This document shows positions 1 to 63,013 of a DNA stretch of 63,013 bases, piece after piece. How positions within the stretch are numbered: position 1 is the stretch's first letter; the number at the start of each line of letters is the position of its first letter. The stretch is taken from contig NZEE01000056.1 of the NCBI GenBank assembly GCA_002688965.1, positions 1,835 to 64,847 of the forward strand. The letters are read 5' to 3'. The stretch is from an archaeon (GTDB lineage Archaea > Aenigmatarchaeota > Aenigmatarchaeia > GW2011-AR5 > GCA-2688965). A program made the translations under genes and the position numbers. A model generated the notes under the pieces. The model worked only from the letters and a program-made list of their open reading frames with translations, was not told the DNA's origin and ran no database searches.

Positions 1-15
1 AATGCAACTTTCATT

Positions 16-1542
16 TTAATCACGTAATACCTTTTTCAATATATTTACAATAGATAATGGAAGTAATTCTTCCATCTTTTCTACATCTTTCTTAGTAAAT
101 ACTTTGAAAACTACAATTAATAAAACATACAAAACTAGTGCCATAACAGTCATAATTACAGCTTCTAAATACAAATTCTCCATATAAACAAACTGTTTAA
201 CTACTACAACAGCAATCAACATTATTATGCTAGATGCTATTATACCAAACACTTTACTTGCATAAAGTTTTACAGAAAATTCTCTACGCAAATACTTATA
301 CGCAAATAATGCTGTTACAAAATAAGCTACAAAAAGAGATATAGCAGCACCAATTCCACCCAAAACAGGAACTAATGTGAAAGTTAAAATTATTGTAATT
401 ATTGCCATTAACCATAATGATTTCATAGAATGATCAGTTCTTCCTATAGATTGCAAAGCTGTATTGAAAATGGAAAATAATGAATACATGAAAGCAGCTG
501 CAAATAAAACTAATAACATAGGAGCTGCACCTACATAGTTTCCACCAAATAATAAAATAAATATATCTCCAGATACAACAGGAGCTAAAAATATAATTGG
601 CAAAGTTATGAAAAAGATAGCTAATAAGATAAATCCTAAAGTTTTTTCTATAGTTTCTTTATCTCCTTTAGCCCATAATTCTGCAAAAAATGGGGCAACA
701 ACAGCAATTATTGCTGCAGCAAAGAATTGTAATAATTGTGAAGTAGGTAAAGCAGCTTGATAAAATCCTACACTTTCTAAATTAACAAAATAAGCTATGG
801 CAATTGTTCCAAAATAAGAAGTAAATAAACCAGAAAAATTACCAATTAAAACAGGCCCGCTAAATCTTAACATTTTCCTACGAATATCGCCACGTATTTC
901 TTTTGCAAAAGAAAAGTCTGCATGCAATTTTCTAATAAAGTAAAAAAACGGTATTGAAAATAAAAGTGAAACTCCTACAGCTCCAAATAAATAAGCATAT
1001 GAAACTCCTTGAGCACCGTTTCCAATAAACAAGTAAGTTAGAATAAAAATAAATCCAACTCTTAACACATCAGTTATAGAATATAATTCTATTTTTCTTA
1101 ATCCTTGAAAACTACTTTGAAAAATATGGAAATATATACTTGCTATTGTACTTAGAGCAATAGCTTTCAAAACAATACTAGCAGCTATTGTTCCAAAAAC
1201 AGTTAAAGCAATCCAATCTGAAAGAAAAAATATACCTAACATAACAACAGAGGTAATTATCGTTTGTATTACTCCTATCATTAACAACATTGGTTTAACA
1301 TGATTTTTTTTATCTTTTACACGAAAATGAGGAATATACTTTGTTATCATTGCATTCAGACCTAAATCTCTAAATCCTGCAAATATTCCAATAAATGCCA
1401 TTACTCCATAGAATAAACCATAATCAGCAACTGTAAGGTTTCTCGCTATAAAAAGTCTAAGTAAATAACCAAGCAATGTACCAACAAGTATCATCACAAA
1501 TACAATAGTAGATCCTTTAACAATTGATTTAACATGGTCCAT
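16..1542 (-). CDS. Polysaccharide flippase (Wzx/MATE-like membrane protein)
   Basis: About 508 residues, almost entirely hydrophobic helices separated by short charged loops, as expected of the polysaccharide biosynthesis/MVF exporter superfamily that flips lipid-linked glycans across the membrane. The N-terminal helix followed by an RLFIARNLTVADYGLF segment is typical of Wzx-type flippases. I chose the ATG at 1542, preceded by GAGGG. A GTG at 1554 overlaps the TGA of the upstream radical SAM gene and is the alternative. It is the last gene of a minus-strand pair with the radical SAM gene, in a glycan gene cluster, so it probably exports the glycan made there. The substrate is unknown. Confidence 0.8.
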   Translation of the reverse strand: MDHVKSIVKGSTIVFVMILVGTLLGYLLRLFIARNLTVADYGLFYGVMAFIGIFAGFRDLGLNAMITKYIPHFRVKDKKNHVKPMLLMIGVIQTIITSVVMLGIFFLSDWIALTVFGTIAASIVLKAIALSTIASIYFHIFQSSFQGLRKIELYSITDVLRVGFIFILTYLFIGNGAQGVSYAYLFGAVGVSLLFSIPFFYFIRKLHADFSFAKEIRGDIRRKMLRFSGPVLIGNFSGLFTSYFGTIAIAYFVNLESVGFYQAALPTSQLLQFFAAAIIAVVAPFFAELWAKGDKETIEKTLGFILLAIFFITLPIIFLAPVVSGDIFILLFGGNYVGAAPMLLVLFAAAFMYSLFSIFNTALQSIGRTDHSMKSLWLMAIITIILTFTLVPVLGGIGAAISLFVAYFVTALFAYKYLRREFSVKLYASKVFGIIASSIIMLIAVVVVKQFVYMENLYLEAVIMTVMALVLYVLLIVVFKVFTKKDVEKMEELLPLSIVNILKKVLRD

Positions 1543-1550
1543 AAAATCCC

Positions 1551-2876
1551 TCACTTGAACAGGCTTTTAACAAAAATCTTAACAGCTTTAGGTATATTCT
1601 TCTTCTTTATCATTTTCATATTAGCTATATAGTATAACTTTACCATATCTTTTGCACTATAAGAGTCTGTCTCAAATATTGCTTTCTCTTTAGCACCTAT
1701 ATGAAAGCCTTGTTTCCAGTCTCCAAGCATCTTAACTTCCTTATTATCCTTTACCCAATCCCATACAGGAGTACTAGGATAAGGAACAAGAATACCAAAA
1801 GATGCAGAATCTAGCCCTAATTCTTTAGCAAATTTAATTGACTTCTTATCTTTTTCATAAGTACTGCCAGGTAAACCAATAATAAAGAATCCTTCAACAC
1901 GAATATCATGTTCCTTAATCATTTTAACTGCTTTTTCAACATCTGCTAGTTCCTCTCCTTTGTTAATACGTTTGAAAACATCCATATCACCTGACTCAAC
2001 ACCTAATGATATAGTGTGACACCCACTATTCTTCATTAAATGCAGTAATTCATCATCTAACTTATCAGCTCTTATACCATTTGGGCATGACCAACCCATA
2101 TCAACATGTTTGTCAATCATTTTATTGCATATTTGCTTTGCTCTTTGAACTCCTAAAGTAAAATTATCATCTAAAACCTTGAATTCAGTTGAAGAATACT
2201 CATTTTTAGCATTTTCCAGTTCTTTAACAACTTGATCAGCTGAACGAGCTCTCCAAGCTTTTCCAATAACATTACCAACACTACAATATGAGCAATCATA
2301 TGGGCATCCTCTAGAACTAACTAATGGATATGACGCTATTTCGCCTTCATTTTCAATAACAGTATCAAAATCAGTATAATCAGGAAATGCTATTTCATCA
2401 ATCTTATTGTTCCATTCTCTCATTTTATTTTGTTTTACTTCACTATGCTTTCTGTAAATCAATCCTTTCACCCTTCCAGGCGTTCTTTTACCTGAAATAA
2501 CATCCATTAACTCTATAACAGTTTGCTCTCCTTCACCTAAAACAGCATAATCAAAATTAGTATGCTCTTTCATGAAATTTAAGCCATCAATAGTAATATG
2601 AGGACCACCAGCAACTATTTTTCCACTAAAATTCAATTTTTTCAACACATTAGCTATTTTCAAACCATGTGATAATGTAAAAGACTTGAAAGAAATACCA
2701 ACAACATCAACGTTTTTCACTAGTTTAGCTAAACGTTCAGTTTCATCACCATTCTTATTATTGAAATCTAGTACTTTCACAGAATGTCCCTTATCTTTCA
2801 GTGAAGACGCTATATAACCAAGTCCAGTATTAACTCCAGTTACAATGCCTTCTGGGTCAATTAGCAGTATTTTCAT
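1551..2876 (-). CDS. B12-binding radical SAM protein
   Basis: 441 residues. The N-terminal ~130 residues look like a cobalamin-binding Rossmann domain (MKILLIDPEG start, GGPHITIDG near residue 90). A radical SAM domain follows, with the CxxxCxxC cluster motif in SSRGCPYDCSYCSVGN and the later strand GVESGDMDVFKRINKG. Families of this build include methyltransferases and ring-rearranging enzymes; which reaction applies cannot be read from the sequence. Its stop overlaps the possible GTG start of the flippase gene, and it is divergent from a glycosyltransferase, so a role in modifying a surface sugar or lipid is inferred. Confidence 0.85.
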   Translation of the reverse strand: MKILLIDPEGIVTGVNTGLGYIASSLKDKGHSVKVLDFNNKNGDETERLAKLVKNVDVVGISFKSFTLSHGLKIANVLKKLNFSGKIVAGGPHITIDGLNFMKEHTNFDYAVLGEGEQTVIELMDVISGKRTPGRVKGLIYRKHSEVKQNKMREWNNKIDEIAFPDYTDFDTVIENEGEIASYPLVSSRGCPYDCSYCSVGNVIGKAWRARSADQVVKELENAKNEYSSTEFKVLDDNFTLGVQRAKQICNKMIDKHVDMGWSCPNGIRADKLDDELLHLMKNSGCHTISLGVESGDMDVFKRINKGEELADVEKAVKMIKEHDIRVEGFFIIGLPGSTYEKDKKSIKFAKELGLDSASFGILVPYPSTPVWDWVKDNKEVKMLGDWKQGFHIGAKEKAIFETDSYSAKDMVKLYYIANMKMIKKKNIPKAVKIFVKSLFK

Positions 2877-2928
2877 ACTAAATCACATTAAATTAACATT
2901 TTAAAACCCTTATTGAAAACTAACAAAT

Positions 2929-4062
2929 ATGACTACAACTCAAAAGCCACTCAAAGTCGCATTATGTACTGAACTATTTTATCCTATATCTGGCGGCGTT
3001 GAGCGTAGGGTTTATGAAATGGCTGAACGAATGGGAAAATTCGGAGCAGACGTAACAGTATATTCAAGCACAAACCAGTATAAAGGCGTTTTGCAACGAA
3101 ATAAAGTAAAAGCTGTGAGCGAATTAACTCTAGCAAATCCACCAAATAGAAGTCTTATCAAAAGCATAAAGTATTGGGTTGGTACTTTCCGTGCATTGAT
3201 GCGCGCAGATTATGATGTTATAGATGCAAATGGGCATTTAGCAATATTACCATGTGCTTTAGCATCATTAATTAGAAGAAAGCCAATGGTTTCTACAATA
3301 CATGACTTATACTTGAGTGAATGGAAAAGAATGTACAAAGGTAAAGCATATGTATTTGGTTTACTAATGGAAGTTCTTACAGGAATAGCAGCAAAACGTT
3401 CTAAACGTATACTAACTCTTAACACAACTCTTAAGAAAAAAATCAGTGATTCATTTAATATTGACAATAACAGAGTCCAAGTTCTAAGAAGTGGTATTGA
3501 TGTTCCATGGATCAGAAAAATAACAAAAGGCCAGAGAAAAGTAAAGAACCGTGTCATATATGTAGGACGGTTAGTTCCTCAAAAATCAGTAAATGTTCTA
3601 ATAGAAGCTTTTCGTGACGTAAAGAATGCTCACTTAGTTATTATTGGAGATGGTAGTGATAGAAAAGCATTAGAAAAACAAGCAAAAGAAACCAAAGCTA
3701 AGATAACTTTCATGGGATGGCTACCAAAATACGATGATGTTCTAAAAGAAATCAAAAAATCTGAATTATTAGTATTGCCATCTACTAGAGAATCATTTGG
3801 AATAGTACCAATGGAAGCAATGATATGTGAAACTCCAGTTATATCAACAAATACAGAAGGACCTCGTGATTACATTAATGGGCAGAACAGTAAAATCGTT
3901 CCAATAGGTGATAGTAAAGCAATTGCAGAAAATATCAATTCTTTATTCAAATACAGAACAAAACTCCAACAAATGAAAAAACAAGGAGTCAAAACAGCTG
4001 AAACATTTGATTGGGATAATATTGTCAAAAATATTGTTAAGGTTTACCAAGAAGTTGCTTAA
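2929..4062 (+). CDS. Glycosyltransferase family 4 (GT-B fold)
   Basis: 377 residues. The N-terminal acceptor domain begins with the TELFYPISGGVERRVYEMAE glycine-rich loop. The C-terminal nucleotide-sugar domain has VIYVGRLVPQKSVNVLIEAF and the EX7E motif in STRESFGIVPMEAMICETPV. These are the marks of retaining GT4 enzymes (cytoplasmic face of the membrane). TTTTAAAA lies at about 2899-2906, roughly 27 nt before the ATG, with no Shine-Dalgarno, so the mRNA is probably leaderless. It is transcribed away from the radical SAM gene. Donor and acceptor sugars cannot be predicted. Confidence 0.88.
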   Translation: MTTTQKPLKVALCTELFYPISGGVERRVYEMAERMGKFGADVTVYSSTNQYKGVLQRNKVKAVSELTLANPPNRSLIKSIKYWVGTFRALMRADYDVIDANGHLAILPCALASLIRRKPMVSTIHDLYLSEWKRMYKGKAYVFGLLMEVLTGIAAKRSKRILTLNTTLKKKISDSFNIDNNRVQVLRSGIDVPWIRKITKGQRKVKNRVIYVGRLVPQKSVNVLIEAFRDVKNAHLVIIGDGSDRKALEKQAKETKAKITFMGWLPKYDDVLKEIKKSELLVLPSTRESFGIVPMEAMICETPVISTNTEGPRDYINGQNSKIVPIGDSKAIAENINSLFKYRTKLQQMKKQGVKTAETFDWDNIVKNIVKVYQEVA

Positions 4063-4296
4063 TCACTGAAAAGTGTATATTCTACGTGGCCCATCCTCTG
4101 TGTCATATATACCAACTCTATCTCCAGGAGATATAGGATGCGTTGCGCAACCAGTATTAACAACAGGAACACCTGAAAGCATTTCAATTTTACCATCTAT
4201 ATACTTATGTTTTATACGAGTACGCCGTACAGCATGAACACTTTTTCCAATATTTCTTTTCCAACCTGCTAAACCAATTCTAGATTCTTTTACCAT
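4063..4296 (-). CDS. Hypothetical small basic protein
   Basis: 77 residues from the ATG at 4296, which has a TTTAAATA element about 25 nt upstream. An in-frame GTG at 4332 would extend it into the end of the upstream glycosyltransferase gene. The N-terminal half is rich in Arg and Lys. The C-terminal half (SGVPVVNTGCATHPISPGDRVGIYD) reads like a small beta-barrel. I do not recognise the family. It lies directly after the GT2 gene and converges on the GT4 gene, so the context is glycan synthesis, but no function is proposed. Confidence 0.5.
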   Translation of the reverse strand: MVKESRIGLAGWKRNIGKSVHAVRRTRIKHKYIDGKIEMLSGVPVVNTGCATHPISPGDRVGIYDTEDGPRRIYTFQ

Positions 4297-4319
4297 AAAT
4301 CTAATTAGAATAAATATAT

Positions 4320-5027
4320 TTAAAATCGCCACTTCAACATCTTACACATCATTTTCAAGTTGTTCTTAATTTCTTTAGTAAATTTCAATTTACTTTCACC
4401 ATGTATTCTAGTTGTCAAAGAAACAGGAACTTCTTTAATTGTCTTTTTCTTGAAAATAAGTTTACTCAACATTTCTGCAAAGATTGTAAATCCATCACTA
4501 TCTAATTCAAGTTCTTTCAAATCATCAGTATTGTATAACTTGAATATTGGTGTGACAGCTTTTACCTTTTTACCAAGAACAATTCTATACATGAACGCAA
4601 CTATACTTGTAAGCATTTTTCTATGAACAGGAACTTGAGTTGTTCCGCCTTTCATAAATGGAGAACCAAGTATAACATCTGCTTTTCCTAAAACATCCAT
4701 CAAGATTGGAATGTCATTTGGATGAAAGGTTAAGTCTGAATCTAGCATAACAGTAAAATCACTATTAAGTTCTTTGATACCTGTTCTCAAAGCATATCCA
4801 ATTCCACGATTAGGTAAGTAACTTATGATATCAACTCGCTTATCTTTTTTTGCAAGTTCATGCATAACATCTAAAGAATTATCAGTAGAACCATCATTAA
4901 CTAAAGCTAATTCAGTAACAATAGAATATTTTTTCTCTAACATATCCATTACTGGAAGTACTTCTTTCTCAAATCTTTTCAAATTTTCCTGTTCATTATA
5001 TGCAGGAACCAATAAAGTTAGTTTCAT
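4320..5027 (-). CDS. Glycosyltransferase family 2 (dolichol-phosphate sugar synthase-like)
   Basis: 235 residues. GT-A fold: LLVPAYNEQENLKRF at the N terminus, LVNDGSTDNSLD, then the metal-binding LDSDLTFHPNDIP. It has the length of single-domain polyprenyl-phosphate mannosyl/glucosyltransferases, and no C-terminal membrane helix is seen. It probably transfers a sugar from a nucleotide donor to dolichyl phosphate for the glycan or N-glycosylation pathway. The start is supported by GGTG upstream of ATG. It follows wecB closely in the same direction. Confidence 0.87.
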   Translation of the reverse strand: MKLTLLVPAYNEQENLKRFEKEVLPVMDMLEKKYSIVTELALVNDGSTDNSLDVMHELAKKDKRVDIISYLPNRGIGYALRTGIKELNSDFTVMLDSDLTFHPNDIPILMDVLGKADVILGSPFMKGGTTQVPVHRKMLTSIVAFMYRIVLGKKVKAVTPIFKLYNTDDLKELELDSDGFTIFAEMLSKLIFKKKTIKEVPVSLTTRIHGESKLKFTKEIKNNLKMMCKMLKWRF

Positions 5028-5035
5028 AATAACAC

Positions 5036-6133
5036 CTAGTTTTCCTCAATTATATCCATGATTCGTTTACCTGTTGTACCATCACCTAATGGATTTATCC
5101 AATCACGTTTCTTTTGCAACATTTCTAATGAATGTTTCAAAATATTATCAGCATTAGTTCCAGCAATAACGTTTGCACCTACATCAACAGTTTCAGGCCT
5201 TTCTGTATTTTCACGCAAAGTTACACAAGGAACTTTCAATATACATCCTTCTTCTTGCAAACCACCAGAATCAGTAAGTATTAGTTTAGCTTTAGATTCC
5301 AGTTGCAAAAACTCCAAAAATCCCACTGGCTCAATCATTCGAATACCTTTAGGAACATCTAATGAAAATTGATTTATTTTTTTCTTTGTTCTAGGATGAA
5401 GCGAGTATATAGATTCAATACCAGTTTCTTGATAAAGTTTATTCAAACCATTTAATATTCCTTCTAACTTATGCTTGGTATCAACATTCTCTTGTCTATG
5501 AGCAGTAACTAAAAAATAGTCCCCATCAATTTTCAAATTATTAAAAACATCGACTTTCTTATTAGCAATCTCTAAGTTTTGCTGAACAGCATCAACAATA
5601 GTATTTCCAGTAACATGAATCTTACTAATATCAATTCCTTCTTTCAATGCATTATGTTTTGAATTTTCAGTAGGTGCAAACAAAAATGTAGACAAATGAT
5701 CACTCAATACTCGATTAACTTCTTCAGGCATTGATCTATCATAACTTCTTAACCCAGCTTCAATATGCCCAACTTTCATTCCAAGTTTAATTCCACATAA
5801 TGAACCAGATAAAACAGTAATAGTATCACCTTGAACTAAAACATGTTCTGGTTTCTCTTTAGACAAAACACGTTCTATCTTCAACATCATTCTACCAGTA
5901 TGCTCACCTTGCTGCAACGGAGACTTAGATGTAACACCTAATGAATGCAAAGCATGTGGTAATTCTAACTCTTCAAAAAACAGTTTACTCATGTTATATG
6001 AAAAGTGCTGTCCACTATCAACAATAAAATAATCTAAATCTCTTTTCTCACATTCACGAATTACAGGACTCATCTTTATAATCTCAGGTCTAGTTCCAGC
6101 CAAAATTGCAATCTTACCTTTATTCAAACCCAT
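5036..6133 (-). CDS. wecB: UDP-N-acetylglucosamine 2-epimerase (non-hydrolysing)
   Basis: 365 residues, the usual family length. AGTRPEIIKMSPVI at the N terminus, QGDTITVLSG, GHIEAGLRSYDRSMPEEVNR and TDSGGLQEEG are the signature segments of WecB/MnaA, which interconvert UDP-GlcNAc and UDP-ManNAc in the cytoplasm. GGTGTAATT precedes the ATG. Together with the dehydratase, acetyltransferase and flippase this supplies activated amino sugars for a surface glycan. Confidence in the family is high; the use of the product is inferred. Confidence 0.94.
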   Translation of the reverse strand: MGLNKGKIAILAGTRPEIIKMSPVIRECEKRDLDYFIVDSGQHFSYNMSKLFFEELELPHALHSLGVTSKSPLQQGEHTGRMMLKIERVLSKEKPEHVLVQGDTITVLSGSLCGIKLGMKVGHIEAGLRSYDRSMPEEVNRVLSDHLSTFLFAPTENSKHNALKEGIDISKIHVTGNTIVDAVQQNLEIANKKVDVFNNLKIDGDYFLVTAHRQENVDTKHKLEGILNGLNKLYQETGIESIYSLHPRTKKKINQFSLDVPKGIRMIEPVGFLEFLQLESKAKLILTDSGGLQEEGCILKVPCVTLRENTERPETVDVGANVIAGTNADNILKHSLEMLQKKRDWINPLGDGTTGKRIMDIIEEN

Positions 6134-6135
6134 AA

Positions 6136-7299
6136 TTACACCAGCAAATCAATAAACACATTTTGATTATTATTGAAAAATTTATCATACATATCCAAAG
6201 CCTGCAGAGCAAACATACTGCACCAAGAATTTACATGATTCATTTTATTTCCATCTTCAAATCCAAAATAAAATCCACCTTTATGACTTCCCTCTTCTAA
6301 ATGTTGCAAAGAAAGTAATCTATCTTTTAGTTTAGCCATTCTTTCAATTACATGATCATCAATCATACAACCATATTGTGTAACTAAAACACCTAAACGT
6401 AGCGTTTGTGCAAGCGTATCAACTCTTTCATTAATATTTGGTTTACTATCAACATACAAAGAAGGGACTCCACCTGTTTCCAGTTGCTGCATCAAAGTCC
6501 ATTCAACTGCTTTTGCAGCAGCTTGCATATACATTTTATTATGAGTTTTCACACCAACATAAATCAATCCTTCAGCAGTATAACTATGAGGATGAACATG
6601 TGTTCCACCGGTATCTCTAAAACTAACAAATCTTCCATCTTCTTCTTGCATTTTCAAAGCAGCATCACAAACTGCAACAGCACTATCAAGATATTTTTTA
6701 TCACCAGTAACTTCATGCAAGTCAATCATTCCCATTGCATTCTTACAATGATAACTTCCAGATTGAGAAGACCATTTCCCTAATGTATCATTCATCTTTC
6801 CAGTTTTTGCATCATAACTTGCAAAAAACATTCCATCAGGTCTCTGCATTGTTAATAAGAAATCAGCAATTTTCTTTGCATTATCAAGATAAGCTTCTAT
6901 TTCAGTAACTTTATACAAGTTAATCAATCCAAACAAAACCATTCCAATATCAAATGAATATAATATTTCACTATCAAAAGAATACATTCCAGCTTCATGC
7001 GTATCTTCTAAATAATCTCTAGTTTTTACACCACCAGACTTATGCATTGCAACATTAATCAACCAATCAGCTGCAATCTTAGCTCTATCTAACAATATTT
7101 CTTCCTTAGTTTGCTTATACAAATACAATAATGTAGTTATACCATAACCAGTTATTTCCGAATAAATGTAAGGATATTTCTTCTCATCTAAATTATACCA
7201 AGAATTAAATCCACCATTAGTTCTAGTATCTAATGATATATTCTGTATTCCAGAATTTACCAACCAATCTTTAGCCATTAAAAATGATTTATTTTCCAT
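6136..7299 (-). CDS. Alpha/alpha-toroid protein of the glycan cluster
   Basis: 387 residues built of repeated helix pairs with recurring GG.Y, AADWL and WCSMFALQALDMY elements, the pattern of (alpha/alpha)6 toroid proteins (six-hairpin glycosidase or terpene-cyclase-like folds). No signal peptide is visible, so it is probably cytoplasmic. It overlaps the acetyltransferase gene by 11 nt and sits directly before wecB, so it is translated with sugar-biosynthesis genes. It may act on a glycan or an isoprenoid-linked sugar. Catalytic residues are not recognisable to me. Confidence 0.65.
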   Translation of the reverse strand: MENKSFLMAKDWLVNSGIQNISLDTRTNGGFNSWYNLDEKKYPYIYSEITGYGITTLLYLYKQTKEEILLDRAKIAADWLINVAMHKSGGVKTRDYLEDTHEAGMYSFDSEILYSFDIGMVLFGLINLYKVTEIEAYLDNAKKIADFLLTMQRPDGMFFASYDAKTGKMNDTLGKWSSQSGSYHCKNAMGMIDLHEVTGDKKYLDSAVAVCDAALKMQEEDGRFVSFRDTGGTHVHPHSYTAEGLIYVGVKTHNKMYMQAAAKAVEWTLMQQLETGGVPSLYVDSKPNINERVDTLAQTLRLGVLVTQYGCMIDDHVIERMAKLKDRLLSLQHLEEGSHKGGFYFGFEDGNKMNHVNSWCSMFALQALDMYDKFFNNNQNVFIDLLV

Positions 7300-7840
7300 T
7301 AGATCTCACCAAGTCAATTTTTTTCTTACATTTCAAACATGTGTTACTATCATCTAATCTTTGACCACATTCACAAACATATCCAATAACTTTTGCAGGA
7401 TTACCAACCATCAGCGCATGTTCAGGAACATCTTTAGTAACAACTGAACCTGCACCAACCAAAGCATACTTTCCAATAATAACATCAGGCATTATCACAG
7501 TATTAGCTCCAATACTTGCACCTTTATGAACAGTCCATGAGATTCCTTCTAAATCTCTAATAACACCACTACGAGGATTCTTGTCATTTGCTAAACAAAC
7601 ATTAGGACCAATAAAAACATCGTCTTCAATTACAACTGGTCTGTAAATTGAAGATTTATTTTGTATAGAAACATTATTTCCTATCTCAACACCAGAGTCA
7701 ATATATACTCCATTAGCTATGTTACAACCATTTCCAATAACAACGTTATCACGGATTTGAGAAAAGTGCCAAATTTTAGTATCTTCACCAATTTTAGCAC
7801 TAGGATCTACTACCGCAGTATCTGAAATAAAGACTGACAT
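7289..7840 (-). CDS. Sugar N-acetyltransferase, left-handed beta-helix (WlbB/WbpD-like)
   Basis: 183 residues. Hexapeptide repeats (IGEDTKIWHFSQIRDNVVIGNGCNIANGVYI and onward) form a left-handed beta-helix. The ALVGAGSVVTKDVPEHALMVGNPAKVIGYV ending is typical of WlbB/WbpD acetyltransferases that acetylate UDP-3-amino-sugar uronates with acetyl-CoA. A small four-cysteine ribbon (CECGQRLDDSNTCLKC) closes the protein. The 3' end overlaps the downstream toroid gene. It fits with the NDP-sugar dehydratase gene just upstream. Confidence 0.88.
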   Translation of the reverse strand: MSVFISDTAVVDPSAKIGEDTKIWHFSQIRDNVVIGNGCNIANGVYIDSGVEIGNNVSIQNKSSIYRPVVIEDDVFIGPNVCLANDKNPRSGVIRDLEGISWTVHKGASIGANTVIMPDVIIGKYALVGAGSVVTKDVPEHALMVGNPAKVIGYVCECGQRLDDSNTCLKCKKKIDLVRSNGK

Positions 7841-7857
7841 ATTCTTTACCTACTGAC

Positions 7858-8841
7858 TTATTTCTGTTGTTTGACAAAGTTTATATTCTTTTCTAAACCC
7901 TCATCAATGCTGATTTTTGGCTCCCAACCAAACAATTCTTTGGCTTTTGAAGCATTGCAGCATAAACGATTAACTTCAGCTAAACGTTTATCAATATGAG
8001 TTATTTTAGAATCAGAACCAGTTATCTTAACAAGTTTCTCAGCAATATCATTTACAGAGACATCTACACCTGTTCCAAAGTTAATTGCTTTACCAACAGC
8101 ATCTGGATGAGCACCCATTGTCAAAAATGCTCTAATCATGTCATCAACATATGTAAAATCTCTTGTTTGCTCACCTTTTCCATAAATTGTCAAATCTTTT
8201 CCTTCTAATGCAAGTTCAATAAACTTAGGAATCACATCATATGTATGTCGAGGGCCATAAGTATTGAAAGGACGAATTATTGCAACAGGAACTTCGTATG
8301 TTGTAAAATATGAAAAGCAATATCTATCAGCTGCAGCTTTTGAAGCAGCATATGGAGATGTAGGATGTAAAACAGTTTCTTCATTTATATCAGTTTCACA
8401 AGAACCATATATTTCACTTGATGAAGTACATACAACTCTCTTAACTGAAGGTGTTTGCATTGTTGCATGCAACATGTTTATAGTTCCAATCAAATTAGTT
8501 TGTAAAACTTCAATAGGATGGTCAAAAGAATTTGGAACATATGCATTTGCAGCTAAATGGAATATAATTTCTGGTTTATTTTTTTTAACAAGTTCAATTG
8601 AATCAGTACTTCCAATATCTCCTGCTATAACTTCTTCTAACTTATCCTTAACATGAGACAAATTCTTCAACTCAATCTTAGATGTTCCGCAAACTGAAGT
8701 ACCTCTAACATAAATTGAAACTTTTGCACCTAATTCAAGCAAACGTTCAGTTAAATGAGAGCCCATAAAACCATCTGCTCCAGTAACTAGAACGCGTTTA
8801 CCTTTGTAAGTATCAGCAAAAAGCTGGTCTAAATCATCCAT
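7858..8841 (-). CDS. NDP-sugar 4,6-dehydratase (extended SDR, LegB-like)
   Basis: 327 residues. NAD-binding GADGFMGSHLTERL at residues ~20-33, SSSEIYG around residue 140, YAASKAAADRY with the catalytic YxxxK, and RPFNTYGPRH. The acidic residue in SSSE replaces the second Ser/Thr of plain epimerases and is typical of 4,6-dehydratases. The LHPTSPYAASK and RPFNTYGPR wording resembles LegB-type UDP-GlcNAc 4,6-dehydratases. It heads the dehydratase-acetyltransferase-toroid-WecB run. The exact sugar is inferred. Confidence 0.85.
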   Translation of the reverse strand: MDDLDQLFADTYKGKRVLVTGADGFMGSHLTERLLELGAKVSIYVRGTSVCGTSKIELKNLSHVKDKLEEVIAGDIGSTDSIELVKKNKPEIIFHLAANAYVPNSFDHPIEVLQTNLIGTINMLHATMQTPSVKRVVCTSSSEIYGSCETDINEETVLHPTSPYAASKAAADRYCFSYFTTYEVPVAIIRPFNTYGPRHTYDVIPKFIELALEGKDLTIYGKGEQTRDFTYVDDMIRAFLTMGAHPDAVGKAINFGTGVDVSVNDIAEKLVKITGSDSKITHIDKRLAEVNRLCCNASKAKELFGWEPKISIDEGLEKNINFVKQQK

Positions 8842-8873
8842 GTATAGAACAAGTTTCGTATATTTTAAAGTCT

Positions 8874-10502
8874 TTAAATTTCACATAATAATCCAGTAAC
8901 ATGTCCATTAACTTCAATAAATTCGCTAGTTCTACAGTTTTTAGCAAATTCTCTGAACAATGCCTCATCACGTAAAGTATGAACAGCAATATACTTCACA
9001 TTATTCTTCTCAACAAACTCCATATTCAGTTCAGGTCGCTTAGAAACCATTATTTTATCCTTAGGAGTTATCTGATACACTGTATCTTCCCATGCCCATA
9101 CCTCATCATATGGCCATCCTTTCTCTTCAACACCTTCAGCAAGCTCATGAACTGTATGTGTTCCAATACCAATCCATGAATTAGTGCCAACAATAGCAAA
9201 TAAGCTCATTGATATGAAACCAGCAACTAATATTAGAACAGATAGTTTTCTCAAGCTACCCTTAAAGAACAATAATCCTATACCTATTGACACTGCAAGC
9301 AAAACTACAGGAACAATAACCTCATAATAACCCATTAAGTCATTAACCCCAAAGAATGCAAGTACTGAAAAGATTATTACTGAACAAATTCCAAGATTTA
9401 TCAAGTCTCTTTCTCTAATTTCCTTGTAAACATCATAAATCAACTTACCAACTAAGATAAACACCGCTGGTAAGACCATAGTAAAGTATCTTTGGACATC
9501 ACCATGCACTGGTATCATAAATATTACAAGCAAAAACAATATCCACGTTGCAAGTAAGAGATAATTCTCATCTTTTTTAATAAAAATCAGTCCTAACAAC
9601 CCAAGTACAGCTAAGAACGGAGTTAATTGCCACATTATAGCTGATAATGAAAATGCTTTGTTTTGCAACGTAGTTGTTAAGCTTGCATTAGCAGTTCCGC
9701 CTGCAGAATTCAATAAAACATCAAATGGTCCATTAAACCATCCCATATCTCCATAAGCCATAGCAATTGCAAATATGAGTAATAACACCAATATTGCAGA
9801 AAAGACAAAATAACCTAGTTCTACAAAATGTTTTTTCTTAATTAACTTTCTATTCTTAGTTAAGAAGTTTCTTTTACTTCTATCAAAGTATATTGAGTAA
9901 ATTAATATTGGAACAATTATCAATACTCCTAATAATTTCGTAAATATACATAATCCAAAGAATAACATAGATATCAAAAGATATTGACGCGCTGCAAAGG
10001 CACTTCTATAGATATAACTCTTTTTCTTATACAAAACAAAGAAGAATATAGCTGCTAATGAAAATAATGGTAAGAAACTTCCATCAACATCAATTAATTG
10101 AGAACCATAAATATGATATCTCGATATTGCTAACAACAATGCAGCAATAATTCCTACATTTCTATTAAACAACGTCTTTCCAAGATAAAATGTAAGCAAT
10201 ATTGTAAGTATACCTGCAGCTATAGGAAACAATCTAACTAAAAACCCATCATTTGCAAGCGCTACAAAACCTGCGTAAGCTAATTTATCAAAAGGAGGGT
10301 GCGAATAATGAAGTATATTTAATCCAGCTGCATCTTGCCACAAAATAGGCTGTCCTGTCTCAAGCATATACTTGCCAGTTGTTATTCTACCTAACTCATC
10401 TGAAAAAAAATCAGGATGTTCATACAATCCAGAACCAAACATTCTCAGGAATATAGCAACTACAATAATGATCAATAACAAATGTTCTTTCTTTAATTTC
10501 AT
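8874..10502 (-). CDS. GT-C glycosyltransferase (PMT/ArnT-like), multispanning
   Basis: 542 residues with an N-terminal helix followed by an extracytoplasmic acidic loop (HPDFFSDELGRI) and the HYSHPPFDKLAY segment. This is the arrangement of GT39-like protein or lipid glycosyltransferases, in which the acidic pair binds the polyprenyl-phosphate sugar. About ten membrane helices follow, then a C-terminal ~100-residue soluble domain (TNSWIGIGTHTVHELAEG...). It probably transfers a sugar from dolichyl phosphate on the outer face. It is divergent from the next GT-C gene. Confidence 0.8.
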   Translation of the reverse strand: MKLKKEHLLLIIIVVAIFLRMFGSGLYEHPDFFSDELGRITTGKYMLETGQPILWQDAAGLNILHYSHPPFDKLAYAGFVALANDGFLVRLFPIAAGILTILLTFYLGKTLFNRNVGIIAALLLAISRYHIYGSQLIDVDGSFLPLFSLAAIFFFVLYKKKSYIYRSAFAARQYLLISMLFFGLCIFTKLLGVLIIVPILIYSIYFDRSKRNFLTKNRKLIKKKHFVELGYFVFSAILVLLLIFAIAMAYGDMGWFNGPFDVLLNSAGGTANASLTTTLQNKAFSLSAIMWQLTPFLAVLGLLGLIFIKKDENYLLLATWILFLLVIFMIPVHGDVQRYFTMVLPAVFILVGKLIYDVYKEIRERDLINLGICSVIIFSVLAFFGVNDLMGYYEVIVPVVLLAVSIGIGLLFFKGSLRKLSVLILVAGFISMSLFAIVGTNSWIGIGTHTVHELAEGVEEKGWPYDEVWAWEDTVYQITPKDKIMVSKRPELNMEFVEKNNVKYIAVHTLRDEALFREFAKNCRTSEFIEVNGHVTGLLCEI

Positions 10503-10573
10503 AAATCCACGCTCTTGAAATAATTATAGGTACCATGTAATGTTTTAATAACTTATATTTGAATTCTATTATT

Positions 10574-11767
10574 ATGATTATAGTTAATCAGATAAAAAAC
10601 CTATGGAAAGACCCATTTTTCAGAAAAGTCATCATAGCCTTCATAATAATCAAGATTTTCATCTTAGCAATGGGTTTTGTAGGTGATGTAGCGTTTCCAT
10701 TAGACAACGAACATCAACGACCTGTAACTGAAAACGCATTTCTAAATCAATGGGCACAATATGATGGAGCAGGATATCTTGATGTAGCTATCAATGGATA
10801 CAATAAAGAATTCAATAACACTGGAAATTACTCAGTATACCCATTATTTCCATTATTAATTTTATTACTGTCAGCAATTCCTTTTATCTCACCAGCATTA
10901 GCAGCATTCTTAATAGCAAACTTATTCTCACTAATCGCAATCATACTAGGTTATGTCCTAATCAGAGATGAACTAGGACAAAAGCAATCTTACAGAACAG
11001 CATTATTACTAATGTTGTTTCCAACAGCATATTTTTTCACAGCAATGTATGCTGAATCCATTTTCTTAGCACTTATCTTAGGAATGTTTATTGCAGCTAA
11101 GAAAGATAATTGGCTATTAGTCGGTGTTTTAGGATTTTTAACAAGTTTAACAAGAATTCAAGGAGTCATAATGTTCTTACCAATGCTCTACATGTATCTA
11201 AGAAGTAAACACTTTGAATTCGGAAAAATGAATCTATCAGTACTCAAACCAAGCATTATTCTTCTATTATTAATTCCATTAGGATTAGCAGCATTCTTAG
11301 GATATCATCATGTTGTAACAGGAGATGCTTTAATCCAATTAAATTATGGATTTGGAATATATGACAAAGGACTTAGCTTACCATGGACACCAATCATAGA
11401 TTCTATTGAAAAAATGTTTTCAGGTGCATTTGATTCATTATTATACAATGGTGCAAATCTCTTAGCATTCCTAGGTCTTGCAGCAGTAACATACTTATCA
11501 TACAAAAAACTAAAACCAGAATACACTATCTATTTACTATTCAGTATCTTATTCATCTTAATATCATCAAACCTACGAGGTATCGGACGTTACGCATTAA
11601 CAATGTTCCCAATATTCATGATATTTGCAATGATGTATGATGAATCTAAATTAAAGAAATATGGTTTGATCATACTATATATTATATTCTTAATACTCAT
11701 GACATTATTTGTCTTTAGACATGTTAATCAAGGAATATATCTAACATTCAATTACCTAATCTTCTAA
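10574..11767 (+). CDS. Gpi18-like (PIG-V-like) GT-C mannosyltransferase
   Basis: About 397 residues, multispanning. The first extracytoplasmic loop NQWAQYDGAGYLDVAINGY...YSVYPLFPLLI is the hallmark of PIG-V/Gpi18-like transferases, which use polyprenyl-phosphate mannose. I favour the ATG at 10574, with TTTTAATA at about 10542-10549 placing transcription at the start codon. An in-frame TTG at 10559 is less likely. The 3' end overlaps the convergent MazG-like gene by 12 nt. Confidence 0.8.
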   Translation: MIIVNQIKNLWKDPFFRKVIIAFIIIKIFILAMGFVGDVAFPLDNEHQRPVTENAFLNQWAQYDGAGYLDVAINGYNKEFNNTGNYSVYPLFPLLILLLSAIPFISPALAAFLIANLFSLIAIILGYVLIRDELGQKQSYRTALLLMLFPTAYFFTAMYAESIFLALILGMFIAAKKDNWLLVGVLGFLTSLTRIQGVIMFLPMLYMYLRSKHFEFGKMNLSVLKPSIILLLLIPLGLAAFLGYHHVVTGDALIQLNYGFGIYDKGLSLPWTPIIDSIEKMFSGAFDSLLYNGANLLAFLGLAAVTYLSYKKLKPEYTIYLLFSILFILISSNLRGIGRYALTMFPIFMIFAMMYDESKLKKYGLIILYIIFLILMTLFVFRHVNQGIYLTFNYLIF

Positions 11768-12067
11768 AACTTCACTTAGAATTATCTTTTTAGAAAACGA
11801 ACCTCTCTTTTCTTTCTTATCCTTACGAATCTTTTCCAAAACATCTTTTGGAATATTTTTAAAATCAGATAAAGCAAAAACAACTTCTAAAATATCAGCA
11901 AGTTCTTCTTCCTTACCACTTCCTAAATATTCATTAACCTCTTCAACAAGTTTTTCTTTAAGTTTTCTAGAATACTCTTCATCCAAAGCAGTATGCACAA
12001 CAGGTACCTTATCATCGTTTTTAATTATTTCTGGTATCTTGTCACGCACAAGTTTATTGTACTTCAT
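11756..12067 (-). CDS. MazG/HisE-like nucleotide pyrophosphohydrolase
   Basis: 103 residues. YNKLVRDKIPEIIKND at the N terminus and KLKEKLVEEVNEYL...EEELADILEVV carry the ExxE...ExxD pattern of the phosphoribosyl-ATP pyrophosphohydrolase-like all-alpha NTP pyrophosphatases. These remove non-canonical or excess NTPs. The ATG at 12067 overlaps the TGA of the oligosaccharyltransferase C-terminal gene by one base (TGATG), so translation is probably coupled. The substrate is unknown. Confidence 0.85.
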   Translation of the reverse strand: MKYNKLVRDKIPEIIKNDDKVPVVHTALDEEYSRKLKEKLVEEVNEYLGSGKEEELADILEVVFALSDFKNIPKDVLEKIRKDKKEKRGSFSKKIILSEVLED

Positions 12068-12960
12068 CAACTCAAGTCCACTTTATATAATTTAACTTCT
12101 CCACCAAAGTTCATTACTGGTGTAAATTTATCTAAACCATATCCATCATATAAGAACATCTTTGTAAACAAACTTTCCTGTAATTCAACAGGAATAAATA
12201 TTACAGTTTGTTTATCAGGAGAAACCCATAATCGTCCTTTAACCTCAGCTTCAGGATTAGTAGAAATATAAGGACGTCCTTCTGGATCAAAAGCATAAAT
12301 TGATTCCACATGTAAGAACGTATTTTGCTGAACAAAGAATGTTTCAAACTCACCAGCTCGGTCATAAATTAAGAAATATCTATCAGCATCAAGAACATAT
12401 TTATAAGCTATTGTTTCTTCAGAAACTATCGGTGTTGCTTCTGATACTGGAAGAGTTGCGTATGTGTAAATAGTCCCTTTATTTACTGGATCCCAAGTAG
12501 AGAAATAAGACCACCACTGAGCTTTTGAAAGTAAATCAGAAGAAGCTATAAAATACATCGGATCTTCACACCCTTCGTAATTATAATTTTTTAATATATC
12601 AATAGCATGTTCTTCGTTTGATGTAAACAATACAGTAGCAATATCCTGTATTCGTGAACGTTCAATCACAGTACCATTTCCTAAATCAATCAAACGATTG
12701 GCACCTTGCGACGCGCCATCAAACACAACATTCCTATTTGCAATTCCAGTAATAAAATGTCCTGGATCCCAATATGTAGCTATAACAGAACAATTAGCTG
12801 TGTTTTCTTTTATCCAGTTCATACTAGTCCACCAATTAGGAGAAAGAACTGTTCCAGAAGCCATTGATATATAATTACTCTGGACAATTGGTTCATAGAC
12901 TACCCAAATAGTGAACAAAGTCACTAAAAATATCAATCCATATCTATACATTAATTTCAT
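12067..12960 (-). CDS. aglB: Oligosaccharyltransferase AglB, separate C-terminal domain
   Basis: 297 residues: one N-terminal membrane helix (residues ~8-25) and then an external soluble domain. WWTSMNWIKENTANCSVIATYWDPGHFI contains YWDPG, the counterpart of the WWDYG motif that recognises the Ser/Thr of the glycosylation sequon, followed by NRNVVFDGAS. This is the part normally fused after the transmembrane domain of AglB/STT3. Here the transmembrane part is a separate upstream gene with a 49-aa membrane-protein gene in between. GGTGATTTT precedes the ATG. Confidence 0.85.
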   Translation of the reverse strand: MKLMYRYGLIFLVTLFTIWVVYEPIVQSNYISMASGTVLSPNWWTSMNWIKENTANCSVIATYWDPGHFITGIANRNVVFDGASQGANRLIDLGNGTVIERSRIQDIATVLFTSNEEHAIDILKNYNYEGCEDPMYFIASSDLLSKAQWWSYFSTWDPVNKGTIYTYATLPVSEATPIVSEETIAYKYVLDADRYFLIYDRAGEFETFFVQQNTFLHVESIYAFDPEGRPYISTNPEAEVKGRLWVSPDKQTVIFIPVELQESLFTKMFLYDGYGLDKFTPVMNFGGEVKLYKVDLS

Positions 12961-12968
12961 AAAATCAC

Positions 12969-13118
12969 CTATGCGAACAAACTCGGAACTCCTTTAATTA
13001 CAAATATTGCTGCAAGTATCCATGCAATAAAATTAGGCACAGGTAGCTCCGCAAATATCAATACCACTGCTGCTATCAAATCAACAACACCATAAACTTT
13101 ACATATCATACTTCCCAT
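12969..13118 (-). CDS. 49-aa two-helix membrane protein inside the OST operon
   Basis: An ATG at 13118 opens 49 codons to a TAG. The start is preceded by GGTGATTTT, the same ribosome-binding pattern used by the flanking OST gene. The product begins MGSMICKVYGVVDLIAAVV and has two hydrophobic segments separated by an ELPVPN turn, so it should form a membrane hairpin. Short archaeal membrane proteins with a KxYGxxDLxA start are familiar but uncharacterised. Its position between the two halves of AglB suggests an accessory or bridging subunit. That is inference only. Confidence 0.75.
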   Translation of the reverse strand: MGSMICKVYGVVDLIAAVVLIFAELPVPNFIAWILAAIFVIKGVPSLFA

Positions 13119-13126
13119 AAAATCAC

Positions 13127-14506
13127 CTATTGCAACAATTTCTTATCTTGCCCAAGAGCAAGCCTCCATATTTTTGAAATTATAATTGATGCACCAATAA
13201 TTACAGGTGGTGCAAGTATAATTGAAAATCGCATTGCAGCCATACTTGCAACCAAAGAACCAATGGTCCACAACAAAATCAAGACAATTGTATCAAGATG
13301 TTTTTTAGTCATAATATAAGATAATAACAAATACGGTATCGCAAACACAAATGTTAATACGAAAAATATAGGACCTATTCTCTGCGCAACAGAATTAATA
13401 TCCCCACCAGATTGCAATTCAGCTACAGAAACATAAACATTTGGAAATTGTCTTCCTTCTTCAGATGTAAATGTAATCTCCTGTCCAAACAATCCTAACA
13501 TACCAATAGGAGTCCCAAATACAGTATCAGGAACATAATTAAATCCAAAGAATATAGACATAACCAAAACAAATGTAAGGAAAACAATCGCAGTACTATA
13601 AATTACATGTTTCTTAGTTTTCCATACGTTTTTTATTCTATCCATTATACTTCCACGATTTAACACAAAAGCAATAACAATCAATAGGAAAACAAATGCC
13701 AATATTAAAAGTGGGATATGCCATGCGCCTGCCCAAGTATATGAATAAACAGACATCATCACACCAGCAACAACTGCCCAGATAACATTCTTCAATGTAA
13801 ACGAGTCTCTCTTAATTCCTTTGTATGCAAACAAGAACAAAGCCATTGTTGCAAGGGTAAACAGCATTGCAACAGCATCAGTGTCTGGATCACCAGCCAA
13901 AGACCTTCCAGTTATTGTCGGAGCAAAAACTATCAAAAAAGCTGCAATAATACCTACTTTCTTATCATAAAGTAATTTTCCAATATAATATGCAGGTATG
14001 ACCATCAGTGCTGCAAGTAAAGCAGGTAAATATATTAAAAATTCCCATAACTGGAACTCAGGAATAAACGCTTTCACCGCAAGATAACCATATGCTCCAA
14101 TGTATTGGTAAGGATAAAGATGGGGCGTTAAAACAGCTCCTTCAGGAGCAAGTACTAGTGGATCAACCGCAGGCATTATTCCTCCATTATCTAAGATTAA
14201 TTCCATCTGATGCATCAACGCATAAGAATCAATATTTCTAAGATAAGGCCATCTATAACTTCCATCAGGCATTACAAATCCGCTTAACCTCATATTGAAA
14301 GCCAATATAAATATCACAAGAAGTAAAATAGGAACCCAATATTTTTTCCCAAATTTCAAAAGAGTTTTTCCAAACCCTTTCAGTTTTTGAGTATCATATT
14401 TCTCTTCTTTTTCAGACATAGAATAATCAACAGCAACAACATCTTTTACAACAGATTGTTCAGCTATTTTTTGTCCTTCATCTTCCTTATGGTTATCATC
14501 ATCCAT
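13127..14506 (-). CDS. aglB: Oligosaccharyltransferase AglB, transmembrane catalytic half
   Basis: About 459 residues. A charged cytoplasmic N-terminal tail (~50 residues) is followed by roughly a dozen membrane helices. The first external loop contains the acidic NIDSYALMHQMELI motif, then DPLVLAPEG. A second acidic motif lies in SLAGDPDTDAVAML. AMRFSIILAPP occurs near the end. These match the STT3/AglB membrane domain, which transfers the lipid-linked glycan to Asn. The soluble WWDYG-type domain is missing and is encoded downstream. The ATG at 14506 has TTTTAAAAT ~25 nt upstream, suggesting a leaderless mRNA. Confidence 0.88.
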   Translation of the reverse strand: MDDDNHKEDEGQKIAEQSVVKDVVAVDYSMSEKEEKYDTQKLKGFGKTLLKFGKKYWVPILLLVIFILAFNMRLSGFVMPDGSYRWPYLRNIDSYALMHQMELILDNGGIMPAVDPLVLAPEGAVLTPHLYPYQYIGAYGYLAVKAFIPEFQLWEFLIYLPALLAALMVIPAYYIGKLLYDKKVGIIAAFLIVFAPTITGRSLAGDPDTDAVAMLFTLATMALFLFAYKGIKRDSFTLKNVIWAVVAGVMMSVYSYTWAGAWHIPLLILAFVFLLIVIAFVLNRGSIMDRIKNVWKTKKHVIYSTAIVFLTFVLVMSIFFGFNYVPDTVFGTPIGMLGLFGQEITFTSEEGRQFPNVYVSVAELQSGGDINSVAQRIGPIFFVLTFVFAIPYLLLSYIMTKKHLDTIVLILLWTIGSLVASMAAMRFSIILAPPVIIGASIIISKIWRLALGQDKKLLQ

Positions 14507-14547
14507 AGCAAACACTTGTCAATCACATTTTAAAACATTTCATATCA

Positions 14548-15666
14548 TCAAAAAAGCGTGTTTTTTATCATTCCTTTCACACCTTTTAGAGCAAGTCTGG
14601 TCTTTTTTGACTTAGAAAGGGAATTCCAAAGTTCCATTGGATTATCATAATTCACAATTTCTGTATCTTCAAAATCATCTACAACCATATCAAATACATT
14701 CTCAATATCTCTATTATTCATTCCATAGTATATCTTTCTAAAAGATAGTTGTTTCTTTATAGCCTTACCAATATCATGTTTCCACAGTTCCTCATACTCA
14801 TGTAATCTAGAAAAATCACCAGTTTCAACTGCATCTTGTATAACTTTAGCTGCATGTTTAGCACATTTCATTGAAAACACAATACCACCAGCTGTTAATG
14901 GTTTAGTTTGAGAACCTGCATCACCTACTAACAAACATCTATCAGAATAGGTTTTTGAAAAACCAATAGGAATAGGAGAACTTACCATATCTGCATCAGT
15001 TATATCAAAATCTTCTTTAAGATTCTCAATACATTGTTTCTTATCAGATTTAGGGCCAAATATCACACCTAATTCTTTATTTTTAGGAACATACCAAGCA
15101 AAATAGTCTTTAGAATAATTTTTATTAAGAAAAACCTCAATACAATCGCTTTCAGTGATTTTCTTTTTAGACCTAAATAAAACCCCACTTACATTATCAT
15201 TCCTTGGTAAGCCAGCTTGATTTCTAACAAATGAATTTGCTCCATCAGCACCAATAACCATTCTACACTTATAATCATTCTTATCAGTCCAAACATGGCA
15301 ATGGTCAGAAAAAAAATCAATTTTCCATGCATTTTCTTTAGCAATAGAAATGCCAGAATGTAGATTATCTTCTAATAATTCTCTATTAACAAGATAAGCA
15401 AATGGTTTTTCAGATTTTAATTTTATAGATATTTTCTTTGAAGAAACAATCTTCATTATATCAATTTTAGAACGTATTAATTTCTTGCCAGCATTCTCAC
15501 CAAGAACATCTTCCATTAAATCCAAGAATTCAGCAGAAACAATACCACTATCATCCTTAAACTGCCTATTTTTATCAATTAAAACAAAACTCACACCTTG
15601 TTTTCTAAGCATTTGACAAAGATATGAACCTGCAACACCAGCCCCAAGAACTACGACATCATACAT
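14548..15666 (-). CDS. Geranylgeranyl reductase family FAD-dependent oxidoreductase
   Basis: 372 residues. FAD-binding GAGVAGSYLCQML at residue ~8, IGADGANSFVRNQAGL near residue 140, and CLLVGDAGSQTKPLTAGGI near residue 250 are the three flavin motifs of the GGR/PHBH superfamily. Archaeal members saturate the geranylgeranyl chains of membrane lipids or dolichol. Its place next to the oligosaccharyltransferase genes is compatible with dolichol or lipid reduction. Substrate assignment is inferred. Confidence 0.85.
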   Translation of the reverse strand: MYDVVVLGAGVAGSYLCQMLRKQGVSFVLIDKNRQFKDDSGIVSAEFLDLMEDVLGENAGKKLIRSKIDIMKIVSSKKISIKLKSEKPFAYLVNRELLEDNLHSGISIAKENAWKIDFFSDHCHVWTDKNDYKCRMVIGADGANSFVRNQAGLPRNDNVSGVLFRSKKKITESDCIEVFLNKNYSKDYFAWYVPKNKELGVIFGPKSDKKQCIENLKEDFDITDADMVSSPIPIGFSKTYSDRCLLVGDAGSQTKPLTAGGIVFSMKCAKHAAKVIQDAVETGDFSRLHEYEELWKHDIGKAIKKQLSFRKIYYGMNNRDIENVFDMVVDDFEDTEIVNYDNPMELWNSLSKSKKTRLALKGVKGMIKNTLF

Positions 15667-15745
15667 ACTATATACCCCATACTAATTTTTTTAACTGTAA
15701 TTCGTTTTAAAAACATAAAGAATCAAGCATTAGAACAGTGTGAAT

Positions 15746-16615
15746 ATGTTCAATGATAAAGATAAAGCATGGAGAATATTGATGTTCTTACCTATAATTC
15801 TCTTAGTAATTTCAATAGGATTCTTGATGTATAATGTAAGTACAACTGGAGAATTCATTGAAAGAGACATAGAATTAAAGGGTGGAAAGCAAATAACAAT
15901 TGAAATACAAACTTCTCTTACAAGTATTGAAATAAATGACATTCTAAATAATAAAGGATTTGAAGTAAATGCTCGTTTACTTAGTGGATTAAAAGATACT
16001 TTGTTAATTGAAACTGGCCTTGAAACAGATACAAATGAGTTACTAAAATCTTTAGAAGAAGACACAGAATTAAATACAATTGGCGAACCAAATATCCGAG
16101 AAGTGGGACCAAAATTAAGCGAACAGTTCTTTCAACAAACTCAAACAGCTATTATCGTTGCATTCATATTCATGGCAATCATCGTATTCATAATATTCCG
16201 TTCTGTCGTACCATCACTAGCTGTTATATTTGCAGCAGCAACAGACATCATAGTTACATTAGCAATAATGAGCTTCTTACACATTCCATTATCATTATCA
16301 CTATTAGCAGGACTTCTTTTACTTATTGGTTATTCTATTGACACTGACATACTACTAACGTCAAGAGTATTGAAACATCATGAAGATAGTTTAAAGAAAA
16401 GAATAACATCTGCAGTAAAAACTGGATTAACAATGACAAGTACTACAATAGCAGCATTACTAGCACTATTTTTCTTATCAGGAAACATTACTCTACAAAC
16501 AATTGCGGTTGTATTATTAATTGGTTTGATAGTTGACGTACCAACAACATGGTTAACTAATGTAGGCATATTAAGAATTCACATGCTTCGAAAGCATGGA
16601 AGTGATGAAGAATGA
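15746..16615 (+). CDS. secF: Protein-export membrane protein SecF
   Basis: About 289 residues with six predicted membrane helices and one large external loop after helix 1. IELKGGKQITIEIQ matches the SecD/F periplasmic domain start. FRSVVPSLAVIFAAATDIIVTLAIM and GYSIDTDILLTSRVLK are the conserved RND-type segments, with the D...D pair of SecF. I prefer the ATG at 15746 over the in-frame GTG at 15740. The 3' end overlaps secD by four bases (ATGA), so the two are co-translated. SecDF assists late steps of translocation through SecYEG. Confidence 0.95.
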   Translation: MFNDKDKAWRILMFLPIILLVISIGFLMYNVSTTGEFIERDIELKGGKQITIEIQTSLTSIEINDILNNKGFEVNARLLSGLKDTLLIETGLETDTNELLKSLEEDTELNTIGEPNIREVGPKLSEQFFQQTQTAIIVAFIFMAIIVFIIFRSVVPSLAVIFAAATDIIVTLAIMSFLHIPLSLSLLAGLLLLIGYSIDTDILLTSRVLKHHEDSLKKRITSAVKTGLTMTSTTIAALLALFFLSGNITLQTIAVVLLIGLIVDVPTTWLTNVGILRIHMLRKHGSDEE

Positions 16616-18249
16616 GATTATTAAAAAACCCAAGAATATGGATATGGATATTTTTTGTAGTCGTATCTATAATCATAATAGGACCAAATCTTAACCCAGA
16701 TGGATATAAAATAAATCATATTGAAAAATCCATAGGTGTTGAAGGAATTGAAAAACTACATGTAGATGATATAATTCTATCAATAAATGATAATAAAAAT
16801 ATTCAAGAGGCAATATTAGAAAAATATTCTGGAATAATAAATGTTGACACAAATGACGGTATAATTCTACTAAGAGCAAACAACACAGAATTGGGAATTG
16901 GTGTTGAAAAAGTTTCAACAAGCAACATAAATCTTGGTTTAGATTTGAAAGGTGGAGTAAGAGCAGTAATAGAACCAATTATAAATGATTCTGAAGAAAA
17001 CATCACAGTAGATTCAGAAGCCATGAATAGAATCATAACAACATTACAGACTAGAATAAATGTATTTGGTTTAAGAGAAGCAAACTTCAGACCAATGCTA
17101 GCAGGTGAAGATGCTTTTATTGAAGTAACCTTAGCAGGTGGAACAAGACAAGAACTTACAGATTTACTAGAAAAACAAGGAAAATTTGAAGCAAAGGTTC
17201 CTATAATATTAAGAGATGAACTTGTATTAGAACTAACTGAAACTCATATTATTCCAGTAGAAGGAAATAAAATTATAATTAATGGAGAGAAATATGGTAA
17301 AGGTGAAACATTTGAACTTGATGATATACCATTTACCATAGACGGTGTTTCAGTAGATGCTATAAACTTAACATCAATTGTTTTCACAGGAGAAGATATA
17401 AGTACAGTTTATCTTGATCCACAGCGATCAAGAATGCAACAAGTGTCAAATGGTTATGAATGGGCATTTAGTGTTTTACTATCTCCAAAAGGAGCAGATA
17501 AGTTTGCAATGATAACTAATAATCTTGATCAAACTGTAAATGGATATCTTAATGCTCCGTTAATGTTATACTTAGATGATAAAGAACTTGACAGACTAAA
17601 TATAGTCAACTCACTAAAAGGACAAATAGTTCGTGAGCCTTCTATCACAGGAGGAGCAGATACATTAGAAGAAGCAGCTGAAGAACGTCTAAGATTACAA
17701 TCAATACTAAAATCAGGTTCACTTCCAGTAGCAATTGAAATTGCGCAGTTAGATGTTATCTCACCAACATTAGGAGAAAGTTTCTTACAAAACGCGGCCT
17801 TTGCAGGACTAGGAGCAATACTCATCGTAGCACTTGTAACATTTATCAGATATAAGAGACCAAAATTAGTAATTCCTTTAGTCTTAACATCTCTAAGTGA
17901 ACTTGTTATCATACTTGGAATGGCAACAATGATTGGTTGGACTGTTGACTTAGCAGCTATTGCAGGAATAATCGCAGCAGTTGGAACAGGAATAGATAGT
18001 ATAATCATGATTACAGATGAGACTATACTAGGTAAGAGAGAAGAAATTTCTTTCACAGAAAGGATGAAGAGAGCCTTCTTCATAGTATTCGGAGCTGGTG
18101 GAACAACTATCGCAGCTATGTTGCCTTTAACTATTTTAGGATTCGGAATCCTAAGAGGATTTGCAATAGTAACAATGATTGGTGTACTAGCAGGTATTTT
18201 CATTACACGTCCAGCTTATGGAGAAATAATTAAATATCTCTATAAATAA
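16612..18249 (+). CDS. secD: Preprotein translocase subunit SecD
   Basis: 545 residues. One N-terminal helix is followed by a large external domain (LGLDLKGGVRAVIEP near residue 105, RINVFGLREANF) and then five helices with DLAAIAGIIAAVGTGIDSIIMITDE, the RND proton-pathway motif of SecD. The start overlaps the secF stop. The last codons contain a CTATAAATA element that appears to serve as promoter for the next gene. The partner is SecF. Confidence 0.95.
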   Translation: MRLLKNPRIWIWIFFVVVSIIIIGPNLNPDGYKINHIEKSIGVEGIEKLHVDDIILSINDNKNIQEAILEKYSGIINVDTNDGIILLRANNTELGIGVEKVSTSNINLGLDLKGGVRAVIEPIINDSEENITVDSEAMNRIITTLQTRINVFGLREANFRPMLAGEDAFIEVTLAGGTRQELTDLLEKQGKFEAKVPIILRDELVLELTETHIIPVEGNKIIINGEKYGKGETFELDDIPFTIDGVSVDAINLTSIVFTGEDISTVYLDPQRSRMQQVSNGYEWAFSVLLSPKGADKFAMITNNLDQTVNGYLNAPLMLYLDDKELDRLNIVNSLKGQIVREPSITGGADTLEEAAEERLRLQSILKSGSLPVAIEIAQLDVISPTLGESFLQNAAFAGLGAILIVALVTFIRYKRPKLVIPLVLTSLSELVIILGMATMIGWTVDLAAIAGIIAAVGTGIDSIIMITDETILGKREEISFTERMKRAFFIVFGAGGTTIAAMLPLTILGFGILRGFAIVTMIGVLAGIFITRPAYGEIIKYLYK

Positions 18250-18254
18250 ACCAA
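18236..18254 (+). promoter_or_regulatory. Duplicated promoter element, copy 1 (TATA inside secD 3' end)
   Basis: The 19-mer ATCTCTATAAATAAACCAA occurs here and again, base for base, at 19424-19442. The CTATAAATA core is centred 26 nt upstream of the ATG at 18270, the usual archaeal TATA-to-start spacing for a leaderless mRNA. The element overlaps the last codons and stop of secD. Confidence 0.75.
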
Positions 18255-18269
18255 AAACGGATGGTTATT

Positions 18270-19433
18270 ATGAAAATGAAATTATTTTTTATTTTACTAT
18301 TAGCTATAATTGTTTTAGTAAGTGGTTGCGCCAATTTAGTTGTGACACCGACTTTCAATGAGGAGATAGATTTTACAATCAAAAAAACCTTCACAAACGA
18401 CTTTGACGGAATACATTTATATCTTGGTGTATCAACAAAGCAAAGTTTCTCGTGCTCTAATTACGGTATTACACATAACATAAATTCTAAAAATAACACA
18501 ATAAAAATTGTCCTTGGGGAAATTATAAAACCAAATATATGTTTAACTTCTTTTGGACCAGCAGGGTTTAGTGAGGAGTTGGATTTAAATGAAGGTACGT
18601 ATGTTCTTGAATTTCACGCCAGCAACAAAATAGATAGATATTATTTAAAAAACTTCAATAAAAGTATAATAATTGAGCCTATAGAAAAAAGCTTTTCATA
18701 CAATGATCAAACACAAATATCTTATGATATAGTAAAAAATTTATTATGGACTAAATGTTTTTATAATAGTGACTGGAAGTTCGATCCTAATGATGGTCAT
18801 TGTGAAAAATTTTTTGATGAAATCGAAACAATAGCTCAACCTTATCTGATTGCTGAAGAAGGGAAAACACCAAGAAATCAATTTTACTTATATACTGGAG
18901 AAGACCAGACATTGATTGATTTAATGCAGAAACATAATCGTGAAGGTTTCTATATCAGAATATCTACATGGGAAGGCAAATCCTTCATTTGTCATTTAAA
19001 CTGCCGCCCCTACGGAGTAGCCAATATGCCTGGTTCAAAAATTGAATACTTACCAGAGCCAATAACAAATGTTTCTGAATGTAATGACAGTATTTCATGT
19101 ATTATGACAGTTGCATTCAATATAAAAAATGAAACCATATGTGATCAAATTCCTGAGACAAATCAAGGCCAATGTTTTGGCCAAGTTGGTATAGCAAAGC
19201 TCAATGAGAGTTTATGTGAGAAGACTGACAACTGCTTTACATGCCAAGAAGACTGTTATTCATATATATCAATTAAAAAAAGTAATCCTGATCTTTGTGA
19301 AGAACTGACAAGCATATATAAAGATAGATGTTATATTTCCTATGCAAAAGCAAAAAGTGATATATCGTTTTGTGATAAAGTTATAGAAGGAGCCAGAATA
19401 AAGCAGTGTTTAGACAATTTTAAATCTCTATAA
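18270..19433 (+). CDS. Cys-repeat lipoprotein
   Basis: About 387 residues. The signal peptide ends in a lipobox (IIVLVSGCANL), so the protein is probably lipid-anchored outside the cell. The first ~250 residues are unrecognised. The C-terminal ~120 residues contain about four imperfect ~30-residue units of the form C-D/E-x-I...C...A...D/N-x-x-x-C (ICDQIPE, LCEKTD, LCEELTS, FCDKVIE), a disulphide-rich helical repeat common in uncultured archaea. The ATG at 18270 is favoured because the TATA box lies 26 nt upstream; an ATG at 18261 is in frame. The gene is bracketed by duplicated promoter sequence. Confidence 0.8.
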   Translation: MKMKLFFILLLAIIVLVSGCANLVVTPTFNEEIDFTIKKTFTNDFDGIHLYLGVSTKQSFSCSNYGITHNINSKNNTIKIVLGEIIKPNICLTSFGPAGFSEELDLNEGTYVLEFHASNKIDRYYLKNFNKSIIIEPIEKSFSYNDQTQISYDIVKNLLWTKCFYNSDWKFDPNDGHCEKFFDEIETIAQPYLIAEEGKTPRNQFYLYTGEDQTLIDLMQKHNREGFYIRISTWEGKSFICHLNCRPYGVANMPGSKIEYLPEPITNVSECNDSISCIMTVAFNIKNETICDQIPETNQGQCFGQVGIAKLNESLCEKTDNCFTCQEDCYSYISIKKSNPDLCEELTSIYKDRCYISYAKAKSDISFCDKVIEGARIKQCLDNFKSL

Positions 19434-19442
19434 ATAAACCAA
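19424..19442 (+). promoter_or_regulatory. Duplicated promoter element, copy 2
   Basis: Identical 19-mer to 18236-19254's first copy at 18236-18254. CTATAAATA is centred 26 nt upstream of the ATG at 19458. It overlaps the end of the lipoprotein gene. The two copies therefore bracket that gene as direct repeats and each sits at the same distance from the next start codon. Confidence 0.75.
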
Positions 19443-19457
19443 GAATAATTTCTATCT

Positions 19458-19952
19458 ATGTTACCATGGATAATTGTTGTGATATTCATAATATTTTATT
19501 GGAAATGTGTTTACTATCCACATCACGAATCAGACGCTGTTCCAATATCATTATTCTTATTAGGACTATTTTTAGGATCAATTGGTTTGTTTTACTTTTT
19601 AGCAGGACAAATAACAACACCAATACTTATGACAAATGTCATACCAGTATTCACAGTATTTGTTTTATTCATGGCTGCCGCATACTCATTAATCTACATT
19701 GGATACAAAAACAAACAAAATCATATCAACAGACATATTGATGTTTTTCTATCAGTAATGAAAAAATTAAAATTATGGTCAATAGTTCCTTTATTAATTG
19801 CAATATCATTTCCTTTAGTTTTATTCATTGTAATGGGAACTTTCATACTTTTTGGTTCAGACCACATCTATATTTGGGGATTAGTATTCATAGGTTGGAT
19901 AGCTAGCGATATTCGTCTAATAAATTACATAGAAAAAATTAAGACAAAATAA
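19458..19952 (+). CDS. Hypothetical four- to five-helix membrane protein
   Basis: 164 residues, mostly hydrophobic: helices at about 3-14, 28-50, 58-82, 105-130 and 136-155, with basic loops (KNKQNHINR and KIKTK) that probably face the cytoplasm. I do not recognise the family. The start is fixed by the TATA element 26 nt upstream. The nearest upstream gene outside the bracketed lipoprotein segment is secD, so this may once have lain directly behind secD. Confidence 0.6.
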   Translation: MLPWIIVVIFIIFYWKCVYYPHHESDAVPISLFLLGLFLGSIGLFYFLAGQITTPILMTNVIPVFTVFVLFMAAAYSLIYIGYKNKQNHINRHIDVFLSVMKKLKLWSIVPLLIAISFPLVLFIVMGTFILFGSDHIYIWGLVFIGWIASDIRLINYIEKIKTK

Positions 19953-19955
19953 TTT

Positions 19956-20192
19956 CTAAGGAATTAAATGAGCAACTGCTCCCCAATTTCTTGCCGCCCT
20001 AACATCAGTTGATTCTGTAATCGGAGTAGAATCAATTTCTTGTTTAGTATATCCTTGATCTAATAAATCTTGAACAGAATGTGGTCGTTGTCTCGCTAAT
20101 CTTAAATCAAACATTCTTCTAACCTGGTCAGGTATATTTGTAGAAACCGGACTACTGAAAAGATCATCAATAGTTACATACACAAGAGTCAT
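19956..20192 (-). CDS. Hypothetical 78-aa protein coupled to NAC
   Basis: 78 residues from the ATG at 20192, which is preceded by GGAGTGAT at a suitable distance. An in-frame GTG at 20201 overlaps the nac stop. The product is soluble and slightly charged, with a middle segment (HSVQDLLDQGYTKQEIDSTPI) that looks like a short helix-turn-helix or UBA-sized helical element. The family is not recognised. Its tight spacing behind nac suggests co-expression with the nascent-chain chaperone gene. Confidence 0.6.
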   Translation of the reverse strand: MTLVYVTIDDLFSSPVSTNIPDQVRRMFDLRLARQRPHSVQDLLDQGYTKQEIDSTPITESTDVRAARNWGAVAHLIP

Positions 20193-20197
20193 ATTAA

Positions 20198-20569
20198 TCA
20201 CTCCTTCTTTAATTCCATGATTGCCTTAGCCAAGTCATTATTAACTTTTTTCAAAGCAGCCTCAACAGATTCTTTATCTTTACCAGTCTGCTCCATAATC
20301 ATTTTCACATCTTCTTTGTTAACAGCTTCAGGTTTAGCTTTCTCAGAACCAGATTTAGCTTTTTCTTCTATGTTCCCAGTAATTTGGAAAACATCTCTAC
20401 CTTGCATTTTAACTATAGAAATATCAGGCTCAGTAATTACAATATCATGAGTTTCTCCTTTAATTATAACTTCAGTAGCAGGTAATTGACGCATATCTAT
20501 GTTTAATTTCTTAAGCATCTTTTCCATTTTCGCAGGATTCATTCCTGATAATCCACCAAGTCCAATCAT
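20198..20569 (-). CDS. nac: Nascent polypeptide-associated complex protein (archaeal NAC)
   Basis: 123 residues. The N-terminal GLGGLSGMNPAKMEKMLKKLNI and the NAC beta-barrel (ATEVIIKGETHDIVITEPDISIVKMQGRDVFQITG) are diagnostic. A C-terminal UBA domain (VNKEDVKMIMEQTGKDKESVEAALKKVNNDLAKAIMEL) completes the normal archaeal homodimeric NAC. It binds nascent chains at the ribosome exit tunnel. Confidence 0.95.
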   Translation of the reverse strand: MIGLGGLSGMNPAKMEKMLKKLNIDMRQLPATEVIIKGETHDIVITEPDISIVKMQGRDVFQITGNIEEKAKSGSEKAKPEAVNKEDVKMIMEQTGKDKESVEAALKKVNNDLAKAIMELKKE

Positions 20570-20623
20570 AGTTAATCACTTCTTATAGCAATCTATTTTA
20601 TGACATCTTTTTAAATAAATCAT

Positions 20624-21841
20624 ATGCTCGAAATATTATTATTTCTCATATTAGGATGTATATTAGGTATAATAACTGGCATGATTCCTGGAATTCATCC
20701 AAACACTATAGTTCTAACAATACCAATTATAATATCTGCATTTCCATATATCAACATCTATCCCATGATAACTCTAATCATATCAATGTCAGTAACCAAT
20801 TCAATAACAGACTTCATACCTTCAATACTTCTAGGTGCTCCAGATCCAAGTACATCACTATCAGTCTTGCCAGGACACCAACTTCTCATGCAAGGTGAAG
20901 CATACAAAGCAATCAAATTAACAGTTTTAGGAGGACTTATCTCAGTTATTGTAATAACAATCACATCTCCTTTATTTGTAGCAACTCTTCCGATAATTTA
21001 CGCGACAATCAAGCAATATATTGGATTTATTTTGATAGCTATCTTAGGTTTTATCATAATTTTCTCAAAAAAATACGTAAAAACAATATTTATCATATCC
21101 TTAGCAGGTTTACTTGGTATAATTTCAACACAAATCATGATTTTCCAAAATACCGCACTTTTTCCATTACTAACTGGATTATTTGCATTTCCAATGCTTA
21201 TCACACAAATAAAACACCAAACCCATATTCCAGAACAAATAATTGACATATCTGAACATTTACTAAACAAAGAAAATATACTATCAGCTACTGTCGGCTC
21301 TTTAGCTGGCATGTTTTCTGGACTCTTACCAGGAGTAGGAGCAAGTCAAGCAGCAATAATAACAAGCCCAACAGCAGGATTAAGAAAAACTAAAGATAGT
21401 TTTCTAGTAAGAATAGGTGCAATCACCACATCTAACATAATTTTATCATTTTTAGCATTATGGCTTATTTCCAAACCAAGATCAGGTGCAGCAGTAGCAG
21501 TTCAGCAACTAATCTCAGGTATTATCAACTTTGGATTAACAGAATTTCTCTTTATTTTACCAATTATTCTCATATCAGCTGCAATTGCTGCAGTAACAAC
21601 ATTATTCTTAGCAAAATTACTAATCAGAAATATTAGCAAAATCAATTATGTTAAGCTCAGTCTAGCAGTACTCATTCTCCTAAACATCCTAATCTTAATA
21701 CTAACAGGACCAATAGGATTCATCTTATCATGGACAGCGTGTATAATAGGAATTATTACCATCAAACTCAATGTACTAAGAACATCTCTAATAGCTGCTT
21801 TAATCATACCAACAGCTCTATTTTACCTAGGAATGCTCTAA
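20624..21841 (+). CDS. TctA-family membrane transporter
   Basis: 405 residues, multispanning. GMIPGIHPNT in helix 1, SILLGAPDPSTSLSVLPGHQLLMQGEAYKAI and GMFSGLLPGVGASQAAI form the two inverted repeat motifs of the TctA family. Bacterial TctA is the large subunit of tripartite tricarboxylate carriers. Archaeal versions such as this stand alone, with no TctB/TctC next door. A TATTTTA box lies about 27 nt before the ATG. Substrate unknown. Confidence 0.85.
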   Translation: MLEILLFLILGCILGIITGMIPGIHPNTIVLTIPIIISAFPYINIYPMITLIISMSVTNSITDFIPSILLGAPDPSTSLSVLPGHQLLMQGEAYKAIKLTVLGGLISVIVITITSPLFVATLPIIYATIKQYIGFILIAILGFIIIFSKKYVKTIFIISLAGLLGIISTQIMIFQNTALFPLLTGLFAFPMLITQIKHQTHIPEQIIDISEHLLNKENILSATVGSLAGMFSGLLPGVGASQAAIITSPTAGLRKTKDSFLVRIGAITTSNIILSFLALWLISKPRSGAAVAVQQLISGIINFGLTEFLFILPIILISAAIAAVTTLFLAKLLIRNISKINYVKLSLAVLILLNILILILTGPIGFILSWTACIIGIITIKLNVLRTSLIAALIIPTALFYLGML

Positions 21842-21968
21842 AATAGCCAAAAAACGCTCTAAAAAGCGATAGTTTTATATATCTAAAAGTGTAATAAATA
21901 GCAGTTTTGGGGTGTATTCTAAATAGTGATATTAACAGCCAAAACAACAAAAGTATGGAGGATTTGAA

Positions 21969-22145
21969 ATGTCAGACATGTTAATTGTTCGTAGTAAAGT
22001 TAAGGCACTTGTAAAAAAGAAAAAAATGGCTTTTGGTGCAGACGCAGCAACTGAATTAAGCGCTACAGTTGAAAAACTGATTGATAGAGCAGCTGAAAGA
22101 GCAAAAGCTAACCGAAGAAACACAGTTAAGGGCCGAGACATATAA
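21969..22145 (+). CDS. Short histone-fold protein (bacterial Bd0055-like type)
   Basis: 58 codons from ATG at 21969 to TAA, behind a clear GGAGG at ~21957-21961. The TATA box TTTTATATA is at 21873-21881, giving a leader of roughly 65 nt. The product starts MSDMLIVRSKVKALVKKKK and ends RAKANRRNTVKGRDI. It has histone helices 1 and 2 and the RxTV..xD/E-L/I ending but stops before a full helix 3. This short form matches the single-domain histones known from Bdellovibrio and also seen in many archaea. It is a second histone class besides the canonical one at 48.5-48.8 kb. It is divergent from polB. Confidence 0.8.
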   Translation: MSDMLIVRSKVKALVKKKKMAFGADAATELSATVEKLIDRAAERAKANRRNTVKGRDI

Positions 22146-22475
22146 ATTTCTTTATTTAACTAAATTTGTTAAATTTTGCATTTTTCTTTTATTTTTCCTT
22201 CATTTTTATTCATTATTCATACATATGAACTATTCTTTCTTTGTTCATATTTGTTCACAACTTCATATTTTGTGTTCATATCAACATATTTTGTGAAATG
22301 AAGATAAAAAATGTGAAATGAAATAATTATGATATGAAATAGGAATTTCACGCCATTTCACAATATCATATGAATTCACAACCCCCCTATTTCCAGTGGA
22401 GAATCTAACCCCCTTGTTGCATTTGGACAGATTTCATATGGAACCAAGAGTTAATTCAAATGAACTTCATCTTAA
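22146..22475. promoter_or_regulatory. Intergenic region with TTCAC-type sites and an ORB-like element
   Basis: 330 bp without a gene, between the short histone and the polB stop. It has repeated TTCA/TGAA pentamers (TTCA starting at 22244, 22254, 22262, 22275, 22347, 22357, 22375; TGAA at 22294, 22314, 22335), many about one or two helical turns apart. TTCACGCCA followed by TTCACA recurs in the array at 41.47 kb. At 22389-22403 there is ATTTCCAGTGGAGAA, an origin-recognition-box core, flanked on both sides by runs of C (22382-22387 and ~22408-22413). I see it as a probable initiator-protein binding region. Confidence 0.55.
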
Positions 22476-25208
22476 TTATTTTTTCTGAGAAGCAAAACCA
22501 ACACTACCACCACATTCACACTTACCACTTAATGGCGGTCTATTATAACTCTTTGAACACTTTTCACAAGAAAATCCTTTAATTTCATTTACAGACACAG
22601 TTTTCTCTTTTTTTTCAGCAGACCCATGATTTACCTTAATATCATGCTTCATAACTCGCTGCTTTCCACTCATTATGTCAGCAATTGAAGCTTGCCTACC
22701 AAATCCTAGTAATTCATTCTTCTCAATACCCATTGAAGCAAGTATTCTTTCAACAGGAGGAAGTAATTGTCTATCAATATAGTAATCAGAGTCAATTTCA
22801 AGCCCATTTTCCTTAATATATTCCACACTCTCAGCTCTTTTTGATAACATCTCATTACCACGAGTAATAACATATCCAATTCTGTCTCCAACAACCACTG
22901 GTTCATCTGGTTTTCTCTGATTTAGTTTTTTTGCAAGCTCAATATGGGGTTGAACACCTTTGTAAGCACTTAATGCACGAGTCACACCTTTAACAACAAC
23001 TAATTTCTCAATATCAACCTTGTTTTCTTTAACATCTATCACAATTTTCTTAATAAAATCAACAGATTTCTGTATATCACCTTGTTTCAAAATTATTTCT
23101 ATTATTTCATTCAAAGCACCAGAAACTAGAGTACACCAATCTCTTCTAACAGTCTCAATTCCTTTCATTTCTATTTTATCTTTCCATTTCATCTTTCCAC
23201 TTGAATAATCAGGAACAAATGACCATCCAGCATACCTTTTTTTAGTTAAAATCAAAAAAGTTCGGTAAATCTTCTCAAATTCAAGATCTAAAACACCAGG
23301 AAGATTATCAGTCACATATTTACTGATTTCATCACCCATTTTCTTAGCTTTATCCAAATCCTCTTCATCTGTAGCAACAAAAACAGAATCAGTATCACCA
23401 TAACTCAAAGATAATCCATACTTATCTTTAATCAATTTCTCAGTTTTTATCAAATTACTTCTACCATGAGCAGTAACTCCCCCAGCAACAGCCATTACAT
23501 ACAAACGAGCTTTCAAATATCCTGTATATCCATAAAAAGAATTAAGTAAAATCTTCAAAGCACTCTGACGAGCATCTAAAATCGCTTTTTCATCATCAGT
23601 TTTAGCTTCCCTCATCATTTTCTTAACATTAGCACGAGCTTCTAACAATCCTTCAAGTATTCTTGGTATAATTCCCTTGTGAACCTTAGAATCAACAAAA
23701 ACATCATCCAAAGGCGATGTATGCTTCTCATCGTCTTTAAGCTCAGGAGATTCTTCAGTAATCAAAGTGTCTGGCGATAGATTATACGTAATAATAAGCG
23801 AAGGATAAAGACTCTTAAAATCCAGTATCAAAGTACATCCTTTAGTATGTAAACCCTTATCAGGCTCAAGAACAGTAGCACCTTTCAACCCCTTTTTCTT
23901 TCTTTCCTGATTTCTTTTATTGATGATAGCATCATTTGGTTTAGTAGGAAGAACATACCCAGTATCTCTAAATTCATGTAAAATTCGTATTTCTATACGA
24001 GCGCTCTGCCCACCTAAACTATCTTGCAATAAAACTCCAGAAACCTTACTCAATTCAAAGAATTTATCCAATAATCGCTTCTTAAACAATAAATCAAGTG
24101 CAAGTTCAGAGTCCTTTGCACAATATCTTATCAATTTCTCTGTTCCTTTTACACTCTTCCAATGATCTTTGATATCCTTATGTTTTACATCAAGTTTATC
24201 ATCACCAAGCATTATTTTAGCAACCGTTCCAAGATCATATCTTGGTAATCTAACATAAACATCTCTTCTAAGTAATTGAAATGGATCAACAACAACTCTA
24301 CCAGATATAACACTCTCATTATTTGGTCCATAAGAACGCACATAACTAAAATCAGGAGTTTTACCAAGAGAACAAGGTAATTTATGTATTTTCAATCTTT
24401 CAAGAATAAAAGGTATATCAAAACCATTGATATTATAACCAGTTAGTATATCTGGATCATATTCCATAAGTATTCTCTGAAATTCTTCAAGCATTTCTTT
24501 TTCATCAGAAAAACATCTCAAACTAATATCTTTATCATCAAATTTAGTATGTTTTGCACAAACCACATGTTTCTTACTACCCCTAAATTCATGAGAAAAC
24601 ACACAAGATATCATTATTATTGGGTCAAATTTTCCATCAGCCATTCTATTTGATTCAGTTGATATACATTCCAAATCAAAAGACATATATTTCAAAGGAG
24701 CATTTTCTATTTTATCTAAAATTTTTATTTCACTCTCCTTTGCATCTGTCTCATATGTGTCGCAATTAGTAGTTTGAGTATAAATTTTATTTACATTCAT
24801 AGAAACCCAATCCATACCATGAATATTATTATCAACTAAATAACGATATTTGAAAAGAACATCACTTTCATAAATTTCATCAATAAATTCTTCTTGGTCA
24901 TATTTTTCACGTAACCCCCTTACATCCTTTGGAGAATAAGCAATAACTTTTACTATTTTAGTTTTCTTATTATGATAACCTATAGCAAGGAATTTATCAA
25001 CTTCTTCCAAATCTTTTATTTGAGCGTCGTCGCCCATAACAGAAAATATTTTTTTAATGTCCCCTTTTACATAAAAATAAGGATCAAATCCAGTAACAAG
25101 AACACATGTAGCATTACCGTCTTCTTTTCTACCAAATAAACGGATAACTGGTTTATTCCCATTCATAAAATAATCTGCATTAATTAATTGGAACTCTATG
25201 TTACTCAT
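22476..25208 (-). CDS. polB: Family-B DNA polymerase with DP2-like C-terminal zinc finger
   Basis: 910 residues from the ATG at 25208 (GGTG upstream). Exonuclease motifs are intact: Exo I FDLE (D178, E180), Exo II GYNINGFDI (257-265), Exo III YCAKD (362-366). Polymerase motifs are intact: A DFKSLYPS (463-470), B KILLNSFYG (552-560), C YGDTDS (603-608), then KKRYAGW. Unlike ordinary archaeal PolB, the last ~30 residues form a zinc finger: C881, C884, C897, C899 with an NRPPLSGKC segment between. That segment resembles the C-terminal zinc finger of PolD large subunit DP2, and the eukaryotic CysB motif has the same job of docking the B-subunit. It lies directly downstream of the DP1-like gene (28-nt gap) and of cdc6. 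Confidence 0.96.
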   Translation of the reverse strand: MSNIEFQLINADYFMNGNKPVIRLFGRKEDGNATCVLVTGFDPYFYVKGDIKKIFSVMGDDAQIKDLEEVDKFLAIGYHNKKTKIVKVIAYSPKDVRGLREKYDQEEFIDEIYESDVLFKYRYLVDNNIHGMDWVSMNVNKIYTQTTNCDTYETDAKESEIKILDKIENAPLKYMSFDLECISTESNRMADGKFDPIIMISCVFSHEFRGSKKHVVCAKHTKFDDKDISLRCFSDEKEMLEEFQRILMEYDPDILTGYNINGFDIPFILERLKIHKLPCSLGKTPDFSYVRSYGPNNESVISGRVVVDPFQLLRRDVYVRLPRYDLGTVAKIMLGDDKLDVKHKDIKDHWKSVKGTEKLIRYCAKDSELALDLLFKKRLLDKFFELSKVSGVLLQDSLGGQSARIEIRILHEFRDTGYVLPTKPNDAIINKRNQERKKKGLKGATVLEPDKGLHTKGCTLILDFKSLYPSLIITYNLSPDTLITEESPELKDDEKHTSPLDDVFVDSKVHKGIIPRILEGLLEARANVKKMMREAKTDDEKAILDARQSALKILLNSFYGYTGYLKARLYVMAVAGGVTAHGRSNLIKTEKLIKDKYGLSLSYGDTDSVFVATDEEDLDKAKKMGDEISKYVTDNLPGVLDLEFEKIYRTFLILTKKRYAGWSFVPDYSSGKMKWKDKIEMKGIETVRRDWCTLVSGALNEIIEIILKQGDIQKSVDFIKKIVIDVKENKVDIEKLVVVKGVTRALSAYKGVQPHIELAKKLNQRKPDEPVVVGDRIGYVITRGNEMLSKRAESVEYIKENGLEIDSDYYIDRQLLPPVERILASMGIEKNELLGFGRQASIADIMSGKQRVMKHDIKVNHGSAEKKEKTVSVNEIKGFSCEKCSKSYNRPPLSGKCECGGSVGFASQKK

Positions 25209-25236
25209 AAGAACACCATTGTAATTTATCAGAAAA

Positions 25237-26373
25237 TCATTTAAGGTTGTCAGGATAAATTTGCCCATATTCTCTATTATTAAGATTGATAAATGATGGT
25301 ACAAATTCTGTTAAAAGAGAGCCAGAATTAAACATTGTGATACTCTTATAATTCTCAATAAAGGGTTTACCTGTATCAGCATAGAAAATTATGTCTGGTA
25401 TATTAGAAATAATAAATTCTTTAAAAGGAACGCCCCTTTCCCCATTTTTATTCTCATAATCAATATATCTCTTTTTCAAAACTGTTAAATTAAATTTATC
25501 AATACAAAGCACATTTACCCCATTTATTTTTATCAAACACGGACTACTAAGCCCAGTAACATTTTCAGGTGTATATTTACGAGCAACTGATGGTGTACCA
25601 TCATCAGAAGATGAAATAAATATTTGTTTATTTGGACATTTTTCAGAAATTATTTTCTCAAGTAAAGGAATATCACCTATTTTTCCACCAACAAAAATAT
25701 AATCAATATTTGATTTAGACAACCAAGAAAATACTTTTTCCAAATCTTTTGTCGGAGCTTCATCTAATTTTAAATCAGATATATAACACATTCTCCCATA
25801 TCCTTTCAAAGGCTCACGTAAAGGAACATCTGGATAAATTACTTTTTCACCAAAAATAATTTTATCTTTTATAACCCCACCAATACCAACAACATCATCT
25901 ATATTTAATGCGTCTGCTTCATCTAAACTATTTTTATTAAATTTAATTTTAACACTTCCAGTAGCGTCTTCCATTTCTAAAATAATTCTATCTTCTTCTT
26001 TTTCTTTACCACGAACAATTCCTATGATATTAAAATCACCAAACGTAACAGAACTAGATAAATTCGAAATAGAAACAAACTCTTTAGTTTTAAACCGAGA
26101 AACAATTATATTTTTTATCATATCATATTTCTTATTATACATCTCAGTTAATTCACTTACCGAAATATTATCAGGAACCGATTCAATATTATTAATTATC
26201 TCTATTTTTTTACCTTTTTTGATATTTTCTGGCTCAATAACAAATCTAGTTTTATCATAAAAAACAGATTCAGGTTCATTAATTGAAAATTTATCATCAA
26301 CTAGTTTTTGTAAAGATAAAGGAGAAAGTAAATGCCCCTGTCCTATAAAAAATTCTACAATTTCTTTTTCCAT
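25237..26373 (-). CDS. DP1-like DNA polymerase B-subunit with inactivated phosphoesterase domain
   Basis: 378 residues. The OB fold spans about 110-180 (FNIIGIVRGKEKEEDRIILEMEDATGSVKI). DVPLREPL at 182-189 leads into a phosphoesterase-like domain (196-365). Every metal-ligand motif of active DP1 is altered: SDIH is SDLK (199-202), GD is GK (230-231), GNHD is replaced by SDDG (256-259), the YHG strand end is IDKF (291-294), and GHVH is replaced by TGKP (334-337). NSGS (349-352) and the overall order remain. The nuclease is therefore probably dead, as in eukaryotic polymerase B-subunits. It sits between cdc6 and polB where Pyrococcus has DP1 before DP2. Confidence 0.85.
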   Translation of the reverse strand: MEKEIVEFFIGQGHLLSPLSLQKLVDDKFSINEPESVFYDKTRFVIEPENIKKGKKIEIINNIESVPDNISVSELTEMYNKKYDMIKNIIVSRFKTKEFVSISNLSSSVTFGDFNIIGIVRGKEKEEDRIILEMEDATGSVKIKFNKNSLDEADALNIDDVVGIGGVIKDKIIFGEKVIYPDVPLREPLKGYGRMCYISDLKLDEAPTKDLEKVFSWLSKSNIDYIFVGGKIGDIPLLEKIISEKCPNKQIFISSSDDGTPSVARKYTPENVTGLSSPCLIKINGVNVLCIDKFNLTVLKKRYIDYENKNGERGVPFKEFIISNIPDIIFYADTGKPFIENYKSITMFNSGSLLTEFVPSFINLNNREYGQIYPDNLK

Positions 26374-26388
26374 TTTACCACACCCAAA

Positions 26389-27639
26389 TTAGGAAAACTG
26401 TTCTTTCAAGAGATCATTAACTTCAGTAAGAATTTTCCCTGAAATAGCAAGTGTAATTTTTCTACTACGACCATATCTTCCAGTAGAAACAACTTTTGCT
26501 GTTATTATACCAAGCATATCAAGCTCACTTATCAAATCACTAACTCTTCGCTGAGTAAGTTCTTTATATCCAGTGTCTCTACAAATTCTCCTATACTTAT
26601 CATAAACATCACCAGTTGATACACCAACCATCTCGTGCTTACTTTTTTTAATTAAATTAATTATTCCAGCCAAAACAATTTGAGATTGTCTTGGTTGAGC
26701 ACGAATAGTTTCTATTATCCTATCAGAATCAATTTTCTTCTCAGCATTATCAACGTGTTCTTCTATTATTATATCAGCACCACTTCTCTCCGCAATTTCA
26801 CCAGAGACTCTTAATAAATTAAGTGCTCTTCGAGCATCACCATGCTCTTGTGCAGCTAAAGCAGCGCACTTACCAACAACAGCGTCAACAACAGATTCTT
26901 TGTTAAATGCAACACCAACACGCTCTTTCAAAATATCGCGGAGTTGTATTGCATCATATGGTTTAAATAATATTTCTTCTTCACCTAAAGATGACTTAAC
27001 ACGAGCATCTAAACTATCAGAAAACGATAAATCATTTGTTATTCCTATTACACTTACAGTTGAATTTTTCAATTCATTACCAATTCTTGTTAAATTATAT
27101 AAAAATTCATCACCAACTTTCTTAACTAGAACATCTATTTCATCTAGAGCAATAACAATAATTTGTTTTTTCTCATCAATCTTATCAAAGAACTTTCTAT
27201 ATATCACATCAGTTGGTAATCCAGTATCAGGAACATCAACACCAAATTCTGATAACAAACGAGCAAATAATCTATATTCAGTATCAGCTACTCTCTTCAT
27301 TTTACAATTCAAATATATTGTCTTTATTGATAATTTTTTTCCCTTCTGTTTCTTAATTATAGAAGGGTCAATTGAAGCCGCAACAAGTTGTTCTAAAACA
27401 TATCTAGTACACATTGACTTTCCTGTTCCAGTTTTACCATAAACAAAAATATTATTAGGTTGAAACCCCTTCAAAGCAGGTATTAGAGAAGCAGTAAGAT
27501 CCTTTATTTGTTTATCACGATGAATTATCTTATTAGGAATAAAATTTATTGATAAAACATCCTTATTTTTGAAAACTGTTTTCATTTCAAATTTAGAAAA
27601 TATATTACTTCCATCCACTTCTGACCACCAATGAACCAT
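26389..27639 (-). CDS. cdc6: Orc1/Cdc6 replication initiator
   Basis: 416 residues. AAA+ core: Walker A VYGKTGTGKS near residue 65, Walker B VIALDEIDVLV near residue 160, sensor region VIGITNDLSF, and the Orc/Cdc6 AALAAQEHGDARRALNLLRVSGEIAE helix set. A C-terminal winged helix (residues ~330-410) reads ORB DNA. It is the first gene of the cdc6-DP1-polB run, and its start faces a 200-bp region full of ORB-like sequences, the typical archaeal initiator-beside-origin arrangement. Confidence 0.95.
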   Translation of the reverse strand: MVHWWSEVDGSNIFSKFEMKTVFKNKDVLSINFIPNKIIHRDKQIKDLTASLIPALKGFQPNNIFVYGKTGTGKSMCTRYVLEQLVAASIDPSIIKKQKGKKLSIKTIYLNCKMKRVADTEYRLFARLLSEFGVDVPDTGLPTDVIYRKFFDKIDEKKQIIVIALDEIDVLVKKVGDEFLYNLTRIGNELKNSTVSVIGITNDLSFSDSLDARVKSSLGEEEILFKPYDAIQLRDILKERVGVAFNKESVVDAVVGKCAALAAQEHGDARRALNLLRVSGEIAERSGADIIIEEHVDNAEKKIDSDRIIETIRAQPRQSQIVLAGIINLIKKSKHEMVGVSTGDVYDKYRRICRDTGYKELTQRRVSDLISELDMLGIITAKVVSTGRYGRSRKITLAISGKILTEVNDLLKEQFS

Positions 27640-27841
27640 TATTTCCCCTGGAACTATAAATACTTATCTCCAGTGGAAACTATGCTTACCCAAACATATG
27701 TTCCAGAACACAACACCCACCCCATGTTTGCAACTGGAACTACTATATAATCATATATATTGTATAACATTGTTATAAGAAGTATAGGTAACACTTTTCC
27801 ACTTGAAATTAATTAAAAACGTTCCAAAAGAAATCAGAGGG
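27640..27841. other. Probable replication origin with ORB-like repeats
   Basis: Intergenic 202 bp next to cdc6. ORB-like cores around GTTCCAGTGGAAAC: TCTCCAGTGGAAAC at 27667-27680 (forward); TTTCCCCTGGAAC at 27642-27654 and TTTGCAACTGGAAC at 27727-27740 (reverse orientation); TGTTCCAGAACA at 27699-27710; TTTTCCACTTGAAAT at 27795-27809; GTTCCAAAAG at 27821-27830. Between 27740 and 27790 is an almost pure A/T stretch that could serve as the unwinding element. The cdc6 promoter (ACTATAAATAC at ~27653-27663) is embedded among the boxes. Confidence 0.75.
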
Positions 27842-28267
27842 TCACTCTTTAATTTGCCACTTTAATCCATAATGAATTAGACCACTACTATTATCTTGAA
27901 ATAATCTTCTAAAAATATGAGAAACCTTTTTCCCAATTAAATCAATATTATTTTTTTCTATTTCATTAACATCTATATCAATAATTTGTCCACTTATTCT
28001 GACATTTCCATCAGTTTTAATTATAGCAACAATATATGGAACCTGTTCCTCAAACCCCTGAGGAGCATTATGAATTATTGTAAATGATTCTATTTCACCA
28101 ATTCCAGAAAATTTGTGGGGTGTTATAGCACCTTTACGTCTGCACTCAGGACAAAGAGCCTTTGGTGGAAAATATAATCCATTACATGTAGTACATTTAG
28201 TACCAATCATATTATACCTACTTTCATTTAGTCGCCACATCAATGCAACTGAAGACATATGACTCAT
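27842..28267 (-). CDS. DUF35 Zn-ribbon/OB-fold acyl-CoA-associated protein
   Basis: 141 residues. An N-terminal helix is followed by a rubredoxin-like zinc ribbon (CTTCNGLYFPPKALCPEC, two CxxC) and an OB fold ending ...LIHYGLKWQIKE. DUF35 proteins bridge thiolase and HMG-CoA synthase in archaeal mevalonate-pathway complexes and pass CoA intermediates. The ATG at 28267 overlaps the thiolase stop (ATGA) and is preceded by AAGGTGAT. This fits directly with the two genes upstream. Confidence 0.92.
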   Translation of the reverse strand: MSHMSSVALMWRLNESRYNMIGTKCTTCNGLYFPPKALCPECRRKGAITPHKFSGIGEIESFTIIHNAPQGFEEQVPYIVAIIKTDGNVRISGQIIDIDVNEIEKNNIDLIGKKVSHIFRRLFQDNSSGLIHYGLKWQIKE

Positions 28268-29457
28268 TTTATCACCTTATTTCTATTGAAAATATGAACA
28301 ACTGCTGTAGCACCTGTTCCTCCAACATTATGTGTCATTGCATAATCTATTTTTTTAACTTGTCTTTCACCACAAGTACCACGCAATTGTTTAACAGCTT
28401 CAACTATTTGAGCGATTCCAGTAGCTCCAACTGGGTGTCCTTTAGCTTTCAAACCACCACTTGTGTTAACTGAAACAGTTGAATTTAATGAAATATTATC
28501 ATCTTCAATAAATTTTCCACCTTTACCTTTTTCACAAAAACCAAGATCTTCTAATGAAATTAATCCATTTATTGAAAAACAATCATGAACTTCAACCATA
28601 TCTATATCCTTAACACTAACATTAGCATGATCGTAAGCTTGTTTAGCAGCAGATTTAGTTGCAATTAACTCAGTAAGAGATTTTCTATCATGTAAAGCAA
28701 GAGAATCAGAAGCCTGTCCACTACCATGAACCCAAATTAATTTTTCATCTATATTTGGTATTTTATCTCTATTTTCTTTTACCCAATCTTCAGAAACAAT
28801 TATTGCCGCTGCAGCACCATCACTAATCGGAGAACAATCCAATAAAGTCAAAGGATTAGCAACCATTGTTGAATTAATAACATCATCAACTTTTACTGCA
28901 AAAGGAAATTGCGCATTTTCATTATGGACAGCGTTTTTATGACTATTAACAGACATCATACCCATTTGTTCTCTAGTTGTACCATATTTTCTCATATGAG
29001 CACGAGCCATCATTGCATACAAACCAGCAAATGTTAAACCAACTGTAGATTCCCATTCCTGGTCACCAGCTCCCATTAACGCAGAGGTTACACTAGAATC
29101 CATTATATCAGTCATTTTTTCAGAACCAGCTGCAACAACAATATCATATTCTCCAGAAGCAACAGACAGCAAAGCTTTTCTAAAAGCTAATGAACCTGAA
29201 GCACATGCTCCTTCACATCTAGTAGATGGAATAGGAGTTAATCCAGCATGGTCGACAGCTAAAGCACCTAGATGTTCTTGCCCAATAAATTTACCAGAAC
29301 TCATATTTCCAACAAACATAGCTTGTATTTTTCTTCCTTCAACACCAGCATCAGTCAAAGCGCGAACACCAGCTTCATTACTTAAATCACGAAGTGACTT
29401 AGTCCAATGTTCTCCAAATTTTGTTTGTCCAACACCTAAAACAGCTATATTTTTCAT
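28264..29457 (-). CDS. Acetyl-CoA C-acetyltransferase (archaeal thiolase)
   Basis: 397 residues. VGQTKFGEHW start; nucleophile Cys in CEGACASGSLAFRKAL; HDCFSINGLISLEDLGF; C-terminal GHPVGATGIAQIVEAV and the second-Cys/His ending THNVGGTGATAVVHIF. This is the SCP2-thiolase-like family that condenses two acetyl-CoA in archaea. It is encoded between HMG-CoA synthase and DUF35, overlapping the latter by four bases, so the three products probably form a channelling complex that starts isoprenoid lipid synthesis. Confidence 0.93.
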   Translation of the reverse strand: MKNIAVLGVGQTKFGEHWTKSLRDLSNEAGVRALTDAGVEGRKIQAMFVGNMSSGKFIGQEHLGALAVDHAGLTPIPSTRCEGACASGSLAFRKALLSVASGEYDIVVAAGSEKMTDIMDSSVTSALMGAGDQEWESTVGLTFAGLYAMMARAHMRKYGTTREQMGMMSVNSHKNAVHNENAQFPFAVKVDDVINSTMVANPLTLLDCSPISDGAAAAIIVSEDWVKENRDKIPNIDEKLIWVHGSGQASDSLALHDRKSLTELIATKSAAKQAYDHANVSVKDIDMVEVHDCFSINGLISLEDLGFCEKGKGGKFIEDDNISLNSTVSVNTSGGLKAKGHPVGATGIAQIVEAVKQLRGTCGERQVKKIDYAMTHNVGGTGATAVVHIFNRNKVIK

Positions 29458-29461
29458 AAAA

Positions 29462-30502
29462 TCACATTTTTAATTTTTTTCTAAGTTTAACATAAGTTCC
29501 GTAGTCAATGTTTTGTTTATTCAAAACATAATCTTCAGTTTTCTTTGCCTTATCTCTTCTTTCAACAATTTTATCAGTAACTGTAAATACAAACGAATCA
29601 GAACCAGCACCAGAACCATATGAAGTCATTAAAATTTTTTGTCCAGGTTGAGCAACATCTAATGTAGCAGCAAGACCAAGCGGGCTTGAACCAGAATAAC
29701 AATTACCTATTTTTTCAACAACAAACCCAGGTTTCCATTGTTTTTCTTCAAACCCATATTTTTTGTAAAGTCTTGTTGGAAATTTACCATTAGGCATATG
29801 AAATATTACAAAATCAAAATCTTTCGTAGTTAATCCAGTTTTTTTCAAAATCATATCTGTGCTAGACTGAACATGTTTAAAATAAGCTGGCTCACCTGTA
29901 AAACGAGAACCATGTTTTGGATATTCTTCACCTTCTCTTCTCCAAAAATCAGGAGTATCAGAAGTAAACGAACATGTTTCATTAATAATTGCTAAGGGAT
30001 ATTTACCAATAATAAACGCAGCTCCACCAGCAGCAGCCGTATATTCAAGAGCATCACCAGGTCTTCCTTGTGAAGTATCAGCACCAATTGACATACCATA
30101 TTCTATCATACCAGATTTCACAAGTCCCATACAACACTGCATTGCAGCAGTTCCAGCTTTACATGCAAATTCCATATCAGCAACCATTAATTCATTTCCA
30201 AGAGACAAAGCTTCAGAAACAATAGTTCCAGAAGGTTTAACAACATAAGGATGGCTTTCAGAACCAATGTAAAGAGCACCAATTAATTTAGGATCTATTC
30301 CAGCACGAAGTAAAGCATTTTTTCCAGCTTCTACAGAAATCGTAACAGTATCTTCATCAACATTTGGAACACTTTTTTCAGTTATTATAAGTGATTTCTT
30401 AATATTATCAGCTTCTTTATTCCAAACTTTTGATATTTCTTCCACTGCTATTCGTAGTCGTGGTATATATGATCCATAACCTACAATACCAATATCATCC
30501 AT
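29462..30502 (-). CDS. Hydroxymethylglutaryl-CoA synthase
   Basis: 346 residues, the archaeal length. IGIVGYGSYIPRLRI start, catalytic Glu region SVEAGKNALLRAG, nucleophile Cys in EFACKAGTAAMQ, His in FHMPNGKFP and the YGSGAGSDSFVF ending. It makes HMG-CoA from acetoacetyl-CoA and acetyl-CoA at the entry of the mevalonate pathway. It is first in the HMGCS-thiolase-DUF35 operon. A TTAAATG element ~41 nt upstream suggests a short leader. Confidence 0.94.
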   Translation of the reverse strand: MDDIGIVGYGSYIPRLRIAVEEISKVWNKEADNIKKSLIITEKSVPNVDEDTVTISVEAGKNALLRAGIDPKLIGALYIGSESHPYVVKPSGTIVSEALSLGNELMVADMEFACKAGTAAMQCCMGLVKSGMIEYGMSIGADTSQGRPGDALEYTAAAGGAAFIIGKYPLAIINETCSFTSDTPDFWRREGEEYPKHGSRFTGEPAYFKHVQSSTDMILKKTGLTTKDFDFVIFHMPNGKFPTRLYKKYGFEEKQWKPGFVVEKIGNCYSGSSPLGLAATLDVAQPGQKILMTSYGSGAGSDSFVFTVTDKIVERRDKAKKTEDYVLNKQNIDYGTYVKLRKKLKM

Positions 30503-30658
30503 TTACATCAACTGTAGCAAAAGTTTGAAAGAAAAAACATTTAAGCTCCATATCACGACACTTCGTCAATTTTTTTCCTTAAATAGTGTCTAATTAAAGA
30601 CATTCTGTGAAAAATCCATATAAATATCACAAATTCAAATAAGTATTTGGTGTATTTG

Positions 30659-31498
30659 ATGGTATTAGAGTCTATTATAAATCCAAAAAAAGCCCGTGAT
30701 AAGCCATGGGAACTGTTATTTGTTTCAATATTATATTCTTTTGTCGCAGTTGTCTTGGCAAGTACATTATTTCCTGAACAATCATCAGTATTAACAATAG
30801 CACTAATAACAATCTTATTCATACCATTTTTGAGAAAGCTTTTTAGTAGAGAAGAAAAGAAAGACGAGCTAATAGCAGAAAAAAAACTAAAACCATCTAA
30901 TATTTTCTTAAGACATAAAGACGTTATTGTAAGCTATACCCTAATATTCCTTGGAGTAACAATAGCATTAACAGCAGTTTTCACTTTTCTACCACAATAT
31001 GGGCAAGTTTTTGATTTACAAATCGCACAACCAACATTAAGTCAATATGCAACAGCAAGAGCAACTGGGTTTGCAGCAGATCCAACAAGTTTATTTGTAA
31101 GATATGTTATGAACAACAGTAGAGTTATGATTCTTTCTTTCATACTTTCAGCATTATTAGGAACAGGAGCTATTTTTGTTTTATCATGGAACGCATCAGT
31201 TATTTCTGTGTTTATTGGACTAAAATCAATAAATCCGTTAATAACATCTGGTTCAGGAGCCATGACAGCATTTGCAATGGGATTACCAGCAGGATTAATA
31301 TCAATAGCATTGCATGGAATACCAGAAATACTTGCATATTTCCTTGCCGGAATAGCTGGCGCTATACTATCAGTAGGAATAATACGAGAAAAAATAGAAA
31401 GTATTGAATTTAGAGAAGTTTTCAAAGACGCATTAACCGTTATGGTATTAGCAGAGATTGTAATAATAGGTGCAGCTTTCTTAGAAGCAGTTTTCTAG
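30659..31498 (+). CDS. SpoIIM-like (DUF95) integral membrane protein
   Basis: About 279 residues with six hydrophobic segments and a basic cytoplasmic loop near residues 55-75. The HGIPEILAYFLAGIAGAIL motif late in the protein and the NNSRVMILSFILSALLGTGAIF helix are typical of the stage II sporulation protein M family, widespread in archaea with unknown role. The TATA box TATAAATA at 30619-30626 points to transcription near 30648. The ATG at 30659 or a GTG at 30647 may be used. Confidence 0.8.
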   Translation: MVLESIINPKKARDKPWELLFVSILYSFVAVVLASTLFPEQSSVLTIALITILFIPFLRKLFSREEKKDELIAEKKLKPSNIFLRHKDVIVSYTLIFLGVTIALTAVFTFLPQYGQVFDLQIAQPTLSQYATARATGFAADPTSLFVRYVMNNSRVMILSFILSALLGTGAIFVLSWNASVISVFIGLKSINPLITSGSGAMTAFAMGLPAGLISIALHGIPEILAYFLAGIAGAILSVGIIREKIESIEFREVFKDALTVMVLAEIVIIGAAFLEAVF

Positions 31499-31550
31499 AA
31501 AAACCGAAACAAAACTGTAGGTTTATATACCTAACGCCAAAGGTATCATT

Positions 31551-32801
31551 ATGAAACATAAATTATTAACAATACCAACAATCTTAATCATTTTAGTAAC
31601 TATTTTTATAAGCGGTTGTACAGTTGCTCAGGCAATGATGTTAGATGATAGTGAGGCAACATCTGAAGGTGTAAAAGCAGTTGTCAATTCAAACAATCAG
31701 TTTACATCAGATTTGTATTCTAAACTTTTAGAAACTGAGGAAGGAAATATATTTTTTTCACCTTACAGTATAACTTCAGCATTCGCAATGACATACGAAG
31801 GTGCTCGTGGCACAACAGCTGAAGAAATAAAACAAGTATTTTATTTTCCTGATGAAGAAATTGTATTAAGATCATCCTATGCAAGATTATTCAATTTAAT
31901 AAACAAGCCGGATAAATCATACCAACTTAGTACAGCAAACGCATTATGGGCACAAGAAGATTATCCATTCTTAGAAGAATATCTCAGTATAATAGAAAAT
32001 TATTATGGAGGAGAAACTACAAATCTAGATATTGAAGGTGATATAGAAGGATCACGACAAACAATTAATAAATGGGTTGAAGATCAAACATATAATAAAA
32101 TTAAAGATCTGATACCAAAAGGCATTTTAAAACCTACTACACGTTTAGTTCTAACAAATGCAATTTATTTCAAAGGAACATGGTTGAATCAGTTTGATCC
32201 TAAAAATACCCGAGAAATGAATTTTTATGTTAGTGACACAGAAACAGTTACAGCAAATATGATGTATTTGGTCCCTAAAGAAAATAAATTCAACTATGCA
32301 GAAACAGATAATCTACAATTACTAGAACTTCCATATGAGGGAGAAGAAATATCAATGATGGTAATTCTTCCAAAAACCGGTAAGATGCCTTTAGTTGAAT
32401 CTAATTTTACATCGGATAATTTAGAATTATGGAAAAACAGTATGACAGATCAAAAAGTTACCATATATCTACCTAAATTTAAATTTAAAACAAACTATTT
32501 TATGGTACCAACATTCAAAGATATGGGTATGGTATCAGCATTTAGAGCACCGCCTGCTGATTTTTCAGGATTAGATGGGACAAAAACTCTTAAAATACAA
32601 GAAATAATTCATCAAGCTTTTGTTGAAGTTAATGAAGAAGGTACAGAAGCAGCGGCAGCAACCGCGGTTGTCATAGGAAAAGAATCTGCTAGTATAAATC
32701 CAATTTTCAAAGCAGACAGACCATTCATATTCATAATACAGGAAAAATCAACTGGAGCAATATTATTTTTAGGAAAGGTTATGGATCCAACAGTTGAATA
32801 A
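31551..32801 (+). CDS. Serpin (protease inhibitor), lipoprotein form
   Basis: 416 residues. A signal peptide with lipobox (TIFISGCTVA) anchors it outside the cell. The serpin fold is complete: NIFFSPYSITSAFAMTYEGARGTTAEEI, LVLTNAIYFKGTWLNQF, QAFVEVNEEGTEAAAATAVV hinge and RPFIFIIQEKSTGAILFLGKVMDP. The short-Ala hinge means the inhibitory insertion is preserved. By standard numbering from the EEGT hinge the scissile bond falls near GKE/SAS, so P1 is Glu or Lys. TTTATATA at 31522-31529 is ~26 nt before the ATG (leaderless). Confidence 0.95.
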   Translation: MKHKLLTIPTILIILVTIFISGCTVAQAMMLDDSEATSEGVKAVVNSNNQFTSDLYSKLLETEEGNIFFSPYSITSAFAMTYEGARGTTAEEIKQVFYFPDEEIVLRSSYARLFNLINKPDKSYQLSTANALWAQEDYPFLEEYLSIIENYYGGETTNLDIEGDIEGSRQTINKWVEDQTYNKIKDLIPKGILKPTTRLVLTNAIYFKGTWLNQFDPKNTREMNFYVSDTETVTANMMYLVPKENKFNYAETDNLQLLELPYEGEEISMMVILPKTGKMPLVESNFTSDNLELWKNSMTDQKVTIYLPKFKFKTNYFMVPTFKDMGMVSAFRAPPADFSGLDGTKTLKIQEIIHQAFVEVNEEGTEAAAATAVVIGKESASINPIFKADRPFIFIIQEKSTGAILFLGKVMDPTVE

Positions 32802-33506
32802 TTATTCTAAAGAACGTAACTTCTTCATAACTGATTTCAAATCCATATTTGTAGTTGCAATTCCAATTCCTTCTACCTTTGCAATACGTTGTGCAAGAAC
32901 ATCAACTTTTTTTATTCCATGTAAAATTACCATAGCAGGCTTCATGTTTGTTACCTTAATAGCAATCAAAGGAGATCTACCAGTACTCACATTTGTAAAT
33001 ACCAATACTCTTTCAGTAGATTTTCCATATATTTTTTTCAAATCATCTGGAGAAAGATTAACAATAGCTTTCAATGAATCAATAACAGTATAACCATTTG
33101 CAGATTTTTTTATAGGATTTATTACTCCTTCAGATTCAGTGGTTTTAATAATTTTGTTAATAGTTATTGGCTCAAGATACTCTTTAATATCAAGTATAGC
33201 TTGATTCACTGCTTCATCATTAAACGTTGAGAATTTTTTCAAAACATCTCCACCAAGTTCAATATCAATATCAACCATAGCACTAACAAGCTTATGAACC
33301 ATTTTTATTCCAGGAGATTTTCTACGACCATTCTCATAATCAGAAACAACAGAAGGCATAACACCGATTTTTTTAGCAAGAACATTCTGAGCTATATGAA
33401 ATATCTCCCTCCACTTCTTAATTGTTTTTCCAGGAGTATCTGAGAGAACAATTTCTCCAGCTATTTTCCTACTAAGCTCTTCTTTGTTAACATTAACATT
33501 TTCCAT
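32802..33506 (-). CDS. Archaeal XRE-family transcriptional regulator
   Basis: About 234 residues from the ATG at 33506, which lies ~27 nt from a CTATAAAAG box and so is probably leaderless. A Cro/XRE helix-turn-helix (WREIFHIAQNVLAKKIGVMPSVVSDYENGRRKSPG) is at about residues 35-75. A longer C-terminal domain with KSTERVLVFTNVSTGRSPLIAIKVTNMKPAMVILHG is typical of an archaeal regulator family that binds an unknown ligand. Its gene converges on the serpin gene. Confidence 0.85.
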   Translation of the reverse strand: MENVNVNKEELSRKIAGEIVLSDTPGKTIKKWREIFHIAQNVLAKKIGVMPSVVSDYENGRRKSPGIKMVHKLVSAMVDIDIELGGDVLKKFSTFNDEAVNQAILDIKEYLEPITINKIIKTTESEGVINPIKKSANGYTVIDSLKAIVNLSPDDLKKIYGKSTERVLVFTNVSTGRSPLIAIKVTNMKPAMVILHGIKKVDVLAQRIAKVEGIGIATTNMDLKSVMKKLRSLE

Positions 33507-33587
33507 ATCATACACCACATTTAGCATGCTTTTATAGACGTATATAATTACGACAATGTATAAATAGTTTTAATAATGAAAAATAAC

Positions 33588-33971
33588 CTAAATTTCATTA
33601 ATAGAAATCCCATGTTCTAACGCAAATTTTTTACCAATATTCCCTCTATTACCTATTACTGTTTCTAATTTTATGAAAACTGGTTCAAGACGACTACATT
33701 TCCAAGCAATATAACATTCTGCACCAGCAATATCTCGCCATTCTATTAATTCATCTAGTTGTTCTGGACTAACAGTAAACGCACTTTCCCTATTTTTACA
33801 TTCTAACGCAATGACTTTAGACATTCCATCAATTTTCTTAACTGCAACCACATCTGGAGAAGCTAATCCAATTCTTCCAGAACGTGGAGCACGAAGAACC
33901 ATAAAACCCATCTTACTTAATGTATGAACCATATTCCTTTCAAACCTATACCCCTTTGCATATGTCTTCAT
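33588..33971 (-). CDS. hjc: Holliday junction resolvase Hjc
   Basis: 127 residues from ATG 33971, with GAGGG six bases upstream. YAKGYRFERNMVHTLSKMGFMVLRAPRSGR has the N-terminal Glu and Arg. ASPDVVAVK...VIALECKNRE supplies the D...ExK metal site of the archaeal Hjc nuclease family. It cuts four-way junctions in recombination and fork repair. It shares one TATA region with the divergent hypothetical gene. Confidence 0.95.
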   Translation of the reverse strand: MKTYAKGYRFERNMVHTLSKMGFMVLRAPRSGRIGLASPDVVAVKKIDGMSKVIALECKNRESAFTVSPEQLDELIEWRDIAGAECYIAWKCSRLEPVFIKLETVIGNRGNIGKKFALEHGISINEI

Positions 33972-34010
33972 AAACAACCCTCTATTGATATCAGTATTGT
34001 ATTGGCTGTG

Positions 34011-34022
34011 TTTTATATATAT
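34011..34022. promoter_or_regulatory. Bidirectional TATA box between hjc and the 146-aa gene
   Basis: TTTTATATATAT is centred 25 nt before the ATG at 34041 on the plus strand. Read on the minus strand it sits ~26 nt before an expected start site near 33990, leaving hjc a ~19-nt leader with GAGGG. One symmetric TATA element thus seems to serve both genes. Confidence 0.55.
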
Positions 34023-34040
34023 CGTACGAAATATTAATTT

Positions 34041-34481
34041 ATGCGTAAAATAACAGAGACCTTTGCTGACAATTCATTTGAAGTTGAAACAAGCAACTTA
34101 TTTGACACAACATTAAGCATAGGAGACTATGTAGAATCACTTAAACTCGGTAAGTTTAAGGTGATTGATCAATCCTTTAGAACAGATGGACCAAGTGATG
34201 TTGCAAAACTAATATTTACCATAAACAAGAGCTATGATAAAAGAACAAAATCAATGATTAGATTTTCCATTTTTGGTGATTATGATAAAATGAATAAACA
34301 AAAAGGAATTTTAGTAGTAAGACTAAAAGGAACCATTGAAACAGCAATGGCAGCATCCGAAGGCGTTGCTACTAATGCTTTAAATGACTTTTATATGAAA
34401 GACATCTACAAAATCCTAATACAAAGAACAAAAGATCATTATACAAAAGTTCTAAAACAGGTAAAAAAAGAGTTTTCCTAA
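34041..34481 (+). CDS. Hypothetical 146-aa protein
   Basis: Soluble alpha/beta protein. The N-terminal ~100 residues alternate strands and turns (SIGDYVESLKLGKFKVIDQSF, SMIRFSIFGDYDKMNKQKGILVVRLKGTIET). The end is a basic helix (FYMKDIYKILIQRTKDHYTKVLKQVKKEF). I recognise no family or catalytic motif. The gene is probably leaderless from a TATA shared with hjc, so a recombination or repair link is possible but unproven. Confidence 0.65.
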   Translation: MRKITETFADNSFEVETSNLFDTTLSIGDYVESLKLGKFKVIDQSFRTDGPSDVAKLIFTINKSYDKRTKSMIRFSIFGDYDKMNKQKGILVVRLKGTIETAMAASEGVATNALNDFYMKDIYKILIQRTKDHYTKVLKQVKKEFS

Positions 34482-34517
34482 AACGTTTTTAAAACATGGT
34501 TACAAAATTAGAGTTAA

Positions 34518-34588
34518 ACCCCTCCAACCCTCAGCCATACGATTTTTGCCATCTGGCAGAACATGAAATATGGTGTTAGTGGCGGGGT
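34518..34588 (-). ncRNA. Candidate 71-nt structured RNA
   Basis: The ends pair as ACCCC/GGGGT (34518-34522 with 34584-34588), then CCA/TGG (34524-34526 with 34580-34582), then across an internal loop CCATA/TATGG (34535-34539 with 34569-34573). On the minus strand a TTTTAAA element at 34610-34616 is ~26 nt before 34588, the exact 5' end of the helix. The internal loop is roughly 6-8 nt on each side. No H/ACA tail, C/D boxes or tRNA arms are seen. The rest of the 305-bp gap (34482-34786) shows only the dnaG leader. Confidence 0.4.
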
Positions 34589-34786
34589 ATATTTTTTATT
34601 TCTAAAGGGTTTAAAAGCATTACAAAACACAAAATAAGTATTAACAAGGTTTAGAACATTACATTCAATATCGTTGTTCACAATCACTATGGTGGTTTTA
34701 TGTTCATTGAAAATTTCGCAATTACAAAACAGTAATCGCATAAGTAAATGTTTTATTTCTTGGATTATGTAAAAAAGGTGATAAAT

Positions 34787-35986
34787 ATGGGAAAATTAGC
34801 ACAAAATTATGCTAAGTATATGGTTTACGCAACAATGAAAGCAAGCGGAATAGTTGAAAAACCAGATGTAATAGGAGCAGTTTTCGGTCAAACCGAAGGA
34901 TTGCTAGGTGATGATTTAGATTTACGTGAATTACAAAGAACAGGAAGATTAGGACGTATTGAAGTTATTATTAAGAAAACAAACGGAGAATCAGAAGCAG
35001 AAATAATTATTCCTTCATCTCTTGATGCAAGTGAAACATCATTAATAGCTTCTTCACTTGAGACCATTGATAAAGTTGGTCCATGTGAGGCAAAAATAAC
35101 TGTAAATAAAGTTGAAGATGTGAGAAGCAACAAGAGACGATATGTTGTAGATAGAGCAAAAGAAATAATGCAAAACATGTCTACAAATGCGCCAGAAGGT
35201 TCGAAATTAGCAGACATGATTAAAGATGCTGTTCGTACTTGCGAAGTGGAAGATTACCATGGTTTAAGCTGTGGGCCTGACATTGAAGCATCTGATGAAA
35301 TAGTTGTTGTGGAAGGAAGAGCTGATGTTATTAATTTGTTAAAGAGCGGTATTAGAAATGTTATAGCAATTGAAGGAAGTAAAATACCACAAGCTCTAAT
35401 AGATTTAACAAAAGAAAAAACAACAACAGCTTTTGTTGACGGTGATCGTGGAGGAATTTTAGACCTTAAGAAACTGTTAACAGTTGCAAACATTGATTTT
35501 GTTGTAAGAGCTGAAGAAGGTTATGAAGTTGAAGATTTAACAAAAAAACAAATTCATAAAACATTAAGAGAAAAAATTTCAGTTGATTCTTTAGATATTA
35601 AAGAACTTAACACAGAAAGAAGTAATTTCCAAAAAAAAGAAGAAGTAAATAGTGTTGAAACTAGCACATACAAATCAAACGCGCCAAAATTAGATGATAA
35701 TATTAAAAAAAAATTTAGCGAAATGCTTGAGAGTATAGTTGGTTCAAGAGCAGCTTTTCTTGTCGGAGATAGTAATGAAGTTATTGTAAAGATACCTCTT
35801 AGTGAACTTTCTGGAATGCTTACTGAATATCCTGAAACAAAAACAATTATAATTGATATCAAAGCAAACCAAGAATTAATTGATGTTGCAATACAGAAAA
35901 AAATTAAACAAATAATTGCATCTTCATGTGACGACCGATTAAAAATACCATCAGATATGTTGTTAGTAACTGCTAATGAGCTTTAA
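34787..35986 (+). CDS. dnaG: DNA primase DnaG (archaeal)
   Basis: About 399 residues from the ATG at 34787, fixed by AAAGGTGAT and the conserved MGKLAQNYAKYMVYATMKASGIVEKPDVIGA start. The Toprim domain is at ~165-260: IVVVEGRADVINLL with the Glu, and TAFVDGDRGG with the DxD pair. GAVFGQTEGLLGDDLDLRELQ is the archaeal N-terminal signature. Archaeal DnaG has been linked to both priming and the exosome. It converges on the M24 peptidase gene with a four-base overlap. Confidence 0.96.
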   Translation: MGKLAQNYAKYMVYATMKASGIVEKPDVIGAVFGQTEGLLGDDLDLRELQRTGRLGRIEVIIKKTNGESEAEIIIPSSLDASETSLIASSLETIDKVGPCEAKITVNKVEDVRSNKRRYVVDRAKEIMQNMSTNAPEGSKLADMIKDAVRTCEVEDYHGLSCGPDIEASDEIVVVEGRADVINLLKSGIRNVIAIEGSKIPQALIDLTKEKTTTAFVDGDRGGILDLKKLLTVANIDFVVRAEEGYEVEDLTKKQIHKTLREKISVDSLDIKELNTERSNFQKKEEVNSVETSTYKSNAPKLDDNIKKKFSEMLESIVGSRAAFLVGDSNEVIVKIPLSELSGMLTEYPETKTIIIDIKANQELIDVAIQKKIKQIIASSCDDRLKIPSDMLLVTANEL

Positions 35987-36642
35987 GATAATTTTCTAAA
36001 TCCATTTTTAGTTATTACTACATCATCTTCTATACGTACGCCAAAGCGCTGCTTTCCACGACGTATATAGATTCCAGGCTCAACCGTAATAACCATACCT
36101 TCTTTCAATTTAGTATTTTTTCGTAAACGAGAACTATCATGAGGTTTAGTTCCAAGAGTGTGACCAAAACTATGTAGAACTTTGTAACCATTCTTCTTTA
36201 GAACATCTGAATAAATTTTTTGAACATCACCAGCTTTAACACCCGGGCGCAATACATCAAAAATAATTTGTTGAGTTGTTATGACCGTTTCCAAAACTTT
36301 ACGTTCTTGAGAAGTCATTTTTCCAAAATGAAACATACGACTAATATCAGCACAATATCCATTAACTTTACATCCAACATCTAGAAGTAAAAATCCATGT
36401 TTAGTAATTTTAGTATTATTAGGTTTATGATGTAGAGTCGTCGCACTAGAACCAAAAGCAACTATAGGAGGGAACGAAGGTTTTACATTTCTTTTTTTCA
36501 TTTCTTCTAAAAACGCATCCGCAACTTCTTTTTCAGTTGCTCCAGAATCAACCTGCTTCATAACCTTATCAATAATTTGCAAAGTGATCTTAGCAGCTTT
36601 CTGAATTTTTTTAATTTCACTAACAGTTTTAACTAATACCAT
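35983..36642 (-). CDS. M24-family metallopeptidase (Xaa-Pro dipeptidase-like)
   Basis: 219 residues: only the pita-bread catalytic domain, without the usual N-terminal domain of prolidases. All five ligands are present in order: LLDVG (D), YCADISR (D), SFGHTLG (H), TVEPGIY (E), RIEDDV (E). HSFGHTLGTKPHD is closer to aminopeptidase P/prolidase than to methionine aminopeptidase. It probably trims Xaa-Pro peptides in the cytoplasm. Confidence 0.88.
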   Translation of the reverse strand: MVLVKTVSEIKKIQKAAKITLQIIDKVMKQVDSGATEKEVADAFLEEMKKRNVKPSFPPIVAFGSSATTLHHKPNNTKITKHGFLLLDVGCKVNGYCADISRMFHFGKMTSQERKVLETVITTQQIIFDVLRPGVKAGDVQKIYSDVLKKNGYKVLHSFGHTLGTKPHDSSRLRKNTKLKEGMVITVEPGIYIRRGKQRFGVRIEDDVVITKNGFRKLS

Positions 36643-36682
36643 AATAATATGTACTCATATCTAATAAAAAGTAAAAATAAAA

Positions 36683-36895
36683 TCAATCACTGATCATTTC
36701 AGGTTTTTTTACTCTACCACATTTAATATAAACAGTATCGCCGCAAGAGCCACACTTAGCTGTAAGGAATTGCCCTATTCGACTACTTGTTTCCATTTCT
36801 TTACCACAGCACATAGGTATGTTTATATTTTGACATTCGTTTATCTCAGTTTTCTTACCTATATCAACTACTGGTATTTTTTCAATCTTTTTCAT
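36683..36895 (-). CDS. Small zinc-ribbon protein (70 aa)
   Basis: 70 residues with two Cys pairs, MCCGKEM...AKCGSCGDTVYIKC, forming a probable zinc ribbon around strands SSRIGQFLTAKC. AGGTGAAAAA stands before the ATG. It follows a second, even shorter zinc-ribbon gene in the same direction, so the two may work together. Such proteins often bind nucleic acid or protein partners. No specific role is proposed. Confidence 0.65.
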   Translation of the reverse strand: MKKIEKIPVVDIGKKTEINECQNINIPMCCGKEMETSSRIGQFLTAKCGSCGDTVYIKCGRVKKPEMISD

Positions 36896-36904
36896 TTTTT
36901 CACC

Positions 36905-37027
36905 TTAGTTCTCATCCCATACAAAGACGTGGTAACCGCAACCATTGCACTTTACTTGTACAAACTCACCTTCTCGTTGCACCATTACCATATCTCTCCT
37001 ACAACCGCCACATTTAGGCATGTACAT
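36905..37027 (-). CDS. 40-aa zinc-ribbon protein
   Basis: ATG at 37027 behind GAGGTGG, 40 codons to TAA. The product starts MYMPKCGGCRRDMVMVQREG and has a second pair in KCNGCGYHVFVW, a minimal CxxC...CxxC ribbon. A TTTTAAAAT box ~26 nt ahead of ~37070 would give it its own promoter. It ends nine bases before the start of the 70-aa zinc-ribbon gene, so the pair is probably an operon. Confidence 0.7.
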   Translation of the reverse strand: MYMPKCGGCRRDMVMVQREGEFVQVKCNGCGYHVFVWDEN

Positions 37028-37119
37028 TTCTACCACCTCGTTAGTTTTTTATTTCTAAAAACAAAAATATTCCAACGCGTTTTCTTGTTTAATTTTAAAA
37101 TCAATTTTCACTAAAGTGG

Positions 37120-37290
37120 TTTTTTACCGGTCCTCTTCTGCCGTCAGAAGAATCATCCCAGCCTAAGCAGTGCCGCATGTGTTTGTCATTGTCTTAGGCA
37201 TGGATTTAAGAATAATATTACTAAAGCAATAGCTAACAGAATTCACATGTTTCCATAATCGTCTGCTAGTCATTGTGCTCATATTCTCAC
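37120..37290 (-). ncRNA. Candidate structured RNA with three hairpins
   Basis: In the 397-bp gap 37028-37424. On the minus strand TATATA (37311-37316) is ~26 nt before 37289. Hairpin 1 pairs 37262-37275 with 37227-37240 (14 positions, one A.C mismatch, G.U pairs) and has an inner ATG-GAAA-CAT mini-stem, a GNRA loop that fixes the sense strand. Hairpin 2 pairs 37193-37199 with 37161-37167 (seven pairs). Hairpin 3 pairs 37145-37151 with 37134-37140 around four bases. No good ORF. I could not match it to RNase P, SRP or a guide RNA class. Confidence 0.45.
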
Positions 37291-37424
37291 TAACTTTAAT
37301 TTAATTTGAGTATATAAAAAAACATACTATACTACACTACATACTTCAAAGGCAAGTATATTTAAGATATTCTTTCCACTTTTGTGGGATTTTATTAACA
37401 ACGTCAATTTTAGAACAATTGATT

Positions 37425-38594
37425 TCATTTTGCAAGTTTACCTTTAGAAAGTAGAGGTGTAATGATTTCTTTACCTCTAGATTTTTTAATTACGTCAACA
37501 TTAACACCTTTGTTTGTAATAAAGTCCCAATGGATTACTGAGTCACTCTTACCACCATACGAAGACGGATTATTTTTTCCAATAGCTACGTGAATCGTTC
37601 CACCAATCTTTTCATCAGTAAGTAAGTAACCAATTATCTGATCAATAACCGGATTAGTTCCAATACCAAGCTCAGCTGGATGTGTAGTTCGCAATACTTT
37701 AACAGTTTTTTTATCAATAGCAATAGCTTGTTTCAAAGTTTTATGTAAGATTGCATTACCTTGCTCAGCTTTAGTTTTCTGTAAATTCAATTTTCCTTTT
37801 TCAAATACAAGTTTAATTCCTTTGATAGGTTTGTTAGTAAAGTAATCTCTACGATAAGGAGAAACTAAAGTTCCTTCGGCATATGTTTCTATAGGTGTAG
37901 TAAAGGTTTCTCCATCCGGAAGGTTCTGCCAAACATCTCCTTCAACCAAATCTTGATCAGAAGCATAACCATCAGCAATCATAATTTTACGATTACCCAT
38001 TTTCAAACGCAAGTCCGTTCCATACTCATCATGAATATGAACAAAGTCCGCACCCTTTAATTTCTTTTTCAAAATATTACCTTTCTTATTCAAAACCTTC
38101 CAGTCAACTAACATTCCTTTGATAATAATTCTCTCAAGAGTTTTGTAAGAACATCCAAGTTGCGAAGCAAGTTCTCTAGTAGGCCAGCCAACTATAACTC
38201 CTTTTATTTTTAATTTATCATATTTCTCGGACAAAGGTTTGTTAGCTTTAGATATAGCTCCCATGAGTTTATGAGGAATGTTTCCAGTAATCCGAGGATC
38301 TTTTGGACTTTCAATATAAATTCTATTATCAAGAACACTTGCACCATGCATTGCCATTTTTGAAGCACGTGCTAAATATTTTTGAGGAACTTCTTTGTAA
38401 ATTCTTTTAACAAAATTATCTGAACTTGTTCTAAACCCAACTTCAACTCCTTGTTTAGCAGCAATCAAAGCCATCTCTTCCACAAGATCTTGTGTATGTG
38501 TTCCACCTCTAATAGCAAGAGTTTCTCCAACTTTCATATTCATTGCTTCTACAACTTTCTTAGCAATCTTTCTTTGTATACTTTTCGAAACCAT
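37425..38594 (-). CDS. M29 aminopeptidase
   Basis: 389 residues from the ATG at 38594, ~25 nt from an ATATATATAT element (leaderless). The M29 metal and catalytic residues are visible: NLPDGETFTTP (Glu), THPAELGIGTNP (Glu), GTIHVAIGKN (His), SVIHWDFI (His, Asp). Members are cytoplasmic aminopeptidases (AmpS/AmpT type) releasing N-terminal residues with two metal ions. The N-terminal half shows GWPTRELASQLG, also typical. Confidence 0.92.
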   Translation of the reverse strand: MVSKSIQRKIAKKVVEAMNMKVGETLAIRGGTHTQDLVEEMALIAAKQGVEVGFRTSSDNFVKRIYKEVPQKYLARASKMAMHGASVLDNRIYIESPKDPRITGNIPHKLMGAISKANKPLSEKYDKLKIKGVIVGWPTRELASQLGCSYKTLERIIIKGMLVDWKVLNKKGNILKKKLKGADFVHIHDEYGTDLRLKMGNRKIMIADGYASDQDLVEGDVWQNLPDGETFTTPIETYAEGTLVSPYRRDYFTNKPIKGIKLVFEKGKLNLQKTKAEQGNAILHKTLKQAIAIDKKTVKVLRTTHPAELGIGTNPVIDQIIGYLLTDEKIGGTIHVAIGKNNPSSYGGKSDSVIHWDFITNKGVNVDVIKKSRGKEIITPLLSKGKLAK

Positions 38595-38623
38595 ACTATA
38601 TCTTAAGAAATAGAATATATATA

Positions 38624-38896
38624 TCAACGCTTCGCTGCGTTTACTCTTCGATTTTCTAGAATAGCTTCTTCAACCCAATGTGACATTTCTTCTGGAGTTT
38701 TAAATTCATCTAGTTCTGCGCCAGCAATATAAACATGGCAGTGTGGACAAAAATTAACACCATATGAGGGATCATCAAAATCCTTAACATGAACAGGTAC
38801 TGTTCTTTTCACACAGTCAGTCCCACATGTTGAATGTTTGTATGGACCAAACACAATAGGAGCTACAATAATAGGAGTTACAATACCAGTTGACAT
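38624..38896 (-). CDS. Hypothetical metal-binding protein (90 aa)
   Basis: 90 residues from the ATG at 38896, which has TTTAAAAATT ~26 nt upstream. Four cysteines in two pairs (STCGTDCVK and FCPHCHVYIAGAEL) with nearby His suggest a zinc site, followed by an acidic helix (EFKTPEEMSHWVEEAIL). The N-terminal PIIVAPIVFGPY stretch is hydrophobic but short. I do not recognise it. It lies between the nucleotidyltransferase and M29 genes in the same direction. Confidence 0.6.
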   Translation of the reverse strand: MSTGIVTPIIVAPIVFGPYKHSTCGTDCVKRTVPVHVKDFDDPSYGVNFCPHCHVYIAGAELDEFKTPEEMSHWVEEAILENRRVNAAKR

Positions 38897-38925
38897 AATA
38901 TACAATACCACAACAATTTTTAAAT

Positions 38926-39669
38926 CTAATTATCTTTCATTTTTTCTTGAACTTTCTCATAAACTTCAAAAGAACCAATATCATACCAATAATCTTCAAA
39001 AACAAATCCCTTTACATCCATTTCCTTATGCAACCATTGTAAAAAACATCCAGGAGAGTCAGTGTTACCGCCATCTTTAACATATTTTTTAATCACATCT
39101 AAGGTATTTGCAGGAAATATGTAGAATCCAACAGACATATGATTACTCTTCGGATCTTGAGGTTTTTCTTCAAATGAAATGATTTTATTGTTTTCATCAA
39201 GTTCAACACAACTCATTCTTTTCACGGTCTCAGTATCTGGTTCTTTGTAAACAGCTGTAAGAGGAGAATTTCCTTGTTCATATTTATCAACAAAAGCCTT
39301 CAAATCAAGTCCACTTAGATTATCTCCATTAATAACAAATATATCATCAGCAATTTTCAATGAATCTATTACAAAAACCATACCACCAACAGCACCCAGT
39401 TTTTCACCTTCAGACATAGTAGGTTCAGCAACAATAGTTATAGGAATTTTGTATTTTTCATTTAGTTCAGAAACATATTTTTCAAAATCTTCTGCAAATT
39501 TTTCATTTGTAGAAATAATTATTTCATCAATATTCTCTAATTTATCAAGCTTTTCTATAATAAAATCAATCATAGGTCTACCATTAATTGGAAGTAAACA
39601 CTTAGCTTGATTCTCTGTCAAAGGTAACATACGTTTAGCATATCCACCAGCCAATACAACACATTTCAT
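38926..39669 (-). CDS. Sugar-1-phosphate nucleotidyltransferase
   Basis: 247 residues from the ATG at 39669. VVLAGGYAKRMLPLTENQAKCLLPINGRPMIDFII is the NTP_transferase signature. FVINGDN supplies the metal-binding Asp, and EEKP and WYDIGSFEVYEKV complete the fold. No C-terminal beta-helix is present, so this is the short GlmU/RmlA-like form that makes NDP-sugars for glycans. It starts just after thpR. Confidence 0.9.
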   Translation of the reverse strand: MKCVVLAGGYAKRMLPLTENQAKCLLPINGRPMIDFIIEKLDKLENIDEIIISTNEKFAEDFEKYVSELNEKYKIPITIVAEPTMSEGEKLGAVGGMVFVIDSLKIADDIFVINGDNLSGLDLKAFVDKYEQGNSPLTAVYKEPDTETVKRMSCVELDENNKIISFEEKPQDPKSNHMSVGFYIFPANTLDVIKKYVKDGGNTDSPGCFLQWLHKEMDVKGFVFEDYWYDIGSFEVYEKVQEKMKDN

Positions 39670-39702
39670 AAACAACCTAAGAAAAGCGATGTTTTTAAAC
39701 AA

Positions 39703-40230
39703 TTAATTAAGATGTTTTTCAAACATTGCAGTATGTTGAGCACCATATGATTGCAATTTACTTCGTTTTAACACAATCTTTTTCACATCTTCCTTACCAA
39801 TTTCATAATCTTTATGTTCCAAAAGCCAGGTGTTAATAGACTCTGGTGGTTTTTTCTTGACACGAGCAATAGTTATATGAGCTTGAAAAGGCTTCTTTCT
39901 TTGCTCGCCAGTTATATCATCTATCTGCTTAGTAACAAGTCGAGGTATTCCACGACAAGCAACCCATATAGTTCTTACCTTGCCTTTATGCTTAAACACT
40001 CCAACATTCTTTAATTCAATTTCAAATCGACCAGAGTCAAGCGACTCAAGACCCTGTTTTATTTGCTCAGCCTTTTCATCACTAATTTCACCTAAGAATG
40101 CAAGAGTAACATGGTAATGACCTTTGACAATTTTCAATGATCCATCATTTATCTGCTCTAAACTATGAGTTAGTACGCGTATTTTATTTTTCAACATGTC
40201 ATTGAGATCAATTGCAATAAAACATCTCAT
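39703..40230 (-). CDS. thpR: RNA 2',3'-cyclic phosphodiesterase ThpR (LigT)
   Basis: 175 residues. Two HxTx motifs, HVTL near residue 40 and HITI near residue 122, within the 2H phosphoesterase fold, plus MRCFIAIDL at the N terminus. It opens 2',3'-cyclic phosphates (historically 2'-5' RNA ligase). It is the usual length and is transcribed ahead of the nucleotidyltransferase gene. Confidence 0.94.
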   Translation of the reverse strand: MRCFIAIDLNDMLKNKIRVLTHSLEQINDGSLKIVKGHYHVTLAFLGEISDEKAEQIKQGLESLDSGRFEIELKNVGVFKHKGKVRTIWVACRGIPRLVTKQIDDITGEQRKKPFQAHITIARVKKKPPESINTWLLEHKDYEIGKEDVKKIVLKRSKLQSYGAQHTAMFEKHLN

Positions 40231-40324
40231 ATCTATACTTTGCTTTGCTGGTATATATGATTAATTTACCATAAAATATCAAATGAATATGCGTGAAGTT
40301 TAGGTGAAACAACAAAAATACAAT

Positions 40325-40356
40325 CTATATATACAACTTGATATAATATATCAAGT
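40325..40356 (+). promoter_or_regulatory. TATA box plus start-site operator palindrome
   Basis: CTATATATA at 40325-40333 lies 27 nt before the ATG at 40357. Between them, 40336-40356 is a perfect inverted repeat with 9-bp arms ACTTGATAT / ATATCAAGT around AAT, ending at the base before the start codon. A dimer bound here would cover the transcription start, so autorepression by the adjacent wHTH protein is likely. Confidence 0.75.
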
Positions 40357-40725
40357 ATGGAAGAATTTAGTTTAGATGCTAACCCTGATCCTTTATACGA
40401 AGTCAAGAAAATGCAATTACATGAAGAAATAGCAACTCTTTTTACAAAAAAACGTATCCAGATAATACAAACAATAACCAAGAAAAAACCCAAAACAGTT
40501 GGAGAATTAGCCAAAATACTTCAAAGAAACATATCTGCAGTGTACAGGGACTTGAAAGTACTGGAAAATCATGAGTTAATATATCTAGAAAAGCAGGGAA
40601 AAAGCGTCTGTCCTAAGTTGAAAAACAGCCATTTAGCAATAAACTTAATGCATTCTACTGAAGAAACCACTAAAGACACTGACCAAGAATCTGGTGATGA
40701 GGAGCTATCTGATTACATTGGATAA
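40357..40725 (+). CDS. wHTH transcriptional regulator (ArsR/TrmB-like)
   Basis: 122 residues. Winged helix at ~25-90: EEIATLFTKKRIQIIQTITKKKPKTVGELAKILQRNISAVYRDLKVLENHELIYLEKQGK. The last ~30 residues are acidic and probably disordered. The ATG directly follows a 21-bp palindrome and lies 27 nt from a TATA box. No metal-binding cysteines or ligand domain are evident. The targets beyond its own promoter are unknown. Confidence 0.8.
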   Translation: MEEFSLDANPDPLYEVKKMQLHEEIATLFTKKRIQIIQTITKKKPKTVGELAKILQRNISAVYRDLKVLENHELIYLEKQGKSVCPKLKNSHLAINLMHSTEETTKDTDQESGDEELSDYIG

Positions 40726-40897
40726 CCATGAAAACTAACACTTTTTCGTGAGAGTTAATTTGCAGATTTTCATAAAAATATCAAAATATAGACGTTTTAG
40801 AGTGGTTACGCGCAAATTCAACAACCAATAGATATTTAAATACACGTGTCTAATTAATTAACATAAACAGTAGAATAACGCGTTAAAAGGTGATTAA

Positions 40898-41215
40898 ATG
40901 GCAAAAAGAGGCAGAAAACCAGGGTTAGATCCAATTAAAGTAAAGGATATTCTAGAAGCATTAGCTTCAAATCCAGGTGGTTTGTGGTTGAGACAAATAG
41001 CAGTCCAAACTGGCCTTCATCCTAGCACAATAAGTAAATATATTGAAAAAGCCCTTAAACCAATGATAGAAGAGGAGAATTTGGGTGGAGAAGAGGAAAA
41101 AAAGCCAATATTGCGTGTAATTAGGCTTAAACCGTATGTAATTGAGCAGCTTAATCAAGGAAAGTCTGTGTCATCAATTTACAAGATAATGAAGGTTTTG
41201 GGCGAAAATCGCTAA
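40898..41215 (+). CDS. wHTH DNA-binding protein (105 aa)
   Basis: 105 residues. KRGRKPGLDPIKVKDILEALASNPGGLWLRQIAVQTGLHPSTISKYIEKALKPMI forms a basic arm and winged helix; the C-terminal ~30 residues (KPYVIEQLNQGKSVSSIYKIMKVLG) form a helical dimer-like tail. AAAAGGTGAT precedes the ATG. TATTTAAATA lies at ~40831-40841. It is immediately upstream of the 500-bp repeat region and the AAA-wHTH gene, so it may bind there. Targets unknown. Confidence 0.75.
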   Translation: MAKRGRKPGLDPIKVKDILEALASNPGGLWLRQIAVQTGLHPSTISKYIEKALKPMIEEENLGGEEEKKPILRVIRLKPYVIEQLNQGKSVSSIYKIMKVLGENR

Positions 41216-41365
41216 TTATTAATGTGAGACATTCTATAGTTCTTTCTAAATTTTCGAGCCTATAAAATAGTATTTTTACTTAAATGACTATTGGTTTTAC
41301 CTGTAGTAGAATACTCACGAAAAAACACCGTTTTTACAGCAACCATCACACATATCTCACAATTA

Positions 41366-41400
41366 CTTGCTTACTACTACTAAAACCTGTAGTAAGCAAG
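41366..41400. repeat. 12-bp inverted repeat beside the TTCAC array
   Basis: CTTGCTTACTAC (41366-41377) and GTAGTAAGCAAG (41389-41400) are perfect inverted arms separated by 11 nt. CCTGTAGTA, the start of the right arm and its flank, also occurs near 41299. The hairpin ends six bases before the first array unit. It could be an operator, a cruciform or a terminator for the upstream gene. Confidence 0.7.
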
Positions 41401-41405
41401 GATCC

Positions 41406-41578
41406 TTCATATGAACTTCATATGAAGTTCACGTGAACTTCACCTAAACTTCACGTATATTCACGTACCTTCACGCCAACTTCACATAAACTTCACAAAC
41501 CTTCACATAACTTCACGTGAACTTCATATATCTTCACGTGAACTTCACGTGAATTCACGTGAAGTTCACATTTAGCGT
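41406..41578. repeat. Helically phased TTCAC/GTGAA array (16 units)
   Basis: TTCA begins at 41406, 41417, 41428, 41439, 41450, 41460, 41470, 41481, 41492, 41502, 41512, 41523, 41533, 41544, 41554 and 41565. Steps are only 10 or 11 bp, mean 10.6, one turn of B-DNA. Full units are TTCACGTGAAC palindromes; others keep only TTCAC or TTCAT. A second set of TGAAG units follows at 41598, 41608, 41619 and 41630. No gene lies in 41216-41712. The array ends ~80 bp before the AAA-wHTH start, whose promoter (TTTAAAA ~41685-41691) lies downstream of it. Confidence 0.9.
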
Positions 41579-41712
41579 AAATTGGGAAAAAACCATATGA
41601 AGCAATATGAAGTTGAAATGAAGTTTCCGTGAAGTTTAGCCCATAAAAACAACCCATAAATAGACAAAAAAACGAAATATATCTTTAAAAACATCAAAAT
41701 CTAAACAGGTGT

Positions 41713-43296
41713 ATGGATACGAGCCCGTCCGATGAGGGTAGTGTGGTCAGAAAAAAATCTTCTTCTGTAGAGAATATAACAAACAATGAACCGCAAGAGG
41801 ATCAAGAAAACAGTGTTAGCAATAATAACGCTGTTATAAATGATATGAAGTTCACAGGTGAACAAGCAGGCCTACCTTCACAGCACCGTGAACCCTCACA
41901 TGAAAAAAATGAAGCTTCACATGAAGGACATGAGTCAGAAGATATTCAAAAAAAACCCCATTCTGAACAAGAAAATGATACTAAACCTATAGACCAAAAC
42001 CAACAAACAAATGAACAGAATATACCCTCACAAAACCCACCAGAAACCAACCAAAACCAGGATTTACCACAACCTGTTGCACAACCACAGCCAGTACAAC
42101 AACCTACTCCCCAACCAAAGCAAATAGTCACACCAGCTGATGTGGAGGCATGGTTTGCAAGACATAATTGGGATGGAGACCCATTCATATTTGTAATTGA
42201 TCCAGCACTGCTTGTTGGTTATGTTGAACAGACAAACCATTTACTAAGAACAATCCAAGAAAAGCACAAACTCTTCTTAGTTGTTGGGCCAACGGGTTCA
42301 GGAAAAACAACAATGCTAAAATGGGTAGGTAAAAATCTATCTAATAAATTCCTTCCAATATTCATAAGCAAACCACCATCAACAGTAAATGGATTTGTTG
42401 AAATTTTCAATGAGCAATTTCCAAAACCATGGTACAGAAGGGCTTTTGAGTCTCACATAAAAAATATATATCAAATACCAGAATTCCTTAAAGCAAAATC
42501 AAAAGGCAAACATATTGTATTGATGTGCGACGAAATACATGAAGCAAATCCTGATGTATTAGAATGGCTACGTGTGCTTACAGACAGTGTTGATAATATG
42601 TCCCTAATTGTAGCAGGACTGCCAGTGTTCAATGAAATAGTTAAAGAAAAATTAGAAACATTTCAAAAAAGAATCATATCTCATATTGAGCTAATATCCC
42701 TCACAAAAAACGAAACACACGAAATGATACAAAAGCGAGTGGAAAGTGTAGGAGGACAAGGACTTGGTCCATTCAATCAAGATGTGATAGAATATATTTT
42801 CAATCAAACTGGAGGATTTCCTAGAGAGGTTCTGAGAGTATCAGACGACTTGCTAAATTTAGCTATAAAACTCAATGTAGATACCCTCACAAAAGAAATG
42901 ATTGATCAATATTATTCACCTTCTGGAACACCAGAATATCGTCCATTACCACCAGCACAAGAATCATCTGGACCAGAAGATGCAGGAGCACTTGACGAAG
43001 AACCAACAGAAGAGAGAACAGAACAATACCGTCCAATGTCTCTAAATATACTAGAAGACATGACACCACTTCAAATGAAGATATTGAATATTTTAGCTGA
43101 AAAAGAAACAACACCAGGAGAAATAGCAAACACATTTGATCTTGGAAAATACAAGAGCAGACAACACGCTGTACGTTCTGTAAACAATATACTTATACGA
43201 TTAATGCAAGAGGATTTTGTAAGGAGAAATCGTCGAGGAAGGACCTTTACATACACACTTTCGCCAAGAATCAAAACACTATTGGTAAGAAGATAA
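41713..43296 (+). CDS. AAA ATPase with disordered N-tail and C-terminal winged helix
   Basis: 527 residues. Residues 1-140 are low-complexity (Gln, Pro, Glu, His rich). The AAA domain spans about 140-400: FARHNWDGDPFIF, Walker A GPTGSGKT (192-199), Walker B IVLMCDE (268-274), then AGLPVFNEIV and GGFPREVLRVSDDLL. This is the TniB/ExeA/Orc-like ATPase class. The C-terminal winged helix (~450-527) is MTPLQMKILNILAEKETTPGEIANTFDLGKY.... The first 80 codons carry more TTCAC palindromes. It follows the phased array and precedes a PRC-barrel gene. It may be a DNA-remodelling initiator, segregation factor or regulator; the sequence does not decide. Confidence 0.85.
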   Translation: MDTSPSDEGSVVRKKSSSVENITNNEPQEDQENSVSNNNAVINDMKFTGEQAGLPSQHREPSHEKNEASHEGHESEDIQKKPHSEQENDTKPIDQNQQTNEQNIPSQNPPETNQNQDLPQPVAQPQPVQQPTPQPKQIVTPADVEAWFARHNWDGDPFIFVIDPALLVGYVEQTNHLLRTIQEKHKLFLVVGPTGSGKTTMLKWVGKNLSNKFLPIFISKPPSTVNGFVEIFNEQFPKPWYRRAFESHIKNIYQIPEFLKAKSKGKHIVLMCDEIHEANPDVLEWLRVLTDSVDNMSLIVAGLPVFNEIVKEKLETFQKRIISHIELISLTKNETHEMIQKRVESVGGQGLGPFNQDVIEYIFNQTGGFPREVLRVSDDLLNLAIKLNVDTLTKEMIDQYYSPSGTPEYRPLPPAQESSGPEDAGALDEEPTEERTEQYRPMSLNILEDMTPLQMKILNILAEKETTPGEIANTFDLGKYKSRQHAVRSVNNILIRLMQEDFVRRNRRGRTFTYTLSPRIKTLLVRR

Positions 43297-43356
43297 GTAT
43301 TTATATTTTAGATAGCAAACATAATTAAAAATATGGGATAAAAAAGGTGATTTATA

Positions 43357-43617
43357 ATGTCAACACGAAGTAGAGCAAGAGACCTTGTAGGCAAGGTTGT
43401 TGTATCAGAAGAAACTGGAAGAAAATTCGGTATTGTCGGAGACATTAATTTTGTTTCTGAGAGTGGTGAATTGTTGAATTTGATATTGGCAGAGCCAACA
43501 CAACATATTCAGCAACTTAGTCTTGAAAGAGACGAACACGATAGAATCGTAGTACCATTCTCAACCGTAAAGAGTGTCGGCGATTTTGTAATAATTTCTG
43601 AACAGGAAATAGCATAA
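43357..43617 (+). CDS. PRC-barrel domain protein
   Basis: 86 residues, a single PRC barrel (RARDLVGKVVVSEETGRKFGIVGDINFVSESGELLNLIL...RIVVPFSTVKSVGDFVII). AAAAAGGTGATTT precedes the ATG, and TATTTATATTTT in the gap gives it a promoter. Stand-alone archaeal PRC-barrel proteins include the haloarchaeal cell-division factors CdpB1/B2. Whether this one has that job is inference from family and from its place behind the AAA-wHTH gene. Confidence 0.88.
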   Translation: MSTRSRARDLVGKVVVSEETGRKFGIVGDINFVSESGELLNLILAEPTQHIQQLSLERDEHDRIVVPFSTVKSVGDFVIISEQEIA

Positions 43618-43624
43618 AATATAA

Positions 43625-44851
43625 TTAAACAAAACGCTTTTCCTGTTGCAGTATTTTTCCAATTAGATAAATCGAGCCTGTAATTATAATATCTCTATCA
43701 TTTTCTAGAGCCTTTTCAACTGCATCTGTAGAATTTTCAAAGGTTTCTATAGTTATATCATTATCAATTTCTTTGACAATATCCCTCACATCAGAAATAT
43801 CAGCTGGTTTAAAGTTAGATTTAGTTACATAAACACTATCTTTACTAGATATTACATCTTTCAGGATTTCTATCATTTCTACAATATTCTTATCTTTTGA
43901 AAACCCAATAATAATGGTATTATCACCACTAACATTATTTCTGACATAATCCACAAAACACAACATGCCTGCGGAATTATGAGCAGAGTCCATAATTACA
44001 TTCTTACCATGCCAAGAACGGATATCAATCCTTCCAGGCCATTTGACATTTTCAAACCCAGCATGTATATATTTTTCATCAATTCCAAGTTTTCTAAGAA
44101 TAAGTAATGCAACTGAAGCATTTTTTATCTGGTGTTTTCCAATTAAACCAACAGTAAAATTATTCTGAACATAATCTTCAATTTCTTTATCACTATGTAT
44201 TAATTCACACCCAAGTTCAGAACAAAGTTCACGCAGGTATTCATTTACATCTTCATCAACTTCATCTACACCCGAAACAAGGGGGTTACCTTTTTTAACA
44301 ATCCCAGCTTTCTCTTTTGATATTTCTAATTTACTATTACCAAGAATATGAGTATGATCAAGGTCTATATTTGTTATAGCAGCTATAACAGGATTAATTA
44401 TATTTGTTGCATCATATCTACCACCAAGCCCAACCTCAACAACAACATATTCCGCATTTTGTTTACTAAAATACAAAAATGCAATAGCAGTTACAAATTC
44501 AAAAAACGTCAATTGTAAGCCATTTTCTTCCATTACTTTTCTAATTTCTTCAATCAAATAAACAGCTTCTTCATCTGTAATTTCTTTACCATTCATTTGA
44601 ATACGTTCATTAAATCTCAAAAGATGTGGAGAAGTATATAATCCTGTCTCATATCCTGCCTCACGAAGCGATGAAGAAACCATAGAAGCAGTAGAACCCT
44701 TACCATTAGTTCCAGCAATATGTACAAATTTCAATTTATTTTGAGGATTATCAAATAACTCCATAATCTTTTCTATTCTATCAAGCTCAAGTCTACTTCC
44801 AAACCGTTCTAAGTTATATAACCAATCAAGTTCTTTTTTTAATTCAGACAT
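43625..44851 (-). CDS. folC: Dihydrofolate synthase / folylpolyglutamate synthase
   Basis: 408 residues. VHIAGTNGKGSTASMVSSSLREAGYETGLYTSPHL is the Mur-ligase P-loop and omega-loop of FolC. VEVGLGGRYDATN and ITNIDLDHTHILG are the second signature; DSAHNSAG marks the C-terminal domain. It adds glutamate to (dihydro)folate. It is last in the run rpa-radA-thyX-glyA-folC, which fits a folate-dependent thymidylate supply. True folate enzymes are not universal in archaea. Confidence 0.93.
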   Translation of the reverse strand: MSELKKELDWLYNLERFGSRLELDRIEKIMELFDNPQNKLKFVHIAGTNGKGSTASMVSSSLREAGYETGLYTSPHLLRFNERIQMNGKEITDEEAVYLIEEIRKVMEENGLQLTFFEFVTAIAFLYFSKQNAEYVVVEVGLGGRYDATNIINPVIAAITNIDLDHTHILGNSKLEISKEKAGIVKKGNPLVSGVDEVDEDVNEYLRELCSELGCELIHSDKEIEDYVQNNFTVGLIGKHQIKNASVALLILRKLGIDEKYIHAGFENVKWPGRIDIRSWHGKNVIMDSAHNSAGMLCFVDYVRNNVSGDNTIIIGFSKDKNIVEMIEILKDVISSKDSVYVTKSNFKPADISDVRDIVKEIDNDITIETFENSTDAVEKALENDRDIIITGSIYLIGKILQQEKRFV

Positions 44852-44880
44852 AACTAATAGAAAACAACAATTCTTTAAAA

Positions 44881-46098
44881 TCAGTAAAATGGAAACTCTT
44901 TACACAATGACAAAACCTGTTCTTTAACCTTTTGTTTAGTTTCAGAAGATTCATGATTCTTAAGAACTTCAACAAACCAATGACCTATTTTTTCCATTTC
45001 TTCCTCTTTCATACCTCTCGTTGTAAGTAGCGGAGTACCCAAACGAACACCAGATGGATTAAATGGACTTCCGGTTTCATATGGTATAGTATTAGCATTT
45101 GTTACAATGCCAGCATCTTCAAGAGCAACAGCAGCTGCTCGACCTTTAGCTTCTAACCCAAGAGGGCGTAAATCAATTAATAACAAATGGTTATCAGTCC
45201 CATTACTTACTAATTTCAACCCACTATCCATCATTACTTTTGCTAGAGCTTGAGCATTCTTCACAATCTGAGCAGCATAATCTTTAAACTCAGGTTCAAG
45301 AGCTTCTTCAAAACAAATAGCCTTTGAAGCTATAGTGTGTTCATGAGGACCACCCTGTATACCAGGAAAAACAGCTTTGTCAACTTGTTTAGCAAACTTT
45401 CCTTTAGATAATATTATTGCGCTACGAGGACCACGAAGTGTTTTGTGAGTAGTTGTAGTAACCACATCAGTAAAAGGAAACGGTGAAGGGTGTGCATCAC
45501 CAACAATTAACCCAGCAATGTGAGAAATATCAGACATTGAATATGCTCCAACACTTTCAGCAATTTTATTAAATTTTCTAAAATCTATTAACCGAGGATA
45601 TGCAGTATAACCACTAAGAATCATTTTAGGTTTTTCATTATCAGCTAGTTCAGCAACTTTATCCATATCAAGCATTTCAGTTTCTTTATCCAAACTATAA
45701 TTAACAAAATTATATTTTTTCCCAGAAAAATTAACAGCATGCCCATGTGTAAGATGTCCACCTTGAGCAAGATTCATTGACATTACTTTATCATTTGGCT
45801 CAAGCATAGCATCATACGCCGCCATATTTGCCGGACTACCAGAGTTTGGTTGGACATTTGCATGCTCAGCATTGAAAAGTTTCTTAGCAAGCTCAATAGC
45901 CATTAGTTCAATTTTATCAACAAATTCTTGTCCTTGATAATATCTTTTCAAAGGATATCCTTCAGAATACTTATTATTAAGAACAGAACCACACGCATCT
46001 AAAACAGCTTTACTAGCTAAGTTCTCACTAGGAATCATTCCAAGAGTATCTAATTGTCTTTGTTTTTCTTTACCAATAATATCAAATATTTCACTCAT
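44881..46098 (-). CDS. glyA: Serine hydroxymethyltransferase
   Basis: 405 residues from the ATG at 46098, which overlaps thyX by 8 nt. NLASKAVLDACGSVLNNKYSEGYPLKRYYQG, PNSGSPANMAAY and the PLP-lysine segment VVTTTTHKTLRGPRSAIIL are diagnostic. It converts serine to glycine and charges the folate with the one-carbon unit that ThyX uses. A much longer upstream reading of the frame exists but lies inside thyX and lacks family homology. Confidence 0.96.
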   Translation of the reverse strand: MSEIFDIIGKEKQRQLDTLGMIPSENLASKAVLDACGSVLNNKYSEGYPLKRYYQGQEFVDKIELMAIELAKKLFNAEHANVQPNSGSPANMAAYDAMLEPNDKVMSMNLAQGGHLTHGHAVNFSGKKYNFVNYSLDKETEMLDMDKVAELADNEKPKMILSGYTAYPRLIDFRKFNKIAESVGAYSMSDISHIAGLIVGDAHPSPFPFTDVVTTTTHKTLRGPRSAIILSKGKFAKQVDKAVFPGIQGGPHEHTIASKAICFEEALEPEFKDYAAQIVKNAQALAKVMMDSGLKLVSNGTDNHLLLIDLRPLGLEAKGRAAAVALEDAGIVTNANTIPYETGSPFNPSGVRLGTPLLTTRGMKEEEMEKIGHWFVEVLKNHESSETKQKVKEQVLSLCKEFPFY

Positions 46099-46807
46099 TT
46101 GAATCAGCCCACATCCATCTAGAGCCAGGTATATTTTTGTATTTTCCACAAGTTTCTCTTTCGTGACATTGTTTTTGTGAAACACAAAACGCACCAGCAT
46201 CTTTGAAAAGTATAGGAGCAGCTTCTTTGACAATTTCAAGCATCTTATCAGCTAACGCTCTTATTTCCCATTGTGCTCGAGTACAGCATCTATGCTCAAA
46301 GAAGTTGTATAATGAACGAGTATTCATAGTTACAATTATTTTTGTTTCAGCAGCATTTGGAAGTGTAAATCTAGCATCTTCATTTGCAATTCCAGCATCA
46401 CTCAAGTCTTTGTAAGGAACAGATTTAATTAATTTTTCAAACATCTTTTTCTTTTCAGGATCTTTTGCAATTGACGGAGGAGTAATATAATCAAAATCAT
46501 TTGCATTAACATATCTCTGACTCTGATGCGAATATGATGCAATTCGATGTCGTACTAACTGGTGAGTTAAAGCTCTAGAAACACCTTCAATACCAAATGT
46601 AAAACAAACATGCTCAGTAACAGAGAAATGACCAGCTTTTATTACATTACCAACCTGTTTCTCAATTTCTTCAGGTGTCATTGAGTCAACTTCATTCTGC
46701 AACTCATCAATATTAAGATTCTTATAGCAAAGTTTTGCAGCCATTGCTACAACTTTGTCAGGGTTAGGGGTATGAGCTAATAATTTAACATTCAAAGAAG
46801 TTTCCAT
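46091..46807 (-). CDS. thyX: FAD-dependent thymidylate synthase ThyX
   Basis: 238 residues. The ThyX signature RHRxxSxxxxSQR is present as RHRIASYSHQSQR near residue 85. FSVTEHVCFTFGIEGVSRALTHQLVRHR and MNTRSLYNFFEHRCCTRAQWEIR complete the flavin and dUMP sites. It makes dTMP from dUMP with methylene-folate and reduced flavin. The 3' end overlaps glyA, whose product recharges the folate. Confidence 0.97.
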   Translation of the reverse strand: METSLNVKLLAHTPNPDKVVAMAAKLCYKNLNIDELQNEVDSMTPEEIEKQVGNVIKAGHFSVTEHVCFTFGIEGVSRALTHQLVRHRIASYSHQSQRYVNANDFDYITPPSIAKDPEKKKMFEKLIKSVPYKDLSDAGIANEDARFTLPNAAETKIIVTMNTRSLYNFFEHRCCTRAQWEIRALADKMLEIVKEAAPILFKDAGAFCVSQKQCHERETCGKYKNIPGSRWMWADSNE

Positions 46808-46819
46808 AAAACCACTATC

Positions 46820-47839
46820 TTAATTTTCAACACCTTTCTCAGTGACATTGAATACTGCTTCACCGTCAGGAAGATAAGGCGAGTCTATTAACCGTGCTAT
46901 TCGTTTTGTTTGCTTACTTTTTCTCAAATAGATACGGAACTTAGATGCATGTGCAACAATATGTCCACCAATAGCTGTTGTCGGATCGCCAAACATCATA
47001 TCAGGACGAGACATAACTTGATTTGTTACCAATATAGCAACATTGTTTGTGTAACCAAGTTTCTGCAAAGTAGCCATATGTCTATTCAGTTTTTGCTGTC
47101 TTGGGTTTAATTTACCACGCCCAAGATAATCTGTTCTAAACAAACCAGTTAAGGAATCAACGATTACAAGTTTGATATTTTTTTCTTTAATAATATCTTT
47201 TGCTTTTTCAGCCAAAACAACTTGGTGATCTGAATTAAATGCTCTAGCAACAAAGATGTTTTTCAAAATTTTCTTAGAATCAAGTCCTTTAGCTTCTGCC
47301 ATTTGTATAATTCTTTCAGGTCTAAATGTTCCTTCAGTATCTATGTAAATAGCTCTACCATTCAACCCACCATCTTTCTCAGGAAGCTGAACATTAACAG
47401 CTAATTGCATTCCTAATTGACTTTTTCCAGAACCAAATGCACCAAAAAATTCAGTAGTAGATTGTGTTTCAATTCCACCACCAAGTAAAACATCAAGATC
47501 TTTAGAACCAGTTGATATTTTTCCAACAAGTTTTCTTTTATTCATCAAATTCTCGCCAGTATTAAATCCCATATCAAGTTTATCACGAGCAGAATTGATT
47601 ATTTTCTGAGCTGTTGCTTCTCCAATATCAGCAACTGATGATAACTCTCCAGATGAAGAAGCTGCAATATTTATCAGTTCACCATAACCTGCATTTTCAA
47701 GAGCTTCTGCACTCTTAGGACCAATACCAGGAAGTTCAAGTAAAACACTCTTTTCTTCTTCAACTTTTTTCTCTTTTACAACTTCCTTTTCTTCAATTTT
47801 CTTCTTAACATTCTTAGAATTATCCTTTTCTTCAACCAT
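46820..47839 (-). CDS. radA: DNA repair and recombination protein RadA
   Basis: 339 residues. A Lys/Glu-rich tail (1-30) is followed by a helix-hairpin-helix domain ([28 protein letters not shown]) and the RecA core: Walker [24 protein letters not shown], Walker [14 protein letters not shown], loops [15 protein letters not shown] and [12 protein letters not shown]. It forms filaments on ssDNA. The start overlaps the RPA gene by 8 nt, so the strand-exchange protein and its ssDNA-binding partner are co-translated. Confidence 0.97.
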
Positions 47840-48512
47840 TCAAACCAACCCCAACGACTGCTTTCCCAAGCACATCTATTTCATCTAATACACTAACATT
47901 TTTAACATTACCAACCACCATTTCGTTCTTACCAAAGAATGAATTCAATCTAATATTACCTGAGAATATGAAATCTTCGCCAAGAGGGACGTTTTTCAAA
48001 AAAGCTTCAGCTCCTTCTTTCTCACAAATCTGATAAGCATCATCTGCACTCATACCAATGACATTTTGAAGGGCATTTGTGAACATTATTGCTCTGACAT
48101 TAGCAGTTCCATCATCTAAAATACATGAAAGCTTCATCGCCATCTGAGGAACAGCGTTTTTATGAGTTTGACAATAGTCGCCTTTAACAGATTTTCCACA
48201 TTTAGGACAGGCATAGAAAAACATATTTTTTATATCAAATACATGCATTATAGCTGCGCGGACAATAGCTTTATCACCTTCTTTTAGAGAAGAAATGTCA
48301 TTTGAAGAATATTTCCTTTCAACTGCAGGTACTGCAACAGGTTTTTCTTTTTCAGGAGTATGGATAAACATTCCATGCTCACTAGCAATCATCTTTATAG
48401 CCCCATCTTCACTAATTCCTTTGGCTATCTTATTTTTTACAACACCCCAGAAGGATTTCTCACTCATACCAGTTTTCTTCAATATCTTCAGAACAAGCTC
48501 ATCATTACTCAT
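47832..48512 (-). CDS. Replication factor A-like ssDNA-binding protein
   Basis: 226 residues. An N-terminal helical region (~1-50) precedes an OB fold ([15 protein letters not shown]...[19 protein letters not shown]) with an inserted zinc finger, [17 protein letters not shown], as in archaeal RPA large subunits. [20 protein letters not shown] is a common archaeal RPA segment. It binds ssDNA in replication and recombination. It leads the operon with radA. Confidence 0.88.
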
Positions 48513-48535
48513 GCCAATAATTTACTAGGAATAGT

Positions 48536-48760
48536 TTAATCCTTATGTTTAACAACCATTCTAATATCTTCTTTCAAAACAGTCTTACGATTACTGTTTT
48601 CAGCAAGCTTTTCCGCCTTAACAAGCACTTCTTCGGCAAAGGTTTCCATCACTTTACCTAAATGTGTAGCAGCTTTGTCAGAAACACGCTTAGCACCAGC
48701 ACTTTTTATCATCCTTTTCAGTGGTTGCTTTGTAAATGAAGACTTAGTAACTTCAGCCAT
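48536..48760 (-). CDS. Archaeal histone
   Basis: 74 residues from the ATG at 48760, with GGTG upstream. A complete histone fold: helix 1 PLKRMIKSAGAKRVS, helix 2 DKAATHLGKVMETFAEEVLVKAEKLAENS, and NRKTVLKEDIRMVVKHKD with the R-T pair and helix 3. It dimerises and wraps DNA. The upstream DUF373 gene is divergent. A second, shorter histone-type protein is at 21969-22145. Confidence 0.96.
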   Translation of the reverse strand: MAEVTKSSFTKQPLKRMIKSAGAKRVSDKAATHLGKVMETFAEEVLVKAEKLAENSNRKTVLKEDIRMVVKHKD

Positions 48761-48853
48761 ATAGACACCATAGTTAATTGTAGTATACATCTAAGATAGT
48801 TTTTAAAGCAATTAAAACATTTCTAACAAAACTTATACAGAAAAAGTGATTTT

Positions 48854-49891
48854 ATGGATAAAAAAATTATTTTAGCAATTGATAGGGACAACGATGTCGG
48901 AGAAAAGACAGGAATTAGAGGACCTATCATTGGGCAAGTAGCTAATCTAAAAGCAGCCAATGCTTTAGTTCTTGCAGACCCATCAGACACAGATGCAAAT
49001 GCAATATTCGCAGCTTTGAAGCTAAAAAAAGAGCACCCATCTTATGAAATCGCAACTCTAACAGGACATAAGCAAATAGGTATCAAATCAGATGAAGTAA
49101 TAGCACGGCAATTGGCAATAGTTGTTAAAAAAACCAAAGCAACAAAGGCAGTTATAGTTACAGACGGCGCTGAGGACGAATTCATAATGCCTATTCTCCA
49201 ATCAAAGCTAGAAATCACTTCTGTACAGCGTGTAGTTGTCCAACAAAACGAAAGACTAGAAGGCGCATACTATATGGTAAAGAATTTCATAAACAATATC
49301 ATAGATGACAAGAGATTAGCAAAAGTATTCTTAGGCTTACCAGCATTAGCATTTTTGATAATTGCAATGTTTGGTGCAGAAGGATGGCGTATTGTTATTG
49401 GTGCATTAGGATTATATTTATTTATCAAAGGATTCAAACTTGAGAAAACAATAGGAAAAGTGACAAAAAATTTATCAGAGTCTTTAGAAAAAGGTAGGAT
49501 ATCATTCTTCTTTTATGCAATAGGTATAGTATTCATATTCATATCCATAGCATTTGGGTACTACAATATCAGAAACATCGGAGCATTTGATTTACTAACA
49601 GGCAGTTTAGCATTTATCTATGGATCAATCTATGTATTTTTCATTGCAGGCCTAATGATATGGGCTGGTTCAGTATTGTTTGCATACTCTCAAGACAAAA
49701 TGTCTGCGAGATTTGGAACAATACTTGCATTATTCTTTTCAATAATAATTGTAGCTCGTGCAGCAACAGAAGTATTGTTACAACCAGAGCTTGGCATTAA
49801 TCCACTGGTAAGTACGATAATAATAGGTTTTGTGGCACTTTCAGCAGCTCTTTTAATTGAACATCTATCTTCTCCACCAAAAGTAAAATAA
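48854..49891 (+). CDS. DUF373 family membrane protein
   Basis: 345 residues. The N-terminal cytoplasmic domain begins ILAIDRDNDVGEKTGIRGPIIGQ and contains DPSDTDANAIFAALKL and VTDGAEDEFIMPIL, all typical of archaeal DUF373. About six membrane helices follow from residue ~155. The function is unknown in the family. AAAAAGTGATTTT precedes the ATG. Confidence 0.9.
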   Translation: MDKKIILAIDRDNDVGEKTGIRGPIIGQVANLKAANALVLADPSDTDANAIFAALKLKKEHPSYEIATLTGHKQIGIKSDEVIARQLAIVVKKTKATKAVIVTDGAEDEFIMPILQSKLEITSVQRVVVQQNERLEGAYYMVKNFINNIIDDKRLAKVFLGLPALAFLIIAMFGAEGWRIVIGALGLYLFIKGFKLEKTIGKVTKNLSESLEKGRISFFFYAIGIVFIFISIAFGYYNIRNIGAFDLLTGSLAFIYGSIYVFFIAGLMIWAGSVLFAYSQDKMSARFGTILALFFSIIIVARAATEVLLQPELGINPLVSTIIIGFVALSAALLIEHLSSPPKVK

Positions 49892-50072
49892 TTGTGAGAT
49901 AAAAACACCGTTAATTGTACAATAATATATATGTTTTAATATATATCTACTAAACGGTATTATATAAAATCTATATACCATCAATCGTTACTTTGGAATG
50001 AGAAAAATAACTAAAAAAATTATATATACCACCGGAAAACATTAACTAATTAGTAAGAGGGGATGAAAGGTC

Positions 50073-50366
50073 ATGCCTGTTAAAGCAAACAATGATGCAG
50101 AAGAATTATTTTTTAGAAAAAAACCAATCAAACTACTTATAGCGCTAAGTAAAGTAGACGATGCTTCTTCATTTGTAAGCGTATTAGCAAAGAAAACCGA
50201 TTGTACATACTCACACACAGTAAAAGTATTAGATCATTTCAAAGAACATGGCATTGTCGAGTTTGAAAAGAAAGGCAGAATCAAATACATCTCATTAACA
50301 GAAGATGGAAAGAAACTCGCAACGATATTACAAAGTGCAGAAAGACTTCTTCATAAGAAAAGATAA
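50073..50366 (+). CDS. wHTH transcriptional regulator (97 aa)
   Basis: 97 residues, a single winged helix: FVSVLAKKTDCTYSHTVKVLDHFKEHGIVEFEKKGRIKYISLTEDGKKLATIL, of the MarR/ArsR type often seen in archaea. The ATG is preceded by GAGGGGATGAAAGG. The upstream 180 bp contains TTATATATA (~50019-50027) and an inverted GGTAT...ATACC pair (~49956-49979), a possible operator. No ligand-binding domain is present. Confidence 0.8.
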   Translation: MPVKANNDAEELFFRKKPIKLLIALSKVDDASSFVSVLAKKTDCTYSHTVKVLDHFKEHGIVEFEKKGRIKYISLTEDGKKLATILQSAERLLHKKR

Positions 50367-50369
50367 ATA

Positions 50370-50660
50370 TCATATAAATTTTTCGATTTCTTCAGCACAT
50401 TTTTTCAAATAATCATCATCGTACTCTCCAGATACAAGAATATCAATGTCATCCCCTTTGAAAACCCCCAACTCTAGAACATCAAGGATAGCATAAGCAT
50501 TTGCATTCATTTCTTTACCATCCCTAGCTCGTTTCACATGCAATTTTATCTCAATAGGGGGCTCTCTATGATCATATACCCCCGCATGTTCAACAAGTTC
50601 ATTAACAGTTCGCAAGTGAAAATCTTTAGTCGCATTTCTTATCAGCCCATATGTGTTCAT
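50370..50660 (-). CDS. HPr-like phosphocarrier-fold protein
   Basis: 96 residues from the ATG at 50660, with TTTAAATTTT ~25 nt upstream. The fold order matches HPr: DFHLRTVNELVEHA aligns with G-L-H-A-R-P-A-x-x-F/L-V-x-x-A and keeps the active-site His and the following Arg. IEIKLHVKRARDGKEMNANAYAILDVLELGVFKGDDIDILVSGEYDDDYLKKCAEEIEKF matches strands 2-4 and the last helix. The regulatory Ser46 position of NAKSI is Ala (NANAY). No PTS genes are in the window. Phosphotransfer by this protein is a hypothesis. Confidence 0.7.
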   Translation of the reverse strand: MNTYGLIRNATKDFHLRTVNELVEHAGVYDHREPPIEIKLHVKRARDGKEMNANAYAILDVLELGVFKGDDIDILVSGEYDDDYLKKCAEEIEKFI

Positions 50661-51025
50661 ACAAAGTAAGAAACAACTAAAATTTAAAAATAAATTAAAA
50701 AACCCCATTCCTAAATGATTCTGAAAAAAAATAAGAGCAAAAACAGCGAAAATCCCATTTTTCCGCTAACTACTAACACCAATAGTAATTACAACCCCAC
50801 ACCATAAACTTATAAAATTCCCTGTACATAGACAATCATTGAGACATGCAGGTGTCAGAGCAACAATCGCAATACTAGTGGTTTAAGGAGTTGGCTATTG
50901 ATAGATTCTGAAAATGATTTTGATTGAAAATTCAAAACAGAATTTGTTTTTAGCAAACTTTTCATAAGAAAACCCCATCATAGACACATGTTTTTGTTTC
51001 AAAACCCTTAGGGTAGAGTGATGAA
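50661..51025 (+). promoter_or_regulatory. 365-bp intergenic region with a long leader or small RNA
   Basis: Divergent promoter for the HPr-like gene on the left. TATAAAA at 50811-50817 predicts transcription from ~50840, almost 190 nt before the dCMP deaminase start. The transcript begins with a GACA...TGTC hairpin (~50843-50856) and later contains an ACCCT-T-AGGGT hairpin (~51004-51015) just before GAGTGATGAAATG. It could be a regulatory leader or a separate small RNA. No convincing ORF. Confidence 0.35.
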
Positions 51026-51562
51026 ATGAGTGATAAAAAAAGACCTTCAAAGGATCAATATTACCTAGACATTGCTAAAGAAGTATCATATCGTGCAACA
51101 TGTCTTCGTAGAAGATATGGGGCAATCATTGTTAAGGACGATCAAATAATAAGTACTGGTTATGTTGGTGCTCCAAGAGGTTCACCAAACTGTATTGACA
51201 TAGGAACTTGTCATAGACAGAAATTAAATGTTCCTAAAGGTCAGCGATATGAGTTATGTAGAAGTGTTCATGCAGAAATGAATGCAATAATTAATGCAGC
51301 TCGTGCTGGAGTGTCATTATTAGGCGGAACCCTATACCTTTATGGTGAAGATATTGAGAACAATTGTAAGCTTGTTGAAGCAGGTCCATGCGTTTTATGT
51401 AAGAGAGCTATAATTAATGCAGGTATAGAAAGAGTAGTGTTACAAATGCCAGGTCATATCAAGGAAATTAGTATTGATGACTGGATAAATGATGTTGATG
51501 CTGAAGTAACTTCAGATGTGAGCGATAAAGGTGATGAAAATGCCAAAGAAAAAGCTGAGTGA
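51026..51562 (+). CDS. dCMP/deoxycytidylate deaminase family protein
   Basis: 178 residues. Zinc site: VHAEMNAIINAA (HAE) and GPCVLCKRAIINAGI (PCxxC). SYRATCLRRRYGAIIVKDDQIISTGYVGAPRGSPNC is the dCMP-deaminase N-terminal region with an extra Cys/His. It yields dUMP, the substrate of ThyX encoded 4 kb away. The last ~30 residues are charged and overlap the next gene by 23 nt. Confidence 0.9.
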   Translation: MSDKKRPSKDQYYLDIAKEVSYRATCLRRRYGAIIVKDDQIISTGYVGAPRGSPNCIDIGTCHRQKLNVPKGQRYELCRSVHAEMNAIINAARAGVSLLGGTLYLYGEDIENNCKLVEAGPCVLCKRAIINAGIERVVLQMPGHIKEISIDDWINDVDAEVTSDVSDKGDENAKEKAE

Positions 51563-52229
51563 CATAGTTTTGCACAGAATAAGCCCGCCAGACTTCCAAG
51601 ATGAGGTAACTGTTGAAGATTTAGCAAAGGTTTTAGTGCGTCGTATAGGTCTTCAGCGCAAAAAGTCACGCGCAGACCATGCAAAACTGCTTCTAGAGCT
51701 TATGAAATTCAAAAAAGAGAAAACACCTATCACAATTGAGAAGATTTCTGACATCTTAGGCGTTTCTATATCACAAACTTACGAAGAAATTCGTAAATGG
51801 CGCTCATTAGGCATAATAGAGTTCACAAAAACTGATATGGGCTTTGATACAATCAAAGGATACATGCTTTCAGGCCCTACAGTAAATAGGCTTCTAGACC
51901 ACGTAGAAAGCAGTTTAAAGGGCTTTTTACGTGAGACACGTAGAATAGCAAAAGATTTTGATGATAATTTCATGCTTAGCTTTGCAAGAGACGAGAAAGA
52001 GAACATACATGAGCTAAATGAAGAGCTAAAACAAGCCCAAAAAGAGATAGTAGACGGCGAAAACAAGGAAGAAGAGCTAGAAGATGAAGAATCTTCTGAT
52101 GTGAGCGATACAGACGACCTAGAACAAGAGGAAAATGATGATTTAGACGAAGATCAAGAAGAAGAACCCGAAGAAAACAAGGAAAAGAAGCCTAAAAAGA
52201 GCCTTTTTGAAGAATTCGGCAAATCTTAA
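51540..52229 (+). CDS. wHTH protein with long acidic C-terminal tail
   Basis: 229 residues from the ATG at 51540, set by AAGGTGATGAAA. Helices VTVEDLAKVLVRRIGLQRKKSRADHAKLLLELMKFKKEKTPITIEKISDILGVSISQTYEEIRKWRSLGIIEFTKT form a winged helix at ~25-100. A coiled helix (RLLDHVESSLKGFLRETRRIAKDFDDN) follows, then ~60 residues of mostly Glu/Asp. The acidic tail suggests a partner-binding DNA regulator or segregation-type protein. Overlap with the deaminase gene implies coupled translation. Family not identified. Confidence 0.7.
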   Translation: MPKKKLSDIVLHRISPPDFQDEVTVEDLAKVLVRRIGLQRKKSRADHAKLLLELMKFKKEKTPITIEKISDILGVSISQTYEEIRKWRSLGIIEFTKTDMGFDTIKGYMLSGPTVNRLLDHVESSLKGFLRETRRIAKDFDDNFMLSFARDEKENIHELNEELKQAQKEIVDGENKEEELEDEESSDVSDTDDLEQEENDDLDEDQEEEPEENKEKKPKKSLFEEFGKS

Positions 52230-52512
52230 TTATTCTGTTTTTTATGTGAGACTTTACCCCTACATATGGAAGCAAACATTTTTCTTTATTATTGTATAAA
52301 ATATATAACGAATAACATATATACTAAAAGTAATAAGATAGTATATACTAAACGAAACATATAATAAAACAGACAAATAGTAAAGTATATAACATAAAAT
52401 ATATTTCCAACAATATTTTGACAGGAAGTCCCGGTCGTTTGTGAGAGTTAAACTGGATACCTATATTATAAGAACATAGATAAGCTTTCTATATAACACA
52501 CATTGAATGAAC

Positions 52513-54420
52513 TTAAACCGCTTCTACAATCTTTGCAAAAGAATCAGGATCTAACGCAGCGCCACCTACTAAACCACCATCAACATCTATCTGTGCTGTA
52601 AGCTCAGCAGCATTCTCAGGTTTCATACTACCGCCATATAGGATACGTACGCCACTAGCAATCTCAGCTCCGTATTTGTCTTTGATAAGAGAACGTATGT
52701 ACGCGTGCACGCGTTGAGCTTGCTCAGGTGTAGCTGTTTGACCAGTACCAATAGCCCATATAGGTTCATAAGCAATTATCAATTTCTTCATATCATCTGC
52801 TGTTATATCAACAAGACATCGTTCAATTTGATTTTCTATTACATCTTTTGTTTTATCATCCTCTCTTTGTGTGAGAGTTTCACCAACACACACAACAGGA
52901 GTTAAATCATTCTTAAGAGCAGCTTTAATTTTTTGATTAACTGTTTTATTTAGTTCATTAAAATATTGTCTTCGTTCAGAATGGCCAAGTATAACATGAG
53001 TACATCCAATATCTTTCAACATTTGCCCAGATATTTCTCCAGTAAATGCTCCAGAATCTTCCCAATGCATATTTTCAGCACCAACCATTACAGAAGAATC
53101 CTTAAACATTTCTATCAAACTATGTAAGCATGTGTAAGGCCCACAAACAAGAACATCAGCATTACTATTTAGATTCTTAATATTTTTATTGAACTTATCT
53201 GCAAACTTAATAGATTCATCAATAGTCTTATTCATCTTCCAATTTCCCGCAATCATTATTCTTCTCTTAGCAGAGGTTTCATCTGTTTCAAATACACCTT
53301 CTAATGCAGCAATGCCAGGTAGATTTTTACCAGATATAAATTCCATGCTTGCCCCTCCGCCTGTACTTACATGAGTATAAACATCAACAAGTCCCATTTT
53401 TTTAATTGCAGCTAAAGTTTCTCCACCACCAATTACAGTAGTAGCTGTGCTATCTGATATCATTTTAGCAATAAACTCTGTACCTTTTGCAAAATTAGTA
53501 TCTTCAGAAATACCTAAAGGACCATTCCAAAATATTAATTTAGCATCTTTCAATATTTCTTTAAAATTTTCAAGAGTTTCAGGTCCTATATCACACCCAG
53601 CTTTTTCATCATTATAAACAGAATCAACCGGTAAAATAATTTTTGTGTTACTAGCTTCAGCTTTTTCTAATATATTTTTAGCAATTCCCAATGACTCATT
53701 ATCAACAATAGAATTCTGAACATCTTCTTCTTTAGCTTTCAAAAAAGTATAAGCCATTGCGCCACCAATTAAAATATAATCTGCAACACCAATTAAATTT
53801 TCAATCACAGGAATCTTATCAGTTATTTTTTTACCACCAAGAATTACAACAAACGGATGTTCTTTTGATTTTACTAATTTATTCATATATTCAATTTCTT
53901 TTTCTAAAAGTATTCCAGCATAAGAAGGAATATGTTTCATTATTTGATGAACACTTGCTTGTTTCCTATGTGAAACTGAGAAAGCATCATTAACATATAA
54001 TTCTCCAAACGTAGCAAGAGATTTTGCAAAAGTATTATTATTTTCTATTTCAAACTTATCAAACCTAACATTTTCTAAAACTAATATATCAGCATTGTCC
54101 ATTAATTTTATTTTTTCTTCAGCTTCTGATAAATTAGAAAACATTACATTTTTGTCAAGTAATTCAGAAAGTTTTTCACTTATGATTTTATTTGATAATT
54201 TAACTTTATCATTTTCATTTTCAGGGCGACCAATATGATTTAGTAAAATTACTTTTGCGCCATTATCAGTACAATGATTTATAGAATCAAGAGCAGCTTT
54301 TACACGTGTGTCATCAATAATTTTTCCATTTTCAATTGGAACATCCATCCCAACACGTATAATGATACACTTACCATCCAAATCTTCTTTATTCAAATCT
54401 TTAAGCAGTTTCATAACCAC
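52513..54420 (-). CDS. pgk-tpi: Phosphoglycerate kinase - triosephosphate isomerase fusion
   Basis: About 635 residues. Residues ~1-385 are a bacterial-type PGK: HIGRP, LENVRFDKFE, NDAFSVSHRKQASV, ILGGKKITDKIPVI, FWNGPLGISED, STGGGASMEFISGKNLPGIAAL. The first substrate loop reads RVGMDVP instead of RVDFNVP. Residues ~390-635 are a bacterial-type TIM: MIAGNWKMN (Lys), ILGHSERRQYF (His), IAYEPIWAIGTGQTATPEQ (Glu), ILYGGSMKPENA. PGK-TIM fusions are known from Thermotoga. Archaeal PGK and short archaeal TIM are different, so acquisition from bacteria is likely. Adjacent to class I gap. Confidence 0.95.
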   Translation of the reverse strand: MVMKLLKDLNKEDLDGKCIIIRVGMDVPIENGKIIDDTRVKAALDSINHCTDNGAKVILLNHIGRPENENDKVKLSNKIISEKLSELLDKNVMFSNLSEAEEKIKLMDNADILVLENVRFDKFEIENNNTFAKSLATFGELYVNDAFSVSHRKQASVHQIMKHIPSYAGILLEKEIEYMNKLVKSKEHPFVVILGGKKITDKIPVIENLIGVADYILIGGAMAYTFLKAKEEDVQNSIVDNESLGIAKNILEKAEASNTKIILPVDSVYNDEKAGCDIGPETLENFKEILKDAKLIFWNGPLGISEDTNFAKGTEFIAKMISDSTATTVIGGGETLAAIKKMGLVDVYTHVSTGGGASMEFISGKNLPGIAALEGVFETDETSAKRRIMIAGNWKMNKTIDESIKFADKFNKNIKNLNSNADVLVCGPYTCLHSLIEMFKDSSVMVGAENMHWEDSGAFTGEISGQMLKDIGCTHVILGHSERRQYFNELNKTVNQKIKAALKNDLTPVVCVGETLTQREDDKTKDVIENQIERCLVDITADDMKKLIIAYEPIWAIGTGQTATPEQAQRVHAYIRSLIKDKYGAEIASGVRILYGGSMKPENAAELTAQIDVDGGLVGGAALDPDSFAKIVEAV

Positions 54421-54432
54421 ACCAGAAAATAA

Positions 54433-55458
54433 TTACATCCCTTTCTCAGCAAGCAAATTTATTAAATCTAAAACACGGTTTGAATATCCCCATTCATTAT
54501 CATACCAGCTTATAATTTTTACTAATTTTCCATCAATAACATTTGTAGACATTGAGTCAACTATAGATGAATATGGATTTCCATTATAATCTTTTGATAC
54601 TAATGGCTCATCACTAATATCTAAAACACCTTTCATTGAACCTTCAGCAGCTTCTTTCAATTTTTGATTAACATCTTCTACTGTTGTGTCATTCTCAAGT
54701 TCGCAAACTAAATCAACTAAAGAAACATTTGGAGTTGGTACTCTCAAAGCCATTCCATCCATTTTACCATCTAAGGCAGGAACAACTTTTCCTAATGCTT
54801 TAGCAGCACCTGTAGTTGTAGGAATAATATTTTCAGCACCTGCTCTAGCTCTTCGTAAATCTTTGTGAGCAAGGTCGTGTATTTTCTGATCACTTGTGTA
54901 AGAATGAACAGTAGTCATTAATCCATGCTTTATTCCATAATTATCTAACAAAACTTTAGCTATTGGAGCTAAACAATTAGTTGTGCAAGAAGCATTTGAA
55001 ATAACATCATGTTTTTCAGAATCATATGTATCGTCATTAACACCTAACACTAATGTAGCATCTACATCATCAGAAGGAGCAGAAACAATTACTTTCTTTG
55101 CACCAGCTGTAATATGTTTAGCTGCATCATCACGTGCTCTAAAAATTCCAGTTGATTCAACAACCACATCTACGTTTTCAGCACCCCATGGAATTTCTTC
55201 AGGATTAGATTTGTCAAAAACTTTTACTTCTTTTCCATCAATTATAAGCATTTTATTTCCTTCTTCTTCACAAACAGTAATATTTTTATCCAGAGTTCCC
55301 ATCACAGTATCGTATTTCAATAAATGAGCTAATGTGCTGACAGGCATTGGTAAATCGTTTACAGCAACAATTTCTATGTCTTTAGGATTTTGAAGCCAAG
55401 ATCTAAGAATGTTTCTACCAATTCTTCCAAACCCGTTTATTCCAACCTTCGTAGTCAT
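54433..55458 (-). CDS. gap: Glyceraldehyde-3-phosphate dehydrogenase, class I (bacterial type)
   Basis: 341 residues. NGFGRIGRNILRSW; catalytic SNASCTTNCLAP; TVHSYTSDQKIHD with the active-site His; GAAKALGKVVPALDGKMDGMALRVPTPNVSLVDL; SWYDNEWGYSNRVLDL. This is the bacterial/eukaryotic class I enzyme, not the short archaeal class II GAPDH. Asp in AVNDL near residue 35 is typical of NAD use. It is 12 nt upstream of pgk-tpi, so three successive glycolytic steps are carried by two genes. Confidence 0.96.
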   Translation of the reverse strand: MTTKVGINGFGRIGRNILRSWLQNPKDIEIVAVNDLPMPVSTLAHLLKYDTVMGTLDKNITVCEEEGNKMLIIDGKEVKVFDKSNPEEIPWGAENVDVVVESTGIFRARDDAAKHITAGAKKVIVSAPSDDVDATLVLGVNDDTYDSEKHDVISNASCTTNCLAPIAKVLLDNYGIKHGLMTTVHSYTSDQKIHDLAHKDLRRARAGAENIIPTTTGAAKALGKVVPALDGKMDGMALRVPTPNVSLVDLVCELENDTTVEDVNQKLKEAAEGSMKGVLDISDEPLVSKDYNGNPYSSIVDSMSTNVIDGKLVKIISWYDNEWGYSNRVLDLINLLAEKGM

Positions 55459-55517
55459 ACCAAAACATATAGCAGAAAAAGTTTTATATTAATAAGCTAG
55501 CGGTAAAAGGTACAATA

Positions 55518-56147
55518 ATGGCGCATATAGGCTCAGATGAGGCAGGAAAGGGAGATTATTTCGGATATTTAGTTGTAGTAGCAGTTCGTGTAGACGAAGA
55601 ATGTACTCAAAAATTAGAAAAACTGAATGTTCGTGATAGCAAGCGCATTGCAGATAATGTTGTGATAGCCTTATCTGAAAAAATAAAGAAAATATGCAAA
55701 CACGATATTGTAAGGATATCTCCAACAAAGTACAATAAGATGTATAAAAAAACACCGAATCTAAATAAGATACTTGCATGGGCCCATGCCCGAGCAATTG
55801 AAAATGTTCTTTCAAAAGCTAAAGCAGATTACGCAATAATTGATAAATTTGGGTCAAAACATTACATAGAAGATGCATTAATGTCAAAATCAAAGGAAAT
55901 ACGTATTATTCAGAAACCACGTGCAGAAAGAGATATGGCAGTAGCAGCTGCATCTATACTTGCAAGAGCAACTTTTCTATTAACTCTCCAAGGATTAGGA
56001 AAAAAATACAATATAACATTACCAAAAGGCGCAACCCACGTAAAACCCGCAGCTGAAAAACTTGTAAAATTAAAAGGAGAGAAAATACTCGACAAACTAG
56101 TCAAAAAACATTTCAAAATAACTAAACAACTGAGAATTATTTCTTAG
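55518..56147 (+). CDS. rnhC: Ribonuclease HIII-like protein
   Basis: 209 residues. IGSDEAGKGDYFGYLVVVAV is the HIII form (GSDExGxGDYFGP), different from the GIDEAGRGPVIG of archaeal RNase HII. Further acidic residues: NVRDSKRI, YAIIDKFG, KPRAERDMAVAAASILAR. The N-terminal TBP-like substrate domain of bacterial HIII (~80-100 residues) is absent. It should cut RNA in RNA-DNA hybrids. It converges on the 141-aa gene with an 11-nt overlap. Confidence 0.87.
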   Translation: MAHIGSDEAGKGDYFGYLVVVAVRVDEECTQKLEKLNVRDSKRIADNVVIALSEKIKKICKHDIVRISPTKYNKMYKKTPNLNKILAWAHARAIENVLSKAKADYAIIDKFGSKHYIEDALMSKSKEIRIIQKPRAERDMAVAAASILARATFLLTLQGLGKKYNITLPKGATHVKPAAEKLVKLKGEKILDKLVKKHFKITKQLRIIS

Positions 56148-56562
56148 GACTTTCTTCAGGACCAGTTTGTACCATAGGGAATCTTATTGGCGGAGGTAGT
56201 CTTAAATCACCGCTAATAACAACTGCTTTTGTAAGAGATTGTCTGAATACAGCATTCATGATTTCCACAGCAATATTTCCATCAAGTTCTTTTTTATCTT
56301 TCCACATTGACACAATTTTATCAATATTATTATTATTGAAAAGAATTTTTCCTTTAAGTAAAATTTCTCCTACATTAGGATCATATTTAACAACAAATTC
56401 AAAATCCATTTCAAGTACACTTTTCAGTGAGCCCATGTTTATATCCTTTTTGATAAGATTAGTTATTTTAGGAGCAGAACTTACACTAATTTCAGCTTTT
56501 TCCAATTTCGCATCATTTACTTTTGCGTTAATTTCTGTAAAATTTATCCCAACAACAGGCAT
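56137..56562 (-). CDS. Conserved hypothetical protein with LPPPI ending (141 aa)
   Basis: Soluble beta-rich protein: VVGINFTEINAKVND start, long alternating strands (SVLEMDFEFVVKYDPNVGEILLKGKILF), a helix (NIAVEIMNAVFRQSLTKAVVISGDL), and LPPPIRFPMV near the end. I know similar uncharacterised proteins in uncultured archaea. The build is somewhat SecB-like but I cannot support a chaperone role. GGTGATAAA precedes the ATG. Confidence 0.65.
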   Translation of the reverse strand: MPVVGINFTEINAKVNDAKLEKAEISVSSAPKITNLIKKDINMGSLKSVLEMDFEFVVKYDPNVGEILLKGKILFNNNNIDKIVSMWKDKKELDGNIAVEIMNAVFRQSLTKAVVISGDLRLPPPIRFPMVQTGPEESPKK

Positions 56563-56708
56563 TTTATCACCATATTTTATTAATTTTATTCTTTATGTTT
56601 AAATCAAAAACATTTAAGTTTATTTTGATATTATCTATACACTATAAGAAATACTTTTAAACCTTTAACATCGTACCAGAATCATTGAAAATAACAGGTG
56701 ATATTTAA

Positions 56709-56969
56709 ATGGATTTAACTTCAGGGGAATCAAAAATACTCAATATAATCAGTATAGCGAATTTAGCTAAAAAAACAGACATAGAGAGACACCTTCTAAG
56801 CGACAATACAGAGAATGTCAATGTAGATGAAATGATTTCCACAGCAATAGAAGGTCTTATGAGAAAGAGCCTTATTACCAAAATACACCCAATAGGAGTA
56901 GCATGCTATATAATAACCCGTCAGGGAAATAGTACTCTTATGGATTTGGGCGACAAAACTACTGAATAG
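56709..56969 (+). CDS. Small wHTH-like protein (86 aa)
   Basis: 86 residues. ESKILNIISIANLAKKTDIERHLLSDN...MISTAIEGLMRKSLITKIHPIGVACYIITRQGNSTLMDL reads as one winged helix with a beta wing. ACAGGTGATATTT precedes the ATG. It lies just upstream of tRNA-Gln. The targets are unknown. Confidence 0.7.
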   Translation: MDLTSGESKILNIISIANLAKKTDIERHLLSDNTENVNVDEMISTAIEGLMRKSLITKIHPIGVACYIITRQGNSTLMDLGDKTTE

Positions 56970-57008
56970 CTTGTTTTAAAATATTATTCTTAGAATATCT
57001 TGTATTAT

Positions 57009-57081
57009 AGCCCCATAGTCTAGTGGTCAAGGATGCGAGGTTCTGGTCCTCGTGACCCAGGTTCGAATCCTGGTGGGGCTA
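57009..57081 (+). tRNA. tRNA-Gln (CUG anticodon)
   Basis: AGCCCCA (57009-57015) pairs fully with TGGGGCT (57074-57080). Anticodon stem CGAGG/CCTCG encloses TTCTGGT, anticodon CTG. T-stem CCAGG/CCTGG encloses TTCGAAT. Discriminator base A at 57081; CCA is not encoded. No intron. Confidence 0.95.
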
Positions 57082-57118
57082 TTTATATTTCTTTAAACAA
57101 TCCATTGTTAGTGATAAA

Positions 57119-57463
57119 ATGCTTCCAAAAATCCAAAAAGTAGAATTCGGAAAAATAACAATTGATGGAGAAGAACACAAAGAAAACGATATTGTATTGT
57201 TTTGGGACGGTGTTGAGAAAAAAGACAAATCACATCACATAGAATTAGAACATTTCCAAGATTTACTATTAAAAGATCCAGATACAGTGATATTTGGAAC
57301 AGGATTTAACGATGCAGTAAAAATTGACTCAAGAATACTACATGAAGCGCAAAAAGAAGGGACAGAAGTTGTAATAAAGAAAACCCCAAAAGCCCTAGAT
57401 ATGTTCAAAGAGCTATCTCACCAGGGTAAAAAAGTTATCGCAATAATACATATAACATGTTAA
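57119..57463 (+). CDS. Mth938/NDUFAF3-like domain protein
   Basis: 114 residues. VEFGKITIDGEEHKENDIVLFWDG, TVIFGTGFNDAVKIDSRI and EVVIKKTPKALDMFKELSHQGKKVIAIIHITC match the MTH938 (DUF498) fold, a small alpha/beta protein related to mitochondrial NDUFAF3. The function in archaea is unknown. A putative membrane-protein gene starts 13 nt downstream. Confidence 0.88.
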   Translation: MLPKIQKVEFGKITIDGEEHKENDIVLFWDGVEKKDKSHHIELEHFQDLLLKDPDTVIFGTGFNDAVKIDSRILHEAQKEGTEVVIKKTPKALDMFKELSHQGKKVIAIIHITC

Positions 57464-57476
57464 GGAAGTTTAGATT

Positions 57477-57968
57477 ATGAACAGACAAACAAAAAAACAA
57501 GCAATGGCATTATTTGTCGTTGTGATATTTTTCGGTTCAGTAGTAGCCTTTGCAGTAATGCAAGCACTTGGTGGTGCTCCAGCTCAGACTCCAGAACAAC
57601 CTCCTCCAAAAACCATACCAGATCAAAGAATATTTACCGAATATGAACCTCTAACGGAAAATTTATTCATTGAAAGAGGTTATACAATAGCGGTTCTAGA
57701 TTATGATGGCACATGCTGTCAAGACACAATAGATTACATTGAAGCTATGTCGTCTGATACAAGTGGCCAAATTGCGGTTTTTAAATTAGCTGATGAAACT
57801 GTCAATCAAACAGCTTTGAAAATAAAAAGCCTTATAGGTACATCAAGACTAAAAGGAGAAAACGTGACTGCAGATAACATATTTGATTCATTATGCACAA
57901 TAATGATGGATATTCCATTAGAATGTGGATTAAGGTTTATAGATAACGAAGTAAATGAATCAGCTTAA
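57477..57968 (+). CDS. Membrane-anchored extracytoplasmic protein, unknown
   Basis: 163 residues. One N-terminal helix (FVVVIFFGSVVAFAVMQAL, ~13-31) after a basic start, then a Pro-rich linker (PAQTPEQPPPKTIPD) and an external domain (TIAVLDYDGTCCQDTIDYIEAMSSDTSGQIAVFKL). The strand-CC-helix arrangement is reminiscent of a thioredoxin fold but lacks CxxC. Two more cysteines are near the end. The 3' end overlaps the AlaRS tail peptide gene on the other strand by 9 nt. Confidence 0.6.
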   Translation: MNRQTKKQAMALFVVVIFFGSVVAFAVMQALGGAPAQTPEQPPPKTIPDQRIFTEYEPLTENLFIERGYTIAVLDYDGTCCQDTIDYIEAMSSDTSGQIAVFKLADETVNQTALKIKSLIGTSRLKGENVTADNIFDSLCTIMMDIPLECGLRFIDNEVNESA

Positions 57969-58070
57969 TTCTTCTATTTCTTTTTGAAATCTGCGTAAAG
58001 TTTTAGGAACATCTTCAACAGTAACTGAAAGTATCTCTGACATTTCTTTCAAAATTTTAGTCCTATTCAT
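57960..58070 (-). CDS. 36-aa peptide coupled to alaS (AlaRS tail-like)
   Basis: The ATG at 58070 overlaps the alaS TGA (ATGA), followed by 36 codons and TGA. The product starts MNRTKILKEMSEILSVTVED and ends with a charged helix. A similar phrase, ILxVxxExVxKxxxxFxxE, occurs inside AlaRS itself (SKSILQCKEEELVKYTKELFVEWKK) before its C-terminal domain. It may be a detached helix of AlaRS or of an AlaX-type editor. Too short for firm assignment. Confidence 0.5.
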   Translation of the reverse strand: MNRTKILKEMSEILSVTVEDVPKTLRRFQKEIEELS

Positions 58071-60724
58071 CTCAATCCCACCAATTTTTTTATTAATTTT
58101 ATATCATTTTTATCAGGTTCTTTCTCATATCGTCCTTGGGCAAAATTATCTCTTCCCCCACCTTTTACTCCAATTTCTGATAAAGATTTCATTATATTTC
58201 CTGCGCCATCCATTGTAATTATTACTGATTTGTCTTTAGTTCCAAAAAAGATTCCCTTATGTTTACTTGCAATACTAATCAATTCTTTTGCATTTGCATC
58301 TAAAACATTTATAGAACTCTTAATTTGTTTTTCTAAATCGCCAGAAGAAACTTTCTTACTCTCTTTTCTAACTTTTTTCCATTCAACAAACAATTCTTTT
58401 GTATACTTAACTAGCTCCTCTTCTTTACATTGTAAAATTGATTTACTTTCAGATATAATTTCTGCTTCCCTTTCTCTATATCTTCGGCTAGCTGAACCAG
58501 CGACCAAAGTTATTCTTACTAAACCATCCTGTACTCTTTCAGTACCTGTAATAACAATTTCTTCTATATCACCAGTTTTACTGACATGAGTACCACCACA
58601 GGCTTCAGCATCAACAATTTTATCAACATCAAGAATAGATACAATGCGAAGTTCTTTACTAGGAACCGCACCACCTTGATATATTCTCATACCATATTTA
58701 CTTTCAGCTTCTTGTCTTTCTAATTCAATCTTTTCAATTTTAAGATTTTTTTGAATCATTTTATTTGCAAGAGCTTCTATTTTATCAACCTGTGATTCGT
58801 TAAGAGAAGAGTGATGGGTTATATCTAAATGAGCTTTCTCAACACTTTTTCCAGAACCACCCTGCCATACATGGTTCCCTAGCACATTACGTGCAGCAGC
58901 ATTGATTAGATGAACTGCAGTATGGTGTTGCATCAATTGTTTTCTTCTTTTAGAATCTACTTCACAACTAACTTCCATATCAGGTTTCAAGCTTATAGCA
59001 GATGACACTTTATGAGCAATTATGTTTCCAAATTTCTGAACATCTTCAACTTTGATATGATTTATTGTTCCTAAATCATGGTCTTGTCCGCCAGCTTCTG
59101 CATAAAATGCAGTTTTATCAAGTATAATCCATTTATCTATAACTTTCAAAACCTTTGCTTCAAATTCTAACAAGCTTTCATCTCTAAATAAGATTTCAGT
59201 ATACGGTAATCCTTTCAAATCTAAAGTTATTTTCTTTTCTTTTGTTTTAGATGTCATGTGTTTTTCAGAGAGTTTTGAATAAAAATCATCAGAAATTTTT
59301 ATATCCTGTCCGCGCAATTTAGCTGCTTCACTAATTAATTCAGGAGTAATTCCTTCAGATTCATATAATTGAGTTATTTTCTCAGGAGTTATCTTTTCTT
59401 TTTTATCAAGAATGCGTGCAATTACTTTACTTGATTTTTCTTTTGCAGTTTGATATCGCTGAGTTTCTATTTCAATTATTTCATTAACTTCATTGAGGTT
59501 TTCTTTTAATCGCGGACTCATCCTCTTAAGATAATTAGCATGCCATTCACATACTTTTTGTAAAGTTATGTCAAGCCCAAGTTTATCCATAAATCCTAAT
59601 GCTCGTCTTAGAACAACTCGAAGATTATATCCTCCACCAACATTTGATGGTAAACCACCATCTGTTATAGCGTACAATAAAGTCTTTGCATGATCAGTTA
59701 TTGCATATACTGCTTCCAAGGATTCAATATTTGCTTGAAGATCTTTCAATGAAACACCAAGTTCTGTTGCAATTTTCATTCTCTCTTTAGTGATATTAGC
59801 AGTTTCATCAACATCTAAAGTACCAGAAATCTTTGAATAATTTTCAAATAACGATTTATTGTAATCAACAAATGTTTTCATTTTATCTATCACTGGACCA
59901 TAAACAGCATCATAAGCTGTTGGAGTACCTTGTGAATACCATGTAAACCGTTCTAATCCAGCACCCATATCTATCACACGCTGGCCCATTGGTTTGTAAT
60001 TGTCAGGAGTACCAACAAATTCAGTAAAAACAGCATTACCGAGTTCCAATCCTTTAACATAATATTCCAATGAATAACCAAAAGCATTAGGTCCAATCCA
60101 CACATCTTCCATCCATTTAATTTCTTCAGGTTTTATATTGAAAACTGAAGTAAGAAGTTCATAATCTAGCTCAGCACACTTCTCTTTCCAATAAGTATTG
60201 GGTTTATTTTTATCATACAAAGAGTGTTGTCCAACCATAACAAAATTAGTCATATGTCTTCCTGTGACACCGACGTTAGGTATATCATTAAACCTAAGAC
60301 ATGTTTGAGGTATTATGATTCTATCATGTGGCATTTCAAAAACAGTCTTACCATGCATTGAACGTTGAAATGCAACTATACTTGCAAGGGTAAAATACAT
60401 TCCAGGAAACCATCTTGCAATAACGGGATAAGACGGAACAGATACATGATCATGTTTAACAAAGAATTTCTCTATAGCTTTCCAAGTTTCTATATAATCC
60501 ATTGGTTTACCATTAGGTTTGCCAATAAATGAGTATTTAGTGCATGTTGTGTCAGGACAAATGTCTGCACCAGGACTGTTTTCTACAGCCCAGTAGGTTT
60601 TACCACAATTCTTACATGTATGTCGTTCATATCCATGCTCATCAAACATAGGAACCCAGTAATATTTACGAAAATCTTTACTAAATTCCTGTTTCAACTT
60701 TACCTTAGCATCAGCCACTGTCAT
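58067..60724 (-). CDS. alaS: Alanyl-tRNA synthetase
   Basis: About 885 residues from the ATG at 60724 (AGTGATT upstream). Archaeal form: N-terminal zinc site HTCKNCGK...CPDTTC, class II catalytic core (RFNDIPNVGVTGRHMTNFVMVGQ, NVGGGYNLRVVLRRALGF), editing domain HHTAVH and CGGTHVSKTG, and the DHHA1 end GGGRDNFAQG. It charges tRNA-Ala and clears mischarged Ser/Gly. The stop overlaps the start of a 36-aa peptide gene. Confidence 0.97.
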   Translation of the reverse strand: MTVADAKVKLKQEFSKDFRKYYWVPMFDEHGYERHTCKNCGKTYWAVENSPGADICPDTTCTKYSFIGKPNGKPMDYIETWKAIEKFFVKHDHVSVPSYPVIARWFPGMYFTLASIVAFQRSMHGKTVFEMPHDRIIIPQTCLRFNDIPNVGVTGRHMTNFVMVGQHSLYDKNKPNTYWKEKCAELDYELLTSVFNIKPEEIKWMEDVWIGPNAFGYSLEYYVKGLELGNAVFTEFVGTPDNYKPMGQRVIDMGAGLERFTWYSQGTPTAYDAVYGPVIDKMKTFVDYNKSLFENYSKISGTLDVDETANITKERMKIATELGVSLKDLQANIESLEAVYAITDHAKTLLYAITDGGLPSNVGGGYNLRVVLRRALGFMDKLGLDITLQKVCEWHANYLKRMSPRLKENLNEVNEIIEIETQRYQTAKEKSSKVIARILDKKEKITPEKITQLYESEGITPELISEAAKLRGQDIKISDDFYSKLSEKHMTSKTKEKKITLDLKGLPYTEILFRDESLLEFEAKVLKVIDKWIILDKTAFYAEAGGQDHDLGTINHIKVEDVQKFGNIIAHKVSSAISLKPDMEVSCEVDSKRRKQLMQHHTAVHLINAAARNVLGNHVWQGGSGKSVEKAHLDITHHSSLNESQVDKIEALANKMIQKNLKIEKIELERQEAESKYGMRIYQGGAVPSKELRIVSILDVDKIVDAEACGGTHVSKTGDIEEIVITGTERVQDGLVRITLVAGSASRRYREREAEIISESKSILQCKEEELVKYTKELFVEWKKVRKESKKVSSGDLEKQIKSSINVLDANAKELISIASKHKGIFFGTKDKSVIITMDGAGNIMKSLSEIGVKGGGRDNFAQGRYEKEPDKNDIKLIKKLVGLR

Positions 60725-60813
60725 AGCAATCACTATTATATTCTATTGAGTGGATAGATTAAAAAACAAAATAAAAGAAATAGTTGTTAAAATAAATAAT
60801 TACAAAAAGTTAC

Positions 60814-61278
60814 TTACCCGAATAGGGAACTTAGACCTTCAGCTGCTTCTTCTGCCTTTTTCTCTACTTCTTCTGCAGATTTTTCTTCTTTCTTTTCTGC
60901 TCCAGCATCGCTTGCAGCATCTCCACCCGCAGGTGCAGCTACAGGACCAGCAACAGCAGCTTTACTAATAGCATCGGTTATATCAACGCCATCAAGTGCA
61001 GCAACAAGAGCTTTGATTTGTGCTTCATCTACACTAGCACCAGTTGCATCAGCAACTTTCTTCACATTTGCTTCGTTAATTTCTTGTCCAGCACTGTGAA
61101 GAAGTAATGCATCGTAGATTAAGTTGATTTTTTTAGGTGCAGGAGCAGCTTCTTCTTGTTTAGGCTCTTCTTTTGCATCTCCTTCAGCAACTTTCTTCAA
61201 ATCAAGGCTATCATCTTTTTTAGCTTCTTCTTCTTTGAATCCAGCTTTTTGGTCATCTTTCTTTTCTTCTTCTGCCAT
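60814..61278 (-). CDS. rpl12: Ribosomal protein P1 (L12) with N-terminal extension
   Basis: 154 residues. The usual P1 begins at NLIYDALLLHSAGQEINEANVKKVADATG (here from residue ~52), followed by the Ala/Gly hinge and an acidic-basic end, AAEGLSSLFG. A Lys/Glu-rich segment of ~50 residues precedes it (MAEEEKKDDQKAGFKEEEAKK...). There is no internal start near residue 50, and a strong GGAGGAA stands before the ATG at 61278, so the extension appears real. Stalk protein that recruits translation factors. Confidence 0.94.
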   Translation of the reverse strand: MAEEEKKDDQKAGFKEEEAKKDDSLDLKKVAEGDAKEEPKQEEAAPAPKKINLIYDALLLHSAGQEINEANVKKVADATGASVDEAQIKALVAALDGVDITDAISKAAVAGPVAAPAGGDAASDAGAEKKEEKSAEEVEKKAEEAAEGLSSLFG

Positions 61279-61280
61279 CT

Positions 61281-62222
61281 TTATTCCTCCTTACTTTTTT
61301 CTTCTTTTGAAGTATCATCTTTTTTATCTTCTTTTGGTTCTTCTTTTTCCTCAGGTTTAGGTTCCTCAGCTTTAGGTTCTAAATCACCAACCTTATCAGT
61401 CAATTCTTTCATCTCAGCAGCAGCTTTTGCTAATACTGAACCAATTACATCAGGTGTCAACACATTAGCTTCAATAGCTAGTACACGAGCTTCAGCAAAC
61501 GCTTTTTGTATTGCTAAAGAAGCATTATCATTTGTTATGTATCCAGCGTTCAGTGATAAGTTTATTCCAGCTTGTACAGCTGATAAAACATCAGAATAGA
61601 ATTCATCTTCATCAATATCTAATACATCTTTTCCATATACAGTACCATCTTCCCATACCATTGTCAAATCAATACCAATTTTCATTGGTTCTAACCCAAG
61701 CATATTGAATACTGCAGCCATATCACCAGTAATCTCATCACCAGATTTTGCAACAACATAATCTTCCATAATTGAAATATTACCGCCTTCAACTCCAGTC
61801 TTCAACCCAACACTTTGTAATTGAGTCATTGCAGGACCAGGTTGCATACTTGTAGGGCCTTTATTTACTGTTATATCTTCAGGAGCAGTATCACCTGTTT
61901 TTGCTGCTGCAGGAGATTTATTTTTCTTCAAATATTGATATAATTTAAATGGATTTTCATCTGATACCATAATAGCAGGAACAGCAGTTATATTGTCGAT
62001 AATTTTATCCAGATTTTCCTTACTAGTTGAAACTTTTCTCAAAGCAAGTAATAAAATTGACTTTCTAGCCATAATGATTTTAGCTTTACCTGTAAGATCT
62101 TTTTTCATTCTCTGCAATTGTCTTGCAGGAAGTTTATGCATGTTTATCATTCCAATAACTTTAGCATCAGCTAATTCCTTTTCAATATTTACAAGCATTT
62201 TCTTTTTCTTTTCTGACACCAT
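61281..62222 (-). CDS. rplP0: Ribosomal protein P0 (L10)
   Basis: About 313 residues. IGMINMHKLPARQLQRMKKDLTGKAKIIMARKSILLLAL is the rRNA-binding L10 domain; NKGPTSMQPGPAMTQLQSVGLKTGVEGGNISI the second domain; the C-terminal helices bind P1 and end in a long Lys/Glu tail. I chose the ATG at 62222, four bases after GTGATGGAA. An ATG at 62228 and a GTG at 62231 overlap the L1 stop. Middle gene of L1-P0-P1. Confidence 0.95.
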   Translation of the reverse strand: MVSEKKKKMLVNIEKELADAKVIGMINMHKLPARQLQRMKKDLTGKAKIIMARKSILLLALRKVSTSKENLDKIIDNITAVPAIMVSDENPFKLYQYLKKNKSPAAAKTGDTAPEDITVNKGPTSMQPGPAMTQLQSVGLKTGVEGGNISIMEDYVVAKSGDEITGDMAAVFNMLGLEPMKIGIDLTMVWEDGTVYGKDVLDIDEDEFYSDVLSAVQAGINLSLNAGYITNDNASLAIQKAFAEARVLAIEANVLTPDVIGSVLAKAAAEMKELTDKVGDLEPKAEEPKPEEKEEPKEDKKDDTSKEEKSKEE

Positions 62223-62227
62223 TTCCA

Positions 62228-62920
62228 TCACTTCATTGAAATACTCACAGGTCTACTCATTGTAAGTTTTATTAAAACATTCTTTATGTTTTGAATACCT
62301 TTTGGTAAACTTTTCTCAACAGTACTAACAACAGTTTTTACGTTTTCTATAATTTGTTCATCCTCATTTTCCTGAGTTCCAACAGAACATTGAAGTTTCA
62401 TTTGTTTGTTATTTTTTAGTGTAATTGACTTAGAAACCGCAGCAATAAACGGAGCAGGATCAGCTTTTGGTGGTATTGGTTTTGGCATCTTTCCAGCAGG
62501 AGCTAAATAACGTCCTAACAATTTACCAACAGTAACCATCAGCGGAGCACTTGCAATAAAATAATCAAACTCTTTCACAAGTTTCTTAGCTTCTGACGGT
62601 TTCTTAGCAATAGCTTCCATTTCTTTAGTTGTTATAACATTGTCACCTTCAGCATCATCAGAAATAAAACCAACTTTAATTTCTTTTCCCTTACCATGAG
62701 GAAGAATGACCTCGGTTTTAATCATTTCTTTCTTAGCATCCATATTTTTCAGATTAATTATCAAGTCAAATGTCTGATTAAAGTTCCTTTTTTCAGAATT
62801 TTCACGTAAGAATTTAATACCCTCTGCTACAGGTTTTACAACTACTTCAGTTTCCTTTTCCTCACTTTGAGTAGCAGCCTTCATTATATCCACACTATTG
62901 TCTTTTTTCTCTTCTGGCAT
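62228..62920 (-). CDS. rpl1: Ribosomal protein L1
   Basis: About 230 residues. KRNFNQTFDLIINLKNMDAKKEMIKTEVILPHGKGKEIKVGFIS and APAGKMPKPIPPKADPAPFI are standard L1; an extra ~30-residue charged N-terminal segment precedes it. The ATG at 62920 is eight bases behind GGAGG; an ATG at 62926 is too close to it. CTTTTAAAGG near 62993-63002 is the probable promoter. L1 is autogenously regulated in Methanococcus; the ~50-nt leader here could do likewise, but no binding site was demonstrated. Confidence 0.95.
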   Translation of the reverse strand: MPEEKKDNSVDIMKAATQSEEKETEVVVKPVAEGIKFLRENSEKRNFNQTFDLIINLKNMDAKKEMIKTEVILPHGKGKEIKVGFISDDAEGDNVITTKEMEAIAKKPSEAKKLVKEFDYFIASAPLMVTVGKLLGRYLAPAGKMPKPIPPKADPAPFIAAVSKSITLKNNKQMKLQCSVGTQENEDEQIIENVKTVVSTVEKSLPKGIQNIKNVLIKLTMSRPVSISMK

Positions 62921-63013
62921 CTTCATAACCTCCTGACTCCCAGAAATATGAGATAATCAGTAAACGGTTAACATTCAATTATACGAAGTTCTTTTAAAGG
63001 TTTATTCTACTCA

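What the first reader, a model, noticed from the sequence alone, without database searches (positions are those of the whole stretch)
22476..27639. Eukaryote-like polymerase: cdc6 - DP1 - PolB with a DP2-type zinc finger in place of DP2
Seen: an intact family-B polymerase ends in C881-x2-C884...NRPPLSGKC-x-C899, which resembles the C-terminal zinc finger of PolD subunit DP2, the part that docks DP1. It lies 28 nt behind a DP1-like B-subunit gene, itself behind cdc6. Known: Pyrococcus has cdc6-DP1-DP2 at its origin; eukaryotic PolB enzymes bind their B-subunit through a C-terminal CysB zinc finger and are thought to be chimeras of PolB and PolD. Inferred: here DP2 was replaced in place by PolB that took over the DP2 finger, giving a PolB-DP1 holoenzyme, a living form of the proposed chimera.
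Basis: partly seen in the sequence, partly recalled or inferred. Interest (0 to 1): 0.95.

Follow-up and report, generated by a model that had tools for sequence, protein, structure and literature searches.

The report
Eukaryote-style DNA polymerase pair in archaea
An archaeon (by its nearest relatives likely an aenigmarchaeon) encodes, in one gene row behind its replication initiator, a DNA polymerase that ends in the zinc finger of an unrelated polymerase and a partner subunit that lacks the nuclease residues and that the finger is predicted to grip, an arrangement like the one thought to have given rise to our own replicative polymerases.

Summary
On the minus strand, cdc6, a DP1 homologue and an intact family-B polymerase follow each other with gaps of 15 and 28 nt. 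The PolB tail (C881, C884, C897, C899) resembles specifically the Zn-III finger of PolD subunit DP2. Such enzymes are in print (group B6-aenigma1, Kazlauskas et al. 2020, PMC7544198), so this is a new member of a known kind.

Added here: (1) 118 of 118 complete B6 PolBs keep the finger; 0 of 61 ordinary PolBs have it. (2) DP2 was found in 10 of 156 phylum genomes. (3) DP1 lies in the same stretch as PolB in 109 of 125. (4) All 8 DP1 nuclease residues are kept in 7 of 7 DP1s of the DP2-bearing group, in 0 of 105 others. (5) The top covarying pair of 190,736 is PolB R890 (equivalent to docking residue R1132 of P. abyssi DP2) with DP1 D159; in about nine of 13 independent comparisons both differ together. 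(6) Origin-box-like sites are about 16-fold enriched in front of cdc6.

The parts
26389..27639 (-). cdc6/orc1 replication initiator, 416 aa, first gene of the row
   Evidence: TIGR02928 orc1/cdc6 family, E 9.5e-123, above its cut-off; Cdc6_C and Cdc6_lid
25237..26373 (-). DP1/B-subunit homologue, 378 aa; OB domain plus phosphoesterase fold with catalytic residues lost
22476..25208 (-). Family-B DNA polymerase with 3'-5' exonuclease domain, 910 aa, with a C-terminal zinc finger
   Evidence: model pLDDT 86
22491..22577 (-). C-terminal DP2 Zn-III-type finger, PolB residues 878-906, Cys 881, 884, 897, 899
   Evidence: 118 of 118 complete B6 PolBs keep it; codon coordinates
22539..22544 (-). Codons of N889 and R890, equivalent to P. 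abyssi DP2 R1131 and R1132, the docking loop
   Evidence: Alignment, codons; R890 is the best covarying partner of DP1 D159
25897..25899 (-). Codon of DP1 D159 (OB-domain loop), predicted partner of PolB R890
   Evidence: equivalent to P. abyssi DP1 D314 by the alignment
27640..27841 (.). cdc6 5' region with three ORB-like sites (27641, 27668, 27795) and an AT-rich palindrome (27763): predicted origin elements

Best explanation
This is a cdc6-DP1-PolB gene row of a likely aenigmarchaeon in which an intact family-B DNA polymerase carries at its C-terminus a finger like Zn-III of PolD subunit DP2 and is predicted to dock with it onto the product of the neighbouring DP1 gene, which lacks the nuclease residues, giving a likely PolB-DP1 holoenzyme that would stand in for PolD. 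Shown by sequence: the gene order, the intact exonuclease and polymerase motifs, the finger and its specific likeness to DP2 Zn-III, and the loss of the DP1 catalytic residues. Shown across relatives: every complete PolB of this group that was looked at has the finger, DP2 is rarely found, DP1 and PolB genes are mostly neighbours, and PolB R890 and DP1 D159 change together. Inferred: R890 (with the 889 position) sits in the acidic groove of DP1, as R1131/R1132 of DP2 do in P. abyssi. Inferred: proofreading moved from DP1 to the PolB exonuclease, which freed the DP1 site to decay. Inferred: the row lies at a replication origin and the pair is the main replicase.
For: Finger: 24 of 26 whole PolBs hit the DP2 model PRK04023; in P. 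abyssi DP2 only the third finger scores; 19 of 19 tails hit three DP2 models; 118 of 118 complete B6 PolBs; 0 of 61 ordinary PolBs. DP2: 10 of 156 genomes by two models, the same ten; 0 of 22 genomes behind named loci. In one search, 67 further genomes ring below the cut-off, all but two (G037, G073) at the Zn-III positions of DP2. Neighbourhood: DP1 in the same stretch in 109 of 125, directly 5' on the same strand in 79. DP1 decay: 7 of 7 in the DP2 group keep 8 of 8 residues, 0 of 105 others do, 78 of 105 keep 0 or 1. Covariation: top of 190,736 pairs; R and D 72, R without D 2, D without R 4, neither 22 (71, 2, 4, 22 without one duplicate row); 13 independent pairs, on average 9.4 same way and 0.0 other way, median p 0.004. 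D159 ranks 1 of 159 DP1 columns against R890; R890 ranks 1 and the 889 column 2 of 592 PolB columns against D159. Fold: DP1, then eukaryotic B-subunits. Origin: 69 ORB-like sites in 71 cdc6 5' regions against 1-4 in 10 shuffles.
Against: No complex was modelled or measured; no multimer tool was available. The window itself keeps only one of the two docking arginines (N889, R890). Finger columns as a whole are not enriched among high-MI pairs (2 of top 50, 34 of top 1000, 3.4% expected), so the case rests on one residue pair found by scanning and then tested on the same data. The helical bundle that also binds DP1 in DP2 is not seen in the PolB model: residues 862-874 have pLDDT under 50 and no helix is predicted after residue 847. 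Other zinc proteins score too, more weakly (SNAI1 E 3e-5 over 21 residues, VapC6 E 0.003 over the finger). Many phylum genomes also hold a second, ordinary-length PolB match, so which enzyme replicates the chromosome is open. Ten of the 139 DP2-less genomes with a PolB match have only weaker matches (E 1e-65 to 1e-156), so a B6 PolB is not confirmed there. DP2 absence is from MAGs of untold completeness.
Confidence: 0.82

Rival explanations
1. The fingered PolB and DP1 do form a complex, but it serves repair or one strand only; the main replicase is the second, fingerless PolB found in many of these genomes.
For:: many genomes have a second PolB match in a frame of about 820 residues; ordinary PolBs, three of them from Aenigmatarchaeota bins, lack the finger (0 of 61).
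Against: The fingered PolB lies with cdc6 and DP1, and the cdc6 5' regions carry origin-box-like sites. Whether the second PolB has such a link was not tested.
Confidence: 0.2
2. The finger binds DNA or another replisome protein and has nothing to do with DP1; the two genes are neighbours only because both belong to the origin cluster.
For: Other Zn-III residues of P. abyssi (R1122, K1125, K1129, K1145) contact DNA (PMC7101311, passages), and K1125 is kept here as K883; short zinc fingers are common.
Against: R890-D159 covariation, reciprocal best among 159 and 592 columns; the loop is that of DP2 known to bind DP1 (PMC6355029, section 9; PMC4187176, passages).
Confidence: 0.1
3. DP1 here is a decaying relic of PolD without function, kept by chance beside cdc6.
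For: Catalytic residues are gone in most; some DP1 relatives are down to 314-323 aa (P0145-P0147).
Against: 135 of 156 genomes have a match; E135, D136, T138, P181, R302 and Y342 are kept in at least 94% of 105 sequences while catalytic columns are kept in at most 32%.
Confidence: 0.05

Closest known systems
B6-aenigma1 PolBs with inactive DP1 (Kazlauskas et al. 2020, PMC7544198; sections 19-21 and passages read)
   Same: Family-B polymerase with one DP2-like C-terminal zinc motif, inactive DP1-like subunit, DP2 absent in most Aenigmarchaeota; the authors already propose that it replaced DP2.
   Different: The main text holds none of the words operon, neighbo-, adjacent, and the sections read name no docking residue. 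Supplements were not readable.
PolD (DP1-DP2), P. abyssi
   Different: PolB stands beside DP1 where PolD has its DP2 catalytic subunit; DP1 nuclease residues lost; of the DNA-contacting basic residues R1122 and K1129 are not kept in the window finger, K1125 is (alignment).
Eukaryotic Pol alpha, delta, epsilon, zeta with B-subunits
   Different: One zinc motif instead of CysA plus CysB; a helix bundle is not predicted; eukaryotic CysB likeness is weak (zf-DPOE in 7 of 19 tails, best E 0.021).
B6-aenigma2 (two-motif) PolBs
   Same: L016, which has this architecture, joins the fingered PolBs on one branch; its finger reads RRPPLSGKC.
   Different: L016 has a CysA-like and a CysB-like motif and more sequence behind them; no DP1 match was found in its bin.

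Membership tests
B6-aenigma1 PolB (Kazlauskas 2020) | Intact family-B exonuclease and polymerase domains | tested here: met
B6-aenigma1 PolB (Kazlauskas 2020) | One C-terminal metal-binding motif most like that of DP2 | tested here: met
   the last 62 residues hold only these four cysteines; metal binding itself not tested
B6-aenigma1 PolB (Kazlauskas 2020) | Branches with Aenigmarchaeota B6 PolBs | tested here: met
   43-row branch of fingered PolBs including L016, SH-aLRT 100; window inside with P0002-P0005 at 100. P0005 is named Candidatus Aenigmatarchaeota
B6-aenigma1 PolB (Kazlauskas 2020) | B6 is sister to the eukaryotic Delta-like clade | not tested
   No eukaryotic rows were put in the tree
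B6-aenigma1 PolB (Kazlauskas 2020) | Co-occurs with a DP1 homologue lacking nuclease residues | tested here: met
   Window DP1 keeps 1 of 8 residues
B6-aenigma1 PolB (Kazlauskas 2020) | DP2 absent from the genome | not testable with these tools
   Window's genome not held; no DP2 found in 146 of 156 phylum genomes
PolD | DP2 catalytic subunit with the DP1 | tested here: inconclusive
   No DP2 in the gene row; PolB stands next to DP1. The rest of the genome could not be searched
PolD | DP1 with the full Mre11-type active site | tested here: not met
Eukaryotic replicative PolB catalytic subunit | Two C-terminal metal motifs, CysA and CysB | tested here: not met
   One motif only
Eukaryotic-type PolB holoenzyme | Physical complex of PolB tail with the B-subunit | tested here: inconclusive
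   Covariation predicts it; no complex modelled or measured

The most novel reading that the evidence does not exclude
Nearly a whole archaeal phylum copies its chromosome with a eukaryote-style PolB plus B-subunit holoenzyme, encoded with the initiator at the origin and held together by an Arg-Asp contact inherited from PolD; once the polymerase brought its own exonuclease, the DP1 nuclease decayed several times in parallel, repeating in living archaea the steps proposed for the birth of eukaryotic replicases.
Probability: 0.65. Interest if true: 0.8.

Novelty: new member of a known kind. Interest (0 to 1): 0.66.

Why it matters
Eukaryotic replicative polymerases are thought to be chimeras of a family-B core and the DP1/finger module of PolD. 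These archaea carry such a chimera today. The paired change of R890 and D159 names one contact to test, and relatives with intact, half-lost and fully lost DP1 sites form a natural series for asking when and why the B-subunit nuclease died.

Tried and rejected
Single-sequence scan of genome contigs found nothing; the alignment scan worked. The idea that DP2 was replaced at its own locus was tested on the phylum's DP2-bearing group and not supported. GC skew shows no clear origin switch in the window. A general enrichment of finger columns among covarying pairs was looked for and not found. The idea that the finger is just any zinc ribbon is disfavoured: after three DP2 rows (E up to 8e-9) the next PDB rows are C2H2 fingers (E 3e-5 and weaker) and VapC6 (E 0.003); NCBIfam PRK12496 also matches 9 of 19 tails, best E 2e-5, behind the DP2 models. 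The PolB fold search covers residues 4-836 only, so it says nothing on the finger. My first count of fingers in ordinary PolBs and first PolB tree took the largest frame of each locus, which was not the PolB in 15 of 61 loci; both were redone with the PolB frames, with the same outcome, and only one search is cited for them. Literature: eight searches (only open-licence PMC papers) listed no paper that I could see to describe the cdc6-DP1-PolB gene row in Aenigmarchaeota or the R890-D159 pair; of the listed papers five were opened, and supplements and subscription papers were not searched.

Limits of counts. Synteny stretches (126) were picked by hand from the match tables, out of 150 genomes with a PolB match; one held no PolB (G097), and 16 of the other 125 had no DP1 in the stretch, many at contig ends. 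'Same stretch' means up to about 6.5 kb apart. DP1 motif columns are hard to align in the most decayed sequences. DP1s under 240 aa were left out. The covariation set (100 pairs: 94 genomes, the window, five metagenome pairs) leaves out PolBs over 1040 aa (inteins) and weak matches, and holds one duplicate (G092 and P0007). The DP1 tree used 88 of 141 rows; the PolB tree used 35 of 104 phylum PolBs. Both have SH-aLRT support only. A few of the 61 ordinary PolBs are broken or split frames (for example L059, L060), so their tails may not be the true ends. The DP2 group is G147-G157; DP2 was found in 10 of these 11 (not in G152), and 7 of the 11 gave a DP1. The 71 genomes are those with at least 400 bases held in front of a cdc6 match of 300 bits or more.
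Full report
The gene row. On the minus strand the window carries cdc6 (27639-26389), a DP1 homologue (26373-25237) and a family-B polymerase (25208-22476), with gaps of 15 and 28 nt. In front of cdc6, on the same strand, lie an HMG-CoA-synthase-, a thiolase- and a DUF35-like gene (names by eye); behind PolB, on the other strand, is a 58-codon frame that resembles an archaeal histone.

The finger. In the whole window protein residues 878-905 hit DP2 models. A profile of 19 tails against the whole PDB finds DP2 chains at E 1e-9 to 8e-9, and in P. abyssi DP2 only the third finger scores. The alignment sets C881 and C884 on the first two Zn-III cysteines, C897 and C899 at the second pair, and N889 and R890 on R1131 and R1132. 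In P. abyssi these two arginines lie in an acidic groove of DP1 between its OB and phosphoesterase domains (PMC6355029, section 9), and a synthetic peptide of this finger binds DP1 in P. horikoshii (PMC4187176, passages). The finger is in 118 of 118 C-terminally complete B6 PolBs of 125 genomes (7 incomplete ones set aside) and in 0 of 61 ordinary PolBs.

DP2. PF03833 finds DP2 in 10 of 156 genomes of the phylum; TIGR00354 gives the same ten over its cut-off (3 of 14 control genomes ring). A further 67 genomes match TIGR00354 below its cut-off, all but two (G037, G073) at the Zn-III positions, mostly in frames of PolB length. The DP2 group shows no B6 PolB: its best matches to the B6 profile are E 6e-27 to 6e-112, against 0 in 107 of the 139 other genomes with a match. 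The window's own genome is not held, but the genomes nearest to it in the PolB tree (G076, G079, G086, G093, G096) are among those without DP2.

Neighbourhood. Of 126 stretches, 125 hold the PolB; DP1 is in the same stretch in 109. It is directly 5' on the same strand in 79 (64 within 100 nt), on the opposite strand in 29, elsewhere in 1; cdc6 is there too in 83 of 109. In the DP2 group none of 7 DP1 stretches has a cdc6 or B6-PolB match.

Docking. In 100 PolB-DP1 pairs the top of 190,736 APC-corrected mutual-information values is PolB 890 with DP1 159. Arg goes with Asp in 72, Arg without Asp in 2, Asp without Arg in 4, neither in 22 (71, 2, 4 and 22 after dropping one duplicate row). On a tree of the polymerase core (finger left out) 13 independent pairs differ in R890; D159 goes the same way in 9.4 on average, the other way in 0.0 and does not differ in 3.6 (median p 0.004). 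Scanned both ways, D159 is first of 159 DP1 columns and R890 first of 592 PolB columns, with column 889, the R1131 place, second. The pair was found by scanning, so the p value is post hoc; but R1132 is in print as a docking residue. Finger columns as a group are not enriched.

Origin. A recalled ORB consensus (two mismatches allowed) occurs 6 times in the window (1.48 expected, 1 of 100 shuffles as high), all six in or beside the gene row (22391-27807). In 71 relatives it occurs 69 times in the cdc6 5' regions (1.16 per kb) against 57 elsewhere (0.073 per kb); 43 of 71 have at least one. Ten dinucleotide shuffles give 1-4 and 20 scrambled patterns 0-5. That PolB-DP1 lies at an origin is inferred.

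Place in the literature. Kazlauskas et al. 2020 (PMC7544198; sections 19, 20, 21 and passages) describe B6-aenigma1 PolBs with one DP2-like motif, inactive DP1 and DP2 loss, and propose the replacement. I saw the gene row across the phylum, the origin-box link and the R890-D159 pair in none of the listings of eight searches nor in the parts read of five papers; the inactivation of DP1 is in print, its stepwise spread is counted here.

Noticed in passing
L016 (bin labelled Candidatus Odinarchaeota, 10-kb contig), 5941-8949: A B6-like PolB with two zinc motifs (CysA-like and CysB-like) and DP2-like C-terminal sequence, the eukaryote-like two-motif form; no DP2 and no DP1 match in the bin. May be misbinned.
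   Followed up: partly
window 27763-27777: AT-rich palindrome TATAACATTGTTATA in front of cdc6; several of its 9-mers recur in 25-27 of 71 cdc6 5' regions against 0-1 in a neighbouring stretch.
   Followed up: partly
window 52513-54420 (-): One 635-aa frame fuses phosphoglycerate kinase and triosephosphate isomerase.
   Followed up: no
window 21969-22145 (+): 58-codon frame resembling an archaeal histone (by eye; no Pfam match at E 1e-5), next to the end of PolB.
   Followed up: no
P0023, P0044, P0051, P0052, P0080, P0082, P0087 and others: Several B6 PolBs are 1298-1405 aa and carry an intein domain (PF14890, some also PF14528).
   Followed up: no
P0145-P0147: Short DP1 relatives (314-323 aa) in which parts of the phosphoesterase domain are gone while the OB part stays.
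   Followed up: no
window 31551-32801 (+): Frame that looks like a secreted serpin (by eye, not searched).
   Followed up: no
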